In this document: one piece after another, positions 1 to 64,000 of the stretch | How the letters are laid out: each line of letters opens with the position of its first letter | Numbering within the stretch: position 1 is the first letter of the stretch | Source: Desulfosporosinus acididurans | GTDB lineage: Bacteria > Bacillota > Desulfitobacteriia > Desulfitobacteriales > Desulfitobacteriaceae | Direction: 5' to 3' | Length of the DNA stretch: 64,000 nucleotides | Assembly (NCBI RefSeq): GCF_001029285.1 | Contig: NZ_LDZY01000008.1 | Span: 62,001-126,000, forward strand | Program-made: the position numbers and the translations under genes | Notes under the pieces: generated by a model | The model's database searches: none | The model's input: the letters and a program-made list of their open reading frames with translations, nothing else | What the model was told of the DNA's origin: nothing

Positions 1-1
1 G

Positions 2-103
2 GATGCAGAACTTTACCAGTTTGAACAGGCCAGAAATGACCATCCTGGGGATGAATGGTCCCCGTATATCCCTAGTATGGAACGTTACCTCTATTTAAAA
101 TAA
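2..103 (+). CDS. 3' end of an unidentified gene (partial)
   Basis: An open frame enters from the left edge and ends with TAA at 101-103, giving 33 visible residues that close with ERYLYLK. The tail is rich in acidic and aromatic residues (NDHPGDEWSPY). It is too short for me to assign a family. The stop abuts the stop of the convergent gene on the other strand, with no spacer and no visible terminator, which suggests a real but compact gene end. Confidence 0.5.
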   Translation, partial: DAELYQFEQARNDHPGDEWSPYIPSMERYLYLK

Positions 104-808
104 TCAAGATTTTCTTGCTTGATATTCCCAGAAATGATTAGCTACCAGACGCAGGCAAAACGGATGATTTCCCCAGGCGGCAAAGTCATCAAGAGAAATC
201 ATTAAGGCATAAGCTTGACGACATATACGGAGCAGAGGGTAATCTTTGGCGATGTAAGCGAGAAGAGAAAGAATGGCCTCACAGCGCTCAGGATGGAATA
301 AATTTTGAATGTAACGTCGGCTGTGTCTGGACAGGTTAAATCTTGCTAAATCGGCGGCTAAAGGTCTGATTTCATCAAGAGAAAAGGATATGACTTCAAA
401 TTGTGGCAAATCTGCCAAGACGTCCGCAGCTTGCAAAAAATGAATTAGATTTTCTTGGATTTCACGGGGCGGAAAAGAAAATATTCCTGGAGTTTCAGCG
501 AGAATGCGAATACGCTGCAAATTGGATTTTAATAAGGTATTGCTGGTAAACAGACAAGGAAAGTAGATAGACAGATAATGGACCAGTGTTGATATTAATT
601 CGTTGCCTTGACAAGCTTGTTGTTCCCAATAGGGTAAAAGCCTGCAAACTTCATCTGTCAGAGATTGCTCAGGGCAGTCAAAGATTTGATTTAAGAGTTG
701 GTATTCAATGATCGTTCTCAGAGTTTTACAAGTCGGATTTGCAAGCAGAACTCGCCGGAATTCAGGGTGGACGGCAATAGAGGAAAGTTTATTTTCTGGG
801 CGATTCAT
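104..808 (-). CDS. hypothetical protein, 234 aa
   Basis: I do not recognise this protein. The ATG at 808 is preceded on the minus strand by a good ribosome site (AAGGGAGG, about 8 nt spacing), so the start is well supported. The product looks soluble and mostly alpha-helical, with many Leu, Arg and aromatic residues. No signal peptide, membrane segment or cofactor motif is obvious; the five Cys are scattered rather than in CxxC pairs. It is convergent with the partial gene at 2-103 and divergent from the thioesterase gene at 1077. Confidence 0.6.
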   Translation of the reverse strand: MNRPENKLSSIAVHPEFRRVLLANPTCKTLRTIIEYQLLNQIFDCPEQSLTDEVCRLLPYWEQQACQGNELISTLVHYLSIYFPCLFTSNTLLKSNLQRIRILAETPGIFSFPPREIQENLIHFLQAADVLADLPQFEVISFSLDEIRPLAADLARFNLSRHSRRYIQNLFHPERCEAILSLLAYIAKDYPLLRICRQAYALMISLDDFAAWGNHPFCLRLVANHFWEYQARKS

Positions 809-921
809 TAAATGAGCCTCCCTTGATAATCAAATATCTTAGAAGAAAAAAGATAACCTGCTAATGTAGTATATGTATTTAACCTGGTTCTATCCTTTCT
901 AACCAACCATTCTATTTAGTG

Positions 922-1038
922 CCGCGCTCCCACTTCTACGAGCGGGAGTGGTTCCCATACCTTGCTTTGGCGGGGGTAGAATATATTCTTCAGCGCGATC
1001 GCATTTGTTATGGGTTCAGCTATAGCTGAACAGGTTCA
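922..1038 (+). repeat. IS605-like non-autonomous element, copy A (degenerate)
   Basis: This copy of the dispersed element has the left hairpin (CTCCCACTTCTACGAGCGGGAG, one mismatch), the conserved body words GGTTCCCATACCTTGCTT and CTTCAGCGCGAT, and a right hairpin GTTCAGCTATAGCTGAAC. The terminal GTTCAC has decayed to GTTCAG and the usual TTTATCC left border is not clear. It lies between the hypothetical gene and the thioesterase gene. Confidence 0.7.
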
Positions 1039-1076
1039 GAATAGAGATGGACTTAAACTGAAAACGAGAGGTGGAA

Positions 1077-1844
1077 ATGATGATAAACCAAAATTTTAGG
1101 GCAGACTTTGAAATTCACTTTCATGAAGTCAATCCTCAAGAAGAGGCTGCCCCTCTGACAATACTTCATTTTTTAGAGGACACAGCTATAGCCCATTCCC
1201 AAGCTGTAGGTTTTGGGGTGAGACAATTAAAAGAAGAAGGCTTGGCCTGGATTCTAAACCGCTGGCATCTTCAAATGGATCATTACCCTAAGTTAGGTGA
1301 AACAGTTGCTATTGAGACATGGCCTTCAAAGTTCGAACGATTTTATGCAACAAGGGAGTTTTTTATAAGAGATTCCAAACAAAGTGTTATTGGCAGAGCC
1401 TCCTCCCTATGGATATTTTACAATATCTTAACGAAACGTCCCTTAAGAGTGCGTCCGGAATTTCAAGAAGCTTACGGATTGAATTTAGCCAGAGCTATTG
1501 AAAATCCTTTTACTTCTCTTGAGAGCTCACTCGACGGCAATGGGAAAGAGGTTGCTTTTTCAGTTCGCAGGAGTGATATTGATACCAATGGACATGTCAA
1601 TAACGCCAATTATCTCCAATGGATTCTGGAGGCTGTTCCTGATCATATTTATCAAGATTGTTATCTTTCTTCATTAGAAATACAGTATAAGAAAGAAACG
1701 ACCTATGGATCAAAGATACGATCATGTTGTAAATGCGATCCTGCAGGACCATTAAACTATCTAGGCAATCACATCATACTTGGAGAGGAATCGGGTCTGG
1801 AACTTGCTTTGGCTAAAACGGTCTGGGAATCTAAGCCTAAATAA
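1077..1844 (+). CDS. acyl-ACP thioesterase (FatA/FatB-like, bacterial)
   Basis: Probably hydrolyses acyl-acyl carrier protein to free fatty acid and ACP in the cytosol. The protein has the double-hotdog layout of the acyl-ACP thioesterase family: a first hotdog with the HSQAVGFG and WILNRWHLQM stretches, then a second hotdog beginning about residue 160 with SDIDTNGHVNNANYLQW, which holds the Asn/His residues expected at the active site. Length (about 255 aa) is normal. I place the start at the ATG at 1077 (or 1080) because the in-frame GTG at 1071 overlaps the ribosome site GAGAGGTGG. It stands alone, flanked by repeat copy A and an AT-rich gap. The substrate chain length cannot be read from the sequence. 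Confidence 0.85.
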   Translation: MMINQNFRADFEIHFHEVNPQEEAAPLTILHFLEDTAIAHSQAVGFGVRQLKEEGLAWILNRWHLQMDHYPKLGETVAIETWPSKFERFYATREFFIRDSKQSVIGRASSLWIFYNILTKRPLRVRPEFQEAYGLNLARAIENPFTSLESSLDGNGKEVAFSVRRSDIDTNGHVNNANYLQWILEAVPDHIYQDCYLSSLEIQYKKETTYGSKIRSCCKCDPAGPLNYLGNHIILGEESGLELALAKTVWESKPK

Positions 1845-2204
1845 GATTGAAACGAAAGATTATCTGATATAATTGCTTCTAGTTATAATAACATATAAAT
1901 TTGTAAAATGTGTCACTCTGTTAAATCTAACATTAGAGTTTAAAATTAAATTTAAACATTTATAATTAGCATTTTTAAAAGTGGACTAAGTAATCTATCG
2001 TTACATGCCAATTTTTATTGAATTGAGATTAGATAATATGAACAATGGTGCAATGTTATTTATTTTGCGCATAATTGTATGATTTTCAAGAACTCTTTTA
2101 TAGGGATAATACACTTTAATATAGAATAGAGTTCTAAGATAGTTAGAATAGGAATTACTGATTTTAATCGACGTCAAGTTTCCTTTGAGAAGAGTGATCA
2201 AATA
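1845..2204. other. AT-rich intergenic region
   Basis: About 360 bp of very AT-rich DNA separates the thioesterase and histidine kinase genes. I see no plausible coding frame, RNA gene or strong terminator. Several TATAAT-like words occur, so the kinase promoter is probably here, but none has a convincing -35 partner. Confidence 0.5.
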
Positions 2205-4142
2205 ATGCTAAGGGATAAAGTTATTGAACTCGAACAAAAGGTTGCCGACCTCGAGGCAGCTTTAGAGAAAGCACATAACGACAACAAAATCTGGGATAGG
2301 ATTTTTACCGAAAGCTATTGGGGCATGATGATATGCGATGCTGTAAGCTTAGAACTTCTAAAAATAAATCCTGGTTATGGGCAAATGCATGGCTATGAAT
2401 CAACGGAGCTGATTGGCAGAACGGTCTATGATCTTCTCGTCCCGGAATGTCGAAAAGATGTGCCCGATATCTTGGCAAGAATCCATGACAATGGACATAG
2501 CGCTTATAAAACTGTTCATCTTAAAAAAGATGGGAGTCGGTTTCCAGTCCATACGGACAGCTTTGAATTTTTGTTCGAGGGGAGACGTTTGATCTCCGTT
2601 TCTGTTTGTAACATTTCGGAGTTCGAACGGGCACAGGAAAAATTGGCTTTGTATCGGGAACATTTGGAGAAACTTGTTAAATCACGTACCAATGATCTTG
2701 AGCGGGCTAATGAGCAACTGCAAATTGAGATGATTCGCAAAGAAACCGCTGAAAAGGAATTAGCTAAAGCGGATCAAGTTCTGGTAAACACCTTAAATAG
2801 TATTAGTGATGGTTTTATAGCCGTAAATCACCAATGGGTCATAACTTACGCCAATAAGGCGATTATACGGGCGCTTGAAAAACGCAGCCTTGATGGGAGG
2901 CTCGTAGGTTCCGTTTTTGGGACTGCTCAATGGCAAAACAATAGAATGCTGCGGGACTCCTGCCAGAAGGTCATGGAAGAGGGACAATTAAAACGCTTCG
3001 AACTATATTCAGACTTAATAGGACATTGGCTTGAATTCAGTATTTACCCAACAGACAACGGTATATCTATTTTTATTCGGACGATTGATGAACGAAAAAA
3101 ACTGCAAAAAGTTGTAGAAGAAGAACATCTTCGCCTTCACACACTTTTTAATGCTTTTCCAGGTTTGATTTATGTTATTGAAGAAAGTTATAAAATACGT
3201 TTTGCCAATTACAAGTTTAAAGAGCAATTTGGTGAGTGTGAAGGGCAACTCTGTTATAGCGTCGTTGCGGGTTTAAATTATCCCTGCAGTAAATGTGAAA
3301 TACCATCAATAGAGAATGATACTGCTCAGACTGGAAATGGATGTATATATAATCACAGATTATATGATGTTTTTACCCAACCATATACGGATGTTGACGG
3401 AACGAAGTTATATTTTAAAGTGCTCATTGACATAACGGATCGTAAAAATGCTGATCGGGAATATTTCCGTTTGGAAAGATTGAATCTAGTAGGCGAAATG
3501 GCTGCTGGGATTGCTCATGAAGTTAGGAACCCTTTAACTACTGTAAGAGGATTTTTGCAGTTGCTTTCTTCCAAGGACAGTGTCCAGCAATATAGTGATT
3601 ATTTTAAAATTATGATCGAAGAATTGGATCGAGCAAATCTAATTATTACGGACTTTTTAAGCCTGGCAAGGGAAAAAACTGTCGATTTTACTAGCGTGAA
3701 TTTAGGGAAAATCGCGAAATCATTAATGCCTCTCTTAGGGGCAGATGCCCTTAACCAAGACAAAGATATTAACTTGGAATTAGAACCGGTCCCTGATATC
3801 AAAGGAGATGAAAATGAACTTCGCCAACTTCTTTTGAACTTGGCCAGAAATGGGTTCGAAGCTATGCAAAGCGGCGGGGTTCTTACGGTCAAGACCTTTG
3901 AATTCGGAAATTATGTAGTTCTTCAAGTTGCTGATCAAGGTGGAGGTATTGATCCACTGGTGCTTGAAAGAATCGGAACTCCGTTTCTAACGACAAAGGA
4001 ACGCGGAACTGGGCTTGGTTTAGCAATATGCCAAAATATTGCGCTAAAACATGATGCTGTTATGGAATTTGATACGGATACCTCGGGAACAAGGGTAAGT
4101 GTTAAATTTCCGCTCAAGAGTTTGTTCTCTTCTGTTAAGTAG
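2205..4142 (+). CDS. multi-PAS sensor histidine kinase (soluble)
   Basis: A probable cytosolic sensor kinase of 645 aa with no membrane segment. In order: a short coiled coil (1-30), a PAS domain (about 30-150), a long coiled coil (about 150-195), two further PAS-like domains (about 195-300 and 305-420), a HisKA dimerisation domain with the phospho-acceptor in GIAHEVRNPL (His438), and a HATPase domain with an N box (NLARNGFEAM), a G1 box (DQGGGID) and a G2 box (GTGLGLAICQ). The HEVRNPL type resembles NtrB and the soluble sporulation kinases that feed Spo0F/Spo0A in endospore formers. No response regulator is adjacent, so an orphan kinase feeding a shared phosphorelay is plausible. The third PAS region contains Cys residues (CYSVVAGLNYPCSKCE) that could bind metal or sense redox; this is inference. 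Confidence 0.9.
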   Translation: MLRDKVIELEQKVADLEAALEKAHNDNKIWDRIFTESYWGMMICDAVSLELLKINPGYGQMHGYESTELIGRTVYDLLVPECRKDVPDILARIHDNGHSAYKTVHLKKDGSRFPVHTDSFEFLFEGRRLISVSVCNISEFERAQEKLALYREHLEKLVKSRTNDLERANEQLQIEMIRKETAEKELAKADQVLVNTLNSISDGFIAVNHQWVITYANKAIIRALEKRSLDGRLVGSVFGTAQWQNNRMLRDSCQKVMEEGQLKRFELYSDLIGHWLEFSIYPTDNGISIFIRTIDERKKLQKVVEEEHLRLHTLFNAFPGLIYVIEESYKIRFANYKFKEQFGECEGQLCYSVVAGLNYPCSKCEIPSIENDTAQTGNGCIYNHRLYDVFTQPYTDVDGTKLYFKVLIDITDRKNADREYFRLERLNLVGEMAAGIAHEVRNPLTTVRGFLQLLSSKDSVQQYSDYFKIMIEELDRANLIITDFLSLAREKTVDFTSVNLGKIAKSLMPLLGADALNQDKDINLELEPVPDIKGDENELRQLLLNLARNGFEAMQSGGVLTVKTFEFGNYVVLQVADQGGGIDPLVLERIGTPFLTTKERGTGLGLAICQNIALKHDAVMEFDTDTSGTRVSVKFPLKSLFSSVK

Positions 4143-4192
4143 CTATTCAAAAAAGATTTAATCATGTTTTTAATAAGAATTAAGAAAGAGGC

Positions 4193-4221
4193 TTGACAAG
4201 GCTCAAATGCTTTAATAAATT
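4193..4221 (+). promoter_or_regulatory. sigma-A type promoter for yerC-like/hisZ/pfk
   Basis: TTGACA at 4193-4198, a 17-nt spacer and TAAATT at 4216-4221 form a good vegetative promoter about 40 bp upstream of the yerC-like start. Predicted by eye. Confidence 0.6.
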
Positions 4222-4258
4222 AAAGGAAGAAAGTAATTAGAGGAGGACATACCATACC

Positions 4259-4561
4259 ATGTCAAGCGATGAGCGTTTGCAAAATCCTTTAACGGACGCC
4301 TTGTTCGAGGCAATTTTGCTTCTGCGAACTAAAGAAGAGTGTTATCGTTTTTTTGAAGATATTGCAACTATCGCTGAAATTAAGGCTCTAGCGCAGCGTT
4401 TGGAAGTGGCAAAGATGTTAAAGCGAAATGAGACGTATACTGCTATTGAAAAAGTAACTGGAGTGAGTACTGCTACAATCAGTCGCGTCAAGCGCTGCCT
4501 GAATTTTGGCGCAGATGGCTATCAATTAATTTTAAGCCGTCTACAAGAACAGAATGACTAA
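4259..4561 (+). CDS. TrpR/YerC/YecD-family DNA-binding protein
   Basis: A 100-aa helical protein with the YerC/YecD form of the TrpR-like fold. The conserved core is visible: FFEDIATIAEIKALAQRLEVAKML, then the helix-turn-helix YTAIEKVTGVSTATISRVKRCL at about residues 60-82. The start is the ATG at 4259, with GAGGAGG about 12 nt upstream. It precedes hisZ by about 100 bp, and YerC-like genes are known beside his genes in other Firmicutes, so a local role in histidine gene control is likely but unproven. Confidence 0.85.
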   Translation: MSSDERLQNPLTDALFEAILLLRTKEECYRFFEDIATIAEIKALAQRLEVAKMLKRNETYTAIEKVTGVSTATISRVKRCLNFGADGYQLILSRLQEQND

Positions 4562-4659
4562 AATTAGGACTTTGTTTTTGAACTATAGTAAAGCAAAACA
4601 AAAATCAAAAGGGTCAAATAGTTTTAGACCTAGCAGCTTAGCGAAGGAGAATTATAAGA

Positions 4660-5832
4660 ATGCTTAGAACAAATTTGGGACAACGAATCCCTGAAGGTAT
4701 GCGTGATTTACTGCCCGAGGAAATTGCTTTACAAGAGAACTTGGAACGTGAGGTTCTTGTTCTTTTTCAGCAGTGGTCTTACCAAAAAGTTTTATCCCCT
4801 ACGTTGGAATTTACGGCTTGTGTTCAACCTGATGTTGAACAAGTTGATTCACTCTATAAGTTCTTTGATCGTGATGGACGAATATTAGCGTTACGTCCCG
4901 AATTGACGACTCCTATTGCCCGCCTTGTCAGTACGCGTATGCGAGGAGCAAATTTACCGCTTCGTTTGTGTTATGGTGCTGATGTTTTTCGCAATTCTTC
5001 TGTTCGGTATCGTGAGTTTCGCCAGGTGGGGGTTGAACTAATAGGTGCTGACCAGGAATTAGCGGATGCGGAAGTAATCGCCCTTGCTGTTGAAGCCATA
5101 GCCTGCCTCGGCCTCAAAAATTTTCAATTTAACCTTGGGCATATGGGGATTTTTTCGGGTCTTTTGCTGGAAGCTGGAGTAGAGGAAGGATTTCGGCAAA
5201 AATTAGAAGAGGCACTGGCCAGGAAAGATATGGTTGGCGTAGAACGGTTAGTGCAACAAAGCGGTTTGCCTGAACGAGTTCAGGAACTGCTGCTGCGGTT
5301 ACCTCATTTTCATGGGGGCGAAGAAATTCTGGACGAAGTTCTGGATTGGAGTTCCCTGCCAACTATTCGTGAAGCTGTCGAGAGTTTACGACGCATTTAT
5401 CGTTATTTGAATTATTTTGGAGTTCAAGAGTATGTCTCTCTCGATTTAGGCATATTAAGAGGTTTTTCTTACTACACTGGGGCGGTTTTTGAAGGCTATG
5501 TCGCCGGGATTGGTTTCCCTGTACTTGAGGGAGGACGGTATGATTCCTTATATGCCGATTTTGGAGTTCCTCAACCTGCTACAGGGTTTGCTATTCACTT
5601 AGGCAGTATGTTAGAACTTTTTCCCTTGCCGTCAATCGCAGGAGTAGATATTTTAGTCTACGGCTCTGATCCCCAAGAAATAATTCGGCTATCTCGAGCC
5701 TTGAGGCTGCAGGGCAAGAAGGTTGAAATGGTCCTGGAAACTATAGACAGGGATGCCGCTGAGACTATGGCCAGACTAAAGAGTATTTCGGAAGTTAGGT
5801 TAGCCGGTGAGGAGGTTCCAGAGAATGAATAA
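4660..5832 (+). CDS. hisZ: ATP phosphoribosyltransferase regulatory subunit HisZ
   Basis: HisZ is a catalytically inactive paralogue of histidyl-tRNA synthetase that joins short-form HisG to make active, histidine-sensitive ATP phosphoribosyltransferase, the first step of histidine synthesis. The class II synthetase core is evident in PEGMRDLLPEE near the N-terminus, LALRPELTTPIARLV (about 80-94) and RGFSYYTGAVFEGY (about 270). At 390 aa it has the normal HisZ length and lacks the full anticodon-binding domain of HisS. The short HisG encoded at 7146 is the expected partner. Its 3' end overlaps the pfk start by 8 nt. Confidence 0.93.
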   Translation: MLRTNLGQRIPEGMRDLLPEEIALQENLEREVLVLFQQWSYQKVLSPTLEFTACVQPDVEQVDSLYKFFDRDGRILALRPELTTPIARLVSTRMRGANLPLRLCYGADVFRNSSVRYREFRQVGVELIGADQELADAEVIALAVEAIACLGLKNFQFNLGHMGIFSGLLLEAGVEEGFRQKLEEALARKDMVGVERLVQQSGLPERVQELLLRLPHFHGGEEILDEVLDWSSLPTIREAVESLRRIYRYLNYFGVQEYVSLDLGILRGFSYYTGAVFEGYVAGIGFPVLEGGRYDSLYADFGVPQPATGFAIHLGSMLELFPLPSIAGVDILVYGSDPQEIIRLSRALRLQGKKVEMVLETIDRDAAETMARLKSISEVRLAGEEVPENE

Positions 5833-6904
5833 AATTGCAGTTCTTACAGGGGGAGGAGATTGCCCGGGGCTTAATGCGGTAATCCGCGCTGTTGTGAGGA
5901 GCGCGAACCAATATGGCCTTGAAGTTCTAGGAATTAAGGATGGCTTTCATGGAGCTGTGGAAGGGGATTTTATACCTTTGTCCTTGGCAGATGTTTCTGG
6001 GATTCTGCCCCGGGGCGGTACGATTCTTGGAACAACTAACCGGGATAACCCCTTTCAATACATAACAAAAGTTAATGGGGTAGACCAGCCTCTTGATCGT
6101 TCCGAGGATGTCCTGGAAAATTTAAAGGAAGCCGGAGTTGATGCTTTATTAGCCATTGGTGGGGATGGAAGCTTGAACATCTCCTTAAAATTTGCGGATA
6201 AAGGTTTTCCGGTTATTGGGATTCCCAAAACTATTGACAATGACCTCATGGCTACAGATCAGACCTTTGGCTTTCAAACGGCCGTGGAAACGGCGCAGGA
6301 AGCCTTAGATCGTTTGCATACTACCGCCGAATCCCATCATAGGGTAATGATTCTGGAAGTTATGGGACGGTATGCCGGTTGGATTGCCCTTTATGCAGGT
6401 GTGGCAGGAGGTGCCGACGTTATATTAATTCCCGAAATTCCCTATAATCTCAGCAGGATTGCCTACTCTGTTCAGCAACGGGCAAAACAAGGAAAAAAAT
6501 TCAGCATTATTGTTGTGGCTGAGGGGGCAAAGCCTTCAGGCGGCGAGATGGTGGTAGAACGGTTATTTTCGGACCGGTCAGATCCTGTCAAATTGGGAGG
6601 GATTGGCAGCAAATTGGGTGACGACTTGGAAAAACATTTCGGTTTGGAAACCCGAGTAACAGTGCTTGGGCATCTTCAGCGCGGAGGCTCCCCTAACTCT
6701 TACGATAGAGTGTTAGCTTCCCGCTATGGTGTGGCAGCTGTAGATGCTGTACTTGAAGGTAAATTTGGAATAATGGTTGCCCTTCAGGGAAGAGAGATCG
6801 TCCAAGTTCCTCTTCACCAAGCTGTTGACCAATTAAAACTTGTGCCGCTAAATGATCCGTTATTAATCACAGCACGTGCTATGGGAATTGAAATGGGGGA
6901 CTAA
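5825..6904 (+). CDS. 6-phosphofructokinase, mixed-substrate group III type
   Basis: Phosphorylates fructose 6-phosphate to fructose 1,6-bisphosphate. Key motifs are GGGDCPGLNAVIR (phosphoryl-donor loop), GGDGS (about residue 102) and PKTIDNDL (catalytic Asp). GGDGS is typical of ATP enzymes, while Lys in PKTIDND is typical of PPi-using relatives; the combination marks the so-called mixed-substrate group III, so the donor (ATP or PPi) is open. I choose the ATG at 5825 over the in-frame GTG at 5807 because the latter sits in the GAGGAGG ribosome site and the family begins MNKIAVLTGGG. It is co-transcribed with hisZ (overlap) and followed by a terminator. Confidence 0.9.
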   Translation: MNKIAVLTGGGDCPGLNAVIRAVVRSANQYGLEVLGIKDGFHGAVEGDFIPLSLADVSGILPRGGTILGTTNRDNPFQYITKVNGVDQPLDRSEDVLENLKEAGVDALLAIGGDGSLNISLKFADKGFPVIGIPKTIDNDLMATDQTFGFQTAVETAQEALDRLHTTAESHHRVMILEVMGRYAGWIALYAGVAGGADVILIPEIPYNLSRIAYSVQQRAKQGKKFSIIVVAEGAKPSGGEMVVERLFSDRSDPVKLGGIGSKLGDDLEKHFGLETRVTVLGHLQRGGSPNSYDRVLASRYGVAAVDAVLEGKFGIMVALQGREIVQVPLHQAVDQLKLVPLNDPLLITARAMGIEMGD

Positions 6905-6922
6905 GATCTCCAAAATTCACAA

Positions 6923-6962
6923 AAGTATGAGGTGAGGCATTTGGTTGTCTTGTCTCATACTT
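6923..6962 (+). terminator. terminator after pfk
   Basis: AAGTATGAG at 6923 pairs with CTCATACTT ending at 6962; the stem extends inward through wobble pairs to a small TTGGT-like loop, and ATTTTCAT follows. It separates the yerC-hisZ-pfk unit from hisG. Confidence 0.6.
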
Positions 6963-7047
6963 ATTTTCATAGTATTACCCTGTACACCTTACGTAGGGAG
7001 CAGACCGCCGGCATCTTAAAAGGTTATGCGAAATTTCCTAAAAAGTG

Positions 7048-7076
7048 TTGCCAGAGATGATGATGGTTGGTATAAT
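7048..7076 (+). promoter_or_regulatory. strong sigma-A promoter of the hisG operon
   Basis: TTGCCA at 7048-7053, an exact 17-nt spacer and a consensus TATAAT at 7071-7076, about 70 bp before hisG. No T-box leader or attenuator structure is evident in the short leader. Confidence 0.75.
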
Positions 7077-7145
7077 ACTACTATATTTTATCACTTTAAC
7101 AAACTAAAGCGCTAAAGAAATGTGGCTGAAGAAAGGGGAAACTCA

Positions 7146-7835
7146 GTGGACAACGATTTTTTAACCATTGCCTTGCCTAAAGGGAAGTTGCTTATCGACT
7201 CTATTCAACGATTGAGTCGTATTGGGATAGAATGCCAACATGTTAATGAAGATTCAAGAAAGCTTTTCTATGATCTTCCGCAGAGTAAAGTGAAGATCAT
7301 TATTTGTCGAGCAACAGATATACCGACTTATGTTGAATATGGAGCTGCTGATTTGGGGATTGTTGGTAAGGATACTCTCTTAGAAGAAAATAAAGATGTC
7401 ATAGAATTGCTGGATTTAAAATTTGGGTATTGCCGTTTTGTTGTTGCCATGCCGGAGGGGAGTGTTCCACCGAAACATTCCAATGGGGAATACGATTTAA
7501 GCGGCCTGAATCATCAACGAGTGGCAACGAAGTTCCCGAGAGTGGCGGAAACGTTTTTCAGTGAGTTAGGAATGCAGGTTAATCCCATCAAACTTCATGG
7601 CAACATTGAACTTGCACCGTGTGTAGGCTTGGCAGAAATGATTGTCGATATTGTATCGACCGGGAAAACATTGCGTGAAAACCATTTGCTTGAGGTCGCT
7701 CCCATCCTTGAGGCAACCTCTCGTTTAATCGCTAATCGAGTGGCTTATCGGATGAAATACGAAAGAATTAAAGATATTACAGGAAAACTGCGCAATGATA
7801 TGAATGAAGAAGTTTTGGACGTTCAGTCACTATAG
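7146..7835 (+). CDS. hisG: ATP phosphoribosyltransferase, short form
   Basis: Catalyses ATP + PRPP to phosphoribosyl-ATP, the committed step of histidine synthesis. The product starts [11 protein letters not shown], contains [15 protein letters not shown] and the PRPP-binding stretch [16 protein letters not shown], and at about 229 aa lacks the C-terminal ACT-like regulatory domain, so it needs HisZ. I prefer the GTG at 7146, which has GAAAGGGG about 7 nt upstream; an upstream GTG at 7122 is in frame but has no good ribosome site. First gene after the promoter at 7048. Confidence 0.93.
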
Positions 7836-7910
7836 CGTGAAGGTGAGGCAATAAGACATTGGATTTTGAATTTGTAATATTGTTCGATGATTATGAGGAG
7901 GGAGCAGGAC

Positions 7911-9221
7911 ATGAAAGTTGAGAACTTAAAGGATATTGATTTAAAACGTCTCACACGAAAATCTTATGGAGATGATAAGGCCCTTGAACAACGTGTTGCC
8001 GAGATTTTAGAGCGCGTTCGTGAAAAGGGGGATGAGGCACTCTATGAGATGACGGAGAAATTTGATCGCGTCAATTTGCGTCAAAAGGGGTTAAAGGTTA
8101 CCGAAGAGGAACTTCAAGGAGCTTATCGAGAAGTCGGTGACGATTTTATCCAGGCTTTGCGCAGGGCAAAGGGGAACATCCTGGGCTACCATGAGAAACA
8201 GAAGCGAGTTTCCTGGCTGGACCCGGAATCCGATGGGAGTATTTTAGGACAGCTCCTGCTTCCTCTCCAGCGAGTTGGGATTTATGTGCCGGGCGGCACA
8301 GCCTCGTATCCATCGTCTGTCTTGATGAATGCGTTGCCGGCGGTCGTTGCGGGTGTTAAAGAAATTGTAATGGTCAGTCCGCCTCGTCCGGATGGTTCGC
8401 TGTTACCCGAGGTATTAGTGGCAGCCGCTGAGGCCGGAGTGACTGAAATATATAAAGTCGGGGGGGCTCAAGGAATCGCTGCTCTGGCCTACGGCACAGA
8501 GAGCATTTCACGGGTTGATAAAATTACCGGACCGGGTAATATTTATGTAACATTAGCTAAAAAACAGGTCTTTGGCTGTGTGGATATTGATATGCTGGCG
8601 GGACCCAGTGAAATACTGATTTTAGCTGATGAAAGCGGGAATGCAGAAGAGCTGGCTGCCGACCTGTTGTCCCAGGCCGAGCATGACCGTCTTGCTTCCG
8701 CAATTTTAGTATCGCCTTCACGTAATCTTCTTGAAGAGACTGTGAAAGAGGTAGAGAGACAGCTGGATGAATTACCGCGCAGAGAGATCGCCCGTGCATC
8801 CTGGGAAACCTATGGTGCGGCCATATTGGTTAATGATCTGAGTGAAGGTATGGCTTTAGCGAACGAAATTGCTCCTGAGCATTTTGAACTGGTGGTCAAA
8901 GATCCTTACTCTTGGTTAGGACGGGTCAAAAATGTCGGGGCCGTCTTTTTAGGCAGGTATTCCCCGGAACCGGTAGGAGATTATTTTGCTGGGCCTAATC
9001 ATGTATTACCCACCGGCGGAACGGCCAGATTTTATTCTCCCCTCAATGTCGATACCTTCATGAAAAAGGTAAGTGTTATCGGCTACTCGGAAGAAGCTCT
9101 TAAACGAGATGCTCAACAGATAGCTCTGCTTGCCCGCCGTGAGGGATTGGAAGCCCATGCCAGAGCTGTTGAAGTTCGAGTTAAGGAAGGAGAACAATTC
9201 AATGGGAATGATGATAAATGA
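7911..9221 (+). CDS. hisD: histidinol dehydrogenase
   Basis: Zn-dependent enzyme making the last two oxidations, L-histidinol to L-histidine with 2 NAD+. Signature stretches include YVPGGTASYPSSVLMNALPA, KVGGAQGIAALAYGTES, KITGPGNIYV, DMLAGPSEILI, the Zn/active-site region LLSQAEHD and the base motif APEHFEL. I choose the ATG at 7911 (MKVENLKD), with GAGGAGGG just upstream; the ATG at 7887 is in frame but poorly placed. Length 436 aa is normal. The end overlaps hisC by 20 nt. Confidence 0.95.
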   Translation: MKVENLKDIDLKRLTRKSYGDDKALEQRVAEILERVREKGDEALYEMTEKFDRVNLRQKGLKVTEEELQGAYREVGDDFIQALRRAKGNILGYHEKQKRVSWLDPESDGSILGQLLLPLQRVGIYVPGGTASYPSSVLMNALPAVVAGVKEIVMVSPPRPDGSLLPEVLVAAAEAGVTEIYKVGGAQGIAALAYGTESISRVDKITGPGNIYVTLAKKQVFGCVDIDMLAGPSEILILADESGNAEELAADLLSQAEHDRLASAILVSPSRNLLEETVKEVERQLDELPRREIARASWETYGAAILVNDLSEGMALANEIAPEHFELVVKDPYSWLGRVKNVGAVFLGRYSPEPVGDYFAGPNHVLPTGGTARFYSPLNVDTFMKKVSVIGYSEEALKRDAQQIALLARREGLEAHARAVEVRVKEGEQFNGNDDK

Positions 9222-10275
9222 AATCGAGGAACTTTTGCGTCCGGAAGTGAGGAAGCTTGTTCCTTATAAAGCGAATCATATGCCCCAGTGTATTACTCTT
9301 GATGCCAATGAGAACCCTTTTCCCTGGCCGGAGGGGATGCGGGAAAAATTATTTGCGGCTAACATACCTTTTAACCGTTATCCCGACGGAATGGCAGAAG
9401 ATCTGAAACAGGCTATCGCTGAGTATGTCCAGCTATCTCCCGAGGGAATCCTGGTTGGCAATGGTTCTGACGAATTAATCCAGCTCCTCCTTCTGACCTT
9501 CGGAGGGGGCGGGAAATCATTAGTCATTCATCCGCCGACCTTCAGCATGTATCAAATCGCTGCTCGTTTGACAAGTACAGCGGTTTTGGAAGTTCCTCTG
9601 CTTGAGGGCCTCTATTTAGATGTGGAGAAAATGTTACAAGCGGCTCAGTCTCCCGATGTTCATGTGCTGATTATTTGTAATCCGAACAATCCGACAGGTT
9701 CTTTGTTTCCACGCCAGGACATACTGAGGCTTGTCAAGGAAAGCGGCAAAATTGTGGTGGTTGATGAAGCTTACGCTGAGTTTTCAGGGGAAACTTTGAT
9801 TCCGGAACTGGCAAATTTCCCGAACTTAGTAATTTTGAGGACCTTCTCCAAGGCTTTTGGCATGGCTGGCCTTCGGTTAGGTTACTTGCTCGGTCAACCC
9901 GGAACAATAGACCTAGTAAATCGCGTCCGGGCACCCTTTAACGTAAACTCTCTCAGCCAGAAAGCTGGGATTCTTGCTTTACAATACCTGACAGAATATC
10001 AAAAGCAGATTCAGAGCATTAAGTCGGAAACACAAAAACTCTATCAAGGATTATCGGCAGTTCCCGGGGTTAAGGTATATCCGACAAAGGCTAATTTTAT
10101 CCTTTTTAAACCGGAGGATGCTGACCGTTGGACTCGGGAACTTTTACAGAGGGGTTTTCTTGTGCGCAATATGGGGGAACTTCCGGTCCTTGGCAGGTGT
10201 TTGCGCATCAGTGCCGGTTTGCCTGAAGAAAATGTGGAATTGTTAAAGGCCATTGCAGAAATTAAACGTCTCTAA
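9202..10275 (+). CDS. hisC: histidinol-phosphate aminotransferase
   Basis: PLP enzyme converting imidazole-acetol phosphate and glutamate to L-histidinol phosphate. Visible motifs: LDANENPFPWPEG near the N-terminus, LVGNGSDELIQLL (cofactor phosphate site), NPNNPTGS, VVDEAYAEFSG and the PLP lysine region RTFSKAFGMAGLRLGY. The start is the ATG at 9202 with AAGGAGA upstream. It overlaps the 3' end of hisD, so translational coupling is likely. 357 aa, normal for HisC. Confidence 0.94.
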   Translation: MGMMINEIEELLRPEVRKLVPYKANHMPQCITLDANENPFPWPEGMREKLFAANIPFNRYPDGMAEDLKQAIAEYVQLSPEGILVGNGSDELIQLLLLTFGGGGKSLVIHPPTFSMYQIAARLTSTAVLEVPLLEGLYLDVEKMLQAAQSPDVHVLIICNPNNPTGSLFPRQDILRLVKESGKIVVVDEAYAEFSGETLIPELANFPNLVILRTFSKAFGMAGLRLGYLLGQPGTIDLVNRVRAPFNVNSLSQKAGILALQYLTEYQKQIQSIKSETQKLYQGLSAVPGVKVYPTKANFILFKPEDADRWTRELLQRGFLVRNMGELPVLGRCLRISAGLPEENVELLKAIAEIKRL

Positions 10276-10365
10276 GTTGCAGGGTAAGAGGCTTGAGAAA
10301 TAAAATAACAGTTGTTAATAAAATTATAGGTCATGTTTAACCTGGAACTTCGAGAGGAGAACATT

Positions 10366-10950
10366 ATGAGGGAAGCGTATATTGAACGAAAAACAAAAGA
10401 AACTGAGATTCGCGTCCGTTTGAACCTGGATGGGGCGGGAGAGTCTCAGATAGAGACAGGGATAGGTTTCTTTGATCATATGCTCACAGCCTTCGCCAGA
10501 TTTGCTTATTTTGATCTTGGACTGAAAGCCGTTGGAGATTTGGAAGTGGATGCCCACCACACTATCGAAGATTGCGGAATCGTACTGGGGCAGGCTTTAA
10601 AAGAAGCCAGCGGCAGCAAGGCGGGGATTGAACGGATTGGTGAGACACTTCTTCCCATGGACGAGGCTTTGGTTCAGGTTGCTCTTGATCTCTCCAACAG
10701 GCCTTACTTAGTATGGGATATAAGGGCTTCTGAAGGAACAGTCGGCCAGTTTCCCTTTGAAATGGCAGAGGAGTTTTTTAGGGCCTTCGCTGTACATAGT
10801 GGCTTAACGCTGCATATCCGGCAAATTTCCGGAAAAAATCTTCATCATATCCTTGAAGCAGTATTTAAAGGTGTAGGGAGAGCCCTAGGTTTGGCTTTAC
10901 GTGAAAATCCACGCTTTAGTGGGATTCTTTCAACAAAAGGGGTTCTCTAG
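10366..10950 (+). CDS. hisB: imidazoleglycerol-phosphate dehydratase (monofunctional)
   Basis: Mn-dependent dehydratase making imidazole-acetol phosphate. The metal-binding histidine clusters FFDHMLTAFARF, DAHHTIEDCGI and HIRQISGKNLHHILEAVFKG are present. At 194 aa it is the single-domain form without the histidinol phosphatase fusion seen in enteric bacteria. The start is the ATG at 10366, preceded by GAGAGGAG; an upstream in-frame start at 10333 has no ribosome site. A separate histidinol phosphatase is therefore needed and none is in this window. Confidence 0.95.
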   Translation: MREAYIERKTKETEIRVRLNLDGAGESQIETGIGFFDHMLTAFARFAYFDLGLKAVGDLEVDAHHTIEDCGIVLGQALKEASGSKAGIERIGETLLPMDEALVQVALDLSNRPYLVWDIRASEGTVGQFPFEMAEEFFRAFAVHSGLTLHIRQISGKNLHHILEAVFKGVGRALGLALRENPRFSGILSTKGVL

Positions 10951-10982
10951 AGAGACCCAAATTGTGTTCCAGGAGGTTTGAA

Positions 10983-11612
10983 ATGATAGGGATTGTGGAT
11001 TATGGACGGGGAAACTTGAGAAGTGTGGAAAAGGCGTTGGAAAAAGTAAGCTTTGAAGCCATGATCATGACTGCCCCGCAAGATTTGCAGAACGTTGATG
11101 GTGTTATCCTGCCGGGAGTAGGAGCCTTTGCCGATGCTATGAATGCATTGAAGCGCGGGGAGTGGATCGAGCCGATCATCGAGTTTGCCCGTTCCGGCCG
11201 CCCGTTCTTGGGAATTTGTCTTGGGATGCAGGTGCTTTTTGAGGTTGGGGAAGAACATGGCGAACACGCTGGTTTAGGGCTCTTGTCTGGACGGGTGATA
11301 AAATTTCCGACGGGAAGAAAAGTCCCTCATATGGGCTGGAACAGTGTGAGTTTGCTTCAACCTTCACGTTTAGTAGAAGGAATTCCGAATGAATCGTTCT
11401 TTTATTTTGTCCATTCCTATTATGCTCTGCCCGAGAATTCAAAGGATATTCTTGGTACAAGCGATTACGGAGTTGTCTTTCCGGCTATTGTAGGCAAAGA
11501 TAATGTTTGGGGAGCCCAGTTCCACCCGGAAAAGTCCAGCCCCTGGGGGCTTCAGCTGCTATCTAATTTTGGAAGGTTGGTGAACGAGTATGCTGCTCTT
11601 TCCGGCAATTGA
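10983..11612 (+). CDS. hisH: imidazole glycerol phosphate synthase, glutaminase subunit
   Basis: Class I glutamine amidotransferase that feeds ammonia to HisF. The nucleophile elbow GICLGMQVLFE carries the catalytic Cys, and the His/Glu pair is in AQFHPEKSS near the C-terminus. It starts MIGIVDYGRGN with CCAGGAGG upstream. 209 aa. Its last 23 nt overlap the start of hisA. Confidence 0.95.
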   Translation: MIGIVDYGRGNLRSVEKALEKVSFEAMIMTAPQDLQNVDGVILPGVGAFADAMNALKRGEWIEPIIEFARSGRPFLGICLGMQVLFEVGEEHGEHAGLGLLSGRVIKFPTGRKVPHMGWNSVSLLQPSRLVEGIPNESFFYFVHSYYALPENSKDILGTSDYGVVFPAIVGKDNVWGAQFHPEKSSPWGLQLLSNFGRLVNEYAALSGN

Positions 11613-12357
11613 TCTCAAAGAGGGAAAAGCTGTGCGCTTATTGCAGGGACGTATGGAAGATTCCACAGTTTACGCTGATGACCCTGTAGGGGTGGCTAAG
11701 AATTTCGAAGGTCAAGGCGCTTCCCACTTGCATGTCGTTGATTTAAACGGGGCATTTAGCGGCAAACCGGTCAATGATGAAGTGATTCGGAAGATTGTCG
11801 GGAGTGTTTCCCTGAAGGTACAAGTTGGTGGCGGCATACGTACGATGGAACGAATTACCGAACTTTTAGAGTTAGGAGTTGAACGGGTAATTTTAGGGAC
11901 TATTGCTGTTAAAGATCCGGAACTGGTTGCTGAGGCTGCCCGCCGCTATGGTGAACGCATCATTGTAGGAATTGATGCCTTAAGGGGACGAGTTGCCGTA
12001 CAGGGTTGGGCCGAAGCCACAGAGATGTACGCTGTTGAGTTGGCACAAGCCATGAAGGATGTAGGGGTTAAACACATTGTTTTTACAGATATTGCCCGGG
12101 ATGGAATGCTTAGCGGGCCCAACATTGAAAGCACGGTTCGTTTGGCTCAAGAAACAGGCATTAACATTATTGCTTCAGGGGGGATTTCAACCTTAGAGGA
12201 TGTACGGCGTCTACAGGCCGAACACTTAAGAGGAGTTCCTATTGAGGGGGCAATAACGGGAAAGGCTCTCTATAGCGGTGCTTTTTCTTTGAAAGAAGCT
12301 TTAGACGCAGCAACTTGTAAGCCGCAGATAAAAATTACTGAGAGCAGGGGGGAATAA
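11590..12357 (+). CDS. hisA: phosphoribosylformimino-5-aminoimidazole carboxamide ribotide isomerase
   Basis: A (beta/alpha)8-barrel Amadori isomerase converting ProFAR to PRFAR. It shows the half-barrel pattern [17 protein letters not shown] with the first catalytic Asp, [18 protein letters not shown], the second Asp in [14 protein letters not shown], and IASGGIST for phosphate binding. The C-terminus is slightly longer than usual (about ten polar residues). It overlaps hisH by 23 nt and hisF begins one base after its stop. Confidence 0.95.
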
Positions 12358-12358
12358 A

Positions 12359-13123
12359 ATGTTAAGCAAACGAATTATTCCCTGTTTAGATGTTCATGAC
12401 GGACGTGTTGTTAAAGGAACTAATTTTGTGCAATTAAGGGATGCCGGTGATCCGGTGGAGCTTGCCGCTCTCTATGATCAAGAAGGAGCAGATGAGCTGG
12501 TTTTTCTGGATATTACGGCTTCCTCTGACAAAAGAGAGACTATGGTGGACGTTGTCCGGAGAACGGCTGAACAAGTTTTTATTCCTTTTACCATCGGAGG
12601 CGGGCTGCGGACTATTGAGGATATACGCAAGATGCTGCGGGCCGGAGCGGATAAAGTATCCTTGAATACCTCCGCTGTTCAGAATCCCAGATTAATCGAA
12701 GAGGGCGCCTATGCTTTTGGGAGCCAGTGTATTGTTGTTGCTATTGATGCCCGCAGCACGGTTCCGGGAAAATGGGAAGTTTACATTCACGGGGGAAGAA
12801 CACCAACAGGCAAGGACGTTTTAGAGTGGGCCGAGGAAGCCGAGAAACTTGGCGCCGGGGAAATCCTTTTAACTTCCATGGACCGGGATGGAACAAAGGC
12901 CGGTTATGAGTTAGACTTGACAAGAGCCGTCAGCAGAGCAGTTTCTCTTCCTGTAATTGCCAGCGGCGGTGTGGGAACTCTGGAACATTTGGCTGAGGGG
13001 CTTACTTTGGGAGAGGCTGATGCTGTCTTAGCGGCTTCTATTTTTCATTACAAAGAATACAGCATAAACGAGGCAAAAAGGTATTTGGCGGAACGGGGAA
13101 TTTTAGTGAGGGGACTTGTGTGA
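12359..13123 (+). CDS. hisF: imidazole glycerol phosphate synthase, cyclase subunit
   Basis: Cyclase and lyase partner of HisH, forming imidazole glycerol phosphate and AICAR. Motifs: [19 protein letters not shown] with the first catalytic Asp, [31 protein letters not shown] with the second Asp, and IASGGVGT. 254 aa, normal. It is tightly coupled to hisA. Its TGA stop is immediately followed by the GACGGTCC-type repeat. Confidence 0.95.
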
Positions 13124-13249
13124 CGTGTCGCAGGCGTGTCACAGCGTGTCACAGGCGTGTCACAGGGACGGTCCTTTTAACACACTTTTTACACATAGGG
13201 TCCGTCACAAGCGTGCAAGCGTGTCAGAAGGACCGTCCCCCTGACACGA
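13124..13249. repeat. GACGGTCC-type palindromic repeat array between hisF and hisIE
   Basis: Directly after hisF come three or four tandem copies of a GCGTGTCACAG-like word (13125-13165). They are followed by GTGTCACAGGGACGGTCC and, about 55 bp on, by the near-complementary GTGTCAGAAGGACCGTCC closing with CTGACACG. The second unit is itself a palindrome, and the two units can also pair with each other into one long hairpin. Similar palindromes occur dispersed in many Clostridia genomes, from memory. It interrupts an otherwise compact operon. Confidence 0.8.
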
Positions 13250-13276
13250 CCTAAAATTGGAAGGTAGAGATGTGAA

Positions 13277-13948
13277 ATGGAAGAAAATCAAACGGAACTT
13301 TTCGATTTGTCAGGAATCCGTTGGGATGCTCAAGGGCTTGTGCCTGCGATCGCTCAAGATGTGGAGACAAAAGAAGTTCTTATGCTTGCCTATATGAATG
13401 AGGAATCCTTGAGAAGGACGTTGAAGGACAGAAAGGCTTGTTATTATAGCAGGAGCAGGCAAGCTCTCTGGTTGAAAGGGGAAACTTCGGGGCATTTTCA
13501 AGAAGTCGTGGATATTAAATTCGATTGTGATCAAGATGCTCTGCTTTTGACGGTAAGACAGACAGGGATGGCGTGTCATGAGAATTATTTTTCCTGCTTT
13601 CACTATGATTTGGAAAAGGGTGGCTTTAAGAAGGTTGGGGAACCTGAAGTAAAACCCGATGTGCCTTTGGGAAGAACCTTGCAATTATTGACAGAGGTAA
13701 TTCATTCGCGAAATCTTGAACGGCCGGAAGGTGCGTATACCACATACCTCTTCGAAAAAGGGATTGATAAAATTCTAAAAAAAGTCGGGGAAGAATGTGC
13801 TGAGGTAATTATTGCGGCTAAGAATGCGAGCCCGGATGAGATTCGCTATGAGGTTTCAGATTTGTTCTATCATGTTTTGGTAATGCTGGAAGAGCGCGGG
13901 GTTAGTGTTGAAGAGATCAGCAAGGAGCTTTACAAGAGACGAAAGTGA
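13277..13948 (+). CDS. hisI: bifunctional phosphoribosyl-AMP cyclohydrolase / phosphoribosyl-ATP pyrophosphatase
   Basis: Carries out steps 2 and 3 of histidine synthesis. The N-terminal HisI domain (about 1-115) has [31 protein letters not shown], the metal-site DCDQDALLL-like segment and the CHENYFSCF cysteines. The C-terminal HisE domain (about 120-223) has [22 protein letters not shown] and [13 protein letters not shown]. 223 aa, normal for the HisIE fusion. The TGA stop at 13946 lies inside GTGAACTCGTTC, which matches the end of the dispersed IS605-like element, so the 3' end may have been reshaped by an insertion. Confidence 0.94.
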
Positions 13949-13957
13949 ACTCGTTCT
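13945..13957 (-). repeat. possible remnant of IS605-like element at the hisI stop
   Basis: GTGAACTCGTTC is identical to the right-end tip of the dispersed element in reverse orientation; after it the match degrades quickly (TAAAG present, AGC missing). It is short and could be chance, but position and phase match the other 3'-end insertions. Confidence 0.4.
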
Positions 13958-14103
13958 AAAGATAAAGCGGACTACAACAATGAAAGATTATTTAGGGATT
14001 GGGATTTAGAGAATAATGTAGTATTATATAGTAAAATGAAAGCGCAAAAGAACTCGCAAATCATGCAAAGAAAATTGACCTAATACTTGAAGAAAAAGTG
14101 TAG

Positions 14104-14400
14104 GTGGCTGTTGTGTTTAAGATTACAGAAGACTGTGTCGAAAATAAGAAATTTGTTGAGTATTTTAGTTCTGATGCAAAAAAAGGGACGGAAGAATTTG
14201 AGCAATTGATCAAACAATTTGAAGCGGGACCGCAGTTTAAATTTCGCATGCGAGATGTCGATGAGGTAGTTTATTTTATTGGGTATTCCGATGATAATAC
14301 CAAAAAAAGTGGCTTTGATCCTTTTGATATGTATGGAGAATACTATGGTTGCTTTGATATTCAGTATCTTAATGAGAAGGGCGAATATGAACGATTGTAG
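14104..14400 (+). CDS. small hypothetical protein
   Basis: An unrecognised acidic protein of 95-98 aa. It begins with a GTG start at 14104 or 14113; the AGGTGG at 14102-14107 favours 14113. The sequence has an N-terminal helical part and a C-terminal part rich in Asp, Tyr and Phe (FDPFDMYGEYYGCFDIQY), without cofactor motifs or membrane segments. It sits alone between the his operon and repeat copy B. Confidence 0.55.
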   Translation: MAVVFKITEDCVENKKFVEYFSSDAKKGTEEFEQLIKQFEAGPQFKFRMRDVDEVVYFIGYSDDNTKKSGFDPFDMYGEYYGCFDIQYLNEKGEYERL

Positions 14401-14483
14401 TTGTTGAGTTTAAAAGAAGTTTATTTAAAAGTAAGGAAAATAGGGCTAGAGGCAATGCTTCTGGCCTTATTCTTATAATATTG

Positions 14484-14534
14484 TTTATCCAATTGTATGA
14501 CTCCCACTTCTGCAAGTGAGTGGTTCCCTTATTT
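14484..14534 (+). repeat. IS605-like element, copy B (left end only)
   Basis: TTTATCC at 14484 is followed by the left hairpin ACTCCCACTTCTGCAAGTGAGTGG and GGTTCCC; the match stops near 14534, so the right half is missing. It lies upstream of the NUDIX gene. Confidence 0.65.
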
Positions 14535-14591
14535 ACTTTAGTCAACTTTGCTGGAGCAATAAGATATGTTATTAGATAAGGAGTTGAAAAT

Positions 14592-15257
14592 ATGGAAGAA
14601 TTTGAGTTGGAAAAGCTGGCAAAAAAGCTGCCATTAGCAGCGGGAATTAATGGAAAAGAGGAATATTTTAATTCTGCTGTTTTGGTATTATTAATATTAG
14701 TAAATGGTCAGTACCATTTTGTCTTCGAGAAGAGAGCGGCTTCGATTAGACAGGCCGGCGAGATTTGTTTTCCTGGGGGTAAATTTGATGCAGAGAGGGA
14801 TAAAAACTTCCGGGAAACGGCAATTCGAGAAACCGAAGAAGAACTGGGTATTACTGCTGACCAGATCAAAGTTATTGGGCCTTTGGATACCGTGATTTCC
14901 ACGACTGGAACAAGTGTGGACGCATTTTTAGGAATTCTTGATGTAGAGGGCATAGAGGACTTAAGGATAAATTTCTCTGAAGTTGAGCGGATTTTTACAG
15001 TTCCTGTTTCTTATTTTGAAAATAACGAACCTGAGGTGTATCAAGTAGTCCTTGAAGTTCATCCTTCTCACTTTAATCAAGCGGGTGAAGAAGTGGTAAC
15101 ATTTCCTGCCAAGGAACTTGGTCTTCCGGAGCGCTACCATAAGCCGTGGGGAAATGTAAAAAGCAATATTTTTGTCTATAAGGTAGGTGACGTTGCTATT
15201 TGGGGAATTACCGCTCGGCTGATCCGGGATGTTGTGAGAAAGATTAGAGGAATTTGA
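14592..15257 (+). CDS. NUDIX hydrolase, CoA pyrophosphatase-like
   Basis: Probably hydrolyses CoA or acyl-CoA diphosphate bonds (NudL/YeaB type), or a related nucleotide diphosphate. The NUDIX box is visible as GGKFDAERD followed by REtEEELGI-like residues (RETEEELGI at about residues 82-90). The first Glu of the generic box is replaced, as happens in the CoA-specific subfamily, and the upstream EKRAASIRQAGEICFPGGKFD segment resembles the CoA-pyrophosphatase signature. Length 221 aa fits. The start is the ATG at 14592 with AAGGAGTTG upstream. Monocistronic. Confidence 0.85.
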   Translation: MEEFELEKLAKKLPLAAGINGKEEYFNSAVLVLLILVNGQYHFVFEKRAASIRQAGEICFPGGKFDAERDKNFRETAIRETEEELGITADQIKVIGPLDTVISTTGTSVDAFLGILDVEGIEDLRINFSEVERIFTVPVSYFENNEPEVYQVVLEVHPSHFNQAGEEVVTFPAKELGLPERYHKPWGNVKSNIFVYKVGDVAIWGITARLIRDVVRKIRGI

Positions 15258-15392
15258 GCTCGCAAGAAGGTAAAAATACTTCACTAAAGCAGGAATGGCA
15301 TATTATTTAGAGAATTCAAAATATTAGTTTCGTAAAGTCTATGATGATTCTTAACTATAGCTGACAATAAGATTTTAGGAGGTGTTTGCAGA

Positions 15393-15821
15393 ATGGAGGA
15401 TTTATCAGATTTCCCCGTTCGTATAACGATACCGATTGCTTGGAGTGAGATGGATGCTTATGGGCATATCAATAATGTCTATTATTTAAGATATTTTGAA
15501 ACAGCCCGAATTCAGTATTTGCAAGAAATCGGCTTAATGGATATGAAAGTTGAGACAGACGTTGGTCCTATCCTAGCTCAGACAACATGTAAGTACCTGA
15601 AACCATTGCAATATCCTGATCAAATCATTGTTGGAGCTAAGACAACATCAATGAGTAAGTCAAGTTTTGTCATGGAATACCTGATTGTCAGCGAAAAAAT
15701 TGGAGTTGCCGCTTCCGGTGAAGGGGTTATTGTCATGTATGATTATAATGCATCAAAGAAGGCAGAAATACCTCCCATAATCAGAAAACGGATTGCGGAA
15801 TTGGAAAAAAAGGACTTCTGA
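15393..15821 (+). CDS. acyl-CoA thioesterase, 4-hydroxybenzoyl-CoA thioesterase (YbgC/FadM) type
   Basis: A single-hotdog thioesterase of 142 aa. The active-site signature is WSEMDAYGHINNVYYLRYFETARIQYL (cut here to its key part: Asp in EMDAYGH, then NN). It cleaves a small or medium acyl-CoA; the substrate is not predictable. The start is the ATG at 15393 after TAGGAGGTG. The TGA stop at 15819-15821 is one base from the end of repeat copy C, which was inserted just after the gene. Confidence 0.87.
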   Translation: MEDLSDFPVRITIPIAWSEMDAYGHINNVYYLRYFETARIQYLQEIGLMDMKVETDVGPILAQTTCKYLKPLQYPDQIIVGAKTTSMSKSSFVMEYLIVSEKIGVAASGEGVIVMYDYNASKKAEIPPIIRKRIAELEKKDF

Positions 15822-15822
15822 A

Positions 15823-15980
15823 GTGAACTCATTCAGCTAAAGCTGAACACCGGGGATTGTCCAGTGGACATTATTGCCGAGCCGCCTTTCCCAATAGGAA
15901 TACTTAGCGCCGAAGGAAGACTCTACCCTATCTGAAGTTAACGAAGGCCCCCCCCACTTATAGAAGTGGGGGGGCTTAAA
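15823..15980 (-). repeat. IS605-like element, copy C (second subfamily)
   Basis: Read on the minus strand, the right end is GTTCAGCTTTAGCTGAATGAGTTCAC, split here as hairpin plus GAGTTCAC-type tip. The body differs from the main family and matches copy K: GTCCAGTGGACATTATTG, GCCGAGCCGCC, a GAAGTTAACGAAGG word, and a final hairpin CCCCCCACTTATAGAAGTGG. The right terminus is shared with the main family, but body and left end are different. Confidence 0.75.
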
Positions 15981-16051
15981 ACAACATCACTGGAAGTCCT
16001 TTATATCGTTGGGAACCTTATGAAGGATTGAAAATGGATTGGAGATAAGAT

Positions 16052-16585
16052 ATGCCGCAATTAATAACTACGAGATTGAATGATTTTAAATTAAGATTTG
16101 CTGAAATAGATGATGTGCTACTGATTTTGAGTTTTATTAGACAACTGGCGGAGTACGAAAAAATGCTCTCATCAGTAGCGGCAACGGAGGAAGACTTAAA
16201 GGAATCATTGTTCCAACGCAAGATGGCTGAGGTGATTATTGGGGAATACAAAAATCAGCCGGTAGGTTTTGCTTTATTTTTTCATAACTTTTCTACGTTT
16301 CTGGGGAAGCCTGGAATATATTTAGAGGATCTATACGTTAAGCCGGAAATGCGCGGCAAGGGATTGGGAAAGATAATTCTTTCCTTCCTTGCCCAATTAG
16401 CTGTTGAGCGTCGATGCGGACGTTTAGAATGGTGGTGTCTGGACTGGAATAAGCCTTCAATAGAGTTCTATAAGCAGCTAGGGGCGGTTCCAATGGATGA
16501 ATGGACTGTCTACAGAGTTTGTGATGAAGCACTGGACAAATTGGCAGAAAACTTTTCAGAGTCAAAATCAAGAGTTGATGAATGA
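16052..16585 (+). CDS. GNAT-family N-acetyltransferase, diamine acetyltransferase-like
   Basis: A cytosolic GNAT enzyme of 177 aa. The acetyl-CoA binding motif A is YLEDLYVKPEMRGKGLGKIILSFL (core RGKGLG at about residue 107), followed by motif B with EWWCLDWNKPSIEFYKQLGA, as in spermidine/diamine and related acetyltransferases. The N-terminal segment LSFIRQLAEYEK also matches that subgroup. Start ATG at 16052. Substrate is inferred only from subgroup likeness. It precedes the pepF-like gene by 75 bp. Confidence 0.85.
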   Translation: MPQLITTRLNDFKLRFAEIDDVLLILSFIRQLAEYEKMLSSVAATEEDLKESLFQRKMAEVIIGEYKNQPVGFALFFHNFSTFLGKPGIYLEDLYVKPEMRGKGLGKIILSFLAQLAVERRCGRLEWWCLDWNKPSIEFYKQLGAVPMDEWTVYRVCDEALDKLAENFSESKSRVDE

Positions 16586-16660
16586 CTCGAGAATTAAATG
16601 GTTCATTTATGACCAAAAATAGAATAGACAAAGCACTAATTAAGGGAAGGTGAAGCAATT

Positions 16661-18355
16661 ATGAAATTTAAAGATTATAAATACCATCGCCCTGACCTTG
16701 AGGTTATTAGACCTAAGTTCTCGTCTTTGTTGGAGAAGTTTAAACAAGCAGCGAGTTTAAATGAGCAAGATGCAGTGATGGGTGAAATTAACACGTTACG
16801 CAGTGAATTTGAGTCAATGTCGCAGTTAGCCTCAATTCGACATACCATTGATACGACGGATACATATTATGAAAAGGAACAAGAGTATTTCGATGAAACG
16901 ATGCCGGTCTACGAAGGGCTAATCTCAGAATTTTATCAGGCTTTGGTGAACTCTTCCTTCCGCAGTTCATTACAAGATAAGTGGGGGAAACAACTATTTA
17001 CCATTGCTGAGTTGACGTTGAGGACGTTTAAACCGGAAATTATTGAGGAATTACAGATTGAGAATAGATTAGTCACTGAGTACACAAAGCTGATTGCCTC
17101 AGCGAGCATCATGTTTGAGGGTGAAGAGCGTAACTTACCCGGTCTTGGTCCCTTCCAACAGTCGGAAGATCGGTCGATGAGAAAAAGGGCCAATGAAGCT
17201 CGCTATGCTTTTTTTGCCGAACATGAAGAAACATTAGATAGAATTTATGATGAGCTGGTTAAAATCAGGACTACGATTGCCCGAAAACTTGGCTATGAGA
17301 ATTATATTGAGCTTGGCTATGCCCGAATGTTACGCTCAGATTACAACCCGGAAATGGTGGCTAATTTCCGACGACAAGTTACTGAGGAAATTGTTCCCGC
17401 TGCAACAAAGCTTCGGGAAAGGCAGCGGAAGCGACTTGGTTTAGATGTTCTTATGTATTATGACGAAAAGATTAATTTTTCCAAGGGAAACGCTAAACCG
17501 CAGGGTGACCCGGAATGGATTCTGGACAATGGACGAAAAATGTATAAGGAACTGTCTTCGGAAACGGATGAATTCTTTACGTTTATGATTGATCATGAGC
17601 TTATGGATTTGGTAAGCAAAAAGGGTAAAGCCGGAGGCGGTTACTGCACATTTATTAGTGAATACCGCTCTCCCTTTATTTTTTCCAATTTCAATGGAAC
17701 CTCTGGAGATGTTGACGTTTTAACCCATGAGGCAGGTCACGCCTTTCAAGTTTATTGCAGCCAAAATTTTTCCTTACCTGAATATCAGTGGCCAACCTAT
17801 GAATCGTGTGAAATCCATTCTATGAGCATGGAGTTTTTTGCCTGGCCATGGATGGAGTCGTTCTTTAAAGAAACGGCAGACAAATACCGATTTACTCATT
17901 TGAGTGAGGCACTCCTTTTTATCCCTTATGGAGTAACTGTAGATGAATTTCAGCATTTTATTTATTCCAAACCTGAAGCGACAATACAAGAGAGAAAAAG
18001 TGCCTGGCGGCAAATCGAAAAGAAATATCTCCCCCATCGCAATTATGAAGGCAATGAATACTTAGAACAAGGCGGATACTGGCATCAGCAAAGTCATATA
18101 TTTAGTGCTCCTTTTTATTATATCGATTATACCTTAGCTCAAATATGCGCTTTCCAGTTCTGGAAAAAATCCAGGGAAAACAGGGAATCTGCTTGGCAAG
18201 ATTACTTGAAATTATGTCGCTTGGGCGGCAGTCAATCCTTTTTAAGTTTAGTCAAAGAAGCAGATTTAGTGTCACCTTTTGCAAACGGATGTGTCGAAGG
18301 TGTTATCCAAGCCATTGAAACATGGCTTGATAACGTTGATGATAGCCAGTTATAA
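16661..18355 (+). CDS. M3-family oligoendopeptidase (PepF-like)
   Basis: A cytosolic zinc metallopeptidase that degrades short peptides. The zinc motif HEAGH is at residues 356-360 within DVLTHEAGHAFQVY, and the third ligand is expected in the following YESCEIHSMSMEFFAWPW segment. At 564 aa it matches the shorter PepF-like subgroup rather than the 600-aa classic PepF. The start is the ATG at 16661 after GGGAAGGTG. Probably transcribed with the GNAT gene. Confidence 0.92.
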   Translation: MKFKDYKYHRPDLEVIRPKFSSLLEKFKQAASLNEQDAVMGEINTLRSEFESMSQLASIRHTIDTTDTYYEKEQEYFDETMPVYEGLISEFYQALVNSSFRSSLQDKWGKQLFTIAELTLRTFKPEIIEELQIENRLVTEYTKLIASASIMFEGEERNLPGLGPFQQSEDRSMRKRANEARYAFFAEHEETLDRIYDELVKIRTTIARKLGYENYIELGYARMLRSDYNPEMVANFRRQVTEEIVPAATKLRERQRKRLGLDVLMYYDEKINFSKGNAKPQGDPEWILDNGRKMYKELSSETDEFFTFMIDHELMDLVSKKGKAGGGYCTFISEYRSPFIFSNFNGTSGDVDVLTHEAGHAFQVYCSQNFSLPEYQWPTYESCEIHSMSMEFFAWPWMESFFKETADKYRFTHLSEALLFIPYGVTVDEFQHFIYSKPEATIQERKSAWRQIEKKYLPHRNYEGNEYLEQGGYWHQQSHIFSAPFYYIDYTLAQICAFQFWKKSRENRESAWQDYLKLCRLGGSQSFLSLVKEADLVSPFANGCVEGVIQAIETWLDNVDDSQL

Positions 18356-18405
18356 GAGTCTCGTCCATGGATTTAAAGAAAAATTTTTAATTGGAGGCTT
18401 TGGGC

Positions 18406-19371
18406 TTGATTACAGAAGTTTATCCCGGGATTTACAAAAATGAAATCCCCTTACCCAAAAATCCCTTAAGGGCTATAAATAGTTATATTCTGCTTTCGGA
18501 TACAAGAAATCTAGTTATAGATACGGGTTTTAACACCTTAGAATGTCAGACTGCCTTGTTGGAAGGCCTCAATGAATTGGAGGTTGACCTGAGCAAGACC
18601 GATCTATTCATTACTCATATGCATACTGATCACTCAGGTTTAGCGCCTGTTCTGAAGAAACTTGGGGTAAATACTATATATTTCAGTAAGGTTGACGGAG
18701 ATCTTTTTAATCAAACTTCCAAACGTGATGCTTTCTTTCAGACCCTTAACAAAATATTCGGCTTTAAAACTGATGTCGCTTCTGCGTTTGGTAAAGAGTT
18801 TGGCAAAAGACTTACTGAGACTCTGGAATTTACGCCGTTAGCTGAAGGAGATAAATTAGATATAGGAGATTATTGTTTAGAAGTCGTGGATATTCCTGGA
18901 CACACTCCGGGACAGATTGGCTTATACGAACGAAAGCACAGGCTGTTTTTTTGCGGAGATCATGTTCTCGATGAGATTACCCCAAACATCACCTTCTGGG
19001 GATTTGAACAGGATATTTTAGCAACATATTTGAGAAGCCTCAATAAGGTTATCGAGTATGATATCGATTATCTATTTACAGCTCATCGTAAAATTATAAG
19101 AGACCACCGTTCAAGGATTAAAGAACTTATTGCTCACCACGATGAAAGGCTCGGAGAAATTCTCGATATTCTCTGTGAAGGGAGAAAGACAACCGGCGAA
19201 GTGGCTGCTTCGATGCACTGGGATTTAAGTTATAAAAAATGGGAGGACTTTCCCCATCCACAAAAATGGTTTGCTTCAGGGGAAGCATTGTCACATTTAG
19301 AGCATCTGGTGCATACTGGGAAGGTCGAACGTATCGAGGTGGATGAAGCCTTTTTTTATCAGCTTAAATAA
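18406..19371 (+). CDS. metallo-beta-lactamase-fold hydrolase
   Basis: A binuclear metal hydrolase of the glyoxalase II-like superfamily. The metal motif THMHTDHSGL (HxHxDH) lies at about residue 75, further ligands are in DIPGHTPGQIGLY and FFCGDHVLDEITPN, and TAHRKII supplies the last His. About 100 residues of helical C-terminal extension follow, typical of a Firmicutes subgroup of unknown substrate. I choose the TTG at 18406, because the TTG at 18391 is part of the TTGGAGG ribosome site. 321 aa. Confidence 0.85.
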   Translation: MITEVYPGIYKNEIPLPKNPLRAINSYILLSDTRNLVIDTGFNTLECQTALLEGLNELEVDLSKTDLFITHMHTDHSGLAPVLKKLGVNTIYFSKVDGDLFNQTSKRDAFFQTLNKIFGFKTDVASAFGKEFGKRLTETLEFTPLAEGDKLDIGDYCLEVVDIPGHTPGQIGLYERKHRLFFCGDHVLDEITPNITFWGFEQDILATYLRSLNKVIEYDIDYLFTAHRKIIRDHRSRIKELIAHHDERLGEILDILCEGRKTTGEVAASMHWDLSYKKWEDFPHPQKWFASGEALSHLEHLVHTGKVERIEVDEAFFYQLK

Positions 19372-19435
19372 CTAAGTAGAGTCTTACACGGAAAGAAATC
19401 ATTCATAAAGAGTTAATGTAGGGAATGGTAAAAAA

Positions 19436-21228
19436 GGGGGCTGTGTGAAAACACAGCCGAGAGAAACCGCTAGAAATCATTAGATTTCGGCGGTTTCTCC
19501 GCGTATTCGGAAGAAAAATGGTATAATTATGACAAGGAAAGAACGAATGAGGCAGGTGTTTTCTCCTTGTCAAAACCGGGTAAAAAAGTACATAACCAAG
19601 TTGTTTTTAAAGAGTATAATCAGAATCAACTGAGCTTACCAATAGATTTGGAATGTCTTATTCCTCCCAATCATATGGTCAGAGTGGTAAACTCTGCTAT
19701 CGATCAAATGAATCTGGAACCTCTTTTAGCTAAATATCCGGGAGGTGGACGTTCGAGTTATCATCCCGTCATGATGACCAAACTGATCGTTTATGCCTAT
19801 GCTGATAAAACGTTTTCTAGCCGCCGCATAGAAAAGGCAGCCCGCGAAAACATCATGTATATGTGGTTGTGCGGAGGAAATAGTCCGGATTTTAAAACCA
19901 TCAACAGCTTTCGGGGCGAACGTATGAAAGATGTGTTGGTTGAGATTTTTAGTGAGGCTGTTGAACTTTTACATAAACAAGGCTATATCAAGCTGGAAAA
20001 TTATTTCTTAGACGGGACAAAAATAGAAGCCAATGCTAATAAGTACAGCTGGGTCTGGGGAAAATCAACCAAGCGCTACAAAGAAAAGCTGCGGGAAAAG
20101 TGCCGAGAACTCTTTGAATTTGCGGAGCTAACCAATCAGAAAGAAAATGAGGAGTATGGGGACCGGAACCTGGAAGAACTAGGAGAAGAAAAACCGATTG
20201 ACTCCCAGGCTATAGAAGAAGCGGTTAAAAAGATCGATGAACGATTGGCCCAAAACCCAAAGGAAAAGAAATTCATTAAAGTTAAACGAGTCTTACTGAA
20301 AGATTACTTACCTCGTATGAAGAACTACGAAAAACAAGAGGAACTGCTGGCAGAGCGCAACAGTTATTCGAAAACGGATACAGACGCCACCTTCATGCGA
20401 ATGAAAGAAGATGCTATGAAGAACGGGCAATTAAAGCCGGGTTACAATGTCCAAATAGGAACAGAAAATCAATTTGTCGTAGGATATAGTATCCATCAAT
20501 CAGCAGGCGATACCAATTGCATGAAAGAACATCTGGAAGAATTGAAGAAAAACTTAGGGGGGAAACTCCCTGCCAACATTGTTGCCGATGCGGGATATGG
20601 CAGTGAAGAGAATTACGAATATCTGACTCAAAAGAACCTTGGGAACTATGTAAAATATAATACCTTTCATAAGGAAGCAACGGCCAAGTGGAAATCCGAT
20701 CCGACGCTGGTTCAGAATTGGCTCTATGATAAGGAGAAGGATGAATACACGTGCGGGTTTGGGAGGGTTCTAAGGTTCAAGCACATAAAAACTCAGAAAA
20801 GCAAAAGGGGCTATCAAAGTACAATCCGAGTCTATCAAAGTGATGATTGTCAAGATTGTCCCTACCGCAAACGTTGTATTAAGCAAAGTAATAATGCGAA
20901 TTTTAAGAAGCAGATCAACATTAACCCTAAAGGCAATGAACTAAAAGCAGAGGCAAGGGCTAATCTGACCAGCGAATATGGGATAAAAATGCGTAGCTTA
21001 AGACCTATAGAGGTGGAAAGTGTCTTTGGAGATATCAAAGGCAATTTTGGTGTGCGACGATTTATCCTAAAGGGATTGGAAAAGGTCAAGCTGGAGTGGG
21101 GATTACATTGTATTGCCCATAACATGAGAAAACTGACTGTCGTCTTAGGATAGACGGTCAGTCAGTTTAGCCTTCCCCATTCGAAACCTATTGAGGGGCT
21201 GTGAGAAACAAAGTTTCAACACAGCCCC
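19436..21228 (+). mobile_element. IS1182-family insertion sequence, apparently intact
   Basis: About 1.79 kb bounded by imperfect inverted repeats, GGGGGCTGTGTGAAA at the left and its complement TTTCAACACAGCCCC at the right, with one full-length transposase gene. The flanks are AAAAA on the left and TTTTTT on the right, so no unambiguous target duplication can be read; the ends may extend a few bases. Each end can form a hairpin (GGGGCTGTG with CACAGCCCC on the right). A TATAAT at 19522-19527 could drive the transposase. Confidence 0.85.
19567..21153 (+). CDS. IS1182-family transposase
   Basis: A DDE transposase of 528 aa. The N-terminal region LSLPIDLECLIPPNHMVRVV and the PGGGRSSYHPVMMTKLIVYAYADK stretch are typical of IS1182/IS5-like enzymes, as are FLDGTKIEANANKYSWVWGK and VADAGYGSEENYEYL carrying acidic catalytic residues. 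A zinc-ribbon-like region (CQDCPYRKRCIK) precedes the C-terminal SVFGDIKGNFGVRRF segment with the last acidic residue. No frameshift or internal stop is seen, so the element may be active. The start is TTG at 19567, the only start consistent with the conserved N-terminus. Confidence 0.92.
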   Translation: MSKPGKKVHNQVVFKEYNQNQLSLPIDLECLIPPNHMVRVVNSAIDQMNLEPLLAKYPGGGRSSYHPVMMTKLIVYAYADKTFSSRRIEKAARENIMYMWLCGGNSPDFKTINSFRGERMKDVLVEIFSEAVELLHKQGYIKLENYFLDGTKIEANANKYSWVWGKSTKRYKEKLREKCRELFEFAELTNQKENEEYGDRNLEELGEEKPIDSQAIEEAVKKIDERLAQNPKEKKFIKVKRVLLKDYLPRMKNYEKQEELLAERNSYSKTDTDATFMRMKEDAMKNGQLKPGYNVQIGTENQFVVGYSIHQSAGDTNCMKEHLEELKKNLGGKLPANIVADAGYGSEENYEYLTQKNLGNYVKYNTFHKEATAKWKSDPTLVQNWLYDKEKDEYTCGFGRVLRFKHIKTQKSKRGYQSTIRVYQSDDCQDCPYRKRCIKQSNNANFKKQININPKGNELKAEARANLTSEYGIKMRSLRPIEVESVFGDIKGNFGVRRFILKGLEKVKLEWGLHCIAHNMRKLTVVLG

Positions 21229-21364
21229 TTTTTTATGTAGATCAATCTTCTGAAAATCGTTTTATTATATAAAAATATGACTAAATCCTATTTTGAGAGG
21301 AAGGAGTCCCTGTAGATTTGGCGAATTCTGATAAATGCTGTAGCAAGAAAGGTAAAAATCAGCT

Positions 21365-23188
21365 ATGAAAACGTCTTCATTTGGCAAGTATGAAAGAATC
21401 ATTAATAAAGGGACTATGAATATCATTGTTTTTGCTTGTGTTATTATTGTTATCGCGATACTGGCTACAGGCATATCCAGCTATATTATCGTAAAAAATG
21501 CCATGATCGAGAAACTGCAGAAACAAGATCTAGTCTATATTTTAAAGTCTATTTCGGCTCAAATTGATGATAGAATCGATAGGGCGAAGGAAACGTCCTT
21601 AATTCTTGCCGATAATCCCGAAATAATACAATGGTTTCAAGAGGGTGAGACGGACGAAAACTTTAAAAAATTGTTTATAAAACAGATGACTGATGTTGCT
21701 AAAACCTTGAATTATACTGTTTTTTTCACAAATCGAAGGACAGGTCATTACTGGACAAATTCTAATTTGCTTACCGATACCATGAGTAAGGATAATATTT
21801 CGGATCGCTGGTTTTATGATACTCTGGCTTCAGACCGAAAAATTACCCTAAACATAGATCATAACGTAGTACTTAATCAAACGAATTTGTGGATTAATAC
21901 CCTGATGGGTGATCCTCATGATCCAGCGGGAGTTGCTGGGGTAGGGGTGGACTTGCAAGATATCTCCAAAGAATTTGGCAATTATAAAATAGGAAATGGG
22001 AGTAATCTGTGGCTTATTGATACGACGGGAAAAATAAGTATCTCGGATGACGTTGAGCAAAGCGGAGGACGTCTCTCGGAATATCTACCTGCGGGGATAT
22101 TTACTGATATTCTAAAAAATGCTTCCAATGGAGAGTCCATGAAGATTGTTAGCTATGTCGGTCAAAATGGACGAAAGGATTTGGTTTACCAAAAGTTAAA
22201 ATCATGTAATTGGATCCTGGTCTTTCAAATTAACCGATCAGAGACCTTAGGACTGCTTAATTCCATTATGGTCAATACCTTAGTGAGTGTTGTCATAGTC
22301 CTTATTTTCTTGATTCTCGTTTTTTATACGGTTTCTTCTAAAATCGCTAATCCGTATAAGAAAACACTTCAACTAAATCTTGAATTAGAAAATGAAATCG
22401 AAGAAAGAACTACTGAACTACGTGAACAAAATTCAAAGATGACAGAGAGTATCTATTATGCCAAAACAATTCAAGAATCAATTTTGCCTTCTTCGGAAGT
22501 TCTGCAAAGGATTCTAGGCAGTCACTTTGTTCTCTGGCGACCGAGGGATCTAGTCGGTGGTGATTTCTATTGGCTTAGAGAGACAAAGATTGGCTGGATT
22601 TTGGTAGTAGGTGATTGTACAGGACACGGCGTACCGGGTGCTTTAATGACAATGGCAGTTAACTCGATACTTAGTAATATCGTTTCTAAAAACGAAGTAA
22701 TAAGCCCGACTGACATGATCAAGGATCTTAATCATCAATTAAAAGATGCTCTTAACAAGGAAAAAGGTGATTATGCAACAGATGATGGCCTTGATGCTGC
22801 TATTTTGAGTTATGAAAACAGTGGAAGACTATTGTTTGCGGGAGCTAAAATGAATATGTATGTAGCTTCCTCCGGGCAGATGACAGTTTATGAAGGTCAT
22901 AGGAATGGGATTGGTTATATAAAATCAATCTTTAATGATGGAATTTCCGATACCATAGTAAGTCTTAGGCCTGGCGTCCGAGTATATTTGACAACAGACG
23001 GTTATGTTGATCAAAACGGAGGCCCTCATAATTATTCCTTTAGTAAACGCAGGTTCCGAACCAATCTTCTTAACACCTTGGATCTTCCAATAACGAAACA
23101 AGGCGAATGGCTGGAAAACGAACTCACTTCTTATCAAGGTCAGGAACCTCAGAGAGATGATATTACTGTTCTTGGTATAGAGTTTTAA
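21365..23188 (+). CDS. membrane sensor with PP2C/SpoIIE phosphatase domain (SiaA-like)
   Basis: A 607-aa membrane protein: TM helix at about 19-43, an extracytoplasmic sensor of dCache type (about 44-295, with FTNRRTGHYWTNSN), a second TM at about 299-325, a coiled coil (about 335-370), and a cytoplasmic PPM/SpoIIE Ser/Thr phosphatase domain with the metal aspartates in DLVGGDFYW and VGDCTGHGVPGALM. In the Pseudomonas Sia system, SiaA dephosphorylates SiaC. The two genes directly downstream are SiaB- and SiaC-like, which makes that role likely here. It starts 130 bp after the IS1182 element, so its promoter may have been affected by that insertion. Confidence 0.88.
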   Translation: MKTSSFGKYERIINKGTMNIIVFACVIIVIAILATGISSYIIVKNAMIEKLQKQDLVYILKSISAQIDDRIDRAKETSLILADNPEIIQWFQEGETDENFKKLFIKQMTDVAKTLNYTVFFTNRRTGHYWTNSNLLTDTMSKDNISDRWFYDTLASDRKITLNIDHNVVLNQTNLWINTLMGDPHDPAGVAGVGVDLQDISKEFGNYKIGNGSNLWLIDTTGKISISDDVEQSGGRLSEYLPAGIFTDILKNASNGESMKIVSYVGQNGRKDLVYQKLKSCNWILVFQINRSETLGLLNSIMVNTLVSVVIVLIFLILVFYTVSSKIANPYKKTLQLNLELENEIEERTTELREQNSKMTESIYYAKTIQESILPSSEVLQRILGSHFVLWRPRDLVGGDFYWLRETKIGWILVVGDCTGHGVPGALMTMAVNSILSNIVSKNEVISPTDMIKDLNHQLKDALNKEKGDYATDDGLDAAILSYENSGRLLFAGAKMNMYVASSGQMTVYEGHRNGIGYIKSIFNDGISDTIVSLRPGVRVYLTTDGYVDQNGGPHNYSFSKRRFRTNLLNTLDLPITKQGEWLENELTSYQGQEPQRDDITVLGIEF

Positions 23189-23218
23189 ATTATGATTACA
23201 GGAAGAGGGGAAAATGGG

Positions 23219-23764
23219 ATGATTCACCTTCAACAGCTAAAAAGATCACTTGAAGAATACCGTGTTTTGATCTGCTTTTCAGGCCAATTCTCCCAGGGCA
23301 TTGTAGAACAGCTCTGCGATTCTATCAAAGGACACTTGAGTGAAGGCCCAGGAACAAAGCAAAACCCCATGAGAGTAATCTCAATTTTTGTCGAACAGGC
23401 TCAAAATATTATAAATTACAATCAAGTAAAAAAGAATCATAAATATTATGATCAATTTCTAGAATCTAGTATTGTGACCATAGGAAAAAACGGGGAAAAT
23501 TTTTTTGTGACATCCGGTAACATTATTGATAACAATGACTTGCAGCCTCTCCTAAAAAAAATTGATTACCTCAATTCTCTTGAACCAGGAGATTTAAAGA
23601 CTCTTTACAAAGAAGTTATGAAAAATGGAGGATTTGAAGAACTTGAACGAAGTGCAGGCTTAGGTCTAATCCATATGGCTCGCAAATCAAAATCACCTAT
23701 TGAGTACGAAAGCTATCCGATTAATGAGGAATTATCCTATTTTCAAATCAATGTGAATAGTTAG
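23219..23764 (+). CDS. SiaB-family protein kinase
   Basis: A small kinase-like protein (about 181 aa) of the SiaB/DUF6272 type, predicted to phosphorylate the SiaC-like protein encoded next. The N-terminus has the FSGQFSQGIVEQLCDSIKGHL helix and RVISIFVEQAQNIINYNQ, the region corresponding to the helices and N box of histidine-kinase-like ATPase folds, and GLGLIHMARKS near the C-terminus resembles a G box. I prefer the ATG at 23219 with AAGAGGGG upstream over the ATG at 23192. Spacing to siaA-like is short (30 nt) and to siaC-like 13 nt, which indicates one operon. Confidence 0.85.
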   Translation: MIHLQQLKRSLEEYRVLICFSGQFSQGIVEQLCDSIKGHLSEGPGTKQNPMRVISIFVEQAQNIINYNQVKKNHKYYDQFLESSIVTIGKNGENFFVTSGNIIDNNDLQPLLKKIDYLNSLEPGDLKTLYKEVMKNGGFEELERSAGLGLIHMARKSKSPIEYESYPINEELSYFQINVNS

Positions 23765-23777
23765 GAGTTGGAGAAGG

Positions 23778-24152
23778 ATGGAGAGGCTATTCATCAAGGA
23801 ATCAAAAAGTACTCCCCTTGTAGATTTCGATTCAGACAAGGGCTTGCTAGTTTTAAAAGGGCAATCGTATCCGGAAGACCCTTTTGCTTTTTTCAAACCC
23901 ATAATAGAGTGGGTTAAAGAGTATTTAGCAAGTAATCCGAAGACTGTTTCTCTGGAATTTACTTTGACATATATTAATACCAGCAGTTCTAAGTGCATAA
24001 TGATGCTTTTGGATATCCTGGAAGAGTCCTTTGACAAGGGATTAACCATCGATCTTAAATGGTTTTGTAATGAGGAAAATGAATATGAGCAGGAATGTGC
24101 TCAAGAATTCCAAGAGGACTATACATTTCCTTTTGAAATAGTACTAGTTTAA
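23778..24152 (+). CDS. SiaC-family phospho-regulator (DUF1987)
   Basis: A 124-aa anti-anti-sigma-like switch protein. It has the family stretches KGQSYPEDPFAFFKPIIEW and LTYINTSSSKCIMMLLDIL; the Thr in NTSSSK is residue 68, the same number as the phosphorylated Thr68 of Pseudomonas aeruginosa SiaC. In that system unphosphorylated SiaC binds and activates the diguanylate cyclase SiaD, and a GGDEF protein is encoded directly downstream here. Start ATG at 23778 after GGAGTTGGAGAAGG. Highly acidic C-terminal part. Confidence 0.9.
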   Translation: MERLFIKESKSTPLVDFDSDKGLLVLKGQSYPEDPFAFFKPIIEWVKEYLASNPKTVSLEFTLTYINTSSSKCIMMLLDILEESFDKGLTIDLKWFCNEENEYEQECAQEFQEDYTFPFEIVLV

Positions 24153-24204
24153 TGGCTATCCAATGATAAGTTCTTTTAGGATTTGGAGGAGGTGGTGATG
24201 TCCT

Positions 24205-25827
24205 TTGAAAGATCATAAAATGTTCAACAATATTTTTGAAGAAGAGATGGCCGTTTATCAAGAGGCCAGGGATTTTTTAAAAAAAGGCAATTTAACGTAT
24301 ACGGGTTTATTGGCTAAATTTGATAGTTTAATTAATCAGTATTGCCGTTTAATCAATATAACTCGACGGCTCTGCAGCATCAGCGATGTACAAAGCAGAG
24401 ACTTAAAGCGGAAAGAACGAGAGATACAGAATATCTTGGATCATTCAGATCAAGGTTTTTTAACCTTTGGAAAGGATTTGCTGATTCATAAAGAGCATAG
24501 TTCGGAATGTATCAGGATATTTGGCCGCAAGGTCGTTCATGAAAATATATTGGATCTTCTGCGCAGCGAAAATGAAGATCAAAACAGACTTATTGCTGAT
24601 GTTTTTCATAAGGTTTTTGATCTTTCTCCCGGGGAGGTTCAGCTGTCTTATATTAACGAACTGCCTAATTTGTTGAAGATTCAAGGAAATTTTATTAATA
24701 TTAAATACAAAATGATTTCTGATGGTTTAGACTATCGAAATCAGGCCTTAATGGTCATTCTGACAGATATCACTGAAAAACGAAAAACAGCCGATCAGGT
24801 CTTATTTCTTAGTTACCACGACAAGCAAACATCTCTGTATAACAGGGCCTACGTTGAAAGCATCATTCCTCAACTTCAAATCGAGTCAAATCTTCCCTTA
24901 AGTATTGTCATGGCTGATTTAAACACTTTAAAACTTGTTAATGATGTCTTTGGACACGAAACCGGTGATAAGCTTATTGTTAATGCGGCAAAGATATTCC
25001 TTTCTTGCTGCCGTAAGAGCGACATTGTAGCTCGGTGGGGCGGAGATGAATTTGTAATGATACTTCCTGGCGCGAATCAGGAGGTTTGTGCGAGAATATG
25101 CAATAACATAAAGTCAATGTTTATGACCCAGTCTGCAGATCCTGTTGATCAGAGCACTTCCCTGGGATCAGTTACTCTCGACAATTGGAAAACAGATATA
25201 ATCAGCTTAATCGGTGCGGCGGATCGTGTAATGTATAAGAACAAGCTAACTGAGCGGAAGAAAACAAGGGAAATGTTTGTTTCCAGTGTCGAGAAAGTTA
25301 TAGAGATTAAATGTCCTTCCTATCTGGAGCACAATGCTCGAGTTGAAGCCTTAGCCCGTTCATTTGTCAAGCTGCAGGGAGTTGAATTAAACTCGCAAGA
25401 AATGGATCATTTGATCTCCCTGGCTCGTTTTCATGATATTGGCAAGGTAGCTATTCCTGGCGAACTCCTGAAAAAAAACACCTCTCTGACAGAGGACGAA
25501 TTTAAAATTATACGTCAATACCCTGAAGTTGGCTATAGGCTGGCTCATTCCATGGGAGAGCCGCTCTTGGCTCAGTCCATCTTGGCTCTTCGGGAATTTT
25601 GGAATGGAAAGGGTTATCCGCGCGGTCTAAAAGGAGAACAAATTCCTCAAAGTTCCCGTATTATTTCCATACTGGATGTGTATGACATTATTACTCATGA
25701 TCAACCCTATAGAAACAAGAAAACAAAGGAAGAAGCTTGTCAAGAATTGCAGCGAGGTTCGGGTGTTCAGTTTGATCCTCAGCTGACAAATCTTTTTGTT
25801 AATAACTTACAATCACTGTTATCCTAG
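24205..25827 (+). CDS. GGDEF diguanylate cyclase with degenerate HD-GYP domain (probable Sia effector)
   Basis: A soluble 540-aa protein: N-terminal helical stalk (1-75, with NITRRLCSISDVQ), a PAS-like domain (about 75-195), GGDEF domain (about 205-345) and HD-GYP-like domain (about 355-540). The GGDEF motif is intact at 279-283 and an RxxD product-inhibition site (RKSD) lies five residues before it, so c-di-GMP synthesis with feedback control is expected. The HD pair is present (His410-Asp411) and the GYP is kept at 470-472. However, the usual HHE before it is LRE (462-464), so phosphodiesterase activity is doubtful. TTG start at 24205 with AGGAGGTGG upstream. It stands where siaD does in Pseudomonas. 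Confidence 0.88.
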   Translation: MKDHKMFNNIFEEEMAVYQEARDFLKKGNLTYTGLLAKFDSLINQYCRLINITRRLCSISDVQSRDLKRKEREIQNILDHSDQGFLTFGKDLLIHKEHSSECIRIFGRKVVHENILDLLRSENEDQNRLIADVFHKVFDLSPGEVQLSYINELPNLLKIQGNFINIKYKMISDGLDYRNQALMVILTDITEKRKTADQVLFLSYHDKQTSLYNRAYVESIIPQLQIESNLPLSIVMADLNTLKLVNDVFGHETGDKLIVNAAKIFLSCCRKSDIVARWGGDEFVMILPGANQEVCARICNNIKSMFMTQSADPVDQSTSLGSVTLDNWKTDIISLIGAADRVMYKNKLTERKKTREMFVSSVEKVIEIKCPSYLEHNARVEALARSFVKLQGVELNSQEMDHLISLARFHDIGKVAIPGELLKKNTSLTEDEFKIIRQYPEVGYRLAHSMGEPLLAQSILALREFWNGKGYPRGLKGEQIPQSSRIISILDVYDIITHDQPYRNKKTKEEACQELQRGSGVQFDPQLTNLFVNNLQSLLS

Positions 25828-25896
25828 GATAATTTAGGAGGCTGTTTTTTGTAAAGCAAGAACGGGAGCAGTTTGATTCTAAAGGAGGTTAGCAGC

Positions 25897-26217
25897 TTGA
25901 TCACTGTTGATGCAAAGGCACTTCGCTATCTTCAGGAAAGAACGTCATCCGTAGTACTTGGCTTGGAATTAAATCCGTCAATGGGTGGCTGAGCTTGTTC
26001 GGCAGAGCACGTAACAGGTAGTTACGTTCCCAAAATTTATCTGAGAGAACCGGATACTAACGAACTCTTTAATTTTAAGCTGCAAGAAATCGGGACACTA
26101 AAACTATATTATTCTCCAAGAATCGGGGTCGCACAGGGACATCAAGATATTAAGATTAAACTTAGAAAGCTGTTGTTCTTTAATTGGCTAACGTTAGTAG
26201 GAGCTAAGATACTTTGA
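25897..26217 (+). CDS. HesB-like (CC/Se motif) selenoprotein with in-frame UGA at codon 32
   Basis: The frame reads from TTG at 25897 (GGAGG 8 nt upstream) to TGA at 26215, 107 codons, with one internal TGA at 25990-25992. Reading that codon as selenocysteine gives a GG-U-A-C-S motif. This matches the redox or metal loop of small HesB/IscA-like proteins from Clostridia in which Sec replaces Cys. The flanks fit that fold: an ITVDAKALRYLQ N-terminus and GTLKLYYSPR followed by IKIKLRKLLFFNWL. Just after the UGA is a SECIS-like hairpin. Coding character continues unchanged on both sides of the UGA, which argues against a pseudogene. Exact function is unknown; thiol/selenol redox chemistry or metal binding is inferred. 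It follows the Sia-like cluster by 70 bp. Confidence 0.82.
26009..26027 (+). promoter_or_regulatory. bacterial SECIS-like hairpin
   Basis: ACGTAAC pairs with GTTACGT around the loop AGGTA. The loop starts 24 nt after the UGA at 25990. Stem length, distance and a GGU in the apical loop match known bacterial SECIS elements (the E. coli fdhF loop also contains GGU). It would recruit SelB with Sec-tRNA. Confidence 0.75.
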
Positions 26218-26241
26218 AAACAGGTACCTTAGACGTTTTTG

Positions 26242-26298
26242 GGCAAAACAACAACTCCGCATCACTTATGGAAAGATGGTGCGGAGTTGTTGTTTGCC
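26242..26298 (+). terminator. large hairpin terminator after the selenoprotein gene
   Basis: GGCAAAACAACAACTCCGCA at 26242 pairs with TGCGGAGTTGTTGTTTGCC ending at 26298 with minimal mismatch, a stem of about 20 bp. A short T-rich segment (TTGGCTAAAAATTTGTTTT) follows. Confidence 0.7.
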
Positions 26299-26319
26299 TT
26301 GGCTAAAAATTTGTTTTAA

Positions 26320-26373
26320 TTTATCCAGTTGTATCTGAAGCCCCGATGTTCAGCTTTAGCTGAACGAGTTCAC
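26320..26373 (+). repeat. IS605-like element, copy D (54-bp deletion form)
   Basis: This minimal copy keeps only the left border (TTTATCCAGTTGTA) and the whole right end (GAAGCCCCGAT, hairpin GTTCAGCTTTAGCTGAAC, tip GAGTTCAC). It defines both outer boundaries of the family well. Confidence 0.8.
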
Positions 26374-26418
26374 TTGAAATGTCCAGATGAGTAGTTAGGA
26401 TCTAAATGAAATGTGGAT

Positions 26419-27717
26419 TCACTGTCCCTTTAGATCTTGAAATCCTTGATAAACAAGGTCAAAAAGTTGTTTAAGGTCTTGTACTTCAACACAAGAGAAG
26501 GCAACGCGCACATCGCTCTCTCCCAGGGAAATTACACCTATGCCATAATGATCAAGGAGATGAAGGCGCAAAGCTTCAGCATTCACGCCATGTTTAAGTT
26601 TCATACACATAAAGTAACCAGAATTAAAGGGATAATAGTCCCAGGCATCGTCATAGCTTCCTTGACTAAGGATTTCTTTGACTTTAGTGGCGCGACTTTT
26701 TAAAAGTTCGAATTTCTGTTTTTTTTGTGTTTGAAACTCTGATGACTGAAGGGCATGTAAAACAAAGGATTGAGCGGGGTGGGAAGCACTGGAAATTGCT
26801 CCCCGAATACTTCCTAAAGCTTTGTTTTCTAAGGCATCCAATATTGCCGGAGACTCGCTGGCAAAGGTAATAAATCCAACTCGAAAGCCCCAGACAAATT
26901 CTTCTTTTGTGGCTCCGTCAACTTTGATGGCCAGTATTCTGGGATGGATATTGGCAATCCGGGCAAACAGGGATTCTTTGATGGAGTCCTCGTAAAATAA
27001 CCCAAAATAGGCGTCATCAGTAAGAACAACTAAGTTCATACCTTCCTGGGCAACTTCTTTCAGAACATCTATGATCTCAGCTGCTTCTTTTTCATTTGGA
27101 GTATACCCTGTTGGGTTATTGGGAAAGTTCAGCAGTACGACGGCTTTTCCGTGTTCTTTTTTAGAAAGTATAGCTTTTTTCAAACCCTGGCTATTAAAAC
27201 TTCCCCGTTCGTTATAGAAAGGAAAGGTGACGCTTTTTGCTCCTCGACGAACTCCGAAGATAAGATTGTAATTCCCCCATAATTTATCCGGTAAAATTAG
27301 AGGATCATTTTCATTCATGAAAAGATCGGCGGCAATGCTTAATCCATGAGTTAAAGCATTTGTGACAATGGGATTGCTGAAGGATTTATTCTTTAGAGAA
27401 GGGTTTTCCTGGAGCATTTTCTTTTGCCATAACTGCCTCAATTCAGGTTTGCCTGCTGGAGGTGCATAAGGATATAGATTCTTAGGATCATAATCAGACA
27501 ATGTATCGTGAATTACAGGCAAGAACATCGGCTGATTTCCTTCCGTTGCAATCCCTATGGTGGCATCAAATCGATGGGCTTTCTGCTTAGCTTCCGCAGT
27601 TTGAGTTAAAATCCCTTTCGGATAATACATATTCCTCCCAAGATCAGACAGTAATTCGTAGACATGAGGATTTTCCTTTTTTATGCGGTCATTTAACTCT
27701 TGAGCAATTTCATTCAT
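26419..27717 (-). CDS. class I/II pyridoxal-phosphate aminotransferase
   Basis: A fold-type I PLP enzyme, 432 aa. Visible features: NPIVTNALTHGLSIAAD (cofactor phosphate region), LLNFPNNPTGYTP, the aspartate in VVLTDDAYFGLFY, and the PLP lysine likely in VDGATKEEFVWGFRVGF. The subgroup is uncommon: the N-terminus begins with MNEIAQELNDRIKKENPHVYELLSDLGRNMYYPKGIL, quoted here only to show its LGRNMYYPKGIL signature. I choose the ATG at 27717, which has AAGGGAGAAGAG upstream, over the ATG at 27807. Amino-donor and acceptor are not predictable. Repeat copy D lies just beyond its stop. Confidence 0.83.
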   Translation of the reverse strand: MNEIAQELNDRIKKENPHVYELLSDLGRNMYYPKGILTQTAEAKQKAHRFDATIGIATEGNQPMFLPVIHDTLSDYDPKNLYPYAPPAGKPELRQLWQKKMLQENPSLKNKSFSNPIVTNALTHGLSIAADLFMNENDPLILPDKLWGNYNLIFGVRRGAKSVTFPFYNERGSFNSQGLKKAILSKKEHGKAVVLLNFPNNPTGYTPNEKEAAEIIDVLKEVAQEGMNLVVLTDDAYFGLFYEDSIKESLFARIANIHPRILAIKVDGATKEEFVWGFRVGFITFASESPAILDALENKALGSIRGAISSASHPAQSFVLHALQSSEFQTQKKQKFELLKSRATKVKEILSQGSYDDAWDYYPFNSGYFMCMKLKHGVNAEALRLHLLDHYGIGVISLGESDVRVAFSCVEVQDLKQLFDLVYQGFQDLKGQ

Positions 27718-27962
27718 GAACTCTTCTCCCTTTCTTAAGTAAGCCGATCTCTTTGCTGTAAGTGAAATAAACTCCAACTTGCTTGAAATTGAAATTAGTG
27801 TATGCATTTGAACAAGAGAGCTGGATCAATCTCTAGTATCATTTTTAGAGTTGTTATGATATAAGTAACTAAATTTTACACTAAAATGACGGTTTCCTCT
27901 ACTAATGAAGGATAAAAATTTTGGAGATTATATCTTTTGGGGACTATTAACTTTCGTTCTAA

Positions 27963-28034
27963 GTGAACTCGTTCAGCTAAAGCTGTGGGAATCGCTCCCA
28001 CTTGTAGAAGTGTGGAGTCGTACGAATCGATAAA
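27963..28034 (-). repeat. IS605-like element, copy E (internally deleted)
   Basis: On the minus strand this copy has the right tip GAGTTCAC and part of its hairpin, then the left hairpin CTCCACACTTCTACAAGTGGGAG joined directly, and ends at TTTATCG. The body is deleted. It lies between two aminotransferase genes on the same strand. Confidence 0.7.
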
Positions 28035-28040
28035 AGGTAC

Positions 28041-28074
28041 TAAAAAACTAGAGCTGGAAGCAAACGCTTCCAGC
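28041..28074 (-). terminator. terminator of the minus-strand aminotransferase
   Basis: GCTGGAAGC at 28053 pairs with GCTTCCAGC ending at 28074 around AAAC. On the minus strand the stem is followed by TCTAGTTTTTTAG, a good intrinsic terminator for the gene at 28128-29303. Confidence 0.75.
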
Positions 28075-28127
28075 CTTGTTCATCGAGAGTTGTTTTTTCT
28101 CAAGGGGATGGCCTTTATCCGGCAGAC

Positions 28128-29303
28128 TTATTTTAGTTTGGCTAAAGCAGTTTCGATTCGCTCTAAAGCCTTTTGGATATTCTCTACGGAGTTTGCATAG
28201 GAGAAACGGAGATAACCTTCGCCATAAGAGCCAAATGAGGTCCCCCCCAGACAGGCAACGCCGGCATCGTTCAAGAGATAGTCCGCAATTTCCTTACTGT
28301 TTCTGTTGAAGGATTTAAAGTTAGGGAAAACATAGAAGGAACCTTCTGGTAAGAGGCAGCTAACTCCTGGGATTGAATTTAAGCCATTGACCATAAGGTC
28401 GCGGCGTCGTTTGAATTCGGTAACCATTCTGTCGACGTCTGTTTGCGGTCCGGTGAGAGCTTCCTTGCCGGCCATTTGAGTAAAAGCCGAGGTACATGAA
28501 TTTGAATTAACCATTAACTGAGAAATCCGATCCGCAATCTGCGCAGGCATTACTCCATAACCTAACCTCCAGCCTGTCATGGCATAGGTCTTGGAAAATC
28601 CGTCGAGAATGATTGTCCAATCCTGCATACCGGGTAATGAAGCAATGGAAAGGGGTTGTGTATTCCCATAAACGATTCGGTCATAAATCTCATCAGATAG
28701 GACAAGGATTTCTTGACCTCTTACTAAGTCTGCAATAGCTTTGACATCCTCATTAGTTAGTACTCCGCCTGTAGGATTGCCGGGAGAATTAATAATGAGC
28801 ATTTTAGTCTTAGGGGTAATCAGCTGAGCCAGTTCGTTTACGTCCAGGCGGAATTGATTTTCTTCCCGCAGGGGTATGGGGACTGGCTTGCCGCCTACAA
28901 AGCGGATAACTGATTCATAAATGGGAAAGCCGGGGTTAGGATAAATAACTTCGTCACCGGGATTTACAGTTGCCAGAATGGAAAAAAACATAATAGGTTT
29001 TCCTCCTGGAACTATGACGATGTTTTCCAGTGATGTGTCTACGTGTTTATGACTGCGAATATACTCGGCAATGGTTTCCCTGACTTCGGGAATACCTGGT
29101 GCAGGCGTATAGTGGGTGTAACCGTTTGTGAGAGCAAAGCAAGCAGCATCAATAATATTTTTGGGTGTGTCAAAATCCGGTTCGCCGATTTCTAAATGAA
29201 CGATATCCTTTTCTTGGGCTTCCAGAGCTTTGGCTTTTGCCAAAACTTCAAAGGCAGTTTCTGTACCTAACAGGGACATTCTTTCAGCAAATAACGGTTT
29301 CAT
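28128..29303 (-). CDS. class I pyridoxal-phosphate aminotransferase (AspC/PatA-like)
   Basis: A fold-type I aminotransferase of 391 aa. Motifs: HLEIGEPDFDTPKNI, GYTHYTPAPGIPEVRE, VVPGGKPIMFFS, INSPGNPTGGVL, LSDEIYDRIVYG and the PLP lysine in DGFSKTYAMTGWRLGY. These place it with aspartate/branched-chain-type aminotransferases of subgroup I-gamma; substrate uncertain. The start is the ATG at 29303 with AAAGGAG upstream on the minus strand. Divergent from norC, with about 240 bp between them. Confidence 0.9.
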   Translation of the reverse strand: MKPLFAERMSLLGTETAFEVLAKAKALEAQEKDIVHLEIGEPDFDTPKNIIDAACFALTNGYTHYTPAPGIPEVRETIAEYIRSHKHVDTSLENIVIVPGGKPIMFFSILATVNPGDEVIYPNPGFPIYESVIRFVGGKPVPIPLREENQFRLDVNELAQLITPKTKMLIINSPGNPTGGVLTNEDVKAIADLVRGQEILVLSDEIYDRIVYGNTQPLSIASLPGMQDWTIILDGFSKTYAMTGWRLGYGVMPAQIADRISQLMVNSNSCTSAFTQMAGKEALTGPQTDVDRMVTEFKRRRDLMVNGLNSIPGVSCLLPEGSFYVFPNFKSFNRNSKEIADYLLNDAGVACLGGTSFGSYGEGYLRFSYANSVENIQKALERIETALAKLK

Positions 29304-29448
29304 AGAGTGGCTCCTTTGCAATTTTATTAAAAATAAGATCAAGAAGCATTATTTAAAACAAAGTTTCTAATATTTTTAACCCTTAATTGAAGCTTTATGT
29401 CTTGGCGTGATTACGGCAGCCGTTTCCCAGTATTCAATTCAAGTAAAT

Positions 29449-29464
29449 TAACACTAGAGTGTTA
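29449..29464. promoter_or_regulatory. palindrome TAACACT-AG-AGTGTTA upstream of norC
   Basis: A perfect 7+7 inverted repeat with a 2-bp centre, about 80 bp before norC and far from the divergent aminotransferase start. It is a plausible operator for the regulator of the norCB operon. It does not match the FNR/DNR, NsrR or NorR consensus I know. Confidence 0.45.
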
Positions 29465-29541
29465 GTTTGGGTCTGTATACTTTTGCAACAAAGGTTAACA
29501 CTACCATAAATCATAATGGACAGAATTGGAAGGGAAAATCT

Positions 29542-29937
29542 TTGAAAATGCGAACCTTTTTGTTACTCAGCAGCTCATCCTTTGCATTATTCGTAGGTAT
29601 TATCCTGATATCATCTCGCCTACCTTCTCCAATGCCGGAACAGGCTGTGGAGGGCAAACTTGTCTGGCAAAAACATAACTGTATAAGCTGTCATACCTTA
29701 TTCGGCAATGGGGGATATGTAGGAGAAGACTTAACAGTTATCACACGGAAGGAGACCCCATCCCAAATCGTAGACTATCTTATGAAGCCGCCGGTGGTTC
29801 CTCCGAACAAATACACTCATCACCCGGGTCTTGCTAAAAGTGACGCGCAAAATTTGGTGCATTATCTGGAGTTCATCAGTACCATACCAACATTAGGGTG
29901 GCCGCCTCAGCAAGAGAAGGCGGGAAAAGAATCATGA
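29542..29937 (+). CDS. norC: membrane-anchored cytochrome c, nitric oxide reductase subunit NorC-like
   Basis: Electron-input subunit of cytochrome-c type NO reductase. An N-terminal membrane anchor (LLLSSSSFALFVGIILIS) is followed by one haem c site CISCH within LVWQKHNCISCHTLFGNGGYVGEDL, a close match to NorC, with a distal Met/Pro region less clear. Start is uncertain: TTG at 29542 has GGAAGGG at 7 nt, ATG at 29548 has it at 13 nt; a longer TTG frame from 29467 lacks a ribosome site. The stop overlaps the norB start (ATGA). Confidence 0.87.
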   Translation: MKMRTFLLLSSSSFALFVGIILISSRLPSPMPEQAVEGKLVWQKHNCISCHTLFGNGGYVGEDLTVITRKETPSQIVDYLMKPPVVPPNKYTHHPGLAKSDAQNLVHYLEFISTIPTLGWPPQQEKAGKES

Positions 29938-31316
29938 AATTGCTTAGTTTTTTACCTTTTCTGGGAAAAACGCAAAAACCTGTGGTTCGAAAACAGCAGT
30001 TTTTAGCTCAAAAAATAAGCCGCAGATATTGTTTTACGGCAGTAGCGTTATTTGCCCTGCAAAGTATAGTGGCTGTGACTGGTGCCATAGATTTGGTAAT
30101 ACCTGATTTACCATCCCCGATTCCTTTTGAGTTCGGCAGGGCAATTCATTTGGGGATGGCTGATCTTTGGCCTCTTATTGGTACTATGGGTATGGTCTAC
30201 TATTTTATTACAGCAGAGCTTGACCGGGAGATCTATTCTCCCCCGCTGGCTCGATGGCAGTACTGGATTGTTATCTTATTCAGTTTGGCTATTTTTACAA
30301 GTTTATCCTTTAAGATTGGAAATGGCCGGGAATTCCTGGAAGGATTGCCCGTCCTGTATATGGGGATTTGTATTTCCTTAGCTTTGGCCTCTTATAATCT
30401 TCTTCGAACGTTATTCATGGTTAAAAATAATATTACGCCGGCAGCTGCCGTCATGACCGTAGGGATAATCTTTTTGCTGCTGTTATTGCTGCCGAATACG
30501 ATTTTTTATAGTAATCCTATTACGGATGAGGCAACTAAGTTCTGGGTTGTTCACTTATGGGAAGAAATGGCCTTTGAGCTTACTTCTGCCGGCTTTATTG
30601 CGACCTTTTATGTTATTTCTGGACTGGCTGATCGCGCTAAAATAGAAAAGTGGCTTTATCTTGAGGCCTCTTTAGCTGTTGTTGGAGGCTTGTACGGGAC
30701 CGGACATCATTATTATTGGATTGGCTTTCCCGCCGTTTGGTTAGCCATTGGCTTCTTGGTTAGTATTGTAGAAGTCATCCCTGTGGGACTATTAGCCCAT
30801 ATGACCTACACAGGATTAAAATCTAAAAAGATTAGGAGCCGTCGAGAAAAGTTGACACTATGGCTGGTGCTTAGCAGCCTTTTTTATCATATTACGGGTG
30901 CATCTCTCTTGGGTCTCTTAATGAGCATACCTTGGATAAACCTATATATGCACGGGACTTATGTTACCTCCGGTCATGCCCACTTGGCGTTATTCGGCAG
31001 CCTTGGTTTTGTCGTTTTAGCAGGGTGTTATTACATCCTCAGCCGCGGAAGTGAGCCAACTCTTAAAGGGTACAAAAGCGGCATTTTAGCGGTCATCTTG
31101 CTAAATGTTGGTTTGCTGAGTATGGCTTCGGCTTTATTAACCGCTGGCCTTAAAGAGACTTACCTGTGGCGATATTTGGGTATGGATTTTGAACAAGTGC
31201 GGCTGCAGTTGAATCTCTATTTGTTTATAAGGGCCTTCGGGGGAACGATTTTCGCTCTCGGAGATCTTTTCCTGTTCTGGCTTATTTATAAAACATGGAA
31301 ACAAACATCTCATTAA
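29934..31316 (+). CDS. norB: nitric oxide reductase, large subunit NorB-like (haem-copper oxidase superfamily)
   Basis: A polytopic membrane protein, 460 aa with about 12 TM helices, reducing 2 NO to N2O. Haem and FeB ligands are recognisable: AIHLGMADLW (low-spin haem His), VVHLWEEMAFELT (FeB His with the Glu pattern of NorB), GTGHHYYWIG (two FeB His) and HGTYVTSGHAHLALFG (haem ligands). The GTGHHYYW motif distinguishes NorB from proton-pumping oxidases. I choose the ATG at 29934, which overlaps the norC stop. NO detoxification is the likely role in an anaerobe, rather than full denitrification, because no nir or nos genes are nearby. Confidence 0.88.
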   Translation: MKLLSFLPFLGKTQKPVVRKQQFLAQKISRRYCFTAVALFALQSIVAVTGAIDLVIPDLPSPIPFEFGRAIHLGMADLWPLIGTMGMVYYFITAELDREIYSPPLARWQYWIVILFSLAIFTSLSFKIGNGREFLEGLPVLYMGICISLALASYNLLRTLFMVKNNITPAAAVMTVGIIFLLLLLLPNTIFYSNPITDEATKFWVVHLWEEMAFELTSAGFIATFYVISGLADRAKIEKWLYLEASLAVVGGLYGTGHHYYWIGFPAVWLAIGFLVSIVEVIPVGLLAHMTYTGLKSKKIRSRREKLTLWLVLSSLFYHITGASLLGLLMSIPWINLYMHGTYVTSGHAHLALFGSLGFVVLAGCYYILSRGSEPTLKGYKSGILAVILLNVGLLSMASALLTAGLKETYLWRYLGMDFEQVRLQLNLYLFIRAFGGTIFALGDLFLFWLIYKTWKQTSH

Positions 31317-31341
31317 CCTAACTTTAAAATGAGGTCTTATT

Positions 31342-32745
31342 ATGCAAATCATAATAACAAGTTCTTTTTGGCTCTTTTTACTAATTCTCTTGTTGGTCTT
31401 GCAGTTGTCTTTAGTCCTCATCGTGATCATTAAACCAATCACCCGTTACCTGGTAGGGAAAGAGATCAGCTCTTTGCTGGACAGGCTTCTTTCGGATAAG
31501 TATACACAGAACCTTATGGAAGTTTGGCCGGCAGGAAAACGAATATCTGTACTTAACATTCTGGAAATAGGGTTCCGCGCCCAGCAGGGTAAGATAATTA
31601 CTAGACCTCTTGGTACGCCAAAGCATTTTCCCGGATTCGATAATCTTATGTTTGCACCTAACGTTATGACACGGTTGTCACTGCCCGAGAATACTTCAAT
31701 GAATATGCAGGTGACTATTGGTCCTAAAGCTGCCAAGCCGATGACCATCAATATCCCAATTATGATCGGAGCTATGGCCTATGGAATCGCTTTGTCAGAG
31801 GAAGCCAAAAGGGCTCTGGCAAGAGCAGCGAAAACATTACAAACATCTACCTGTTCCGGGGAAGGCCCTTTTTTACCGGAAGAACGCCAAGAAGCAGGAA
31901 AATATACGTTACAAATATCACGTTGGTCTTGGGGGGGCAGGACTCAAGAGCAAATTGACGCAGCTGATATGCTGGAAGTTCAAATGGGACAGGGCGCGGA
32001 TATGGGAAGCGTTAGTATAGAAGCTAAAGAATTTCAGGGCAAAGCGCAGGAACTTTCAGGTTTAGCGCCAGACGAACCGGCTGTAGCCTTTCCTGCACCG
32101 CCAGGGATTCAAAAGCTCAGTGATTGGCCGGGATTTATGAAACAACTGCGTAGACGGTCCAAGGGTGTGCCGATCGCCTTAAAAATCATGGCCACGGGGC
32201 ATCTTGAAAATGATCTGGAAGCTGCTGTTAAATTAGGCTTTGATGCTGTTATAATTGATGGAGCTCAAGGCGGTTCTCATGCCACAACTCCCATCAAGCA
32301 AGATGATTTTGGCATCCCCAGTTTTTTTGCTTTATGTCGGGCCGTGCGCTTCTTACATAAACTAGGGGTTCGTGATCGGATCAGTTTAATTGTGGCCGGT
32401 GGGTACTTTACGCCCGGAGAGTGTCTCAAAGCAATTGCTCTGGGAGCAGATGCCATTTATATGGCAACAGTTCCCCTTTTGGCCTTAACCCATAATCAAG
32501 TCGGTAAAGTAATACCTTGGGAGCCTCCAACGACCTTAGTGTTTTATGACTCTCCCACCAAAGGTAAACTTGATATCGATCAGGCAGCTACGAGTGTTGT
32601 GAACACTATAACCTCCATGGTTCTGGAAATGGAGGAAGGAATGCGCGCTCTCGGGAAAGCCTCCTTAAAAGAACTGTCTCCGGATGATCTTGTCTCATTA
32701 GATTCCTTGACAGCTGAAGTGAGTGGAGTAAAAAGAATTTACTAA
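31342..32745 (+). CDS. glutamate synthase-like FMN-binding flavoprotein, membrane anchored
   Basis: A (beta/alpha)8 FMN protein related to the central domain of glutamate synthase (467 aa). An N-terminal TM (about 8-33) is followed by the barrel: PIMIGAMAYGIALSEEAKRALARAA, TSTCSGEGPFLPEE, MLEVQMGQGADMGS, DAVIIDGAQGGSHATTP and IVAGGYFTPGECLKAIALGADAIYM. The cysteine cluster that binds 3Fe-4S in true glutamate synthase is absent: the expected position reads VPLLALTHNQVGKV. There is no amidotransferase domain. It follows norB by 25 bp and is probably co-transcribed, so a redox role tied to NO stress is possible. This is inference. Confidence 0.82.
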   Translation: MQIIITSSFWLFLLILLLVLQLSLVLIVIIKPITRYLVGKEISSLLDRLLSDKYTQNLMEVWPAGKRISVLNILEIGFRAQQGKIITRPLGTPKHFPGFDNLMFAPNVMTRLSLPENTSMNMQVTIGPKAAKPMTINIPIMIGAMAYGIALSEEAKRALARAAKTLQTSTCSGEGPFLPEERQEAGKYTLQISRWSWGGRTQEQIDAADMLEVQMGQGADMGSVSIEAKEFQGKAQELSGLAPDEPAVAFPAPPGIQKLSDWPGFMKQLRRRSKGVPIALKIMATGHLENDLEAAVKLGFDAVIIDGAQGGSHATTPIKQDDFGIPSFFALCRAVRFLHKLGVRDRISLIVAGGYFTPGECLKAIALGADAIYMATVPLLALTHNQVGKVIPWEPPTTLVFYDSPTKGKLDIDQAATSVVNTITSMVLEMEEGMRALGKASLKELSPDDLVSLDSLTAEVSGVKRIY

Positions 32746-32867
32746 GAGGTTGATAGGTACTAAACATTATTTTTCTAGCAAATAACTGCATCAAACCGTA
32801 TTTAATACTTAACAAAACAGCACAAACGTGATATCATTTCCTTAGGCAATTGGAAAAGGGGTATGAT

Positions 32868-33641
32868 ATGTTTGCAGAGGAACGCCGTGAGAAGATCCTC
32901 TCCAAAATCAAGTCCATGAGACGGGTATTTGCCAAAGAACTTGCAGAAGAATTTCAAGTTTCTATTGATACAATTCGCAGAGACCTTACCGTGATGGAAG
33001 AAGACGGCCTCTTAAAAAGGACTCATGGAGGGGCGGTGCTGTTATCCAAAGTTCGAAGATTTCCAATGGACGAGAAGATAAGGTTTAGTGAGGGAACTGA
33101 GCATCAAAATGCTGTAGCTAAGCTTGCCGCATCTTACATCGAACAAGGGGATACGATCTTTATCGGCGGAGCAAGTATTCATTATATACTCTTGAAATAT
33201 TTGCCTGTCGATCGGGATTATACGGTCATTACAAATGCCTTAATTATCGCTGAAAAACTAAAAAATTTTGCCAACATTGAAACCTATATTGTCTGCGGCA
33301 AAATTAAAAGCGAAGAAGGAATGGTTGACCCCTTGGCAACTGAATTTATCAGAACTTTACGGATTGATAAGGCGTTTTTGACTGGGGGAGGCATTTCAGC
33401 CCATCATGGTTTGAGCAGTTCAACTCCGGAAGGAGCGATCTTCCAAAGAGTCGTGGCAGAGGTTTCACGGCGAAAAATATGTCTGGCGAATTTTGATAAG
33501 GTGGGAACGGAATTTTTTGCTCGAACCCTTGATTTGAGAGACTTGGATCTTCTTATCACCGATTGGGAAGCTCCTGATGAAGAACTGGAAAAAATCCAAC
33601 AGAAGGGCGTAAAAGTTTTAGTTGTGAATGAAGAGAATTAA
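32868..33641 (+). CDS. DeoR-family transcriptional regulator
   Basis: A 257-aa repressor with a DeoR helix-turn-helix at the N-terminus (EERREKILSKIKSM, VFAKELAEEFQVSIDTIRRDLTVMEEDGLLKRTHGGAVL) and the DeoR sugar-phosphate sensor domain (TIFIGGASIHYIL, AFLTGGGISAHHGLSSSTPEGA). DeoR effectors are usually phosphorylated sugars. I choose the ATG at 32868, with GGAAAAGGGG upstream, over the TTG at 32850. It precedes two DegT aminotransferases and a PTS, so it probably controls that locus. Confidence 0.9.
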   Translation: MFAEERREKILSKIKSMRRVFAKELAEEFQVSIDTIRRDLTVMEEDGLLKRTHGGAVLLSKVRRFPMDEKIRFSEGTEHQNAVAKLAASYIEQGDTIFIGGASIHYILLKYLPVDRDYTVITNALIIAEKLKNFANIETYIVCGKIKSEEGMVDPLATEFIRTLRIDKAFLTGGGISAHHGLSSSTPEGAIFQRVVAEVSRRKICLANFDKVGTEFFARTLDLRDLDLLITDWEAPDEELEKIQQKGVKVLVVNEEN

Positions 33642-33674
33642 TTTGAAAGAGTTTATGAAAGAGGGTAGTCGAAG

Positions 33675-34793
33675 GTGAAGGTGAGTTTTTATACTTCCCA
33701 AAGGGAGTACTTAGCTAAAAAGGACGAGTTTGATCGTGCCGTTCAGTCTGTCATTGAGAAAGGAAACTTTATCCTGGGCGAACAAGTCGCTCAATTTGAA
33801 AAGGGGATCGAACAATATACAGGGGCTAGATATGCCATTGGAGTGGCATCCGGGACGGATGCCCTGACGATAGCATCGGACATTCTTGGCTTTAAAGACG
33901 GTAAAGAAGTTATTACATCGCCCTTTACCTTTCTTGCCTCGGCATCCTGCATCACTAAGCATAAGGGACGACCGGTATTTGTCGATATTGACGAAGAGAC
34001 CTTTGCCCTCGACGTTAACAAGATCGAGGAAAAAATCAATCCGCAGACTGTCGGAATTCTCCCCATCCATCTCTTTGATCAAATGGCAGATATGGACAGA
34101 ATTATGGATATTGCTCAGAATCACCAGTTAAGAGTTCTGGAAGATGCGGCGGAAGCCTTTGGCATGAGATGGAAAGGCAAAAGCGGACAGTACCGGCATG
34201 CGGGGACAATCGCTGATTTTGGCGTATTTTCTTTTTTTCCGACGAAAACCCTGGGGGGCTATGGTGACGGCGGCATGATCGTTACCAATGATGAGGAACT
34301 TGGGCGCAAAGCCAAGTATTATCGGGTACATGGGGCATCTAAAAAATACCATTATGACTTTATTGGCTACAATTCACGCTTAGATACCCTGCAAGCTGCA
34401 ATTTTGAATGTTAAATTGAAGTATATTGATGATGCCATCAGCAAACGAGAGAAGATTGCGAAGCAATATATTGAATGCTTAAGCGATTGTGAAGCAGTAA
34501 CCCTGCCAACGTTAAAAGGGGATCAGAAACAAGTTTACTATGTTTTTAACATCCTAGCTAAAAATCGAGATCAATTAGCGGAGCACTTAGCTAAAAATGA
34601 AATCGGGTATAGCATTTACTATCCGCGTCCCCTACATCTGCAGCCTTGTTTTAGTTATTTGGGCTATGCAAAAGGAGATTTTCCCGTCGCAGAGAGAGTA
34701 TCCGAAAATATTATCGCCCTTCCCATCTATCCGGAAATAACGACGGATGAAGTGGAGTTTATCTGCAAGACAATAAAATCTTTTTATAAATAA
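33675..34793 (+). CDS. DegT/DnrJ/EryC1/StrS-family sugar aminotransferase (first copy)
   Basis: A PLP-dependent aminotransferase acting on keto-sugars, 372 aa. Features: ARYAIGVASGTDALTIA, ITSPFTFLASASCI, RPVFVDIDEETFALD, EDAAEAFGMRWKG, and the PLP lysine in SFFPTKTLGGYGDGGMIVT. It starts with ATG or GTG around 33675 after AAGGTGAAGG. Substrates in this family are normally nucleotide-linked sugars, but some members (NtdA of Bacillus) act on sugar phosphates. With no nucleotide-sugar genes nearby and a PTS downstream, a sugar phosphate is plausible here. Confidence 0.88.
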   Translation: MKVSFYTSQREYLAKKDEFDRAVQSVIEKGNFILGEQVAQFEKGIEQYTGARYAIGVASGTDALTIASDILGFKDGKEVITSPFTFLASASCITKHKGRPVFVDIDEETFALDVNKIEEKINPQTVGILPIHLFDQMADMDRIMDIAQNHQLRVLEDAAEAFGMRWKGKSGQYRHAGTIADFGVFSFFPTKTLGGYGDGGMIVTNDEELGRKAKYYRVHGASKKYHYDFIGYNSRLDTLQAAILNVKLKYIDDAISKREKIAKQYIECLSDCEAVTLPTLKGDQKQVYYVFNILAKNRDQLAEHLAKNEIGYSIYYPRPLHLQPCFSYLGYAKGDFPVAERVSENIIALPIYPEITTDEVEFICKTIKSFYK

Positions 34794-34905
34794 CCATGCT
34801 TTAATAGATCAACTGTAACCAAAAATTTTAAGGATCAACATAGGGCTTTGCCCTTCATTATAAAATTTCAACTTATTTTCAAAGAATATTGAAAGGAACT
34901 TGATC

Positions 34906-36081
34906 ATGACAACTAAGAAAATTCCCTTTTCGCCGCCGGATATTACAGAAGAAGAAATTAATGCTGTAGCAGATGTCTTGAGATCCGGATGGATCACCAC
35001 AGGGCCAAACTCAGCTCTTTTTGAAGAAGAACTGGCTCATTATTGCGGGACAGGGCATGCCGTGGCCTTAAATAGTGCCACAGCAGGCTTGGAACTTATT
35101 TTGAAGGTCTTGGGCATGGACCGGGGAGACGAAGTGATCACTACGCCTTACACTTATACAGCCACTTCGAACGTACTCCTCCATCGGGGGATTATGCCTA
35201 CCTTTGTTGACGTGAAAAAAGACAGTTTCGCAATTGATGAACAAAAGGTTTATGAGGCGATTACCCCGAAGACTAAAGCAATCATGACCGTCGATATTGG
35301 CGGAGTTCCTGTTGACTATGACGCCATCAGGGAAGTTCTAAATGCTAAAAACCGGCAGGATATTACGCTTATCTCTGATTCGGCTCACTCTTTCGGTGCC
35401 ACTTACAAAGGTCAAAAGGTTGGAGGGCAGATGGATTTCCATGTTTTCTCCTTTCATGCCATTAAAAATCTGACAACGGCTGAAGGGGGAGCTATTACCT
35501 ATAACGACAATAGTTTTCATGGGAAAGATAATTTATATAAAGAATTCAAGTATACATCGCTGCACGGTCAGAACAAGGATGCATTCGCTAAAATGCAGGC
35601 TGGGGCTTGGAAATATGATATCCTTACCGATGGTTTTAAATGTAATATGACGGATATTATGGCTGCCATTGGTCGTGTCCAACTGCGCCGCTATGATGAA
35701 ATGTTAAGGAAACGAGCGGAACTTCATCAGGTTTACAGCAGTGTGCTCGGTGAAAAAGAATGGGCGATTCTTCCCTTCGACAGAAACGAAGTCATGGAAT
35801 CCTGCCATCACTTGTATACCTTAAGACTCAAAGGTTTCAGCGAAGAGAAGAGAGACCGTATAATCCAAAAGATGGGCGAAAAAGACATCGCCACCAATGT
35901 GCACTTTATGCCCTTACCTATGTTTACTGTTTATCGAAATTTGGGCTATAGACTTGAAGATTATCCCAACGCCCATGCCCAATATGCCAATGAAATTTCC
36001 TTACCTCTTTATTCGAAGTTGTCTCTAAATGATGCTGAATATGTTGCAGAGGAACTTATTAACTGTATTGAATCATTGTAA
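34906..36081 (+). CDS. DegT/DnrJ/EryC1/StrS-family sugar aminotransferase (second copy)
   Basis: A second DegT-type enzyme, 391 aa, only distantly like its neighbour. Features: PFSPPDITEEEINAVADVL, HAVALNSATAGLELILK, ITTPYTYTATSNVLLHRG, ISDSAHSFGATYKG and FHAIKNLTTAEGGAITYND with the PLP lysine. It has an insert near residue 210 (HGQNKDAFAKMQAGAWKYDI) found in the ArnB/PseC-like branch. I choose the ATG at 34906, with AAAGGAAC upstream. A strong terminator follows at 36119, so it ends the DeoR-DegT-DegT unit. Confidence 0.88.
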   Translation: MTTKKIPFSPPDITEEEINAVADVLRSGWITTGPNSALFEEELAHYCGTGHAVALNSATAGLELILKVLGMDRGDEVITTPYTYTATSNVLLHRGIMPTFVDVKKDSFAIDEQKVYEAITPKTKAIMTVDIGGVPVDYDAIREVLNAKNRQDITLISDSAHSFGATYKGQKVGGQMDFHVFSFHAIKNLTTAEGGAITYNDNSFHGKDNLYKEFKYTSLHGQNKDAFAKMQAGAWKYDILTDGFKCNMTDIMAAIGRVQLRRYDEMLRKRAELHQVYSSVLGEKEWAILPFDRNEVMESCHHLYTLRLKGFSEEKRDRIIQKMGEKDIATNVHFMPLPMFTVYRNLGYRLEDYPNAHAQYANEISLPLYSKLSLNDAEYVAEELINCIESL

Positions 36082-36118
36082 GATAATGATTAAGGAAAAT
36101 AATTCATAGTTTAAAAAG

Positions 36119-36154
36119 AAGGCGGCCTGCGCATTTTATATGCAAGGCCGCCTT
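36119..36154. terminator. terminator between DegT and mtlA
   Basis: AAGGCGGCCTGCGCA pairs with TGCAAGGCCGCCTT around an AT-rich loop, with A-run before and TTTT after, so it can act in both directions. It separates the aminotransferase unit from the PTS operon. Confidence 0.8.
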
Positions 36155-36360
36155 TTGATAATTGCAGACTTACATAACATAACGAACTTGCCGCTTTCGC
36201 CAGAGGCTGAAGAAAAAGTTTGCTGGAAATTTACGAATATTGGAAGAAAATAAATTATTAAAATTGTCAGTAAAATGCGGTGTCAAGATTGGTTTTCTTT
36301 AAATTGTAATATCAGCTGGCCGGGCTTAAGATGAATTTACAAATCAAAGGAGGTATGGAT

Positions 36361-37779
36361 ATGTCGGCAAATGTAAGTTCCTTTGTCAGCGGCGGCGGAA
36401 AGACAAAAGCTAGAATCCAGAAATTCGGCGGTTTCCTGGCTGGAATGGTTATCCCCAATATCGGCGCCTTTATTGCCTGGGGGTTGATCACTGCTTTTGT
36501 TATTCCTACAGGATGGTGGCCCAATGCTTATTTAGCAAAAGTGGTCAGCCCGATGATTTCTTATCTATTGCCCCTTCTAATCGGTTATACGGGCGGTAAA
36601 CTCATCTATGGTACCCGAGGCGGAGTTGTCGGTGCCATCGCTACGACGGGTATCGTTGTGGGAGCTTCCATTCCAATGTTTCTCGGCGGCATGATCATGG
36701 GACCATTGGGCGGTTGGCTCATTAAAAAGTTTGACCAACTTGTCGACGGTAAAGTGCCAACCGGTTTCGAAATGCTGGTTAACAATTACTCGGCCGGAAT
36801 CTTAGGAGCCTTGCTTTCAATCCTAGCCTATCTTGTTATCGAGCCTGTTGTCCAGGGCTTTTCCAATGTCTTAGGCAGTGCGGCTGTTGCTGTCACCAAT
36901 GCAGGATTACTCCCCCTTATTGCGATTTTCATCGAACCCGGTAAGATCTTATTTTTGAATAATGCGATTAATCATGGTGTTCTAGCACCTTTAGGAATTC
37001 AGCAAGTTAAAGAAGTTGGCAAATCTATCTTCTTCCTCTTAGAAACGGATCCCGGTCCTGGACTGGGAATCTTAGCCGCTTATTGGATGTTTGGCAAGGG
37101 AATGATCAAGCAATCAGCTCCGGGTGCAATTATCATTCAGTTCTTTGGCGGCATTCATGAAATTTACTTCCCTTATGTTCTGATGAAACCGTTCTTATTA
37201 CTCGCTGTCATTGGCGGAGGAATGGCTGCTGATTTTACCTTCGTAGTGACCCATGCCGGATTAGTGGCTACTCCTTCACCAGGCAGTATTTTTGCCGAAA
37301 TGACCATGACCCCCAAAGGCGGATTTCTGCCTGTTATCCTTGGTATCACTGTAGGTGCAGTCGTCTCCTTCTTGATTGCCTCAGTTGTTTTGAAACGGGA
37401 TAAAACTGAAACCAGCGGAGAAGATCTTGCCAATGCTCAAGAAATGGTTTCGCTAATGAAAGCTGAGAGCAAAGGACAAAGTAATGTGCAAAAAGCTGCT
37501 CAAATGCCAAATCTGATAATATTTGCTTGTGAAGCGGGTATGGGTTCATCGGCTATGGGAGAGTCTATTCTCAAGAAAACAATTAAAGATGCAGGTTTGA
37601 GTATCGAAGTGCGTCATGCTGCTGTCAATCAGATCCCTGTGGAAGCTGATGTTGTCTTTACTCAGGAAGGACTGGCAAACCGTGCTGCTGAGGTTGCACC
37701 AAAGGCAGAAATTGTTACGGTTAAGAATTTTTTAGATAAAACAACGTATGTGGAGTATGTCAACAGCTTAATTAAATAG
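36361..37779 (+). CDS. mtlA: PTS mannitol-type transporter subunit EIICB
   Basis: An inner-membrane permease that imports and phosphorylates a hexitol, by family mannitol to mannitol 1-phosphate. The EIIC domain (about 1-330) shows [18 protein letters not shown]-like [14 protein letters not shown], and the active [13 protein letters not shown] motif with the conserved Glu. The EIIB domain (about 375-472) has the phospho-cysteine in [16 protein letters not shown], at Cys390. EIIA is a separate gene (39833). I choose the ATG at 36361 after AAAGGAGG; upstream ATGs at 36355 and 36331 are in frame. Substrate could be another hexitol or ketose. Confidence 0.92.
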
Positions 37780-37790
37780 GTTGTGAGAAT

Positions 37791-39836
37791 GTGGAAGAAT
37801 TAACTGTTCGGCAAAAGTTCATCATGAATAATCTGATGGAGAAAGGCCCTCTAACCCTTAAGGGCCTTTCTCAACAAATTGACGTCAGCGAGAGGACGAT
37901 TTCCCGGGAGACTTCCGCCCTAAATGATTGGTTAAAGCAATACAAGGTACGTATCTCGGAAAGCGGAGGAAAGCTCTATGTTGACGGGTCGGAGCTGGAT
38001 TTAATTAAGGTCAGGAAAAGTTTCAAAGAATTCCCGACCCTATGGCTGCTTACTCAGGAGCAGCGTCAAATCCTGATCACGGCTCAGCTTCTCTTAGCTG
38101 ATGAACCCTTAAAATCAGCTTATTTTAGTCATCAATTTAACGTGGTTGAAGGAACCATTAGTTTCTACCTGGACAAAATTCAAAGCTGGCTGGAAGATAA
38201 AAACCTGACTTTGGTTCGCAAAAGAGGGTATGGTCTGGAAGTCACAGGCTCAGACTGGTATAAGCGTAACGCTTTTGTTGATTTAATCTACAATTATAAG
38301 CCTCTAAGTGAGTTACTGACGTTTCTTTATAAAGACAGCAAGGATTATCTGTTGCTGGCCTTTTTCAAAGTTACCTTTGGAGAAGCTTTAACTTCTTTAA
38401 CTAAAGATATCATGGATGAAATCAATGAAAATGTGTCTCTGACAAACGATATTAAGTTTTTCAGTGCGTATATCCATTTATTGCTGGTTATTAAACGTAC
38501 TGAGAGCCAAAATCCCATTGAATTACCTCCTCAATTGGTGCGGGATATAATCACCTCTAAGGAATTTGGCTTTATGAATCAAGTCCAGGAAATTCTTAGG
38601 GATTACGGGATTGATCTCCCGGAGAGCGAACTTGCTTATTTGGCAATTCACTTACAGGGTGACAGAAAGTTGTTTCAGGATGAGAATGAAGCTCAAAAGC
38701 TGGGGTTCGAGTTGGAAGACTTAATTCGGGAAATGATTTATCTTACAGAAAAAAAGCTTAATCAAAAAATCATTGCCGATGAAACTCTTCTTAATGGGTT
38801 AACTCAGCATCTTAATCCGGCCTTGTATCGTTTGACAATGGGACTCGAAGTAAGAAATCCAATTATTAACGAGATCAGGCACTATTACGCGCAGCTATAT
38901 AATGCGGTTTCTTATGCATGTCGGCATGTTTTCTCGAAATATAATTTAACGATTCCTAGTAATGAAGTTGGGTATATTACCATGCATATTGGCGCAGCTA
39001 TTGAGCGGCAAAATAAGCGTGATAAAAAGAACAGGATGCTTATTATTTGTCCCAATGGCATGAGCACGGCAAAAATGTTGTATCATAAAATTCGCAATGA
39101 ATTCCCTGAACTTGAAACCATTGATATCTGTTCTTTGCGGGATATGCACGCTAAGATAAAAGACGGCTATACCTTGGTGGTTTCGACAGTTCATATCGAG
39201 CCGGAAATTGTGCCTGAGTTAACGGTCGTTTCTCCCTTTCTGCCGCAAGAGGATATTGAAAAAGTGAAGGCAGCCTTAACAAAAGTTGGCCAAGTGAGTG
39301 CTTTGAATAAGAGCATCTCGTTACCCGTCAGCGAACCTGACGAGCTGGAAAAAGATTTGGAAACGGTCAATGTCATGCTGCAGACGTTTCAATTGAGCTC
39401 TCTGCAAGCAGAAACTTATCAAGACACTATTCAGGATATTGTCCAAGGCATACACGCAACTCATCTTATCGCAGACAGAGCGCGAATTTATGATTTGATT
39501 GCTAAACGAGAAGAAAAAGGGAATGTAATTATCCCTGGCCGTCATATCGCTCTCATTCACTTTCGCGCGGAGGAAATTTCAGAACCCTTTGTCAGTGCCT
39601 TTCGCCTTAAACATTTTATCGAAATTAAAGGAATCGGATACTCTTCTGAAAACGTTGATACGTTTTTTGTCATGCTGGCACGCAAAGACGAAAGCAATTA
39701 CATTCTTGAGTTGCTTGGAAAAATCAGTGTTGCTCTGGTGGAGAATGATTATTTTGCTGAGGTCTTGCGTTTCGGTGATTTGAAAGATATACGCAGTGAA
39801 TTAGTTGAAATTCTAAATAAGGAGGAAGAGTCGTGA
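37791..39836 (+). CDS. mtlR: PRD-containing BglG/MtlR-type transcriptional activator
   Basis: A PTS-controlled regulator of 681 aa. Order: two N-terminal helix-turn-helix domains (about 1-60 with LSQQIDVSERTISRETSALN; about 80-150), PRD1 (about 190-280), PRD2 (about 300-400, with SNEVGYITMHIGAA), an EIIB-Gat-like domain (LIICPNGMSTAKMLYHKIRN, Cys in place) and a C-terminal EIIA-Mtl-like domain (IIPGRHIALIHFRAEE, with His). This is the typical MtlR layout, controlled by phosphorylation from HPr and EIIB. GTG start at 37791, 11 nt after mtlA. It overlaps mtlF by 4 nt. Confidence 0.92.
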   Translation: MEELTVRQKFIMNNLMEKGPLTLKGLSQQIDVSERTISRETSALNDWLKQYKVRISESGGKLYVDGSELDLIKVRKSFKEFPTLWLLTQEQRQILITAQLLLADEPLKSAYFSHQFNVVEGTISFYLDKIQSWLEDKNLTLVRKRGYGLEVTGSDWYKRNAFVDLIYNYKPLSELLTFLYKDSKDYLLLAFFKVTFGEALTSLTKDIMDEINENVSLTNDIKFFSAYIHLLLVIKRTESQNPIELPPQLVRDIITSKEFGFMNQVQEILRDYGIDLPESELAYLAIHLQGDRKLFQDENEAQKLGFELEDLIREMIYLTEKKLNQKIIADETLLNGLTQHLNPALYRLTMGLEVRNPIINEIRHYYAQLYNAVSYACRHVFSKYNLTIPSNEVGYITMHIGAAIERQNKRDKKNRMLIICPNGMSTAKMLYHKIRNEFPELETIDICSLRDMHAKIKDGYTLVVSTVHIEPEIVPELTVVSPFLPQEDIEKVKAALTKVGQVSALNKSISLPVSEPDELEKDLETVNVMLQTFQLSSLQAETYQDTIQDIVQGIHATHLIADRARIYDLIAKREEKGNVIIPGRHIALIHFRAEEISEPFVSAFRLKHFIEIKGIGYSSENVDTFFVMLARKDESNYILELLGKISVALVENDYFAEVLRFGDLKDIRSELVEILNKEEES

Positions 39837-40273
39837 ATCGAGAGATCTTTAACGAAGACAATATACAACTTGGCCTGGTATCTGAATCAAAGGGAGATGC
39901 CATTTTAAGAGCCGGGGAACTTCTGAGGAAGAACGGGTATGTTCGAAGTGAATATCTGGAAGGGATGACTAAGCGAGAGGAGAGTCTGACGACTTATGTG
40001 GGAAATGGAGTTGCCATTCCTCATGGGCTTCCGGAATATATTCAATATATTCAAAAGTCCGGACTTGTTATGCTTCAATATCCTGAAGGTATTGATTTTG
40101 GCGAAGGGAATATCGCCTATGTCTTAATTGGAATTGCCGGTAAGGATGATGAACATCTTGAACTGTTATCGACCATCGCCCTGGTTTGCCAGGAAGAAGA
40201 CAATGTGACAAAGCTTAAACAAGCTGCAAGCAAGCAAGAGATTCTGGAAATACTATCCGGCGGTGATGCCTAG
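39833..40273 (+). CDS. mtlF: PTS mannitol-type EIIA component
   Basis: A 146-aa cytosolic phosphocarrier passing phosphate from HPr to the EIIB domain of MtlA. The active histidine is His64 in GVAIPHGLPEY, in the typical EIIA-Mtl context TYVGNGVAIPHG. GTG start at 39833 overlaps the mtlR stop by 4 nt, and the stop is directly followed by the ATG of the kinase gene, so translational coupling is expected. Confidence 0.93.
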   Translation: MNREIFNEDNIQLGLVSESKGDAILRAGELLRKNGYVRSEYLEGMTKREESLTTYVGNGVAIPHGLPEYIQYIQKSGLVMLQYPEGIDFGEGNIAYVLIGIAGKDDEHLELLSTIALVCQEEDNVTKLKQAASKQEILEILSGGDA

Positions 40274-41206
40274 ATGATTAAAACTGTCACCTTAAATGCG
40301 GCGGTGGATAAGACGGTGGAAGTTCGAGATTTTCGCCTGGGGTCTGTCAACCGTATCTCTAAACTTCAGATGGATGCCGGCGGTAAAGGCATTAATGTTT
40401 CTAAGGTTATTCGAGCCTTAAACGGCGAGAGTATGGCCTTGGGTGTCTTGGCCGGCCGCAATGGCGAGTTTATCCAGGCTGAAATCGAACACAGAGGTAT
40501 CTCTCATGATTTTCTCTTTGTTCAAGGGGAGACTCGAACAAACTTAAAAATTGTTGATCCGCTGAACTCAACATTCACAGATATCAATGAGCCGGGAATT
40601 ATGATTTCTGAGGCAGCTGTTCAAGAGATTGAAGATAGAATTTTCAAAGACTTTGATTCGGAAACGAGCTTAGTCCTTTCCGGCAGTATTCCCAGTTCTG
40701 TACCTTCTTCCATTTATCGGCGCTGGCTGGAACGGGCCAATGCCTTGGGCGGAAAAACGTTTTTAGATGCTGATGGCGAACTGCTTCGTGAAGGGCTGAA
40801 AGCAAAGCCATATCTTGTCAAGCCTAATCTTCATGAACTTGAACATTTTCTAGGTCAAAAACTCTCAGGTTTGGAGGAGGTTGCCAAGGCGGCCCGTGAT
40901 TTATTGAGGCAAGGGGTGGAAGTGATCGTCGTATCGTTGGGTTCGGAAGGTGCACTTTTCGCCTATCAAGAGCAGGTCATTCATGCTCGGGCCTTGCCCG
41001 TTGAAGTAAAAAGCACCGTAGGAGCAGGAGATGCGATGGTCGCTGCCCTGACCCTTGTTCCGCCCGGTGAGGATTATCTGCTGCGAGCAGTTCGCTGGGC
41101 AATAGCCGCAAGCGCTGCGCAAGTTATAACTCCCGGAACTCAACCACCGGAGTTAACTAAGGTGATCTCTTACCTTGATCAGGTTCAGTATCAGAGACTT
41201 GCTTGA
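40274..41206 (+). CDS. PfkB-family sugar-phosphate kinase (1-phosphofructokinase or tagatose-6-P kinase type)
   Basis: A ribokinase-fold kinase of 310 aa. Motifs: VTLNAAVDKTVEV, DAGGKGINVSKVIRALNG and the anion-hole/catalytic region VKSTVGAGDAMVAAL with the base Asp. The start resembles FruK and LacC (MIKTVTLNAAVDKT), enzymes that phosphorylate fructose 1-phosphate or tagatose 6-phosphate. In this operon it should act on the phosphorylated product of the PTS and dehydrogenase. Begins one base after the mtlF stop. Confidence 0.88.
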   Translation: MIKTVTLNAAVDKTVEVRDFRLGSVNRISKLQMDAGGKGINVSKVIRALNGESMALGVLAGRNGEFIQAEIEHRGISHDFLFVQGETRTNLKIVDPLNSTFTDINEPGIMISEAAVQEIEDRIFKDFDSETSLVLSGSIPSSVPSSIYRRWLERANALGGKTFLDADGELLREGLKAKPYLVKPNLHELEHFLGQKLSGLEEVAKAARDLLRQGVEVIVVSLGSEGALFAYQEQVIHARALPVEVKSTVGAGDAMVAALTLVPPGEDYLLRAVRWAIAASAAQVITPGTQPPELTKVISYLDQVQYQRLA

Positions 41207-41232
41207 GTTATCTATGCTCTAAGAGCAGGTAT

Positions 41233-41391
41233 CGGTATCAAATCGTAAGACTTCCTCTTCTACAAGTGGGAGTGGTTCCCATACCTTGCTCGGTGGGAGT
41301 AGAGCCCATCCTTCAGCACGATAGCATTTGTTATGGGCTAGAGCGCTTTCGTCACCGAAGTCGATGTTCAGCTTTGGCTGAACGAGTTCAC
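41233..41391 (+). repeat. IS605-like element, copy F
   Basis: A near-complete copy. It contains AATCGTAAGACTTCCTCTTC, a damaged left hairpin, GTGGTTCCCATACCTTGCTC, CTTCAGCACGATAGCATTTG, TTATGGGCTAGAGCG, the right hairpin GTTCAGCTTTGGCTGAAC and the tip GAGTTCAC at 41386-41391. The left TTTATCC has decayed. It lies inside the PTS operon, between the PfkB kinase and the dehydrogenase genes. Confidence 0.8.
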
Positions 41392-41449
41392 TAGCTTCGC
41401 ATCAGACGAGTTTTGAGATTTGTTAATTTGACATCAGGAGGGGTAATTA

Positions 41450-42709
41450 ATGAAAACCAGAGCAGTACGCTTATATGATGAAAATGATCTCCGTTTAGAA
41501 GAGTTTGAACTACCGGAGATAACCGATGAGGAAATCTTAGTGGAAGTTATTTCCGACAGTGTTTGCATGTCAACCTATAAAGCGGCAATTTTGGGTAAGA
41601 ACCACAAACGGGTGCCTCAAGATGTTGATGTTCATCCGATTATCGTAGGCCATGAGTTCGCAGGCAATATCGTCAAAGTCGGAGAAAAATTAAAGGGCCA
41701 GTTTAAGGAAGGAAATAAGTTTGCCTTGCAGCCGGCTTTGAATTACAAGGGCACCATGTGGTCTCCCGGCTATTCTTACCGCTATTTTGGAGGAGACGCC
41801 ACTTATAATGTAATTCCGCGGGAAGTTATGGAAATTGGCTGCTTTCTGAACTATCAAGGGGAAGCTTACTACGAAGCTTCTTTAGCAGAACCCATGTCCT
41901 GCATTATCGGAGCTTTTCATGCCAGCTATCATACGAGTATGGGCAGTTACGAACATCGCATGGGGATTGTTGAGGGCGGTAAAATGGCTTTATTGGCTGC
42001 CGCCGGACCGATGGGGCTGGGGGCTATCGACTATGCTCTCCATACTGACCGCCGTCCTTCCTTGTTAGTCGTTACGGATGTTGATGAAGAGAAGCTTTCT
42101 CGGGCCCGCACAATTTTTACAGAACAGGAAGCTGAAAAATGCGGTGTGGAGTTGGTATTTGTCAATACAAAGGATGTTGAGGACGTTCCAACTAAGCTGC
42201 GAGCTTTGACGGGTGATACAGGTTTCGATGATGTTTTTGTCTTCACGCCGATCAAACCCGTCGTTGAACAGGGCGATCAGATTTTGGGACGTGACGGTTG
42301 TCTTAACTTTTTTGCCGGCCCGACTGATCCGAAGTTCGGAGCGCATTTGAACTTGTACAATGTACACTATGGTTCGACTCATATTATGGGTACTACCGGT
42401 GGAAATACGGAGGATCTTCTGGAATCGCTGAAACTGACGGAAGAGAAGAAAATTAATCCTGCTGTCATGGTTACTCATATCGGCGGTTTGGACGCCGTGG
42501 CCGAAACCGTTTTAAACTTACCCCATATCCCCGGAGGGAAAAAGCTGATTTATACGCATATTAATATGGAATTAACGGCAATTGAAGATTTTGCCAAGCT
42601 TGGTGCTAATAATACGCATTTTGCCTGTTTGGCAGATATCGTTGCCAACAATAAAGGACTATGGTGTGCGGAAGCAGAACGCTATCTTCTCGAGAAATGG
42701 AGGGCTTAA
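41450..42709 (+). CDS. zinc-type medium-chain dehydrogenase, L-sorbose-1-phosphate reductase-like
   Basis: A 419-aa MDR-superfamily oxidoreductase resembling SorE-type sorbose-1-phosphate reductases. N-terminal catalytic domain with SVCMSTYKAAILG (zinc-site Cys), VGHEFAGNIVKVGEKL and SLAEPMSCIIGAFHASYH; NAD(P)-binding domain around AAAGPMGLGAIDYALHTDRRPSLLVVTDVDEEKL (core GPMGLGA). It contains an insert and a C-terminal extension compared with ordinary alcohol dehydrogenases. In this operon it takes the place of MtlD, presumably oxidising the hexitol phosphate to a ketose phosphate. ATG at 41450 after AGGAGGGG. Repeat copy F lies upstream. Confidence 0.82.
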   Translation: MKTRAVRLYDENDLRLEEFELPEITDEEILVEVISDSVCMSTYKAAILGKNHKRVPQDVDVHPIIVGHEFAGNIVKVGEKLKGQFKEGNKFALQPALNYKGTMWSPGYSYRYFGGDATYNVIPREVMEIGCFLNYQGEAYYEASLAEPMSCIIGAFHASYHTSMGSYEHRMGIVEGGKMALLAAAGPMGLGAIDYALHTDRRPSLLVVTDVDEEKLSRARTIFTEQEAEKCGVELVFVNTKDVEDVPTKLRALTGDTGFDDVFVFTPIKPVVEQGDQILGRDGCLNFFAGPTDPKFGAHLNLYNVHYGSTHIMGTTGGNTEDLLESLKLTEEKKINPAVMVTHIGGLDAVAETVLNLPHIPGGKKLIYTHINMELTAIEDFAKLGANNTHFACLADIVANNKGLWCAEAERYLLEKWRA

Positions 42710-42711
42710 TG

Positions 42712-42981
42712 ATGCTAACTCGTGAATTGACGATCAACAACAAATCTGGTCTGCATGCGCGTCCAGCATCTTTGTGGGTGCAAACATCCAGTCGTTTTCG
42801 CAGTAACATTAAAATTAAACATGGCAATTCCGTCGTCGATGGTAAGAGCATTTTAGGCATCCTTTCTTTAGGCCTGTCAACAGGGAGCGTTTTTGAACTC
42901 TTAGTTGAGGGAGAGGATGAAACGGAAGCCGTTGTTGCTTTGGAGAAATTGATGATTGATCTTGAATCCCAAGATAGGTAG
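42712..42981 (+). CDS. ptsH: phosphocarrier protein HPr
   Basis: An 89-aa PTS phosphocarrier. With the ATG at 42712 as start, the EI-phosphorylated histidine falls at position 15 (SGLHARPAS) and the HPr kinase target at Ser46 (DGKSILGIL), exactly the conventional numbering, which supports this start. GGAGGG lies 7 nt upstream; a second ATG at 42709 overlaps the dehydrogenase stop. Ser46 with a downstream hprK indicates that it can take part in CcpA-type catabolite control. Confidence 0.94.
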   Translation: MLTRELTINNKSGLHARPASLWVQTSSRFRSNIKIKHGNSVVDGKSILGILSLGLSTGSVFELLVEGEDETEAVVALEKLMIDLESQDR

Positions 42982-42990
42982 GTAAATCTC

Positions 42991-44685
42991 ATGGAAAACA
43001 AGATTTGGCATGGGCTTGGAGTTTCGGCGGGACATGCCGCCGGACCAACTTGGTACTTGAAAGGATTCCAAGCAGAGATGGCAGGAGAAACTTCCCAAGG
43101 TTCTGTTGAGGAGGAAAGAGTACGTTTGCAGCAAGCTGTTCTTCGTACTGAGCAGAATTTAACCGGCCTGGAAGAGAAAGTAAGAGCCGAACAAGGTGAG
43201 GAAGTGGCTCAAATATTCGTTGCCCACAAGCTTTTACTCAGTGATCCTTCATTTATTGGAGAAGCGTATCAGCGCTTAGAAAAAGGACAACTAAACGCTG
43301 AACAGGTTCTTCAGGAGGTAGCAGGGGAAGCCGTGCAAATGCTGCAGAGTTTGGAGGATCCCTATTTTCAAGAACGTGCAGTGGATGTTCAGGATGTATT
43401 GGGGCAATTACTGAAGAACCTTCAAGATGTTCAAGATGATGTCTCTGATCTCTTTCCGCAAAGCGGGAATTATATCGTTTTGGCCGATGAGTTGACGCCT
43501 GCTCAAACCATTGCCTTACCGAAGGATAGAGTTCTTGGCTTTATCGTTCGTCAGGGAGGGAAAACTTCTCATGCTGCCATTTTAGCTCGCACCTATGGCA
43601 TTCCTGCTCTCGTCGGTGTCAACGATGGATGGGGAGATTTAACGGCTCAGAAATGGCTTGAACTGGACGGTGAGGAAGGCTGGGTTCAGGCATCAGCGGA
43701 AAATCAGGTTTTCTTTGCTAACACCGATGCTGGAGAAGAGGTGATTTTCGGCGAGAATTCCTTACTCCAGGGGATGACTTTAGCGGCGAACATCGGCAGT
43801 CCGGGTGATTTGCCTCTTGTCCGAAAATTTAAGGCCCAAGGGATTGGCTTATATCGAACGGAGTTTTTATTTATGGGAGAAGAACTCCCCAGTGAAGAAG
43901 ATCAGTTGGAAGCGTACCGTCAAGTCATTGATGGCTGTTCGCCTCACTTGACCGTCATCAGGACCTTAGATATTGGGGGAGATAAGAAAGCCCCAGCCTT
44001 AAATCTTCCGCAAGAGAAGAATCCTTTTCTCGGTGTCCGTGCCCTGCGGCTCACGCTGCGGCGCCCTGAACTTTTTCGTCAGCAGCTGCGGGCTATTTGG
44101 CGGGCATCTATTGCAGGGCCGACGGCAGTTATGTTTCCCATGATTGCCACGTTGGGGGAACTTGAAGAGGCTAAGGAAAGCCTTTGGACCGCCCGCGAGG
44201 AAGTATTACAGGCCGGTTATGAGATCGGAAGCCTTCAGGTCGGGATGATGATTGAAATTCCCTCTGCAGCCTGGCTGGCAGATAAGTTCGCTCCCCTAGT
44301 TGACTTTTTCTCCATCGGGACCAACGACTTAACTCAATATATGTTGGCTGCTGACCGGGAAAATCCTGAACTGGCTGAGCTTAATCAGCCTTATCATCCA
44401 GCAGTTTTAGGGATGATCGCCCGAGTCAGTCAAGCCGCCCTTCAGAAGGGGATCTGGACAGGAATCTGCGGCGAGGCCGGAGGAGATCCGCTTTTGGCTC
44501 CCTTTTTCAAAGCTGTTGGTATCGAAGAATTAAGTATGGCACCGGGTTCGTTAGCTAAAGTTCGAACTGCTTTGGGGAAAATGGAGATGTCGGCGGAAGA
44601 ACAAGAAACATTAGTTAAATCTGTGCTTGCTTGTGCCAGGACCTCGGAGGTAATTAAAGTGCTTCAATCATCGAAGACAACTTGA
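42991..44685 (+). CDS. ptsI: PTS enzyme I (phosphoenolpyruvate-protein phosphotransferase)
   Basis: A 564-aa cytosolic enzyme that transfers phosphate from PEP to HPr. Layout: HPr-binding helical domain (about 30-140), phosphohistidine domain with His194 in VRQGGKTSHAAILARTYGIPA, and the PEP-binding barrel with GIGLYRTEFLFM, RTLDIGGDKKAP, NPFLGVRALRL, FSIGTNDLTQYMLAADRENP and the active Cys in GICGEAGGDPLLAP. ATG at 42991, 9 nt after ptsH. Confidence 0.95.
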   Translation: MENKIWHGLGVSAGHAAGPTWYLKGFQAEMAGETSQGSVEEERVRLQQAVLRTEQNLTGLEEKVRAEQGEEVAQIFVAHKLLLSDPSFIGEAYQRLEKGQLNAEQVLQEVAGEAVQMLQSLEDPYFQERAVDVQDVLGQLLKNLQDVQDDVSDLFPQSGNYIVLADELTPAQTIALPKDRVLGFIVRQGGKTSHAAILARTYGIPALVGVNDGWGDLTAQKWLELDGEEGWVQASAENQVFFANTDAGEEVIFGENSLLQGMTLAANIGSPGDLPLVRKFKAQGIGLYRTEFLFMGEELPSEEDQLEAYRQVIDGCSPHLTVIRTLDIGGDKKAPALNLPQEKNPFLGVRALRLTLRRPELFRQQLRAIWRASIAGPTAVMFPMIATLGELEEAKESLWTAREEVLQAGYEIGSLQVGMMIEIPSAAWLADKFAPLVDFFSIGTNDLTQYMLAADRENPELAELNQPYHPAVLGMIARVSQAALQKGIWTGICGEAGGDPLLAPFFKAVGIEELSMAPGSLAKVRTALGKMEMSAEEQETLVKSVLACARTSEVIKVLQSSKTT

Positions 44686-44731
44686 TCGTTGAGGTATAAA
44701 AGGTTATTTTGAACTCAGGAGGAGACTTAGA

Positions 44732-45598
44732 CTGGTAACTGTTGATCAATTAGTAGAGGAATTTGATTTTAGAGTTATAGCCGGGCAAAGGGGTATGGAT
44801 AAGGAAATTACCGATTACAGTCTTAAGCGTCCCAGCGCCGAATTGGTTGGCTATCTAACCTATTTGACTCCCCAGAGAATTCAAATTTTTGGACGTACAG
44901 AATTAGGCCTCTTTGAGCAGCTTTCCTCAGACTTACGCTATGAGAATTTGGCGAAGGTTATGGTTCAGGAAGTCCCTTGCCTTATCATCACTAGGGGATT
45001 GCCGATTCCTCAGGAATTTGTTCGCTTAGCTGAAGATAGAGGTATACCCCTATTGGCATCTGATCGCTCTACGACACAGCTCTACTATTTGCTCATTCGT
45101 TTCCTTGCCAATCGGCTGGCACCATCCACCCTGGTTCACGGTGTCTTGGTTGATGTTTTTGGAATAGGAGTACTCATTACGGGGGATAGCGGCATTGGAA
45201 AAAGTGAAACTGCTCTGGAATTGATTCGCGGCGGACACTTATTGGTGGCGGATGATGCTGTTGAGGTGCAGCGGGTTGATGAGGAGAATTTGCATGGCAG
45301 GGCACCTCAATCCATTAAGCATCTTCTTGAGGTAAGAGGTCTCGGCATTTTGGATGTCACAAAGTTGTTTGGTGCAGGGGCCGTTCGAGACGAAAAGGAA
45401 ATTCATCTTCTTGTCGAGCTGGAAGAATGGAAGGAAGGAAAGTATTATGACCGTTTAGGTCTTGATCCTCCTCAAACGTTGACCATTCTTGGTATTCCCA
45501 TCCCTAAAGTGACAATCCCGGTTCGGCCCGGCCGTCAGCTTGCGTCGATTATTGAGGTCGCTGTCATGCAAAATCGCCTGCGAAGCAAACGGATGTAA
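44732..45598 (+). CDS. hprK: HPr kinase/phosphorylase, probable CTG start
   Basis: A bifunctional kinase/phosphorylase acting on Ser46 of HPr, the switch for catabolite repression. Walker A is GDSGIGKS (about residues 151-158), followed by HLLVADDAVEVQRV and the family signature EVRGLGILDVTKLFGAGAV. The first ATG in frame (44795) would remove the conserved VTVDQLVEEFDFRVIAG start of the family. The open frame extends upstream to a TGA at 44690, and the only start-like codon there is CTG at 44732, placed 7 nt after AGGAGGAG. The C-terminus is about 20 residues shorter than in Bacillus subtilis. It ends the PTS operon and is followed by a terminator. Confidence 0.87.
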   Translation: MVTVDQLVEEFDFRVIAGQRGMDKEITDYSLKRPSAELVGYLTYLTPQRIQIFGRTELGLFEQLSSDLRYENLAKVMVQEVPCLIITRGLPIPQEFVRLAEDRGIPLLASDRSTTQLYYLLIRFLANRLAPSTLVHGVLVDVFGIGVLITGDSGIGKSETALELIRGGHLLVADDAVEVQRVDEENLHGRAPQSIKHLLEVRGLGILDVTKLFGAGAVRDEKEIHLLVELEEWKEGKYYDRLGLDPPQTLTILGIPIPKVTIPVRPGRQLASIIEVAVMQNRLRSKRM

Positions 45599-45681
45599 GG
45601 AATTTCGCGTTTAAGGCGAGCTTTTATGGAAGTGAGATCGTAGGAAGTGTGAGAGTACTCAGCAATAAAATAGTTTACTTT

Positions 45682-45727
45682 AAAAAAGACTGTTATGAGC
45701 CAGCTGGTGGCCATAACAGTCTTTTTT
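45682..45727. terminator. bidirectional terminator between hprK and niaR
   Basis: AAAAAAGACTGTTATG pairs with CATAACAGTCTTTTTT around GAGCCAGCTGGTGGC-type loop. The A-run and T-run allow function on both strands, ending hprK and, after repeat copy G, niaR. Confidence 0.85.
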
Positions 45728-45742
45728 AAATTTAAACGTATA

Positions 45743-45923
45743 TTTATCCAATTGTTAGACTCCCACTTCAAGTGGGAGTGGTTCCCGCATCTTGCTTCGG
45801 CGGGGCTAAAGTCCATCCTTCAGCGCGATAGCATTTATCATGGGCTAGGGCTTTCGACGAAATGTCCACAGGACACTTTTGCCACCGAAGTCCCGATGTT
45901 CACCTTTAGCTGAACGAGTTCAT
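45743..45923 (+). repeat. IS605-like element, copy G (full length)
   Basis: About 181 bp and one of the two most complete copies. TTTATCCAATTGTTAGAC, the left hairpin ACTCCCACTTCAAGTGGGAG, GTGGTTCCCGCATCTTGCTT, CTTCAGCGCGATAGCATTTA, a middle hairpin TGTCCACAGGACA, the right hairpin (here GTTCACCTTTAGCTGAAC) and the tip GAGTTCAT. It lies directly after the hprK terminator. Confidence 0.85.
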
Positions 45924-45952
45924 TTCGTTCATCCTTTCCAGGGATAAGTTAT

Positions 45953-46495
45953 TTAATCTTTTATATCGACCAAAAATCCTTCTTGGGTTAGAACCTCACA
46001 AACCTGCTGCAAAACTTCTTCTGTGGGTGCTTCTATGGTATGAAGATGCAGGCCGCCGGTTAAAGACGAAAGTAAGTGCGCATGGTTTTCTGACATTTGG
46101 GCCATAAACTTTTTAACATCCAGGCGGCTTTTTAATTGGAGCGGACGAAAAATATTCCCATATACGGAATGCTCTACTCCGACATCGAGTACACTAACGC
46201 CATGGTCGACTAAGATATTCAATTCTCTCTCCGTATCTAAAGGCGAATGACGGCTATAGATAATTTTCTGCAGGCCTTTTGTGCGCAGATCTGAGGAATA
46301 GATATATCCCTGTGGCGTAGCAATCACCGGTTCCTCTGAAGCTCTCAGAAGGGCTATATCTTGAACAATAACCTGGCGGCTGACTCCTGTGAGTTTGGCT
46401 AAGGAGGCAGCTTTGATAGGTTCCTTGGTGTTTTTTAAAAGTTTTAACAAGTGATCCCGGCGTTCTCGCCCCGATAAACCTTCTTTTTGGCTCAT
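45953..46495 (-). CDS. niaR: niacin-responsive transcriptional repressor NiaR
   Basis: A 180-aa repressor of NAD salvage and niacin uptake. It has an N-terminal winged helix (RRDHLLKLLKNTKEPIKAASLAKLTGVSRQVIVQDIALLRA; core GVSRQVIVQDIALLR) and a C-terminal 3H domain with the conserved histidines in VEHSVYGNIFRPL, ENHAHLLSSLTGGLHLHTIEA. Nicotinic acid is the co-repressor in known members. It is divergent from the MFS gene niaP, with a palindrome in the shared promoter region. Confidence 0.92.
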   Translation of the reverse strand: MSQKEGLSGRERRDHLLKLLKNTKEPIKAASLAKLTGVSRQVIVQDIALLRASEEPVIATPQGYIYSSDLRTKGLQKIIYSRHSPLDTERELNILVDHGVSVLDVGVEHSVYGNIFRPLQLKSRLDVKKFMAQMSENHAHLLSSLTGGLHLHTIEAPTEEVLQQVCEVLTQEGFLVDIKD

Positions 46496-46549
46496 TCCAT
46501 CACCTACTTTATAGTTGATTTTAATACGGGAATTGAGAAATTGTCAAAT

Positions 46550-46563
46550 GGTGTCTTGACACC
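46550..46563. promoter_or_regulatory. probable NiaR operator overlapping the niaP promoter
   Basis: GGTGTC-TT-GACACC is a perfect inverted repeat. It contains the -35 TTGACA (46556-46561) of a promoter whose -10 is ATAAAA at 46579-46584, with a 17-nt spacer, reading toward niaP. Binding would block both directions. Confidence 0.65.
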
Positions 46564-46670
46564 TGTAAAGATATCGTGATAAAACAAGGTAAGCAATGAA
46601 TCAAGTTCATGCTAAACTAAGGTTCATTGCCTTAGAAGGCCCATAGTTTTAGGAAGAAAGAGGAAGTAAT

Positions 46671-48020
46671 ATGAAGATTAGTGAACGTTTAGAGCAGCTG
46701 CCGGTTTCGAGATTTCATTATGTTTTACTTATTACAGCGGGTTTAGGCTGGATGTTCGATTCGATGGACACTGGAATTGTGTCGTTCATTCTTCCGGTTT
46801 TGATGAAAGATTGGCATTTGAGTCCAGAACAAATCGGAAACATTGGGAGTATCGGACTCCTTGGCATGGCGTTAGGAGCAGTTATTTCCGGGACCATTGC
46901 GGACAGGGTCGGACGCAAGAAGGTCTTTGCCTTTACCTTAGTAGCTTACAGCATAGCGACAGGATTATGTGGACTTTCTTGGAATCTGACGTCTCTGCTG
47001 GTTTTTCGCTTTATTGTTGGGTTTGGACTTGGCGGACAGCTGCCTGTTGCAGTTACCTTAGTCAGTGAATTTTCGCCGGTTAAACATCGAGGTAAATTTC
47101 TGGTTTTGCTGGAAAGCTTTTGGGCTTTTGGCTGGCTCTTGGCTTCCATAATTTCTTACCTTATCATTCCAAAGTTTGGTTGGCCGATTGCCTTCTTTAT
47201 TGGTTTTCTCCCGGCTCTATACGTTCTATTCCTCTGGCGATCAATCCCGGAGTCGCCGCGCTATCTTTTAAGCAAAGGGCGAATGCGGGAAGCTGAAGAA
47301 ATCGTAGTTAAAATTGAAGAGGAATGTAATGTTTCATTAAGTAAGAAGCGCTTATCTGAAACGGAAGCTAAGCAGCCGGCGGAATCAGTAACTCACTCTA
47401 ATCAAGCGAAATTTAAAGAATTGTTCTCCCAGGCATTCTTACGACGGACAATTTTTCTTTGGCTTTTATGGTTTGGTATAGTCTTTTCTTACTACGGGAT
47501 TTTTACTTGGCTTCCTTCTCTGTTAGCCCTTAAAGGCTTTTCCCTGACTAAGAGTTTTAGCTATGTTATGATTATGACTCTCGCCCAAATTCCTGGGTAT
47601 TTTAGCGCCGCTTATTTTGTGGACAAAATTGGACGCAAAACGACTCTCGCTCTCTACGTTGCGGGAACGGCAATTACCGCTTACTTTTTTGGACAAGGAG
47701 TCACTGCCGCGGCAATTTTAATTTCGGGGTCGCTGATGTCCTTCTTTAATCTGGGAGCTTGGGGAATCATCTACACTTATACTCCCGAACTATATCCAAC
47801 CCATGCCAGAGCTACCGGTTCAGGCTGGGCAGCAGGCTTCGGCCGGATTGGCGGCATTTTAGCCCCGCTCGTTGTTGGGGATATGATCGGGAAATTCCAT
47901 CTCGGAACGGGACCCGTGTTTGGCCTTTTTACCCTTGTCTTGATCGTCGTCGTTTTGGATGTTGTTATTTTAGGCGAGGAGACAAAAGGAAAGTCTTTGG
48001 AAAAGCTGGCCTCCGAGTAA
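46671..48020 (+). CDS. niaP: niacin transporter NiaP (MFS)
   Basis: A 12-TM major facilitator of 449 aa. The MFS signature after TM2 is GTIADRVGRKK, the sugar-porter-like motif PESPRYLLSKGR lies before the central loop, and VDKIGRKTTLALY is in the second half. The early MDTGIVSFILPVL segment is typical of the NiaP group. The genomic partner niaR and operator support niacin/nicotinate as substrate. Start ATG at 46671 after AAGAGGAAG. Confidence 0.85.
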   Translation: MKISERLEQLPVSRFHYVLLITAGLGWMFDSMDTGIVSFILPVLMKDWHLSPEQIGNIGSIGLLGMALGAVISGTIADRVGRKKVFAFTLVAYSIATGLCGLSWNLTSLLVFRFIVGFGLGGQLPVAVTLVSEFSPVKHRGKFLVLLESFWAFGWLLASIISYLIIPKFGWPIAFFIGFLPALYVLFLWRSIPESPRYLLSKGRMREAEEIVVKIEEECNVSLSKKRLSETEAKQPAESVTHSNQAKFKELFSQAFLRRTIFLWLLWFGIVFSYYGIFTWLPSLLALKGFSLTKSFSYVMIMTLAQIPGYFSAAYFVDKIGRKTTLALYVAGTAITAYFFGQGVTAAAILISGSLMSFFNLGAWGIIYTYTPELYPTHARATGSGWAAGFGRIGGILAPLVVGDMIGKFHLGTGPVFGLFTLVLIVVVLDVVILGEETKGKSLEKLASE

Positions 48021-48045
48021 TAGAATCAGGGTATAACTGCAGACA

Positions 48046-48229
48046 GTGAACTCGTTCAGCTAAAGCTGAACTTCGGGGCTTCGTGACGAGAAGGTGTCCT
48101 GTGGACACTTTTGCCGGAAGCGCCTGGCTCATAACAATTGCTATCGCGTTGAAGGATGGACTCTAGCCCGACCAAAGCAAGGTATGGGAACCACTCCCAC
48201 TTGAAGTGTGAGTCTTACGATTGGATAAA
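48046..48229 (-). repeat. IS605-like element, copy H (full length)
   Basis: A 184-bp full copy in reverse orientation: it opens with GTGAACTCGTTCAGC (right end), holds the middle TGTCCTGTGGACA hairpin, CGCGTTGAAGGATGG, CAAGCAAGGTATGGGAACCA-type body sequence and the left hairpin ACTCCCACTTGAAGTGTGAGT, ending in GGATAAA. It sits 25 bp after the niaP stop and just before a terminator. Confidence 0.87.
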
Positions 48230-48232
48230 CTG

Positions 48233-48279
48233 ATGCCCTGAGGACTGTGATTTAATGAAAAGTCACTTCCTCAGGGCAT
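48233..48279. terminator. terminator between niaP and the convergent dehydrogenase
   Basis: ATGCCCTGAGGA pairs with TCCTCAGGGCAT, with an inner GTGA/TCAC extension. It lies between two convergent genes and probably serves both. Confidence 0.75.
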
Positions 48280-48297
48280 TAGTCTTTGTTGTTGAAC

Positions 48298-49293
48298 TCA
48301 AGTTTTTTGCCTGCTTGAGGACTTGTGTACTTCAGGGTTCAGACAATTTGGAGGCAGTTCTCCTTTCATTGCCGCTATAATGTTGACTGCTGCAATCATA
48401 CCCATTTTAGTGCGGGTCTCTATCGTAGCGCTTGCGATATGAGGGCAAAGAGTAACATTGTCGAGTTTGCTTAACCCTTCCGCTAATTTTGGTTCCCATT
48501 CATAAACATCGAGACCTGCCCCCCAGATCTCCCCGGTCTCTAAAGCTTTGACGAGGGCTAATTCATCAACCACCGGACCACGAGACGTGTTAATTAAGAT
48601 GGCTGTGTTTTTCATTTGCTTGAATTCCTTCTCACCGATAAGATGAAATGTTTCAGGAAGAAGGGGAGTATGGATGGATACATAATCTGAATTCTGGAGA
48701 AGCTTTGCCAAGCTTACATACTGCCCGCCGGTTTCATGTTCAAACTGTGGATTTGCCTTATTTCCAGTGTAAAGGACTTTCATATCAAAGGCTTTCGCTC
48801 GTTTCGCAAACGACAGACCGATTCTTCCGGGCCCTATAATGCCAACAGTTTTGTTAAAGATGTCTTGTCCTAAAAACAGCATCGGTCCCCAACCTTCATA
48901 TTTTCCCATTCGAGTATAGTTATCTGATTCGACAACTCTCCGAGCAACGGAAAATAGTAGAGCCCAAGCCATCTCAGCTGTAGTATCAGTCAGCACTCCG
49001 GGAGTGTTGGAGATCATAATTCCATGTGCTGTCGCGGCGGGAATATCGATGTTGTTATAACCAACGGCATAATTGGCAAAGATTTTAGCTTGGTTTGCTG
49101 CTCTGAGCACTTCTGCGTCGATCTGATCAGTTAGTAAACATAAAACAGCATCCCGTCCCTGGATTTTTTGCAAAAATGTTGACTTCAATAGAGGTTTTCC
49201 TTCGCGATTTACTTCAAGATCGCAATGTTCCGCCAGCATGTCCAGCGCCGGTTGGGGTATTTCGTTTGTAACGTAAACATTCCATTTAGTCAT
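48298..49293 (-). CDS. D-isomer-specific 2-hydroxyacid dehydrogenase (glyoxylate/hydroxypyruvate reductase-like)
   Basis: An NAD(P)-dependent reductase of 331 aa. Nucleotide-binding motif VGIIGPGRIGLSFAKRAKAF, catalytic Arg in LINTSRGPVVDELAL, Glu in the EWEPK region and catalytic His in CPHIASAT. FANYAVGYNNIDIPAATAHG and NTPGVLTDTTAEMAWALL are typical of glyoxylate and hydroxypyruvate reductases. Start ATG at 49293 after GGAGGTTAGAT on the minus strand. Substrate remains open. Confidence 0.9.
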   Translation of the reverse strand: MTKWNVYVTNEIPQPALDMLAEHCDLEVNREGKPLLKSTFLQKIQGRDAVLCLLTDQIDAEVLRAANQAKIFANYAVGYNNIDIPAATAHGIMISNTPGVLTDTTAEMAWALLFSVARRVVESDNYTRMGKYEGWGPMLFLGQDIFNKTVGIIGPGRIGLSFAKRAKAFDMKVLYTGNKANPQFEHETGGQYVSLAKLLQNSDYVSIHTPLLPETFHLIGEKEFKQMKNTAILINTSRGPVVDELALVKALETGEIWGAGLDVYEWEPKLAEGLSKLDNVTLCPHIASATIETRTKMGMIAAVNIIAAMKGELPPNCLNPEVHKSSSRQKT

Positions 49294-49896
49294 ATCTAAC
49301 CTCCGATTATGTAAGTTTTATGGACTAATAGTTATGAGTGATGGTTTTTAACTATAAATTTAATATAAGGTATTATTTGCTTGAGTTCGAAGTTTATGTT
49401 CCTTGAACCTTAGAAGCTACAGATAATCATCAAATTTGAATAGTAATTTGTAATTAACGAGCTTCACCGCTTCTCCATGCAATGAGTTCACCTTGTCGGG
49501 GAAGTTACTGGCCCTAAAATAGGCGCGGTAGAGTCAAAAAGGATTAAGATGCGGAACAACCTTATTAAATCATGCTCTGCAAACTTGTTACAGTCAAGGG
49601 CAACTATGTTGAATTTTATTTGCTTTGAACTTTAAGTCTATATTTTGTAATTTTCTGGTTCATTTCTACACTTTTTACCAACCTTCGAAATTTTACATAA
49701 CAGCCTGCTCGCCAGATGCTTTGGCGGACGATAGGTCGGCTCTAGGCATTGCTCCGCTGTAAGAACCGTGCGGTGACTCAGTCTGATGAATGGTTAAGAA
49801 TAAATAGAGATCATTAGACCGGAAAGAAAGATGGATAAGAATGTATCCTTGATGCAATACTTATAGTTAATCTAAGTAAAATAAGGAGGGACTCGG
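49294..49896. other. 600-bp non-coding region upstream of the seleno-glutaredoxin
   Basis: No credible reading frame. A GC-richer island at about 49705-49790 (CTCGCCAGATGCTTTGGCGG, then GTAAGAACCGTGCGGTGACT) stands out in AT-rich DNA and can form small hairpins, for example CCGCTG and GAACCGTGCGGT; it may be a decayed element or RNA but I cannot name it. GAGTTCACC at 49488 resembles the tip of the IS605-like element. Confidence 0.4.
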
Positions 49897-50124
49897 ATGA
49901 AAAATGTAACGATGTATACTAGCGATACCTGACCTTATTGCTCTATGGCGAAGGAGTTTCTTTCGCAGCATAATATTTCGTTTCAAGAACGAAATATCAG
50001 TACTGATGAGGAGGCGTTGAACGAACTGCAACGCAAAAATATCAGTGGAGTTCCAGCATTCATTGTCGGTAATGATATGGTGGTTGGCTTTAATAAGAAT
50101 AAGATTTTGTCCTTGCTTCATTGA
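49897..50124 (+). CDS. glutaredoxin-like selenoprotein with UPYC active site
   Basis: A 75-residue thioredoxin-fold protein. ATG at 49897 has AAGGAGGG 6 nt upstream; the frame runs to TGA at 50122 and contains one internal TGA at 49930-49932. Read as selenocysteine it gives Sec-Pro-Tyr-Cys at residues 12-15, replacing the CPYC of glutaredoxin/NrdH, in the context VTMYTSDT-U-PYCSMAKEFL. The cis-Pro loop GVPAFIVGNDMVVGFN is intact. A SECIS-like hairpin follows the UGA. It probably acts as a thiol/disulfide or selenol redox protein. Monocistronic. Sec-containing glutaredoxins are known in anaerobes. Confidence 0.87.
49948..49966 (+). promoter_or_regulatory. bacterial SECIS-like hairpin in the seleno-glutaredoxin gene
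   Basis: GCGAAGGA pairs with TCTTTCGC (one G-U pair) around a GTT loop. The loop begins about 23 nt after the UGA, within the range of bacterial SECIS elements, and carries GU as expected. Confidence 0.7.
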
Positions 50125-50676
50125 AGGTATTATTTAGTACGATGATGCAGCTTGATCTAGGAATATATTTCCAGAATAAATAAGCTTAATCGGGTAATAC
50201 TACAATCATAAGGGTACGTAATGGTCGAGCCACAATTTATATATGCTTTAACGGGTGTATATAAGTCGGCCAAAGATTATATGCAGGTGCCGAGAGGTGT
50301 TTGTTTTATGGTCGGCGGGAAGATTTTTCTTGGTAGGGAAAAGCTTTTGAGCAGTTCAAGGATTGTTTAAGGGTTCCAACTTATCAGGAAATGTCGAGCT
50401 AAGATTTTGCAAGGTATTGATACTTGTACAGGCATATATCAAATGATATATGCCTGTATAAGAACGCGCAGGTCAGATATAGCCGTAAGGTTATGTCTGG
50501 CTCAGTAGATACCCTGTTTAGTCGAACGAACCATCAATTTAGGTGGAAACTTGCTTAGCCTTAGTCGCAAGATTATTGTTAGGTGATAAACGATCTATGT
50601 TGGTGCTAGATAAGACCATTGCGTGCTCTTATATTATTAATTCACTTAAATTAACAACTTTATTTTAAATTCTCGA
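50125..50676. other. 550-bp region without a convincing gene
   Basis: The only open frame of note is 50221-50370 (49 codons, weak ribosome site, no recognisable family). A perfect hairpin lies at 50427-50458. The rest shows no codon structure, tRNA or known RNA that I can recognise. It may hold a small RNA or a decayed gene. Confidence 0.4.
50427..50458. other. perfect 14-bp-stem hairpin
   Basis: TACAGGCATATATC-AAAT-GATATATGCCTGTA is a perfect inverted repeat with a 4-nt loop. It has no T-run on either side, so it is not a normal intrinsic terminator. It could be an operator or part of an RNA. Confidence 0.6.
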
Positions 50677-50712
50677 GTGCTGAAATAAACCATTGTTGTT
50701 TTATTTCAGCAC
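50677..50712. terminator. intrinsic terminator
   Basis: GTGCTGAAATAAA pairs with TTTATTTCAGCAC, followed by TTTTGTTTTA. IS605-like copy I begins at the TTTAT of the T-rich tail. Confidence 0.75.
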
Positions 50713-50718
50713 TTTTGT

Positions 50719-50773
50719 TTTATCTAACCATCAGACTCCCGCGCTACAAGTGGGAGTGGTTGCACGAGTTCAC
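50719..50773 (+). repeat. IS605-like element, copy I (55-bp deletion form)
   Basis: TTTATCTAACCATCAGACTC, the left hairpin CTCCCGCGCTACAAGTGGGAG and GTGGTTG are joined directly to the right tip ACGAGTTCAC. Unlike copy D it keeps the left hairpin and loses the right one. It is inserted in the tail of the terminator at 50677. Confidence 0.75.
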
Positions 50774-50797
50774 ATCAAAAGTGCTCAAATAATGTCT

Positions 50798-51205
50798 TTA
50801 AATGCTTTGCAGCAAATAGAATATCAGAAACATGCCAACGGCTAAAACAGAGATACTGAGTAAGATATTGAGGAAGGATGAAGGCTGATAAGTATCGGTA
50901 GCGATTTGTAAATCAACGTTTCGATATTTCAGATAGGCTAAAATACTCATAAGAGAGCCAAGCGCAACCAGAAAGATGCCGATCATTGTCGAGTATCCAT
51001 GAGAAGGTGGTAAGGCAACATCAAGATTTGATTTGCCAAGGACATAGGACATTTGTTTAAGAAACAAGGCAAAGCGCTCGACAACGAAACCAAAGCCCAT
51101 CATTGCGATACTCGTTCTGATCCAGGCTAAAAACGTTCGTTCATTGGCGAGATGCAGACGGCGATTAGTATTGGGTTTCTGAGAGGAAATTTCTTTTGGT
51201 AACAT
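50798..51205 (-). CDS. DUF202-family membrane protein (YidH-like)
   Basis: A 135-aa inner-membrane protein with three TM helices. The family motif is RLHLANERTFLAWIRTSIAMMGFGFVVERF (core LANERTFLAWIRTS) at about residues 17-46, followed by two more hydrophobic helices. Function unknown in the family. Start ATG at 51205 with AAAGGAG upstream on the minus strand. Repeat copy J lies just upstream. Confidence 0.88.
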   Translation of the reverse strand: MLPKEISSQKPNTNRRLHLANERTFLAWIRTSIAMMGFGFVVERFALFLKQMSYVLGKSNLDVALPPSHGYSTMIGIFLVALGSLMSILAYLKYRNVDLQIATDTYQPSSFLNILLSISVLAVGMFLIFYLLQSI

Positions 51206-51240
51206 TATTTTTTCTCCTTTGTAGTGTTGCTTATTGGGTT

Positions 51241-51295
51241 AAAGCAAGTATGGGAACTACTCCCACTTGAAGTGGGAGTCACACAAATGGATAAA
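51241..51295 (-). repeat. IS605-like element, copy J (left half only)
   Basis: In reverse orientation: AAGCAAGTATGGGAACTACT, the left hairpin ACTCCCACTTGAAGTGGGAGT and CAAATGGATAAA. The right half is missing. Between the DUF202 gene and the antiporter gene. Confidence 0.75.
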
Positions 51296-51332
51296 AAGTT
51301 TAGAAACATAGGGCAATTTCAGAATCTAAGGA

Positions 51333-52367
51333 TCATACAAAAAGAAAGGCTATAGCCATAATAACGTAAGAGGCTAACAGTTGTGCGCCTTCCAGCCAGT
51401 TTGAGCGGCCATCCATGCTAATAATGGCTGTAATTACTGTACCCAAAATGATGACAACGAGCTCATAACTTGTAAAGAGAAGATCAATCGGATGCCCGCT
51501 TAAATAGCCGATAAAGACGAGCAAAGGAGCGACAAATAGAGCTATTTGAGTGCTGGAACCGATAGCAATTTCCAGGCTGATTTCCATTTTGTTTTTTAAA
51601 GCCATCATAACACTTGTGGTGTGCTCTGCTGCATTGCCGATGATGGGAATAATAATAACACCTATAAAAAGCTCGCTAATACCTAGAGTGTTAACGACGG
51701 GTTCAATTCCTGACACCAGGAACTCACTTTCGATGACGACAAAGATTGTAGCGGCGAGGAGAATAAGTAATGCTTTAAGCCTTGTCCACTGAGGAGTACC
51801 TGAATGTTCTTGGCTGGGACGAAAAACATCTTTATGGGTATGAAGAGAAAAGAGTAAACTCAATAAGTAGATCAGGATTAGAACCGCGGCTACACCTAGA
51901 CTTAAAGGTTCAGCGGCAGGATTTGAATGGTTGTTGAGAAAGACTGCGGGAATAATCAGCCCGGTAACAGCTAAAAGCAGCATAGAGGTGTGCATGCCAG
52001 CAGCAGCTCTGTTAAATTTTTGAGTTTTAAATTTAAACCCTCCGAGCAGCATACTGAGGCCCAAAACAAGGAGCAGATTGCCGATGATTGACCCGGTTAT
52101 GGAGGCCTTAACCACTTCGACAAGGCCGGACTTTAAAGCAAAGAGTGTGATAATCAGTTCGGCGGCATTTCCAAACGTGGCATTCAATAAGCCTCCGATA
52201 CTAGGACCTACATAAATGGCGATCTCTTCCGTGGCTTTTCCCATGTAGCCAGAAAGGGGGATAATGCTCAAACACGCTGTCAGAAACGCCAGGATGGGTG
52301 AGCTATCTGCAAGATGAAAAAAGATACTGACGGGGATAGCTAAAAGAAATAAATTTAGGAACTTCAC
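51333..52367 (-). CDS. calcium/proton antiporter (CaCA superfamily, CAX type)
   Basis: A 344-aa membrane exchanger with about 11 TM helices in two repeats. The two alpha-repeat motifs are visible: GGLLNATFGNAAELIITLFALKSG (core GNAAELI) and GVIIIPIIGNAAEHTTSVMMALKNK (core GNAAEH), each with the transport Glu. An acidic or histidine-rich loop near the middle (HTHKDVF) may be regulatory. It exports Ca2+ in exchange for H+. Start ATG at 52367 after GAGGATAATC. Confidence 0.92.
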   Translation of the reverse strand: MKFLNLFLLAIPVSIFFHLADSSPILAFLTACLSIIPLSGYMGKATEEIAIYVGPSIGGLLNATFGNAAELIITLFALKSGLVEVVKASITGSIIGNLLLVLGLSMLLGGFKFKTQKFNRAAAGMHTSMLLLAVTGLIIPAVFLNNHSNPAAEPLSLGVAAVLILIYLLSLLFSLHTHKDVFRPSQEHSGTPQWTRLKALLILLAATIFVVIESEFLVSGIEPVVNTLGISELFIGVIIIPIIGNAAEHTTSVMMALKNKMEISLEIAIGSSTQIALFVAPLLVFIGYLSGHPIDLLFTSYELVVIILGTVITAIISMDGRSNWLEGAQLLASYVIMAIAFLFV

Positions 52368-52606
52368 AGATTATCCTCCTCAAAAGTCATAAATAGTCGC
52401 GGCTTATTACACATAACTTCCTATTTAATACATTATGAATGAGGGTAATCCGGCGTGCAATACCAAGAAAATACTATATAACAGATTATTAAATAATAAA
52501 GTGTTTTAGAGGATATTCGGTCTGTGTGGCGAAATATTTATAGATGCGGCGAAATTAACTATGAATATCGTCGAAGAGCCGGAGCCTAACAGAGGAGGCA
52601 AGACAA

Positions 52607-53995
52607 TTGAAACCAGAAATCATTCAAGAACTGATTAAAATAGTTGGAGAGGAAAATCTCTACACAACGTTAGAAGACTTATATTGTTATACTTATGATG
52701 CATCATTTCTTAAGGCAGATCTTAAAGATTTAGCAGGTGTTGCAGTGTATCCGGGCACTGTTGAAGAAATTTCGATGATCCTTACGCTGGCTAATCGTGA
52801 AAAAATTCCTGTTGTTCCTCGAGGAGCTGGAACCAATGTCAGCGGAGGGAGTGTTTCTATAGGAGACTGTATTGTCCTTGTCCTGAAAAGAATGAATAAA
52901 ATCCTGGAGATTGACAAGAAGAATCTTATTGCTGTGGTAGAACCGGGAGTGATCACCGGACAATTTCAAAGAGAAGTGGAACAACTTGGCCTCTTTTATC
53001 CCCCTGATCCGGCAAGTTTGGCTGTTTCAACCATGGGAGGTAACGTGGCGGAGTGTGCCGGCGGTCCCCGAGGTGTCAAATACGGCGTAACAAGGGATTA
53101 TATTTTAGGCCTGGAAGTCGTTCTGCCAACGGGTGAGATCATGACGACCGGCGGAAGAACGATAAAAAATGTCACAGGCTATGATATGACAAAACTTTTT
53201 ACCGGTTCCGAAGGTACGCTTTGTGTGATTACCAAAATCATTGTTAAACTCATTCCTCTGCCGGAGGCTAAGAGTACCATGATGGCCGTTTTCTCTGAGA
53301 TGGAACAAGCTTCTGAGACGGTATCAGAAATCATTGCCGGTGGGTTGGTTCCCTGTTCCTTGGAATTACTGGATAATATTTATATCAAAAATATTGAAGA
53401 GTATGCTAAGGTGGGGCTTCCCGTAGAGGCTGGGGCTGTACTCCTAATCGAAGTGGATGGAGACTCCGAGATACTGTCTAAACAGATCGGCAAGGTCGAA
53501 GAGATTTGTCGTCGCCTTGGCGCCGTTCAAATTCGGGTTGCTACGACAAAGGAAGAAGCGGAAGACTTATGGCTTGCCCGGCGCTCAGCTTTTGCCTCAG
53601 TTTCACGGGTGAAACCGACTATTATCGGTGAAGATGCAACGGTTCCCCGCAGCCAAATTCCCGTCGCAGTACGGCGAATCCAAGAAATTGCCGCGAAGTA
53701 TAATATTATTATTGCCATACTTGGTCATGCGGGAGACGGTAATCTGCATGCCACCATTCTTACTGATGAAATGGACAGAGAGGAAGCTGCACGAGTAGAA
53801 AAGGCTATTGATGAGATTTTTGTTTTAACTGTGGAACTCGGTGGCTCTTTAAGCGGAGAACATGGCATCGGACGAGCGAAGTCTAAGTTTATTACCCTGC
53901 AGACAGGGAAGATAGGTCTGGAAATCCAGCGGAAGATTAAACATGCTCTGGACCCCAATAACATTTTAAATCCCGGCGTTATGTTTGGAGCGTGA
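52607..53995 (+). CDS. glcD: FAD-linked oxidase, GlcD/D-lactate dehydrogenase type
   Basis: A 462-aa VAO-family flavoprotein oxidising glycolate or D-lactate. The FAD domain has VVPRGAGTNVSGGSV and PPDPASLAVSTMGGNVAECAGGPRGVKYG; the cap domain ends with GHAGDGNLHATIL and SLSGEHGIGRAKSKF, both signatures of the GlcD/Dld group. TTG start at 52607 with AGAGGAGG upstream. The Fe-S subunit follows and LarA comes next, so lactate is the more likely substrate. Confidence 0.9.
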   Translation: MKPEIIQELIKIVGEENLYTTLEDLYCYTYDASFLKADLKDLAGVAVYPGTVEEISMILTLANREKIPVVPRGAGTNVSGGSVSIGDCIVLVLKRMNKILEIDKKNLIAVVEPGVITGQFQREVEQLGLFYPPDPASLAVSTMGGNVAECAGGPRGVKYGVTRDYILGLEVVLPTGEIMTTGGRTIKNVTGYDMTKLFTGSEGTLCVITKIIVKLIPLPEAKSTMMAVFSEMEQASETVSEIIAGGLVPCSLELLDNIYIKNIEEYAKVGLPVEAGAVLLIEVDGDSEILSKQIGKVEEICRRLGAVQIRVATTKEEAEDLWLARRSAFASVSRVKPTIIGEDATVPRSQIPVAVRRIQEIAAKYNIIIAILGHAGDGNLHATILTDEMDREEAARVEKAIDEIFVLTVELGGSLSGEHGIGRAKSKFITLQTGKIGLEIQRKIKHALDPNNILNPGVMFGA

Positions 53996-53999
53996 GGAA

Positions 54000-55307
54000 A
54001 TGGAACGTTCATTTGAGTCTTGGGAAAAAGAAGTTATCCGCTGTATACGATGCGGTTCCTGTCAAAATGTTTGTCCTGTTTTTCGAGAACTTCAGGCTGA
54101 ATCGACTGTCGCCAGGGGCCGAGTAAAGCTTATACGAGGAGTTATCACCAAAGATCTATCCTTAACTGAAGGATTTATTTCCAAAATGTCCTTGTGTTTA
54201 ATGTGTAAGGCATGCGTAGCCAACTGTCCAAGCGGTGTCAAGGTTGACAAGCTCGTGGAAGCAGCCCGCAAGGAGATTGTGGATCAGAAAGGGCTCTCAC
54301 CGCTGAAAAAGTTAATCTTTCGTCTCATTTTAAAAAATCGTTGGGTCTTTGACACAGGAATGAGTACAGGTCGGATTCTGCAGAAACTTGTTTTCCGTCC
54401 TGGTCCGGGAGGACAAGGAATGCTGCCCAGAATGCCGTTGGGGATTGATCAAAGACGATTGCTTTCCCCTCTGGCTCCCAAACCTTTGAAGACAATGTAT
54501 CCGCAAGTTGTTAAAGTTTTAAATCCACGTTTGCGAGTGGTGTTTTTTACCGGTTGCATGATCAATTATATTTACACGGATACAGGGAGAGCAGTCATTA
54601 ATGTTCTAAACCGCTTGGGTATAGACGTTGTCATTCCGAAACTCCAAAATTGCTGCGGAACTCCGGTACGAATGAACGGAGATTATGAAACGGCTCGGGA
54701 AATGGCCCGGGCTAATATTGACGTCCTATTGAAGGAAAAAGCGGATGGCGTGGTCGTTGCTTGCGGGACCTGCGGCTTGGCTTTGAAAGAGGAATATGCT
54801 GAGCTGCTGCAGGATGAACCGAGATATGCTGAAAGGGCTAAACTCTTGGGGAAAATGGTTAAAGATTTCACAGAACTGGTCGTTTCTCTGGGAGACTTTA
54901 AGGAGAACATCGGTGAATTACCTCTTAAAGTTACTTATCATGATCCTTGTCATCTTGTACGGGGGCTGAAAGTAAAAGAACAACCCCGAGAAATTATTAA
55001 GCAAATTCCCGGAGTAAAATTTTTGGAAATGAAGAACCCAGATACCTGCTGCGGCAGCGGGGGTTCCTTTAGTCTGACTCATTATGAGCTTTCTATGAAG
55101 ATCAATAATCGTAAAGTCGAGGATATCCTCCAAACTGGCGCCGAGGTAGTTGTTACAGGATGTTCTGCCTGTCGTATGCATATTTTGGACGGACTTCACC
55201 GGCAAGAGGTTGGAATGGGAGTAATGCACACTGCTCAGCTCTTAGAGATGGCCTATGATGCAAAAGAAGGAATCCCCAAAGGAGTGAACTCGTTCAGCCA
55301 AAGCTGA
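54000..55307 (+). CDS. glcF: (Fe-S)-binding oxidoreductase subunit, GlcF-like; 3' end altered by a repeat
   Basis: The electron-transfer partner of GlcD. Two 4Fe-4S motifs are at the N-terminus (CIRCGSCQNVCPVF and CLMCKACVANCPSGVKVDKL) and two CCG domains follow (QNCCGTPVRMNGDYE and PDTCCGSGGSFSLTHYE). I choose the ATG at 54000; TTG at 53985 is in frame but lies within glcD. The last residues, GVNSFSQS and the TGA stop, are encoded by the end of repeat copy K, which starts at 55284; the natural C-terminus was probably replaced. Only about 8 residues are affected, so function is likely kept. Confidence 0.9.
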   Translation: MERSFESWEKEVIRCIRCGSCQNVCPVFRELQAESTVARGRVKLIRGVITKDLSLTEGFISKMSLCLMCKACVANCPSGVKVDKLVEAARKEIVDQKGLSPLKKLIFRLILKNRWVFDTGMSTGRILQKLVFRPGPGGQGMLPRMPLGIDQRRLLSPLAPKPLKTMYPQVVKVLNPRLRVVFFTGCMINYIYTDTGRAVINVLNRLGIDVVIPKLQNCCGTPVRMNGDYETAREMARANIDVLLKEKADGVVVACGTCGLALKEEYAELLQDEPRYAERAKLLGKMVKDFTELVVSLGDFKENIGELPLKVTYHDPCHLVRGLKVKEQPREIIKQIPGVKFLEMKNPDTCCGSGGSFSLTHYELSMKINNRKVEDILQTGAEVVVTGCSACRMHILDGLHRQEVGMGVMHTAQLLEMAYDAKEGIPKGVNSFSQS

Positions 55308-55456
55308 ACATCGGGGCTTCAGATACAATAATGTCCAGTGGACATTATTGCCGAGCCGCCTTTCCCAAAAGAAATACTTAGCGGCGAGGGAGGACTCTAC
55401 CCCACCTGAAGTTAACGAAGGACCCACCCTCACTTATAAGAAGTGGGGGTCTTAAA
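55284..55456 (-). repeat. IS605-like element, copy K (second subfamily) inside glcF 3' end
   Basis: The copy opens with GTGAACTCGTTCAGC (right end, reverse), then TGTCCAGTGGACATTATTGC, GCCGAGCCGCCTTTCCC, GACTCTACCCCACCTGAAG and the hairpin CCCACCCTCACTTATAAGAA with GTGGGGG. It shares its body with copy C. The first 24 bases overlap the end of the glcF coding region. Confidence 0.8.
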
Positions 55457-55505
55457 AAGTTGAAAAAGGTTTAACCCATAAAGAAGTTCTAAGGGGGAAT
55501 GTTGC

Positions 55506-56792
55506 TTGAGTTCTATAAATTTAGCTTATGGTAAAGAAATTCTAAACTTTGAGCTTCCTTCTGATGTTAGAATACAGCAGATTGAGGCTAAGAAAAGTAC
55601 ACCTATAACGAACATCGAAGAGAGCCTTCGCCATGTCTTGGCTCATCCCCTAGGGACTCCTCCTCTCAGCGAAGTTGTCAAACCAGGGGATAAAGTGGTG
55701 ATTGTCGTAAGTGACATTACCCGGCTCTGGATAAGAACTGATGTTCTTTTGCCAATCTTGTTGGATGTCCTGAATGAGGCAGGTATTCCTGATCAGGATA
55801 TCTCCATTGTCACAGCCACTGGGGATCATCGATTGCAAACCGCTGAAGAACATAGAGCAATTTGCGGGGTTCAAGCTCTAGTCCGTGTTCCGATCTATGA
55901 TCATGAATGTCATGCCTCGGATCTGGTAGACTTGGGATTATCGTCAAGAGGAACTCCGATTAAGGTAAACCGAAGGGTCTGGGAAGCTGATAAAGTGATA
56001 TTAACCGGTGGCATAGCCTACCATTTATTAGCGGGGTTCGGCGGCGGACGTAAGTCCATTGCTCCCGGAGTATGCGGGTATGAAATGATTCAAAAAAACC
56101 ATTCCTTGGCCCTGACAGAGCCTGGACCTACTGGACTTCATCCCAACATTATGACGGGAAAAATGGAGGGCAACCCTGTTTCCGAGGATATGTTGGAAAT
56201 TGCCCGCAAAGTTGGCGTTGATTTTATCTTAAATGTTGTCGTTAATGAAAAAAAAGACTTTGTCTTTTTGGCAGCTGGTGATCTTTATGAAGCCCATCTT
56301 GCCGGCTGTCGAGTGGTTGAAGAAATTTTCGGCATTGAAATTGAACAAAAGGCAGATTTAGTCCTTGTCTCCTGTGGGGGATATCCTAAAGATATTCAGC
56401 TTTATCAGGCGATCAAGGCGTTAGACAATGCTTCTTATGCAGTAAAAGAAGGCGGGGTTATTGTCTTAGTCAGCGAATGTTCTGATGGGATCGGTTCCCA
56501 ACCCTTTGAGGAATTTTTCAAGTATGGCAGTGTGGAAGAGATGAGTTCAAAGCTTCAGCAAGACTTTTTAATGCCGGGGTTTGTCAGCTTAAGAACTGCG
56601 AGTATCTGCCGCAAGACTCCTGTAATTTTGATCAGTTCATTGCCAGAAGAGGTGGTCAGAAGGATGAAGATGCTTCCAGCATCTTCTTTGGAGACAGCTT
56701 GGCAATTGGCCGCAGAACTTTTGGAGAAACAGCCGGAATCAGTTTATGTAATGCCTCATGGCGGGAATACTTTTCCCATTTTGCGAGAGTAG
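55506..56792 (+). CDS. larA: nickel-dependent lactate racemase LarA-family protein
   Basis: A 428-aa LarA-type enzyme using the nickel-pincer cofactor to interconvert 2-hydroxyacids such as D- and L-lactate. The residues that bind and anchor the cofactor in Lactiplantibacillus LarA (H108, H174, K184, H200) have counterparts here at His108 (TGDHR), His173 (YHLLAGFGGG), Lys183 (GRKSIAPG) and His199 (KNHSLA). Cofactor-making genes larB, larC and larE are not in the window. TTG start at 55506 with AAGGGGGA upstream. Its position after glcDF suggests that it feeds the D-lactate oxidase. Other LarA substrates are possible. Confidence 0.87.
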   Translation: MSSINLAYGKEILNFELPSDVRIQQIEAKKSTPITNIEESLRHVLAHPLGTPPLSEVVKPGDKVVIVVSDITRLWIRTDVLLPILLDVLNEAGIPDQDISIVTATGDHRLQTAEEHRAICGVQALVRVPIYDHECHASDLVDLGLSSRGTPIKVNRRVWEADKVILTGGIAYHLLAGFGGGRKSIAPGVCGYEMIQKNHSLALTEPGPTGLHPNIMTGKMEGNPVSEDMLEIARKVGVDFILNVVVNEKKDFVFLAAGDLYEAHLAGCRVVEEIFGIEIEQKADLVLVSCGGYPKDIQLYQAIKALDNASYAVKEGGVIVLVSECSDGIGSQPFEEFFKYGSVEEMSSKLQQDFLMPGFVSLRTASICRKTPVILISSLPEEVVRRMKMLPASSLETAWQLAAELLEKQPESVYVMPHGGNTFPILRE

Positions 56793-56831
56793 ATTAGATT
56801 TCTAGTTAATTTTTTGAAGGGCCAAAAGCGA

Positions 56832-56931
56832 CATAACAAATGCTATCGCGCTGAAGGATGGACTCTGCCCTCATCGAAGTAAGGTATGGAAACCACTCCC
56901 ACTCGTAGTGAGAGTCTTACGATTGGATAAA
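56832..56931 (-). repeat. IS605-like element, copy L (left part)
   Basis: In reverse orientation: CATAACAAATGCTATCGCGC, TGAAGGATGGACTCTG, AAGTAAGGTATGGAAACCAC, the left hairpin ACTCCCACTCGTAGTGAGAGT and CGATTGGATAAA. The right hairpin and tip are missing. It follows larA and touches the terminator at 56930. Confidence 0.75.
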
Positions 56932-56980
56932 AGCCGTCACCACTTCTTCATTTTAAAGGAAGTGTGTGACGGCTTTTTTA
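56930..56980. terminator. bidirectional terminator between larA and livF
   Basis: AAAGCCGTCAC-CACTTC pairs with GAAGTGTGTGACGGCTTT, then TTTT. The A-run on the left belongs to the end of repeat copy L; it can stop transcription from both sides. Confidence 0.8.
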
Positions 56981-57017
56981 TATGTTACTGGCTTAGTTAG
57001 AATCTCTGTCATATTAA

Positions 57018-57710
57018 TTAAGCCAGCAAGTATTTTGTCCTGACTTCTTCATTTTCGGCTAAGGCTTCGACCGTTCCTTCAAAACGGACTTGTCCGCGTT
57101 CAAGAACATAACAGCGATTCGCTAATTTTAAGGCGGATTTGAGATTCTGTTCGGCTAAGAGGATTGAGATTCCGGTGGAACAAAGTTCTAAAATCTGTTC
57201 TTCGAGTTCACGAACAATCAAAGGGGCAAGTCCTTCGGTTGGTTCGTCCAATATTAAAAGATCTGGATTACCCAGCAAAGCACGGCCAATACTGAGCATT
57301 TGTTGTTCACCGCCGCTTAAGCTGCCTCCGCGGCGATTTTCATATTTCTTCAGTACGGGGAACAGGGTATGAACTTTAGCGATTGTCCAGTCACCGGGGC
57401 GAATGCCGGCAGCAATTTCAAGATTTTCACGTACTGTAAGGTCGGCAAAAATCCTGCGGCTGTCAGGGACATAACTGATTCCCAATTTAACCATACGATT
57501 AGTCGGGATTTTGGTGATAGTTTGTCCGCGAAATGTAATTTCGCCGCTTTTGGGAGGAACGATACCCATAACACTTTTCAGGGTTGTAGTTTTACCTACT
57601 CCGTTTCGACCGAGGAGTGATACTACTTCTCCTTGTGCAACGGTTAAGGACAAACCGAATAATATATGGCTCATGCCGTAATAGGTGTGAATATCCTTGA
57701 TTTCTAGCAT
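57018..57710 (-). CDS. livF: branched-chain amino acid ABC transporter ATPase LivF
   Basis: A 230-aa ABC ATPase. Walker A LLGRNGVGKTTTLKS, Q-loop region, signature LSGGEQQMLSIGRALL, Walker B LLILDEPTEGL and the switch region ILLAEQN are all present. The pattern and length are those of LivF. It overlaps livG by 7 nt. Last gene of the transporter operon. Confidence 0.93.
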   Translation of the reverse strand: MLEIKDIHTYYGMSHILFGLSLTVAQGEVVSLLGRNGVGKTTTLKSVMGIVPPKSGEITFRGQTITKIPTNRMVKLGISYVPDSRRIFADLTVRENLEIAAGIRPGDWTIAKVHTLFPVLKKYENRRGGSLSGGEQQMLSIGRALLGNPDLLILDEPTEGLAPLIVRELEEQILELCSTGISILLAEQNLKSALKLANRCYVLERGQVRFEGTVEALAENEEVRTKYLLA

Positions 57711-58447
57711 ACTTCAGCTTCCCCCAAATAAGCTTTTTGAACAGATTTGTCGCTGCGAATGTCTTCAGGCAGGCCTTGAGCAATCGTCTCTCCTTGATGC
57801 AGGACCATAATTTTTTGTGCTACATCAAAGACGAGATCAGTGTCATGTTCTGTGAGCAATATTGTCAGGCCTTCATCTTTTGACAATCGTTTAATAAGTT
57901 GGACGATACGATTCGTTTCATCAGGAGACATTCCTGCCGTCGGCTCGTCCAAAAGGAGAAGTTTTGGCTTGCTTCCTAGGGCAATAGCAATTTCCAGAAC
58001 TTTTTGATCTCCATAAGAAAGAGAACTGCATAAATGATCCTTATAGCGTACAAGTCCAAAACTATTGAGGACTTCCAAAGTTTCTTCCTTGAGAAGTTTT
58101 TTGGCCGGTTTAAACAGCTTTCGGTCAAGACGGTGTTTGGCGAGCACAGCGGTTTGGATGTTTTCGAATACCGTCAAACTGGAAAAAATATTAATAAGCT
58201 GGAATGATCGTCCGATACCGTGGTGACAGATTTGATGGGGAGTGAATTGGGTGATATCGGTTTCTTGAAAACGAATTGAACCGGAATCTGCTGTTAAATG
58301 GCCGGTGATAAGATTAAATAAGGTGGATTTTCCTGCACCATTGGGTCCAATGACTGCCACCACTTCTCCTTGGGGAACGGAAAGATTGGCATTCGCTATT
58401 GCCTGATATCCCTCGAAGGATTTTTTAAGCTGTTCAATTTGAAGCAT
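57704..58447 (-). CDS. livG: branched-chain amino acid ABC transporter ATPase LivG
   Basis: A 247-aa ABC ATPase. Walker A VIGPNGAGKSTLFNLITG, the LivG-typical GIGRSFQLINIFSSLTVFENI Q-loop region, signature LSYGDQKVLEIAIAL (variant of LSGGQ, usual in LivG), Walker B LLLLDEPTAGMSPDE and LTEHDTDLVFDVA switch His. It overlaps livM by 14 nt. Confidence 0.93.
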   Translation of the reverse strand: MLQIEQLKKSFEGYQAIANANLSVPQGEVVAVIGPNGAGKSTLFNLITGHLTADSGSIRFQETDITQFTPHQICHHGIGRSFQLINIFSSLTVFENIQTAVLAKHRLDRKLFKPAKKLLKEETLEVLNSFGLVRYKDHLCSSLSYGDQKVLEIAIALGSKPKLLLLDEPTAGMSPDETNRIVQLIKRLSKDEGLTILLTEHDTDLVFDVAQKIMVLHQGETIAQGLPEDIRSDKSVQKAYLGEAEVC

Positions 58448-59432
58448 CTAGACTTCCTCCTCTCTGACGTCGTCCTTTTATCTTTTCGTAAATGTAACCT
58501 AGAATCCCCTGAGGTAAGAAGAGTACAAGAATTAATAAAAGGAGGCCGAGGACAAGAAGCCAATATTCGGTGTAAAGTCCTACGATCATCGACAAAAGAA
58601 CTAAGATGGCCGCTCCTAAGGTTGGTCCTAAGAAGACTGTCAAGCCTCCCATTAGGCACATAATTAAGATTTCAGCAGATTTATTCCAGAATAAGAGGGA
58701 AGGAGCTACGGAACGTTCCAGGAGAACAAAAAGTACCCCTGCAACTCCGGCAAAAAAGCCTGCAATAACAAAGGCGATCAGACGGTGTTGTTTAACATTG
58801 ATTCCTAAACTTTCGGAGCGTACCGGATTGTCGCGAGCTGCCAGGAGAGTAAGGCCAAAAGGAGATTTCGTGATTTTATAGAGAATAAGCAGAGAGAGGA
58901 GAAGAACTAAAAGAGTTGTATAATAAACAGAGCTAGTAGACGTCAAGAAGTCTGGGACAGGAATGGCATGAATGCCATTATCACCATTCGTCAGGGCATT
59001 CCAACGGTAAACTATAGCCCAAACTAACTGTCCTAAAGCTAACGTGAGCATGCCGAAATACAGCCCCCGCAGACGGACACAAAACCAACCGATCACGAAT
59101 GCAAGAGCAGCTGAAAGTATAGGTCCGAGAATGACTGCCAAGGCGAAAGGCCAAGAGGTTTTGGTCATGATAATGGCAACGGTATAAGCACCGATCCCGT
59201 AAAATACCCCATGATGTAAATGAAGCAGTCCTCCGTAGCCTAAAACCAGATTTAAGCTTGTTGCCAGCAGGGCCGTTGTGAAGATAGTGGCTAAGAGGTA
59301 ACTATAATAGGGCGGTATGAGGGTTGGAACAATCAGGAGAATAAGGATTCCGATCGGAGCCAATCCCAAGCCCAATGAGTTGTGAATTTTTCTGTTTGTA
59401 GTTCTTGATGAAGGATCAATGTTTACTAACAT
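58434..59432 (-). CDS. livM: branched-chain amino acid ABC permease LivM
   Basis: A 332-aa permease with about 9-10 TM helices. LivM features are SLNLVLGYGGLLHLHHGVFYGIGAY, GWFCVRLRGLYFGMLTLALGQ, and the cytoplasmic EAA-like loop SPFGLTLLAARDNPVRSESLGINVKQHRLIAFVIAG (core ARDNPVRSESLGIN). The hydrophilic N-terminal 20 residues are longer than the family average. ATG at 59432 after AAAGGAAACC. Confidence 0.92.
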   Translation of the reverse strand: MLVNIDPSSRTTNRKIHNSLGLGLAPIGILILLIVPTLIPPYYSYLLATIFTTALLATSLNLVLGYGGLLHLHHGVFYGIGAYTVAIIMTKTSWPFALAVILGPILSAALAFVIGWFCVRLRGLYFGMLTLALGQLVWAIVYRWNALTNGDNGIHAIPVPDFLTSTSSVYYTTLLVLLLSLLILYKITKSPFGLTLLAARDNPVRSESLGINVKQHRLIAFVIAGFFAGVAGVLFVLLERSVAPSLLFWNKSAEILIMCLMGGLTVFLGPTLGAAILVLLSMIVGLYTEYWLLVLGLLLLILVLFLPQGILGYIYEKIKGRRQRGGSLDASN

Positions 59433-59447
59433 ACTTGGTTTCCTTTC

Positions 59448-60326
59448 TTACCAGACAGATTTTAATAAACCTGAGGGTCTAAAAATAAGTAAAATACCTG
59501 CAATCATATAGGGCAGTATAATTGAGACGCTGGGAATGAGAAGTACACCGATGGCTTCTCCCATTCCGATGATGATTGAACTGATAAGGGTTCCCCAAAT
59601 GTTGCCTAATCCGCCGATAACCACAATCAAAAAGGCGTAGATGAGAATATTCGCGTCCATCCCCATAGAAACTGTTGTTGTGGGAGCGATTAAAGTTCCC
59701 CCTAATCCAGCAAGCCAACCTCCCAGCGCAAAAACTAAAGCAAAGACTCGAGTGCTGTTGATGCCTAGAATGTCTACCATTTCGCGGTCAGTTGCTGTTG
59801 CACGGCATATTTTACCCAGATGAGTTTTAGATAAAAAGAGCCATAATCCGAGTGCTACAAGAGGTCCGATGAGGAGCAGGAAGGCATTGTATAAAGGCAG
59901 AGAAGCTCCCCAGATCGAAATGGAACCTCTGAGCCCTTCGGGGATATTTATGGATTTATATTCTGACCCCCAAATGATTTTAACCGCATCTCCGGCAATG
60001 AGTACGAGGGAGTAGGTTAAGAGCATTTGCGTTAAGTGATCTCGGTTATAGATGAAACGCAGCAAACCACGTTCGATAATAAGACTTAAAATCATTACGG
60101 TAATGGGAGCGACCAGCAAAGCCAACCAGAAGCCATAATGGCCATGACCTAAAGATGTTGAAACTGAGTAAGCTGCAAAAGCTCCCAGCATGTAAAGCGA
60201 TCCGTGGGCGAAATTTGTAATCCTCAGGACTCCGAAGATAAGAGTTAGTCCCGCAGCGACGATAAAAAAAATCATCCCTCTGCTGAGGCCTATTAACAAT
60301 TGACTTGAAAGTGTTGCTATATCCAT
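59448..60326 (-). CDS. livH: branched-chain amino acid ABC permease LivH
   Basis: A 292-aa permease with about 8 TM helices. LivH features: LSRGMIFFIVAAGLTLIFGVLRITNFAHGSLYMLGAF (core TLIFGVLRITNFAHGS), GKICRATATDREMVDILGINSTRV (core ATATDREMVDILGIN) and the GGLGNIWGTLISSIIIG motif. It is separated from the binding-protein gene by 185 bp holding a hairpin and repeat copy M, unlike the otherwise tight operon. Confidence 0.93.
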   Translation of the reverse strand: MDIATLSSQLLIGLSRGMIFFIVAAGLTLIFGVLRITNFAHGSLYMLGAFAAYSVSTSLGHGHYGFWLALLVAPITVMILSLIIERGLLRFIYNRDHLTQMLLTYSLVLIAGDAVKIIWGSEYKSINIPEGLRGSISIWGASLPLYNAFLLLIGPLVALGLWLFLSKTHLGKICRATATDREMVDILGINSTRVFALVFALGGWLAGLGGTLIAPTTTVSMGMDANILIYAFLIVVIGGLGNIWGTLISSIIIGMGEAIGVLLIPSVSIILPYMIAGILLIFRPSGLLKSVW

Positions 60327-60356
60327 TTATCTATCCCCTGTCTATTAGGTTGAGAA

Positions 60357-60384
60357 ATGGGCGGTACCTTGCGGTACCACCCAT
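60357..60384. other. hairpin between livJ and livH
   Basis: ATGGGCGGTACC pairs with GGTACCACCCAT around TTGC, with one C-A mismatch. No T-run follows. In the minus-strand operon it lies after the binding-protein gene, so it may stabilise that message or reduce read-through into livHMGF. Confidence 0.6.
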
Positions 60385-60395
60385 GAAATTGCTTG

Positions 60396-60515
60396 TTTAT
60401 CCAATCGTAAGACTCCCACTTCTATAAGTGGGAGTGGGTCCCTTGTACTCTGCTTCCGTGGGGGTAGAGTCCCCCACCGAAGTCTCGTTGTTCAGCTTTA
60501 GCTGAACTAGTTCAC
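60396..60515 (+). repeat. IS605-like element, copy M at the livJ stop codon
   Basis: TTTATCCAATCGTAAGACTC, the left hairpin ACTCCCACTTCTATAAGTGGGAGT, GCTTCCGTGGGGGTAGAGTC, the right hairpin GTTCAGCTTTAGCTGAAC and the tip TAGTTCAC. Part of the body is deleted (120 bp total). The tip overlaps the livJ stop codon. Confidence 0.83.
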
Positions 60516-61756
60516 TTCTTAGCTCTTGCCTTTTGGATATCATCTATAGATGGCATTATTTCATCCGGGCTGAGCGTGTGAAGGTCAATGGGAGCGATTT
60601 TTCCGTCAGTCTTGCCAATAGTTCCATAGATCATAGGAATGGCAACTTGATGATCTTCTTTACGCAGCGTTGCTTTACCAACGGGGGTGTCAATCGATAA
60701 CCCTTCCAAGGCGTCGATGATCTTTTCTTTATCAGTACTTCCGGCCTTTTCAACGGCTTGTCCTAAGAATTGACCTGCCATATAACCGTATAATGCGAAA
60801 GCAGCAGGTTCACGGTTGTATTCCTTTTTGAAAGCACTCACAAAGGCTTTGTTGGCTGCGGTGTCCGGATAACTGGAGAGATAAGGATTTGTCCCTAAAA
60901 CTCCCGTTGGAGCCTGATCTCCTAATGGTCTTAAAGTAGCTGGGTCGATACTGGTGTGAACCCAGACTGGTATTTCCTGTGCTAAGCCGGTTGCCTTCAC
61001 AGCTTTCATAAAGGCAACCATATCTGCCCCTCCTGTGCCGACTACGAGAAGATCGGGTTTTTTACTGCGAATGGCGTTGATGTAGGGGGTAAAATCTGTT
61101 TCCCCAACTTGCCACCAAGTTTCCCCGGTTTTTTGGACATCTGGCTCAATTTTTTTCAAATTTGACCATAGGTTATCAATAACCGAGTGACCATATTCAT
61201 AATCGCTGCCGGCGAGCCAAATCTTTTTATAGGGCGTTTTGGAGATCTGGACGGCTCCGGCTTTGCCGATAATTGCAGTATTAGGTATGGTGCTAAAGAC
61301 ATAGCGATGACCAGCTGCTCCGGTGACTTTGTCACTCATCCCGCCCCAATCAATAAACGGTACTTTGTTTTCTTTAGCGTATTGAGAAACGGCCAAAGAT
61401 CCTGCGCTATTTGTGGTTCCAGCCAAGAAATCAACTTGATCACGCATGACCAGTTCTTTAGCCCAGCTTGTCGCTTTGTCGGGCTTAAATTCATCGTCGC
61501 GGGTTACGATGTCGATCTCTGGACCGCCTTTAGCGGCAATTTCTTTGGCTGCCAACTTGAAGCCATCCAAAGAATCTTGAGCATAAACTGCGGCACCGCC
61601 GGTATATGTATCCACGATCCCAACTTTAATGGCTTTTTTGCCGGAAGCTGTCGTTGGACTATTTCCACATCCGGTCACCAATAATGCTGTTGCTAGAAGA
61701 AAAGATCCTATGCGCATTAAACTGCTGGATTTGATTCTGCCTACCATTCTAACCAT
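60512..61756 (-). CDS. livJ: branched-chain amino acid ABC transporter substrate-binding lipoprotein
   Basis: A 414-aa extracytoplasmic binding protein of the periplasmic-binding-protein type I/LivJ family. Lipoprotein signal peptide with lipobox LVTGCGN, acylated at Cys. The mature part has KAIKVGIVDTYTGGAAVYAQDSLDGFKLAAKEI and VDFLAGTTNSAGSLAVSQYAKENKVPFIDWGG. I choose the ATG at 61756 (GGATGGAGGAAATAGT upstream); the ATG at 61774 is in the ribosome site. The TGA stop at 60512 lies in the tip of repeat copy M, so the last residues (AKK) may differ from the ancestral end. Promoter at 61923-61951. Ligand may be an amino acid or amide. Confidence 0.9.
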   Translation of the reverse strand: MVRMVGRIKSSSLMRIGSFLLATALLVTGCGNSPTTASGKKAIKVGIVDTYTGGAAVYAQDSLDGFKLAAKEIAAKGGPEIDIVTRDDEFKPDKATSWAKELVMRDQVDFLAGTTNSAGSLAVSQYAKENKVPFIDWGGMSDKVTGAAGHRYVFSTIPNTAIIGKAGAVQISKTPYKKIWLAGSDYEYGHSVIDNLWSNLKKIEPDVQKTGETWWQVGETDFTPYINAIRSKKPDLLVVGTGGADMVAFMKAVKATGLAQEIPVWVHTSIDPATLRPLGDQAPTGVLGTNPYLSSYPDTAANKAFVSAFKKEYNREPAAFALYGYMAGQFLGQAVEKAGSTDKEKIIDALEGLSIDTPVGKATLRKEDHQVAIPMIYGTIGKTDGKIAPIDLHTLSPDEIMPSIDDIQKARAKK

Positions 61757-61922
61757 ACTATTTCCTCCATCCACATTCTAACGTTGCTGTTTTTCAGAAA
61801 CAAACAGGAATCAAAAAAGCGCTTTTGCCGTTCTACCATACTTCCTTTCTGTTCCAAGTCCTTCAGATTCAATCCGAAGAATTATTAAGTTATTATGTTT
61901 AGATTGTATAGAGCATGTTAAG

Positions 61923-61951
61923 ATTATAACAGCTGAGTTTGAAACAGACAA
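61923..61951 (-). promoter_or_regulatory. promoter of the liv operon
   Basis: On the minus strand: TTGTCT (61946-61951), a 17-nt spacer and consensus TATAAT (61923-61928), about 165 bp before livJ. The leader is long enough for regulation, but I see no known riboswitch in it. Confidence 0.65.
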
Positions 61952-62002
61952 TACTTTTTTGATGTGTAATAATACAATTTTAATCAACCGATATGAGCTA
62001 AG

Positions 62003-62135
62003 TTTATCCAATCGTCAGACTCCTACTTGTAGAAGTGGGAGTGGTTCCGTTATGGGCTAGGGCTTTCGGCGAAAGCGTCCACAGGACACTTTCGTCAGCA
62101 AGCCCCGTGGTTCAGCTTTAGCTGAACGAGTTCAC
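62003..62135 (+). repeat. IS605-like element, copy N
   Basis: TTTATCCAATCGTCAGACTC, the left hairpin ACTCCTACTTGTAGAAGTGGGAGT, GGGCTAGGGCTTTCGGCGAA, the middle hairpin TGTCCACAGGACA, the right hairpin GTTCAGCTTTAGCTGAAC and the tip GAGTTCAC. The segment between GTGGTTCC and GTTATGGGC is deleted (133 bp total). Located upstream of the liv promoter and downstream of the suf terminator. Confidence 0.83.
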
Positions 62136-62170
62136 TTGGACGCTTAAGGCATAAAGATCGTTAAAACATA

Positions 62171-62212
62171 AAAGCAAGGTTTAAGAACTTAGTGCTCAAA
62201 CCTTGCTTTTTT
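62171..62212 (-). terminator. terminator after the suf genes
   Basis: AAAGCAAGGTTT pairs with AAACCTTGCTTT, with A-run and T-run on the two sides, so it works on the minus strand after the SufB/D gene and also on the plus strand. Confidence 0.75.
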
Positions 62213-62275
62213 ATCCGTTTATCCAGCCCTGCATACCGCTTGATGCGCACCAGCGGAAGGATGGAAAAGGGTTTG

Positions 62276-63196
62276 CTATTTCAGAAAACCATTGAGGATA
62301 GTATCTTCGGCCTCGGATTCGGAGAATCCCATGGACATTAACTTGATTAATTGTTCTGATTCGATACGGCCAATAGCTGCTTCGTGAATCAGCTGAGCTT
62401 CACTGTGGCGGGCAGATATTTTTGGCGTGGAGAGAACTTGAGCATTATGCATAATAATGGCGTCGCATTGAATGTGCCCTCGGCCTTTATTACGTCCAAC
62501 CAGGTCAAAAAAGAACTCTTGTTTAGAGTTATCTTGGGCAACAGAACGGGAAATGATTTGGGCTGAAGAATCTGCTCCGATTAATTCAACAGTTATGTTT
62601 GATTCCGCATCCTGATCTTTGTATGTCAGGAGACGTTCAGTAACCACAAGTTTAGCCTTATCCATAAGTCTAATCTCAGTGTCTCTTTTGGTATGGTCAA
62701 TTCCTTTGATCTGAATCATTTCAAGTTCGACGACGGCACCTTCTTCGGCCTCAATAATGGTTTTGGGATTAAGAACTCGTTCACCTGTTCCTTCCCCTTG
62801 GCCGTAGTGTTTTTCAACATATTTAAGTTTTGCGCCCCGGCGAACATAAAAGTTATGGATCCCGTCGTGCTGTGATTTATGACATCCGGAATTATGAATC
62901 CCACAGCCGGCAACGACTAAGACGTCGGAATATTCTCCGATTTCAAAGGTATTATAGACAACGTCATTGATGGCTTCCTCTGTTACGATTACGGGAATGT
63001 GAACACTTTCTCCTTTAGTATAAGGCTTGACAATCACATCTATGCCCGATTTATCAGCCTTTGTGACAATATCGATATTGTCAGTCGTATTTCGTTGAAC
63101 CCCGACTCCATTCTTGCGGATATTAAAAGCTCCTTGAGGTATTTCATGAAGGTCTGCAACCTTTTCCAGCATAGTCTTATCCAGCGCATTGAGCAT
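62276..63196 (-). CDS. SufB/SufD-family Fe-S cluster scaffold protein
   Basis: A 306-aa right-handed beta-helix protein of the SufB/D family, the partner of SufC. Features: GIHNSGCHKSQHDGIHNFYVRRGAKLKYVEKHYGQG, with Cys and His that could ligate a cluster, RDTEIRLMDKAKLVVTERLLTY, and the C-terminal HSEAQLIHEAAIGRIESEQLIKLMSMGFSESEAEDTILNGF, where the conserved HEAAIG...EQLxYLxSRG region of SufD/B lies. It is shorter than E. coli SufB or SufD and resembles the archaeal/clostridial short form. I choose the ATG at 63196; it overlaps sufC by 20 nt. Confidence 0.85.
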   Translation of the reverse strand: MLNALDKTMLEKVADLHEIPQGAFNIRKNGVGVQRNTTDNIDIVTKADKSGIDVIVKPYTKGESVHIPVIVTEEAINDVVYNTFEIGEYSDVLVVAGCGIHNSGCHKSQHDGIHNFYVRRGAKLKYVEKHYGQGEGTGERVLNPKTIIEAEEGAVVELEMIQIKGIDHTKRDTEIRLMDKAKLVVTERLLTYKDQDAESNITVELIGADSSAQIISRSVAQDNSKQEFFFDLVGRNKGRGHIQCDAIIMHNAQVLSTPKISARHSEAQLIHEAAIGRIESEQLIKLMSMGFSESEAEDTILNGFLK

Positions 63197-63929
63197 TTTG
63201 ATTAACTCCTTTCGCGCAGTTTGAACCGCAAAGACAAGCATCATTATTAAGAATTCTGGCCAAAATTGTGTCTCGTTCTGATTGGTCGCTAATCATTCCA
63301 TTTGACATCAAAATAATTTCATCAGCCAACTCCATGATACGTTCTTGATGAGAAATAATGACAATGGTAGTATCGTATTTTAAATGGATGTTTTTGAAAG
63401 TTTCTGCTAATTTTTGAAAACTCCATAAATCGATGCCGGCTTCCGGTTCATCAAACACTGCCAGCTTGAGATTTCGAGCAAGTACAGTAGCTATTTCGAT
63501 TCGCTTCATTTCACCGCCGGAAAGGCTGCTGTCCACATCTCGGTTGAGATAATCTTGTGCACATAACCCCACATCATAGAGCAGATCACAGATGTTCACT
63601 GTTTCAGGGTTATGAGATGCGGCCATTTTGAGGAGTTCTTTTACTTTTATTCCTTTAAAGCGAGGCGGATTTTGAAAGGCATATCCTATTCCCAAACGGG
63701 CTCTTTCCGTAATACTTAAGTTTGTAATATCTTGTCCATCGAGTAGAATTTTTCCTGCCGTGGGATTATAAACTCCCATGATTAGTTTAGCTAGAGATGA
63801 TTTCCCCCCACCATTGGGTCCTGTAATAACATATATCTTTTTTTCTAAAAACTTCAAATTAATCTCTTTGAGGATTTCGACCCCTTTTTCCTCATTGAGG
63901 CCCAGAGAAACATTCTGGATTTCAAGCAT
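63177..63929 (-). CDS. sufC: Fe-S assembly ATPase SufC
   Basis: A 250-aa ABC-type ATPase. Walker A TGPNGGGKSSLAKLIMG, the SufC-like Q loop IGYAFQNPPRFKGIKVKELL, signature SSLSGGEMKRIEIATVLA, Walker B LAVFDEPEAGIDLWSF and IISHQERIMELAD. The C-terminus has a Cys-rich tail (ACLCGSNCAKGVNQNAQCAG) not found in standard SufC, which could bind metal. ATG at 63929 with GAAGGAGG upstream. It drives the SufB/D partner in the same operon. Confidence 0.9.
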   Translation of the reverse strand: MLEIQNVSLGLNEEKGVEILKEINLKFLEKKIYVITGPNGGGKSSLAKLIMGVYNPTAGKILLDGQDITNLSITERARLGIGYAFQNPPRFKGIKVKELLKMAASHNPETVNICDLLYDVGLCAQDYLNRDVDSSLSGGEMKRIEIATVLARNLKLAVFDEPEAGIDLWSFQKLAETFKNIHLKYDTTIVIISHQERIMELADEIILMSNGMISDQSERDTILARILNNDACLCGSNCAKGVNQNAQCAG

Positions 63930-63977
63930 TGCTATTCCTCCTTCGTTCATCTAGATTCAACAATAACATAATCCGAC

Positions 63978-63983
63978 ATTATA
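63978..63983 (-). promoter_or_regulatory. -10 element for the suf genes (partial promoter)
   Basis: TATAAT on the minus strand at 63978-63983, about 50 bp before sufC. The matching -35 would be at or beyond the window edge, so the promoter cannot be confirmed. Confidence 0.4.
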
Positions 63984-64000
63984 TTGTAGGGGTAACCTAA

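Follow-up and report, generated by a model that had tools for sequence, protein, structure and literature searches.

Comparative sequence analysis points to a selenoprotein gene with a predicted IscA/HesB-like product in Desulfosporosinus acididurans

Comparative analysis of a 64,000-nucleotide stretch of Desulfosporosinus acididurans DNA, hereafter the window, indicates that the frame at 25897-26217 is very probably (at a probability of roughly 0.9) a working selenoprotein gene, from an anaerobe of Desulfosporosinus type, whose product has a predicted IscA/HesB-like fold; the recoding is deduced from computation. Codon 32 of this frame, a TGA, would be read in this organism by SelB-dependent insertion of selenocysteine. 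An earlier note on this DNA had proposed a selenoprotein here, and the proposal is borne out by a TGA present in 18/18 close homologues, a related cysteine form (L123), a hairpin downstream of the TGA and the selenocysteine machinery of the genome.

The gene lies on the forward strand and encodes 106 amino acids. Its TTG start is preceded at 7 nt by a ribosome-binding site (AAGGAGGT, 25882-25889, forward strand), a spacing equal to that in the 92%-identical relative L100. The final codon, a TGA at 26215-26217, is taken as a normal stop because L100 has TAG there. The in-frame TGA occupies 25990-25992 and falls in the motif GGUACS, in which U is residue 32 (U32). The codon of Cys34, the only further cysteine or selenocysteine residue of the protein, follows at 25996-25998, and this cysteine is invariant in the close-subfamily alignments A1 and A4. 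Frame, start, ribosome site, TGA codon, motif and final stop are all as the earlier note had described them. Beyond the gene, a strong inverted repeat between two convergent genes (26246-26295, forward strand) is probably a terminator; the terminator scan did not call this repeat, whose T run is poor.

Read as an ordinary stop, the TGA of codon 32 would leave a peptide of 31 to 39 amino acids, followed by a frame that is open by chance or belongs to a decayed gene. The standard ORF listing (30 amino acids or more) agrees with such a reading, as it shows one piece of 39 amino acids that stops at the TGA and, past that codon, no piece in the frame of the gene. Homologues of the whole frame speak against it. 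A search of 60 genomes, that of the window included, located 15 places in 13 genomes; 14 are full-length, each with one TGA inside (14/14), and the last is a contig-end fragment without the site. A second genome collection gave 16 loci, namely 15 full-length ones, all with the TGA (15/15), and one fragment. Since these two sets overlap, they were pooled into 18 distinct full-length close sequences, window included, and the TGA is kept in every one. They come from Desulfosporosinus (including D. metallidurans, D. lacus and D. nitroreducens), from G034, which represents a different genus in that family, and from two MAGs of Bacillota and one of Negativicutes.

After the TGA, the window sequence differs from L100 with a dN of 0.048 and a dS of 0.258 (dN/dS 0.19), and from L004 with a dN of 0.21 and a dS of 1.06 (dN/dS 0.20). 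Taken together, the homologues and these low ratios mean that selection acts on the protein sequence encoded past the TGA, which argues against an ordinary stop, as does the retention of the TGA. The earlier note had also considered that the frame might normally be two separate genes; the conserved protein sequence and purifying selection past the TGA, along with the uninterrupted frame of L123, speak for one.

L123 was obtained by searching 398 phylum genomes, a sample from a larger group, with a profile; 30 of them matched, and at most 12 candidates were scored in the genomes listed. Among the matches listed it is the nearest cysteine form (in genome G367, 88.7 bits). It reads GGCCCKGDLIWGSYVP opposite GGUACSAEHVTGSYVP of the window, with cysteine at U32, an ungapped alignment between GG and the conserved proline and a single uninterrupted frame, a further point against an ordinary stop. 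The alignment across the UGA with cysteine at U32 that the earlier note had anticipated does therefore exist. In the alignment A2, made of 33 chosen rows of the wider family, the U32 column holds cysteine or selenocysteine in 33/33 rows, the CC forms being uncertain by one residue. We claim no swapped U/C pair, because L124 (C-A-U) and the CC forms also allow alignments shifted by one or two residues. L063 and L065 (genomes G079 and G080), fetched but kept outside A2, have neither residue at the site despite scoring over the cut-off of the family model NF041239, so the Cys/Sec site is not essential to every relative. In a tree of the 33 rows, 16 of whose 30 inner branches stay open, L123 groups with the close subfamily (88/77).

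Downstream of the TGA, a 7-bp stem (ACGTAAC/GTTACGT) and an AGGTA loop form a SECIS-like hairpin at 26009-26027 (forward strand; loop 26016-26020). Stem and loop are those given in the earlier note, which had the stem starting 24 nt after the UGA; this distance did not hold, the stem beginning after 16 intervening nucleotides and the loop after 23. The published bSECIS model, as given in PMC13188914, has a loop of 3-9 nt, a stem of 4-16 bp, a G within the first two nucleotides of the loop, 16-37 nt between UGA and loop, and a free energy of -7.5 kcal/mol or lower. The window hairpin agrees with the model in its loop, its stem, the place of the G and the distance from the UGA. Its energy is -6.6 kcal/mol for the hairpin alone and -10.5 from the UGA to the stem end, and the -7.5 of the model is reached only with the UGA-proximal part.

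The hairpin is present in both the minimum-energy and the centroid structures of a 72-nt fold of the region, and for the flanks 25985-26035 a different fold is preferred over it. The folding energy of the 72-nt region is usual against shuffles (z = -0.58), a second point that would suit an ordinary stop. Since single-sequence folding did not set the hairpin region apart from shuffles, a comparative test was used. The hairpin has a counterpart in 18/18 close homologues, and in 17 distinct rows its pair cells are intact in 119/119 cases. Two of the seven pairs are compensated, with both partners changed (G-C to A-U; A-U to G-C), four never vary, and RNAalifold finds the identical hairpin unprompted. 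The codons under the hairpin are frozen, with Ser42 as AGT in 13/13, Arg42 as CGT in 5/5, Val39 as GTA in 16/16 and Gly41 as GGT in 17/18; over codons 38-45 the mean codon identity is 0.76 vs 0.34 expected, and over the 84 other columns it is 0.51 vs 0.40. Because TGA and hairpin recur together in all the distinct close homologues, the hairpin goes beyond chance, and its conserved and compensated pairs substantiate the SECIS-like element of the earlier note. The compensated pairs also count against an ordinary stop at codon 32, a reading that we now regard as scarcely credible.

A uniform scan, with an energy threshold of -5 or lower, returned a qualifying hairpin in 18/18 close homologues, 21/27 distant selenocysteine forms, 2/18 cysteine forms and 10% of 900 shuffles, with a p-value of 5e-5 that overstates independence because several rows are close relatives. 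The scan took 27 of the 32 distinct distant selenocysteine loci, the near copies L053, L133, L137, L139 and L143 being left out, and 18 of the 20 cysteine or non-selenocysteine loci, L063 and L065 being left out because they have no cysteine at the site. Among the 27 distant forms, the hairpin was absent from L128, L136 and L144 and weak in L069, L124 and L142. L123 holds a hairpin of -8.3, unlike that of the window in sequence and 28 nt away, which is counted among the two cysteine forms.

From the Sec/Cys column to the conserved proline there are 7-8 residues in 10/16 distant selenocysteine rows of A2, whereas the window subfamily has 13 (12 where one residue is deleted), about six extra. 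The SECIS loop lies 23 nt past the UGA in 8 of those 10 short-spacing rows, where by eye it falls within the codons of a P-A-V-Y-type strand, and at that distance too in 17/27 of the distant forms scanned. In the window subfamily it is encoded by VTGSY, inside the extra stretch, and the loop again lies at 23 nt (20 with the deletion). The trend suggests that the RNA distance was held while the encoding residues changed; it is no law, because most distant rows with a different length show no such hairpin in the scan. A change in coding length with the SECIS-UGA spacing kept would mean that RNA geometry constrains protein sequence.

The source genome (4.6 Mb, 47 contigs) carries the complete set of selenocysteine genes that the earlier note had named: selA (565.6 bits), selB (379.6 bits), three copies of selD over the cut-off and, about 1 kb from selB, the tRNA-Sec gene selC with anticodon TCA. 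The tRNA-Sec model gave three matches over its gathering score, the best being the TCA one and the second a tRNA-Ser. Two of the three selD genes (L034, G000:C10:85584-86510; L035, C7:190800-191717) themselves hold an in-frame TGA, which makes it probable that two of the SelD copies are selenoproteins as well.

Under the selenoprotein reading, ribosomes would start at the TTG at 25897 and reach the UGA of codon 32, where SelB, carrying Sec-tRNA and drawn in by the hairpin 23 nt further on, would insert selenocysteine. Translation would then run to codon 106 and yield a product of predicted IscA/HesB-like fold. In the profile alignment, Sec32 falls on the first cluster-ligand cysteine of IscA, which it would replace, and Cys34 follows two positions later; together they could form a redox-active site, or one that binds metal or sulfur, in the service of oxygen-sensitive anaerobic metabolism.

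The fold was assessed on an AlphaFold model with a pLDDT of 85.4, lowest at the selenocysteine loop (residues 31-40, mean 52). Foldseek ranks 1-6 were all IscA or SufA, with a best E of 4.5e-3 and none under 0.001, and the fold matches include 1r94, 2d2a, 1s98 and 1x0g. VIA-align gave a Z of 8.8 and an rmsd of 2.4 over 82 residues, the first unrelated row standing at a Z of 2.7. The window protein is accordingly described here as having a predicted IscA/SufA-like fold. In profile comparison, A2 aligned with the HesB-like alignment A3 at a probability of 82%, placing U32 on the Cys/Sec of the HesB-like proteins; the close profile A1 alone showed no similarity to A3 (probability 1.3%), and A2 matched no solved structure by sequence. 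Pfam gave no match for the window protein, PF01521 included; 4/33 A2 rows matched PF01521 at E up to 1, the best at 0.0044.

Upstream of the gene, the window carries at 21365-25827 an operon encoding a SpoIIE phosphatase, a DUF6272 protein, SiaC and a GGDEF/HD protein, which we take to resemble a SiaABC-type partner switch with c-di-GMP output. The earlier note had called this position unusual. We compared 18 neighbourhoods, with 0.2 to 9 kb of upstream DNA and some of them short, and found the operon ahead of the gene in the window and L100 alone (2/18); L004 shares the outer neighbours c1 and c2 with L100 but lacks the genes of the operon. A c-di-GMP link was thus rejected, and the operon is considered an incidental neighbour. 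Downstream, an aminotransferase gene is common to the window, L100 and L101. A search of window positions 20000-30000 with Rfam at gathering thresholds found nothing.

In the relatives, the gene keeps other company. A protein of about 200 amino acids, here called c0, is encoded directly upstream of it in L104, L109, L111, L113, L114 and L011 and one gene upstream of the cysteine form in G367, so that seven relatives adjoin c0 in all (copies at L109:188-787, L104:5364-5960, L114:5416-5994 and L150:5461-6075, among others). Across the 60 genomes, c0 gave three credible matches, all adjoining this gene, and a fourth (E 8.8e-4) that holds four stops. Across the 398 phylum genomes it gave two, both among the four that score >85 bits with A1 among the matches listed (p 8e-5, taking both 398-genome draws as the same genomes). 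The genome search found no c0 in the source genome. The c0 model is almost all helix, with no meaningful match in the PDB (best E 0.12); in Pfam and NCBIfam it has weak matches below cut-off, to unrelated families.

In 4/19 sequences (the 18 close ones plus L123), namely G034, G013/L104, L114 and G367, the gene is part of a 4-hydroxybutyrate cluster encoding a 4-hydroxybutyryl-CoA dehydratase-like protein, a 4-hydroxybutyrate CoA-transferase-like protein and a membrane protein without family. The G034 dehydratase matches 1u8v at E 3.4e-230, and the G013 copy is 89% identical to it. The L114 dehydratase clusters with the L104 copy, and the G367 copy has an equal weak HpaB match and was otherwise assigned by eye. 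The G034 CoA-transferase matches 3eh7 at E 7e-169. A NifU-like protein accompanies 3 of the 4 clusters, in G034 (PF01106), in L114 (by eye) and beside the G367 cluster on the other strand (by eye); none was seen in the L104 cluster. L111 and L113 adjoin thiolase-, acyl-CoA dehydrogenase- and Etf-like genes (L111 by eye, the L113 genes clustering with them). The membrane protein at L151:2374-3786, with 470 amino acids and no Pfam or NCBIfam match, is possibly an uptake permease. Near the cysteine form in G367, a putative selenium transporter of YedE type is encoded at L150:8177-9259 (TIGR04112, 505 bits).

4-Hydroxybutyryl-CoA dehydratase belongs to the Fe-S flavoenzymes and is sensitive to oxygen. 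We infer that the 4-hydroxybutyrate clusters of four relatives and the c0 neighbour of seven point to Fe-S or redox handling of anaerobic enzymes; in the relatives, these clusters speak for a protein that assists such enzymes, and they offer a concrete lead to the function of an obscure group. A dedicated maturation or repair factor for Fe-S centers (or for sulfur/selenium) would fit this setting, working with c0 on 4-hydroxybutyryl-CoA dehydratase-type enzymes; in D. acididurans, where no such operon surrounds the gene, it would serve another client. It would account for the four dehydratase/CoA-transferase clusters, the NifU-like protein in three of these, and the restriction of c0 to 2/398 phylum genomes, both with this subfamily at the same locus. 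We judge it unlikely all the same: a close dehydratase (85% identity or more) occurs in 4/13 of the 60 genomes with the gene and in 5/47 without it, a weak co-occurrence that is not significant (p 0.09); the source genome is without c0 and has dehydratase relatives of only 44% and 40%; and the lone Sec/Cys pair stands without the other IscA ligands. Less likely again, in our estimation, is an IscA-fold protein that uses selenocysteine as a cluster or metal ligand and, with c0, matures or repairs the oxygen-sensitive Fe-S flavoenzymes of 4-hydroxybutyrate metabolism; if true, the selenocysteine-ligand and c0 reading would represent a selenium-dependent branch of Fe-S biogenesis.

The same residues could instead belong to a selenol-thiol redox protein, a reductase or a peroxide/disulfide relay, that borrows the IscA fold and forms a Sec32-Cys34 selenenylsulfide. 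The close subfamily keeps Cys34 without exception, at +2 from the selenocysteine or at +1 where one residue is deleted, and many distant members keep a cysteine within three residues of the site. However, some distant members, L052 and L147 among them, have selenocysteine with no cysteine nearby, and no reductase partner gene was noticed; we entertain this redox protein as a tentative possibility. For the function of the selenoprotein as a whole, Fe-S or thiol chemistry seems the likeliest role, and we put it forward with reserve.

Selenoproteins with cysteine and selenocysteine relatives in an already curated superfamily are familiar. What appears new, within the searches made, is the diverged subfamily, the placement of its SECIS and the link with c0 and 4-hydroxybutyrate; no paper on a GGUxC subfamily was found in a literature search that was incomplete and does not establish absence from print. 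The analysis adds a well-supported selenoprotein subfamily whose window member falls under the curated cut-off and is missed by plain ORF calling.

Among known systems, the A-type Fe-S carriers IscA and SufA (PF01521) resemble the window protein as the top matches of its predicted model. IscA has three conserved cysteines, one internal and two in a C-x-C near the C terminus. Since the window protein has only U32 and C34, it differs in the absence of the C-terminal pair, and only one of the usual ligands has a counterpart.

The HesB-like family TIGR01911 shares with the window protein a similar size, the IscA/HesB fold (predicted) and, in the wide-profile alignment, a Cys/Sec matched to its selenocysteine. 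True membership would be consistent with that fold and with the 82% probability of the wide profile. We nevertheless hold it to be very improbable, because the model (cut-off 66.35 bits) gives no hit on the window protein up to an E of 1, the UxGP motif is absent, GGUACS standing in its place, and the source genome has two other places with weak TIGR01911 matches (52.1 and 47.2 bits), one with a TGA. The second of these scores belongs to another HesB-like frame, G000:C1:349912-350178, which is the one with the TGA. The label 'HesB-like' in the earlier note is therefore right for the fold, where IscA and SufA lead the matches, and wrong for the family.

The nearest curated family is NF041239, the sole NCBIfam match of the window protein (29.8 bits vs a cut-off of 40, E 4.6e-7). 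Scanned as proteins, 14/14 close homologues match this model; in genome searches 6/14 close places pass the cut-off (for example G034 at 48.4 and G019 at 45.1), and the window's own place was not recovered. With a score under the cut-off and only six close places above it, the window protein is a diverged relative of NF041239 and not a member. The source genome also encodes a Cys-Cys paralogue of NF041239 type (L017, G000:C3:113058-113345; 27.8 bits, below cut-off). NF041239 (Moor_selen_rel), named 'CC/Se motif family (seleno)protein', appears in Table 1 of PMC13188914 as a hypothetical protein, with Moorella thermoacetica as the species of the prediction; the same source gives the motifs CxxU for NF041239 and UxGP for TIGR01911, and no entry describing a GGUxC subfamily was seen in that table. 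NF041239 differs from the window subfamily in its motif (CxxU vs GGUxC), in a spacing from selenocysteine to proline of mostly 7-8 vs 13 residues, and in a SECIS carried by P-A-V-Y-type codons vs VTGSY. Both have a selenocysteine or cysteine in one shared conserved column of A2, and in both the loop lies mostly 23 nt from the UGA.
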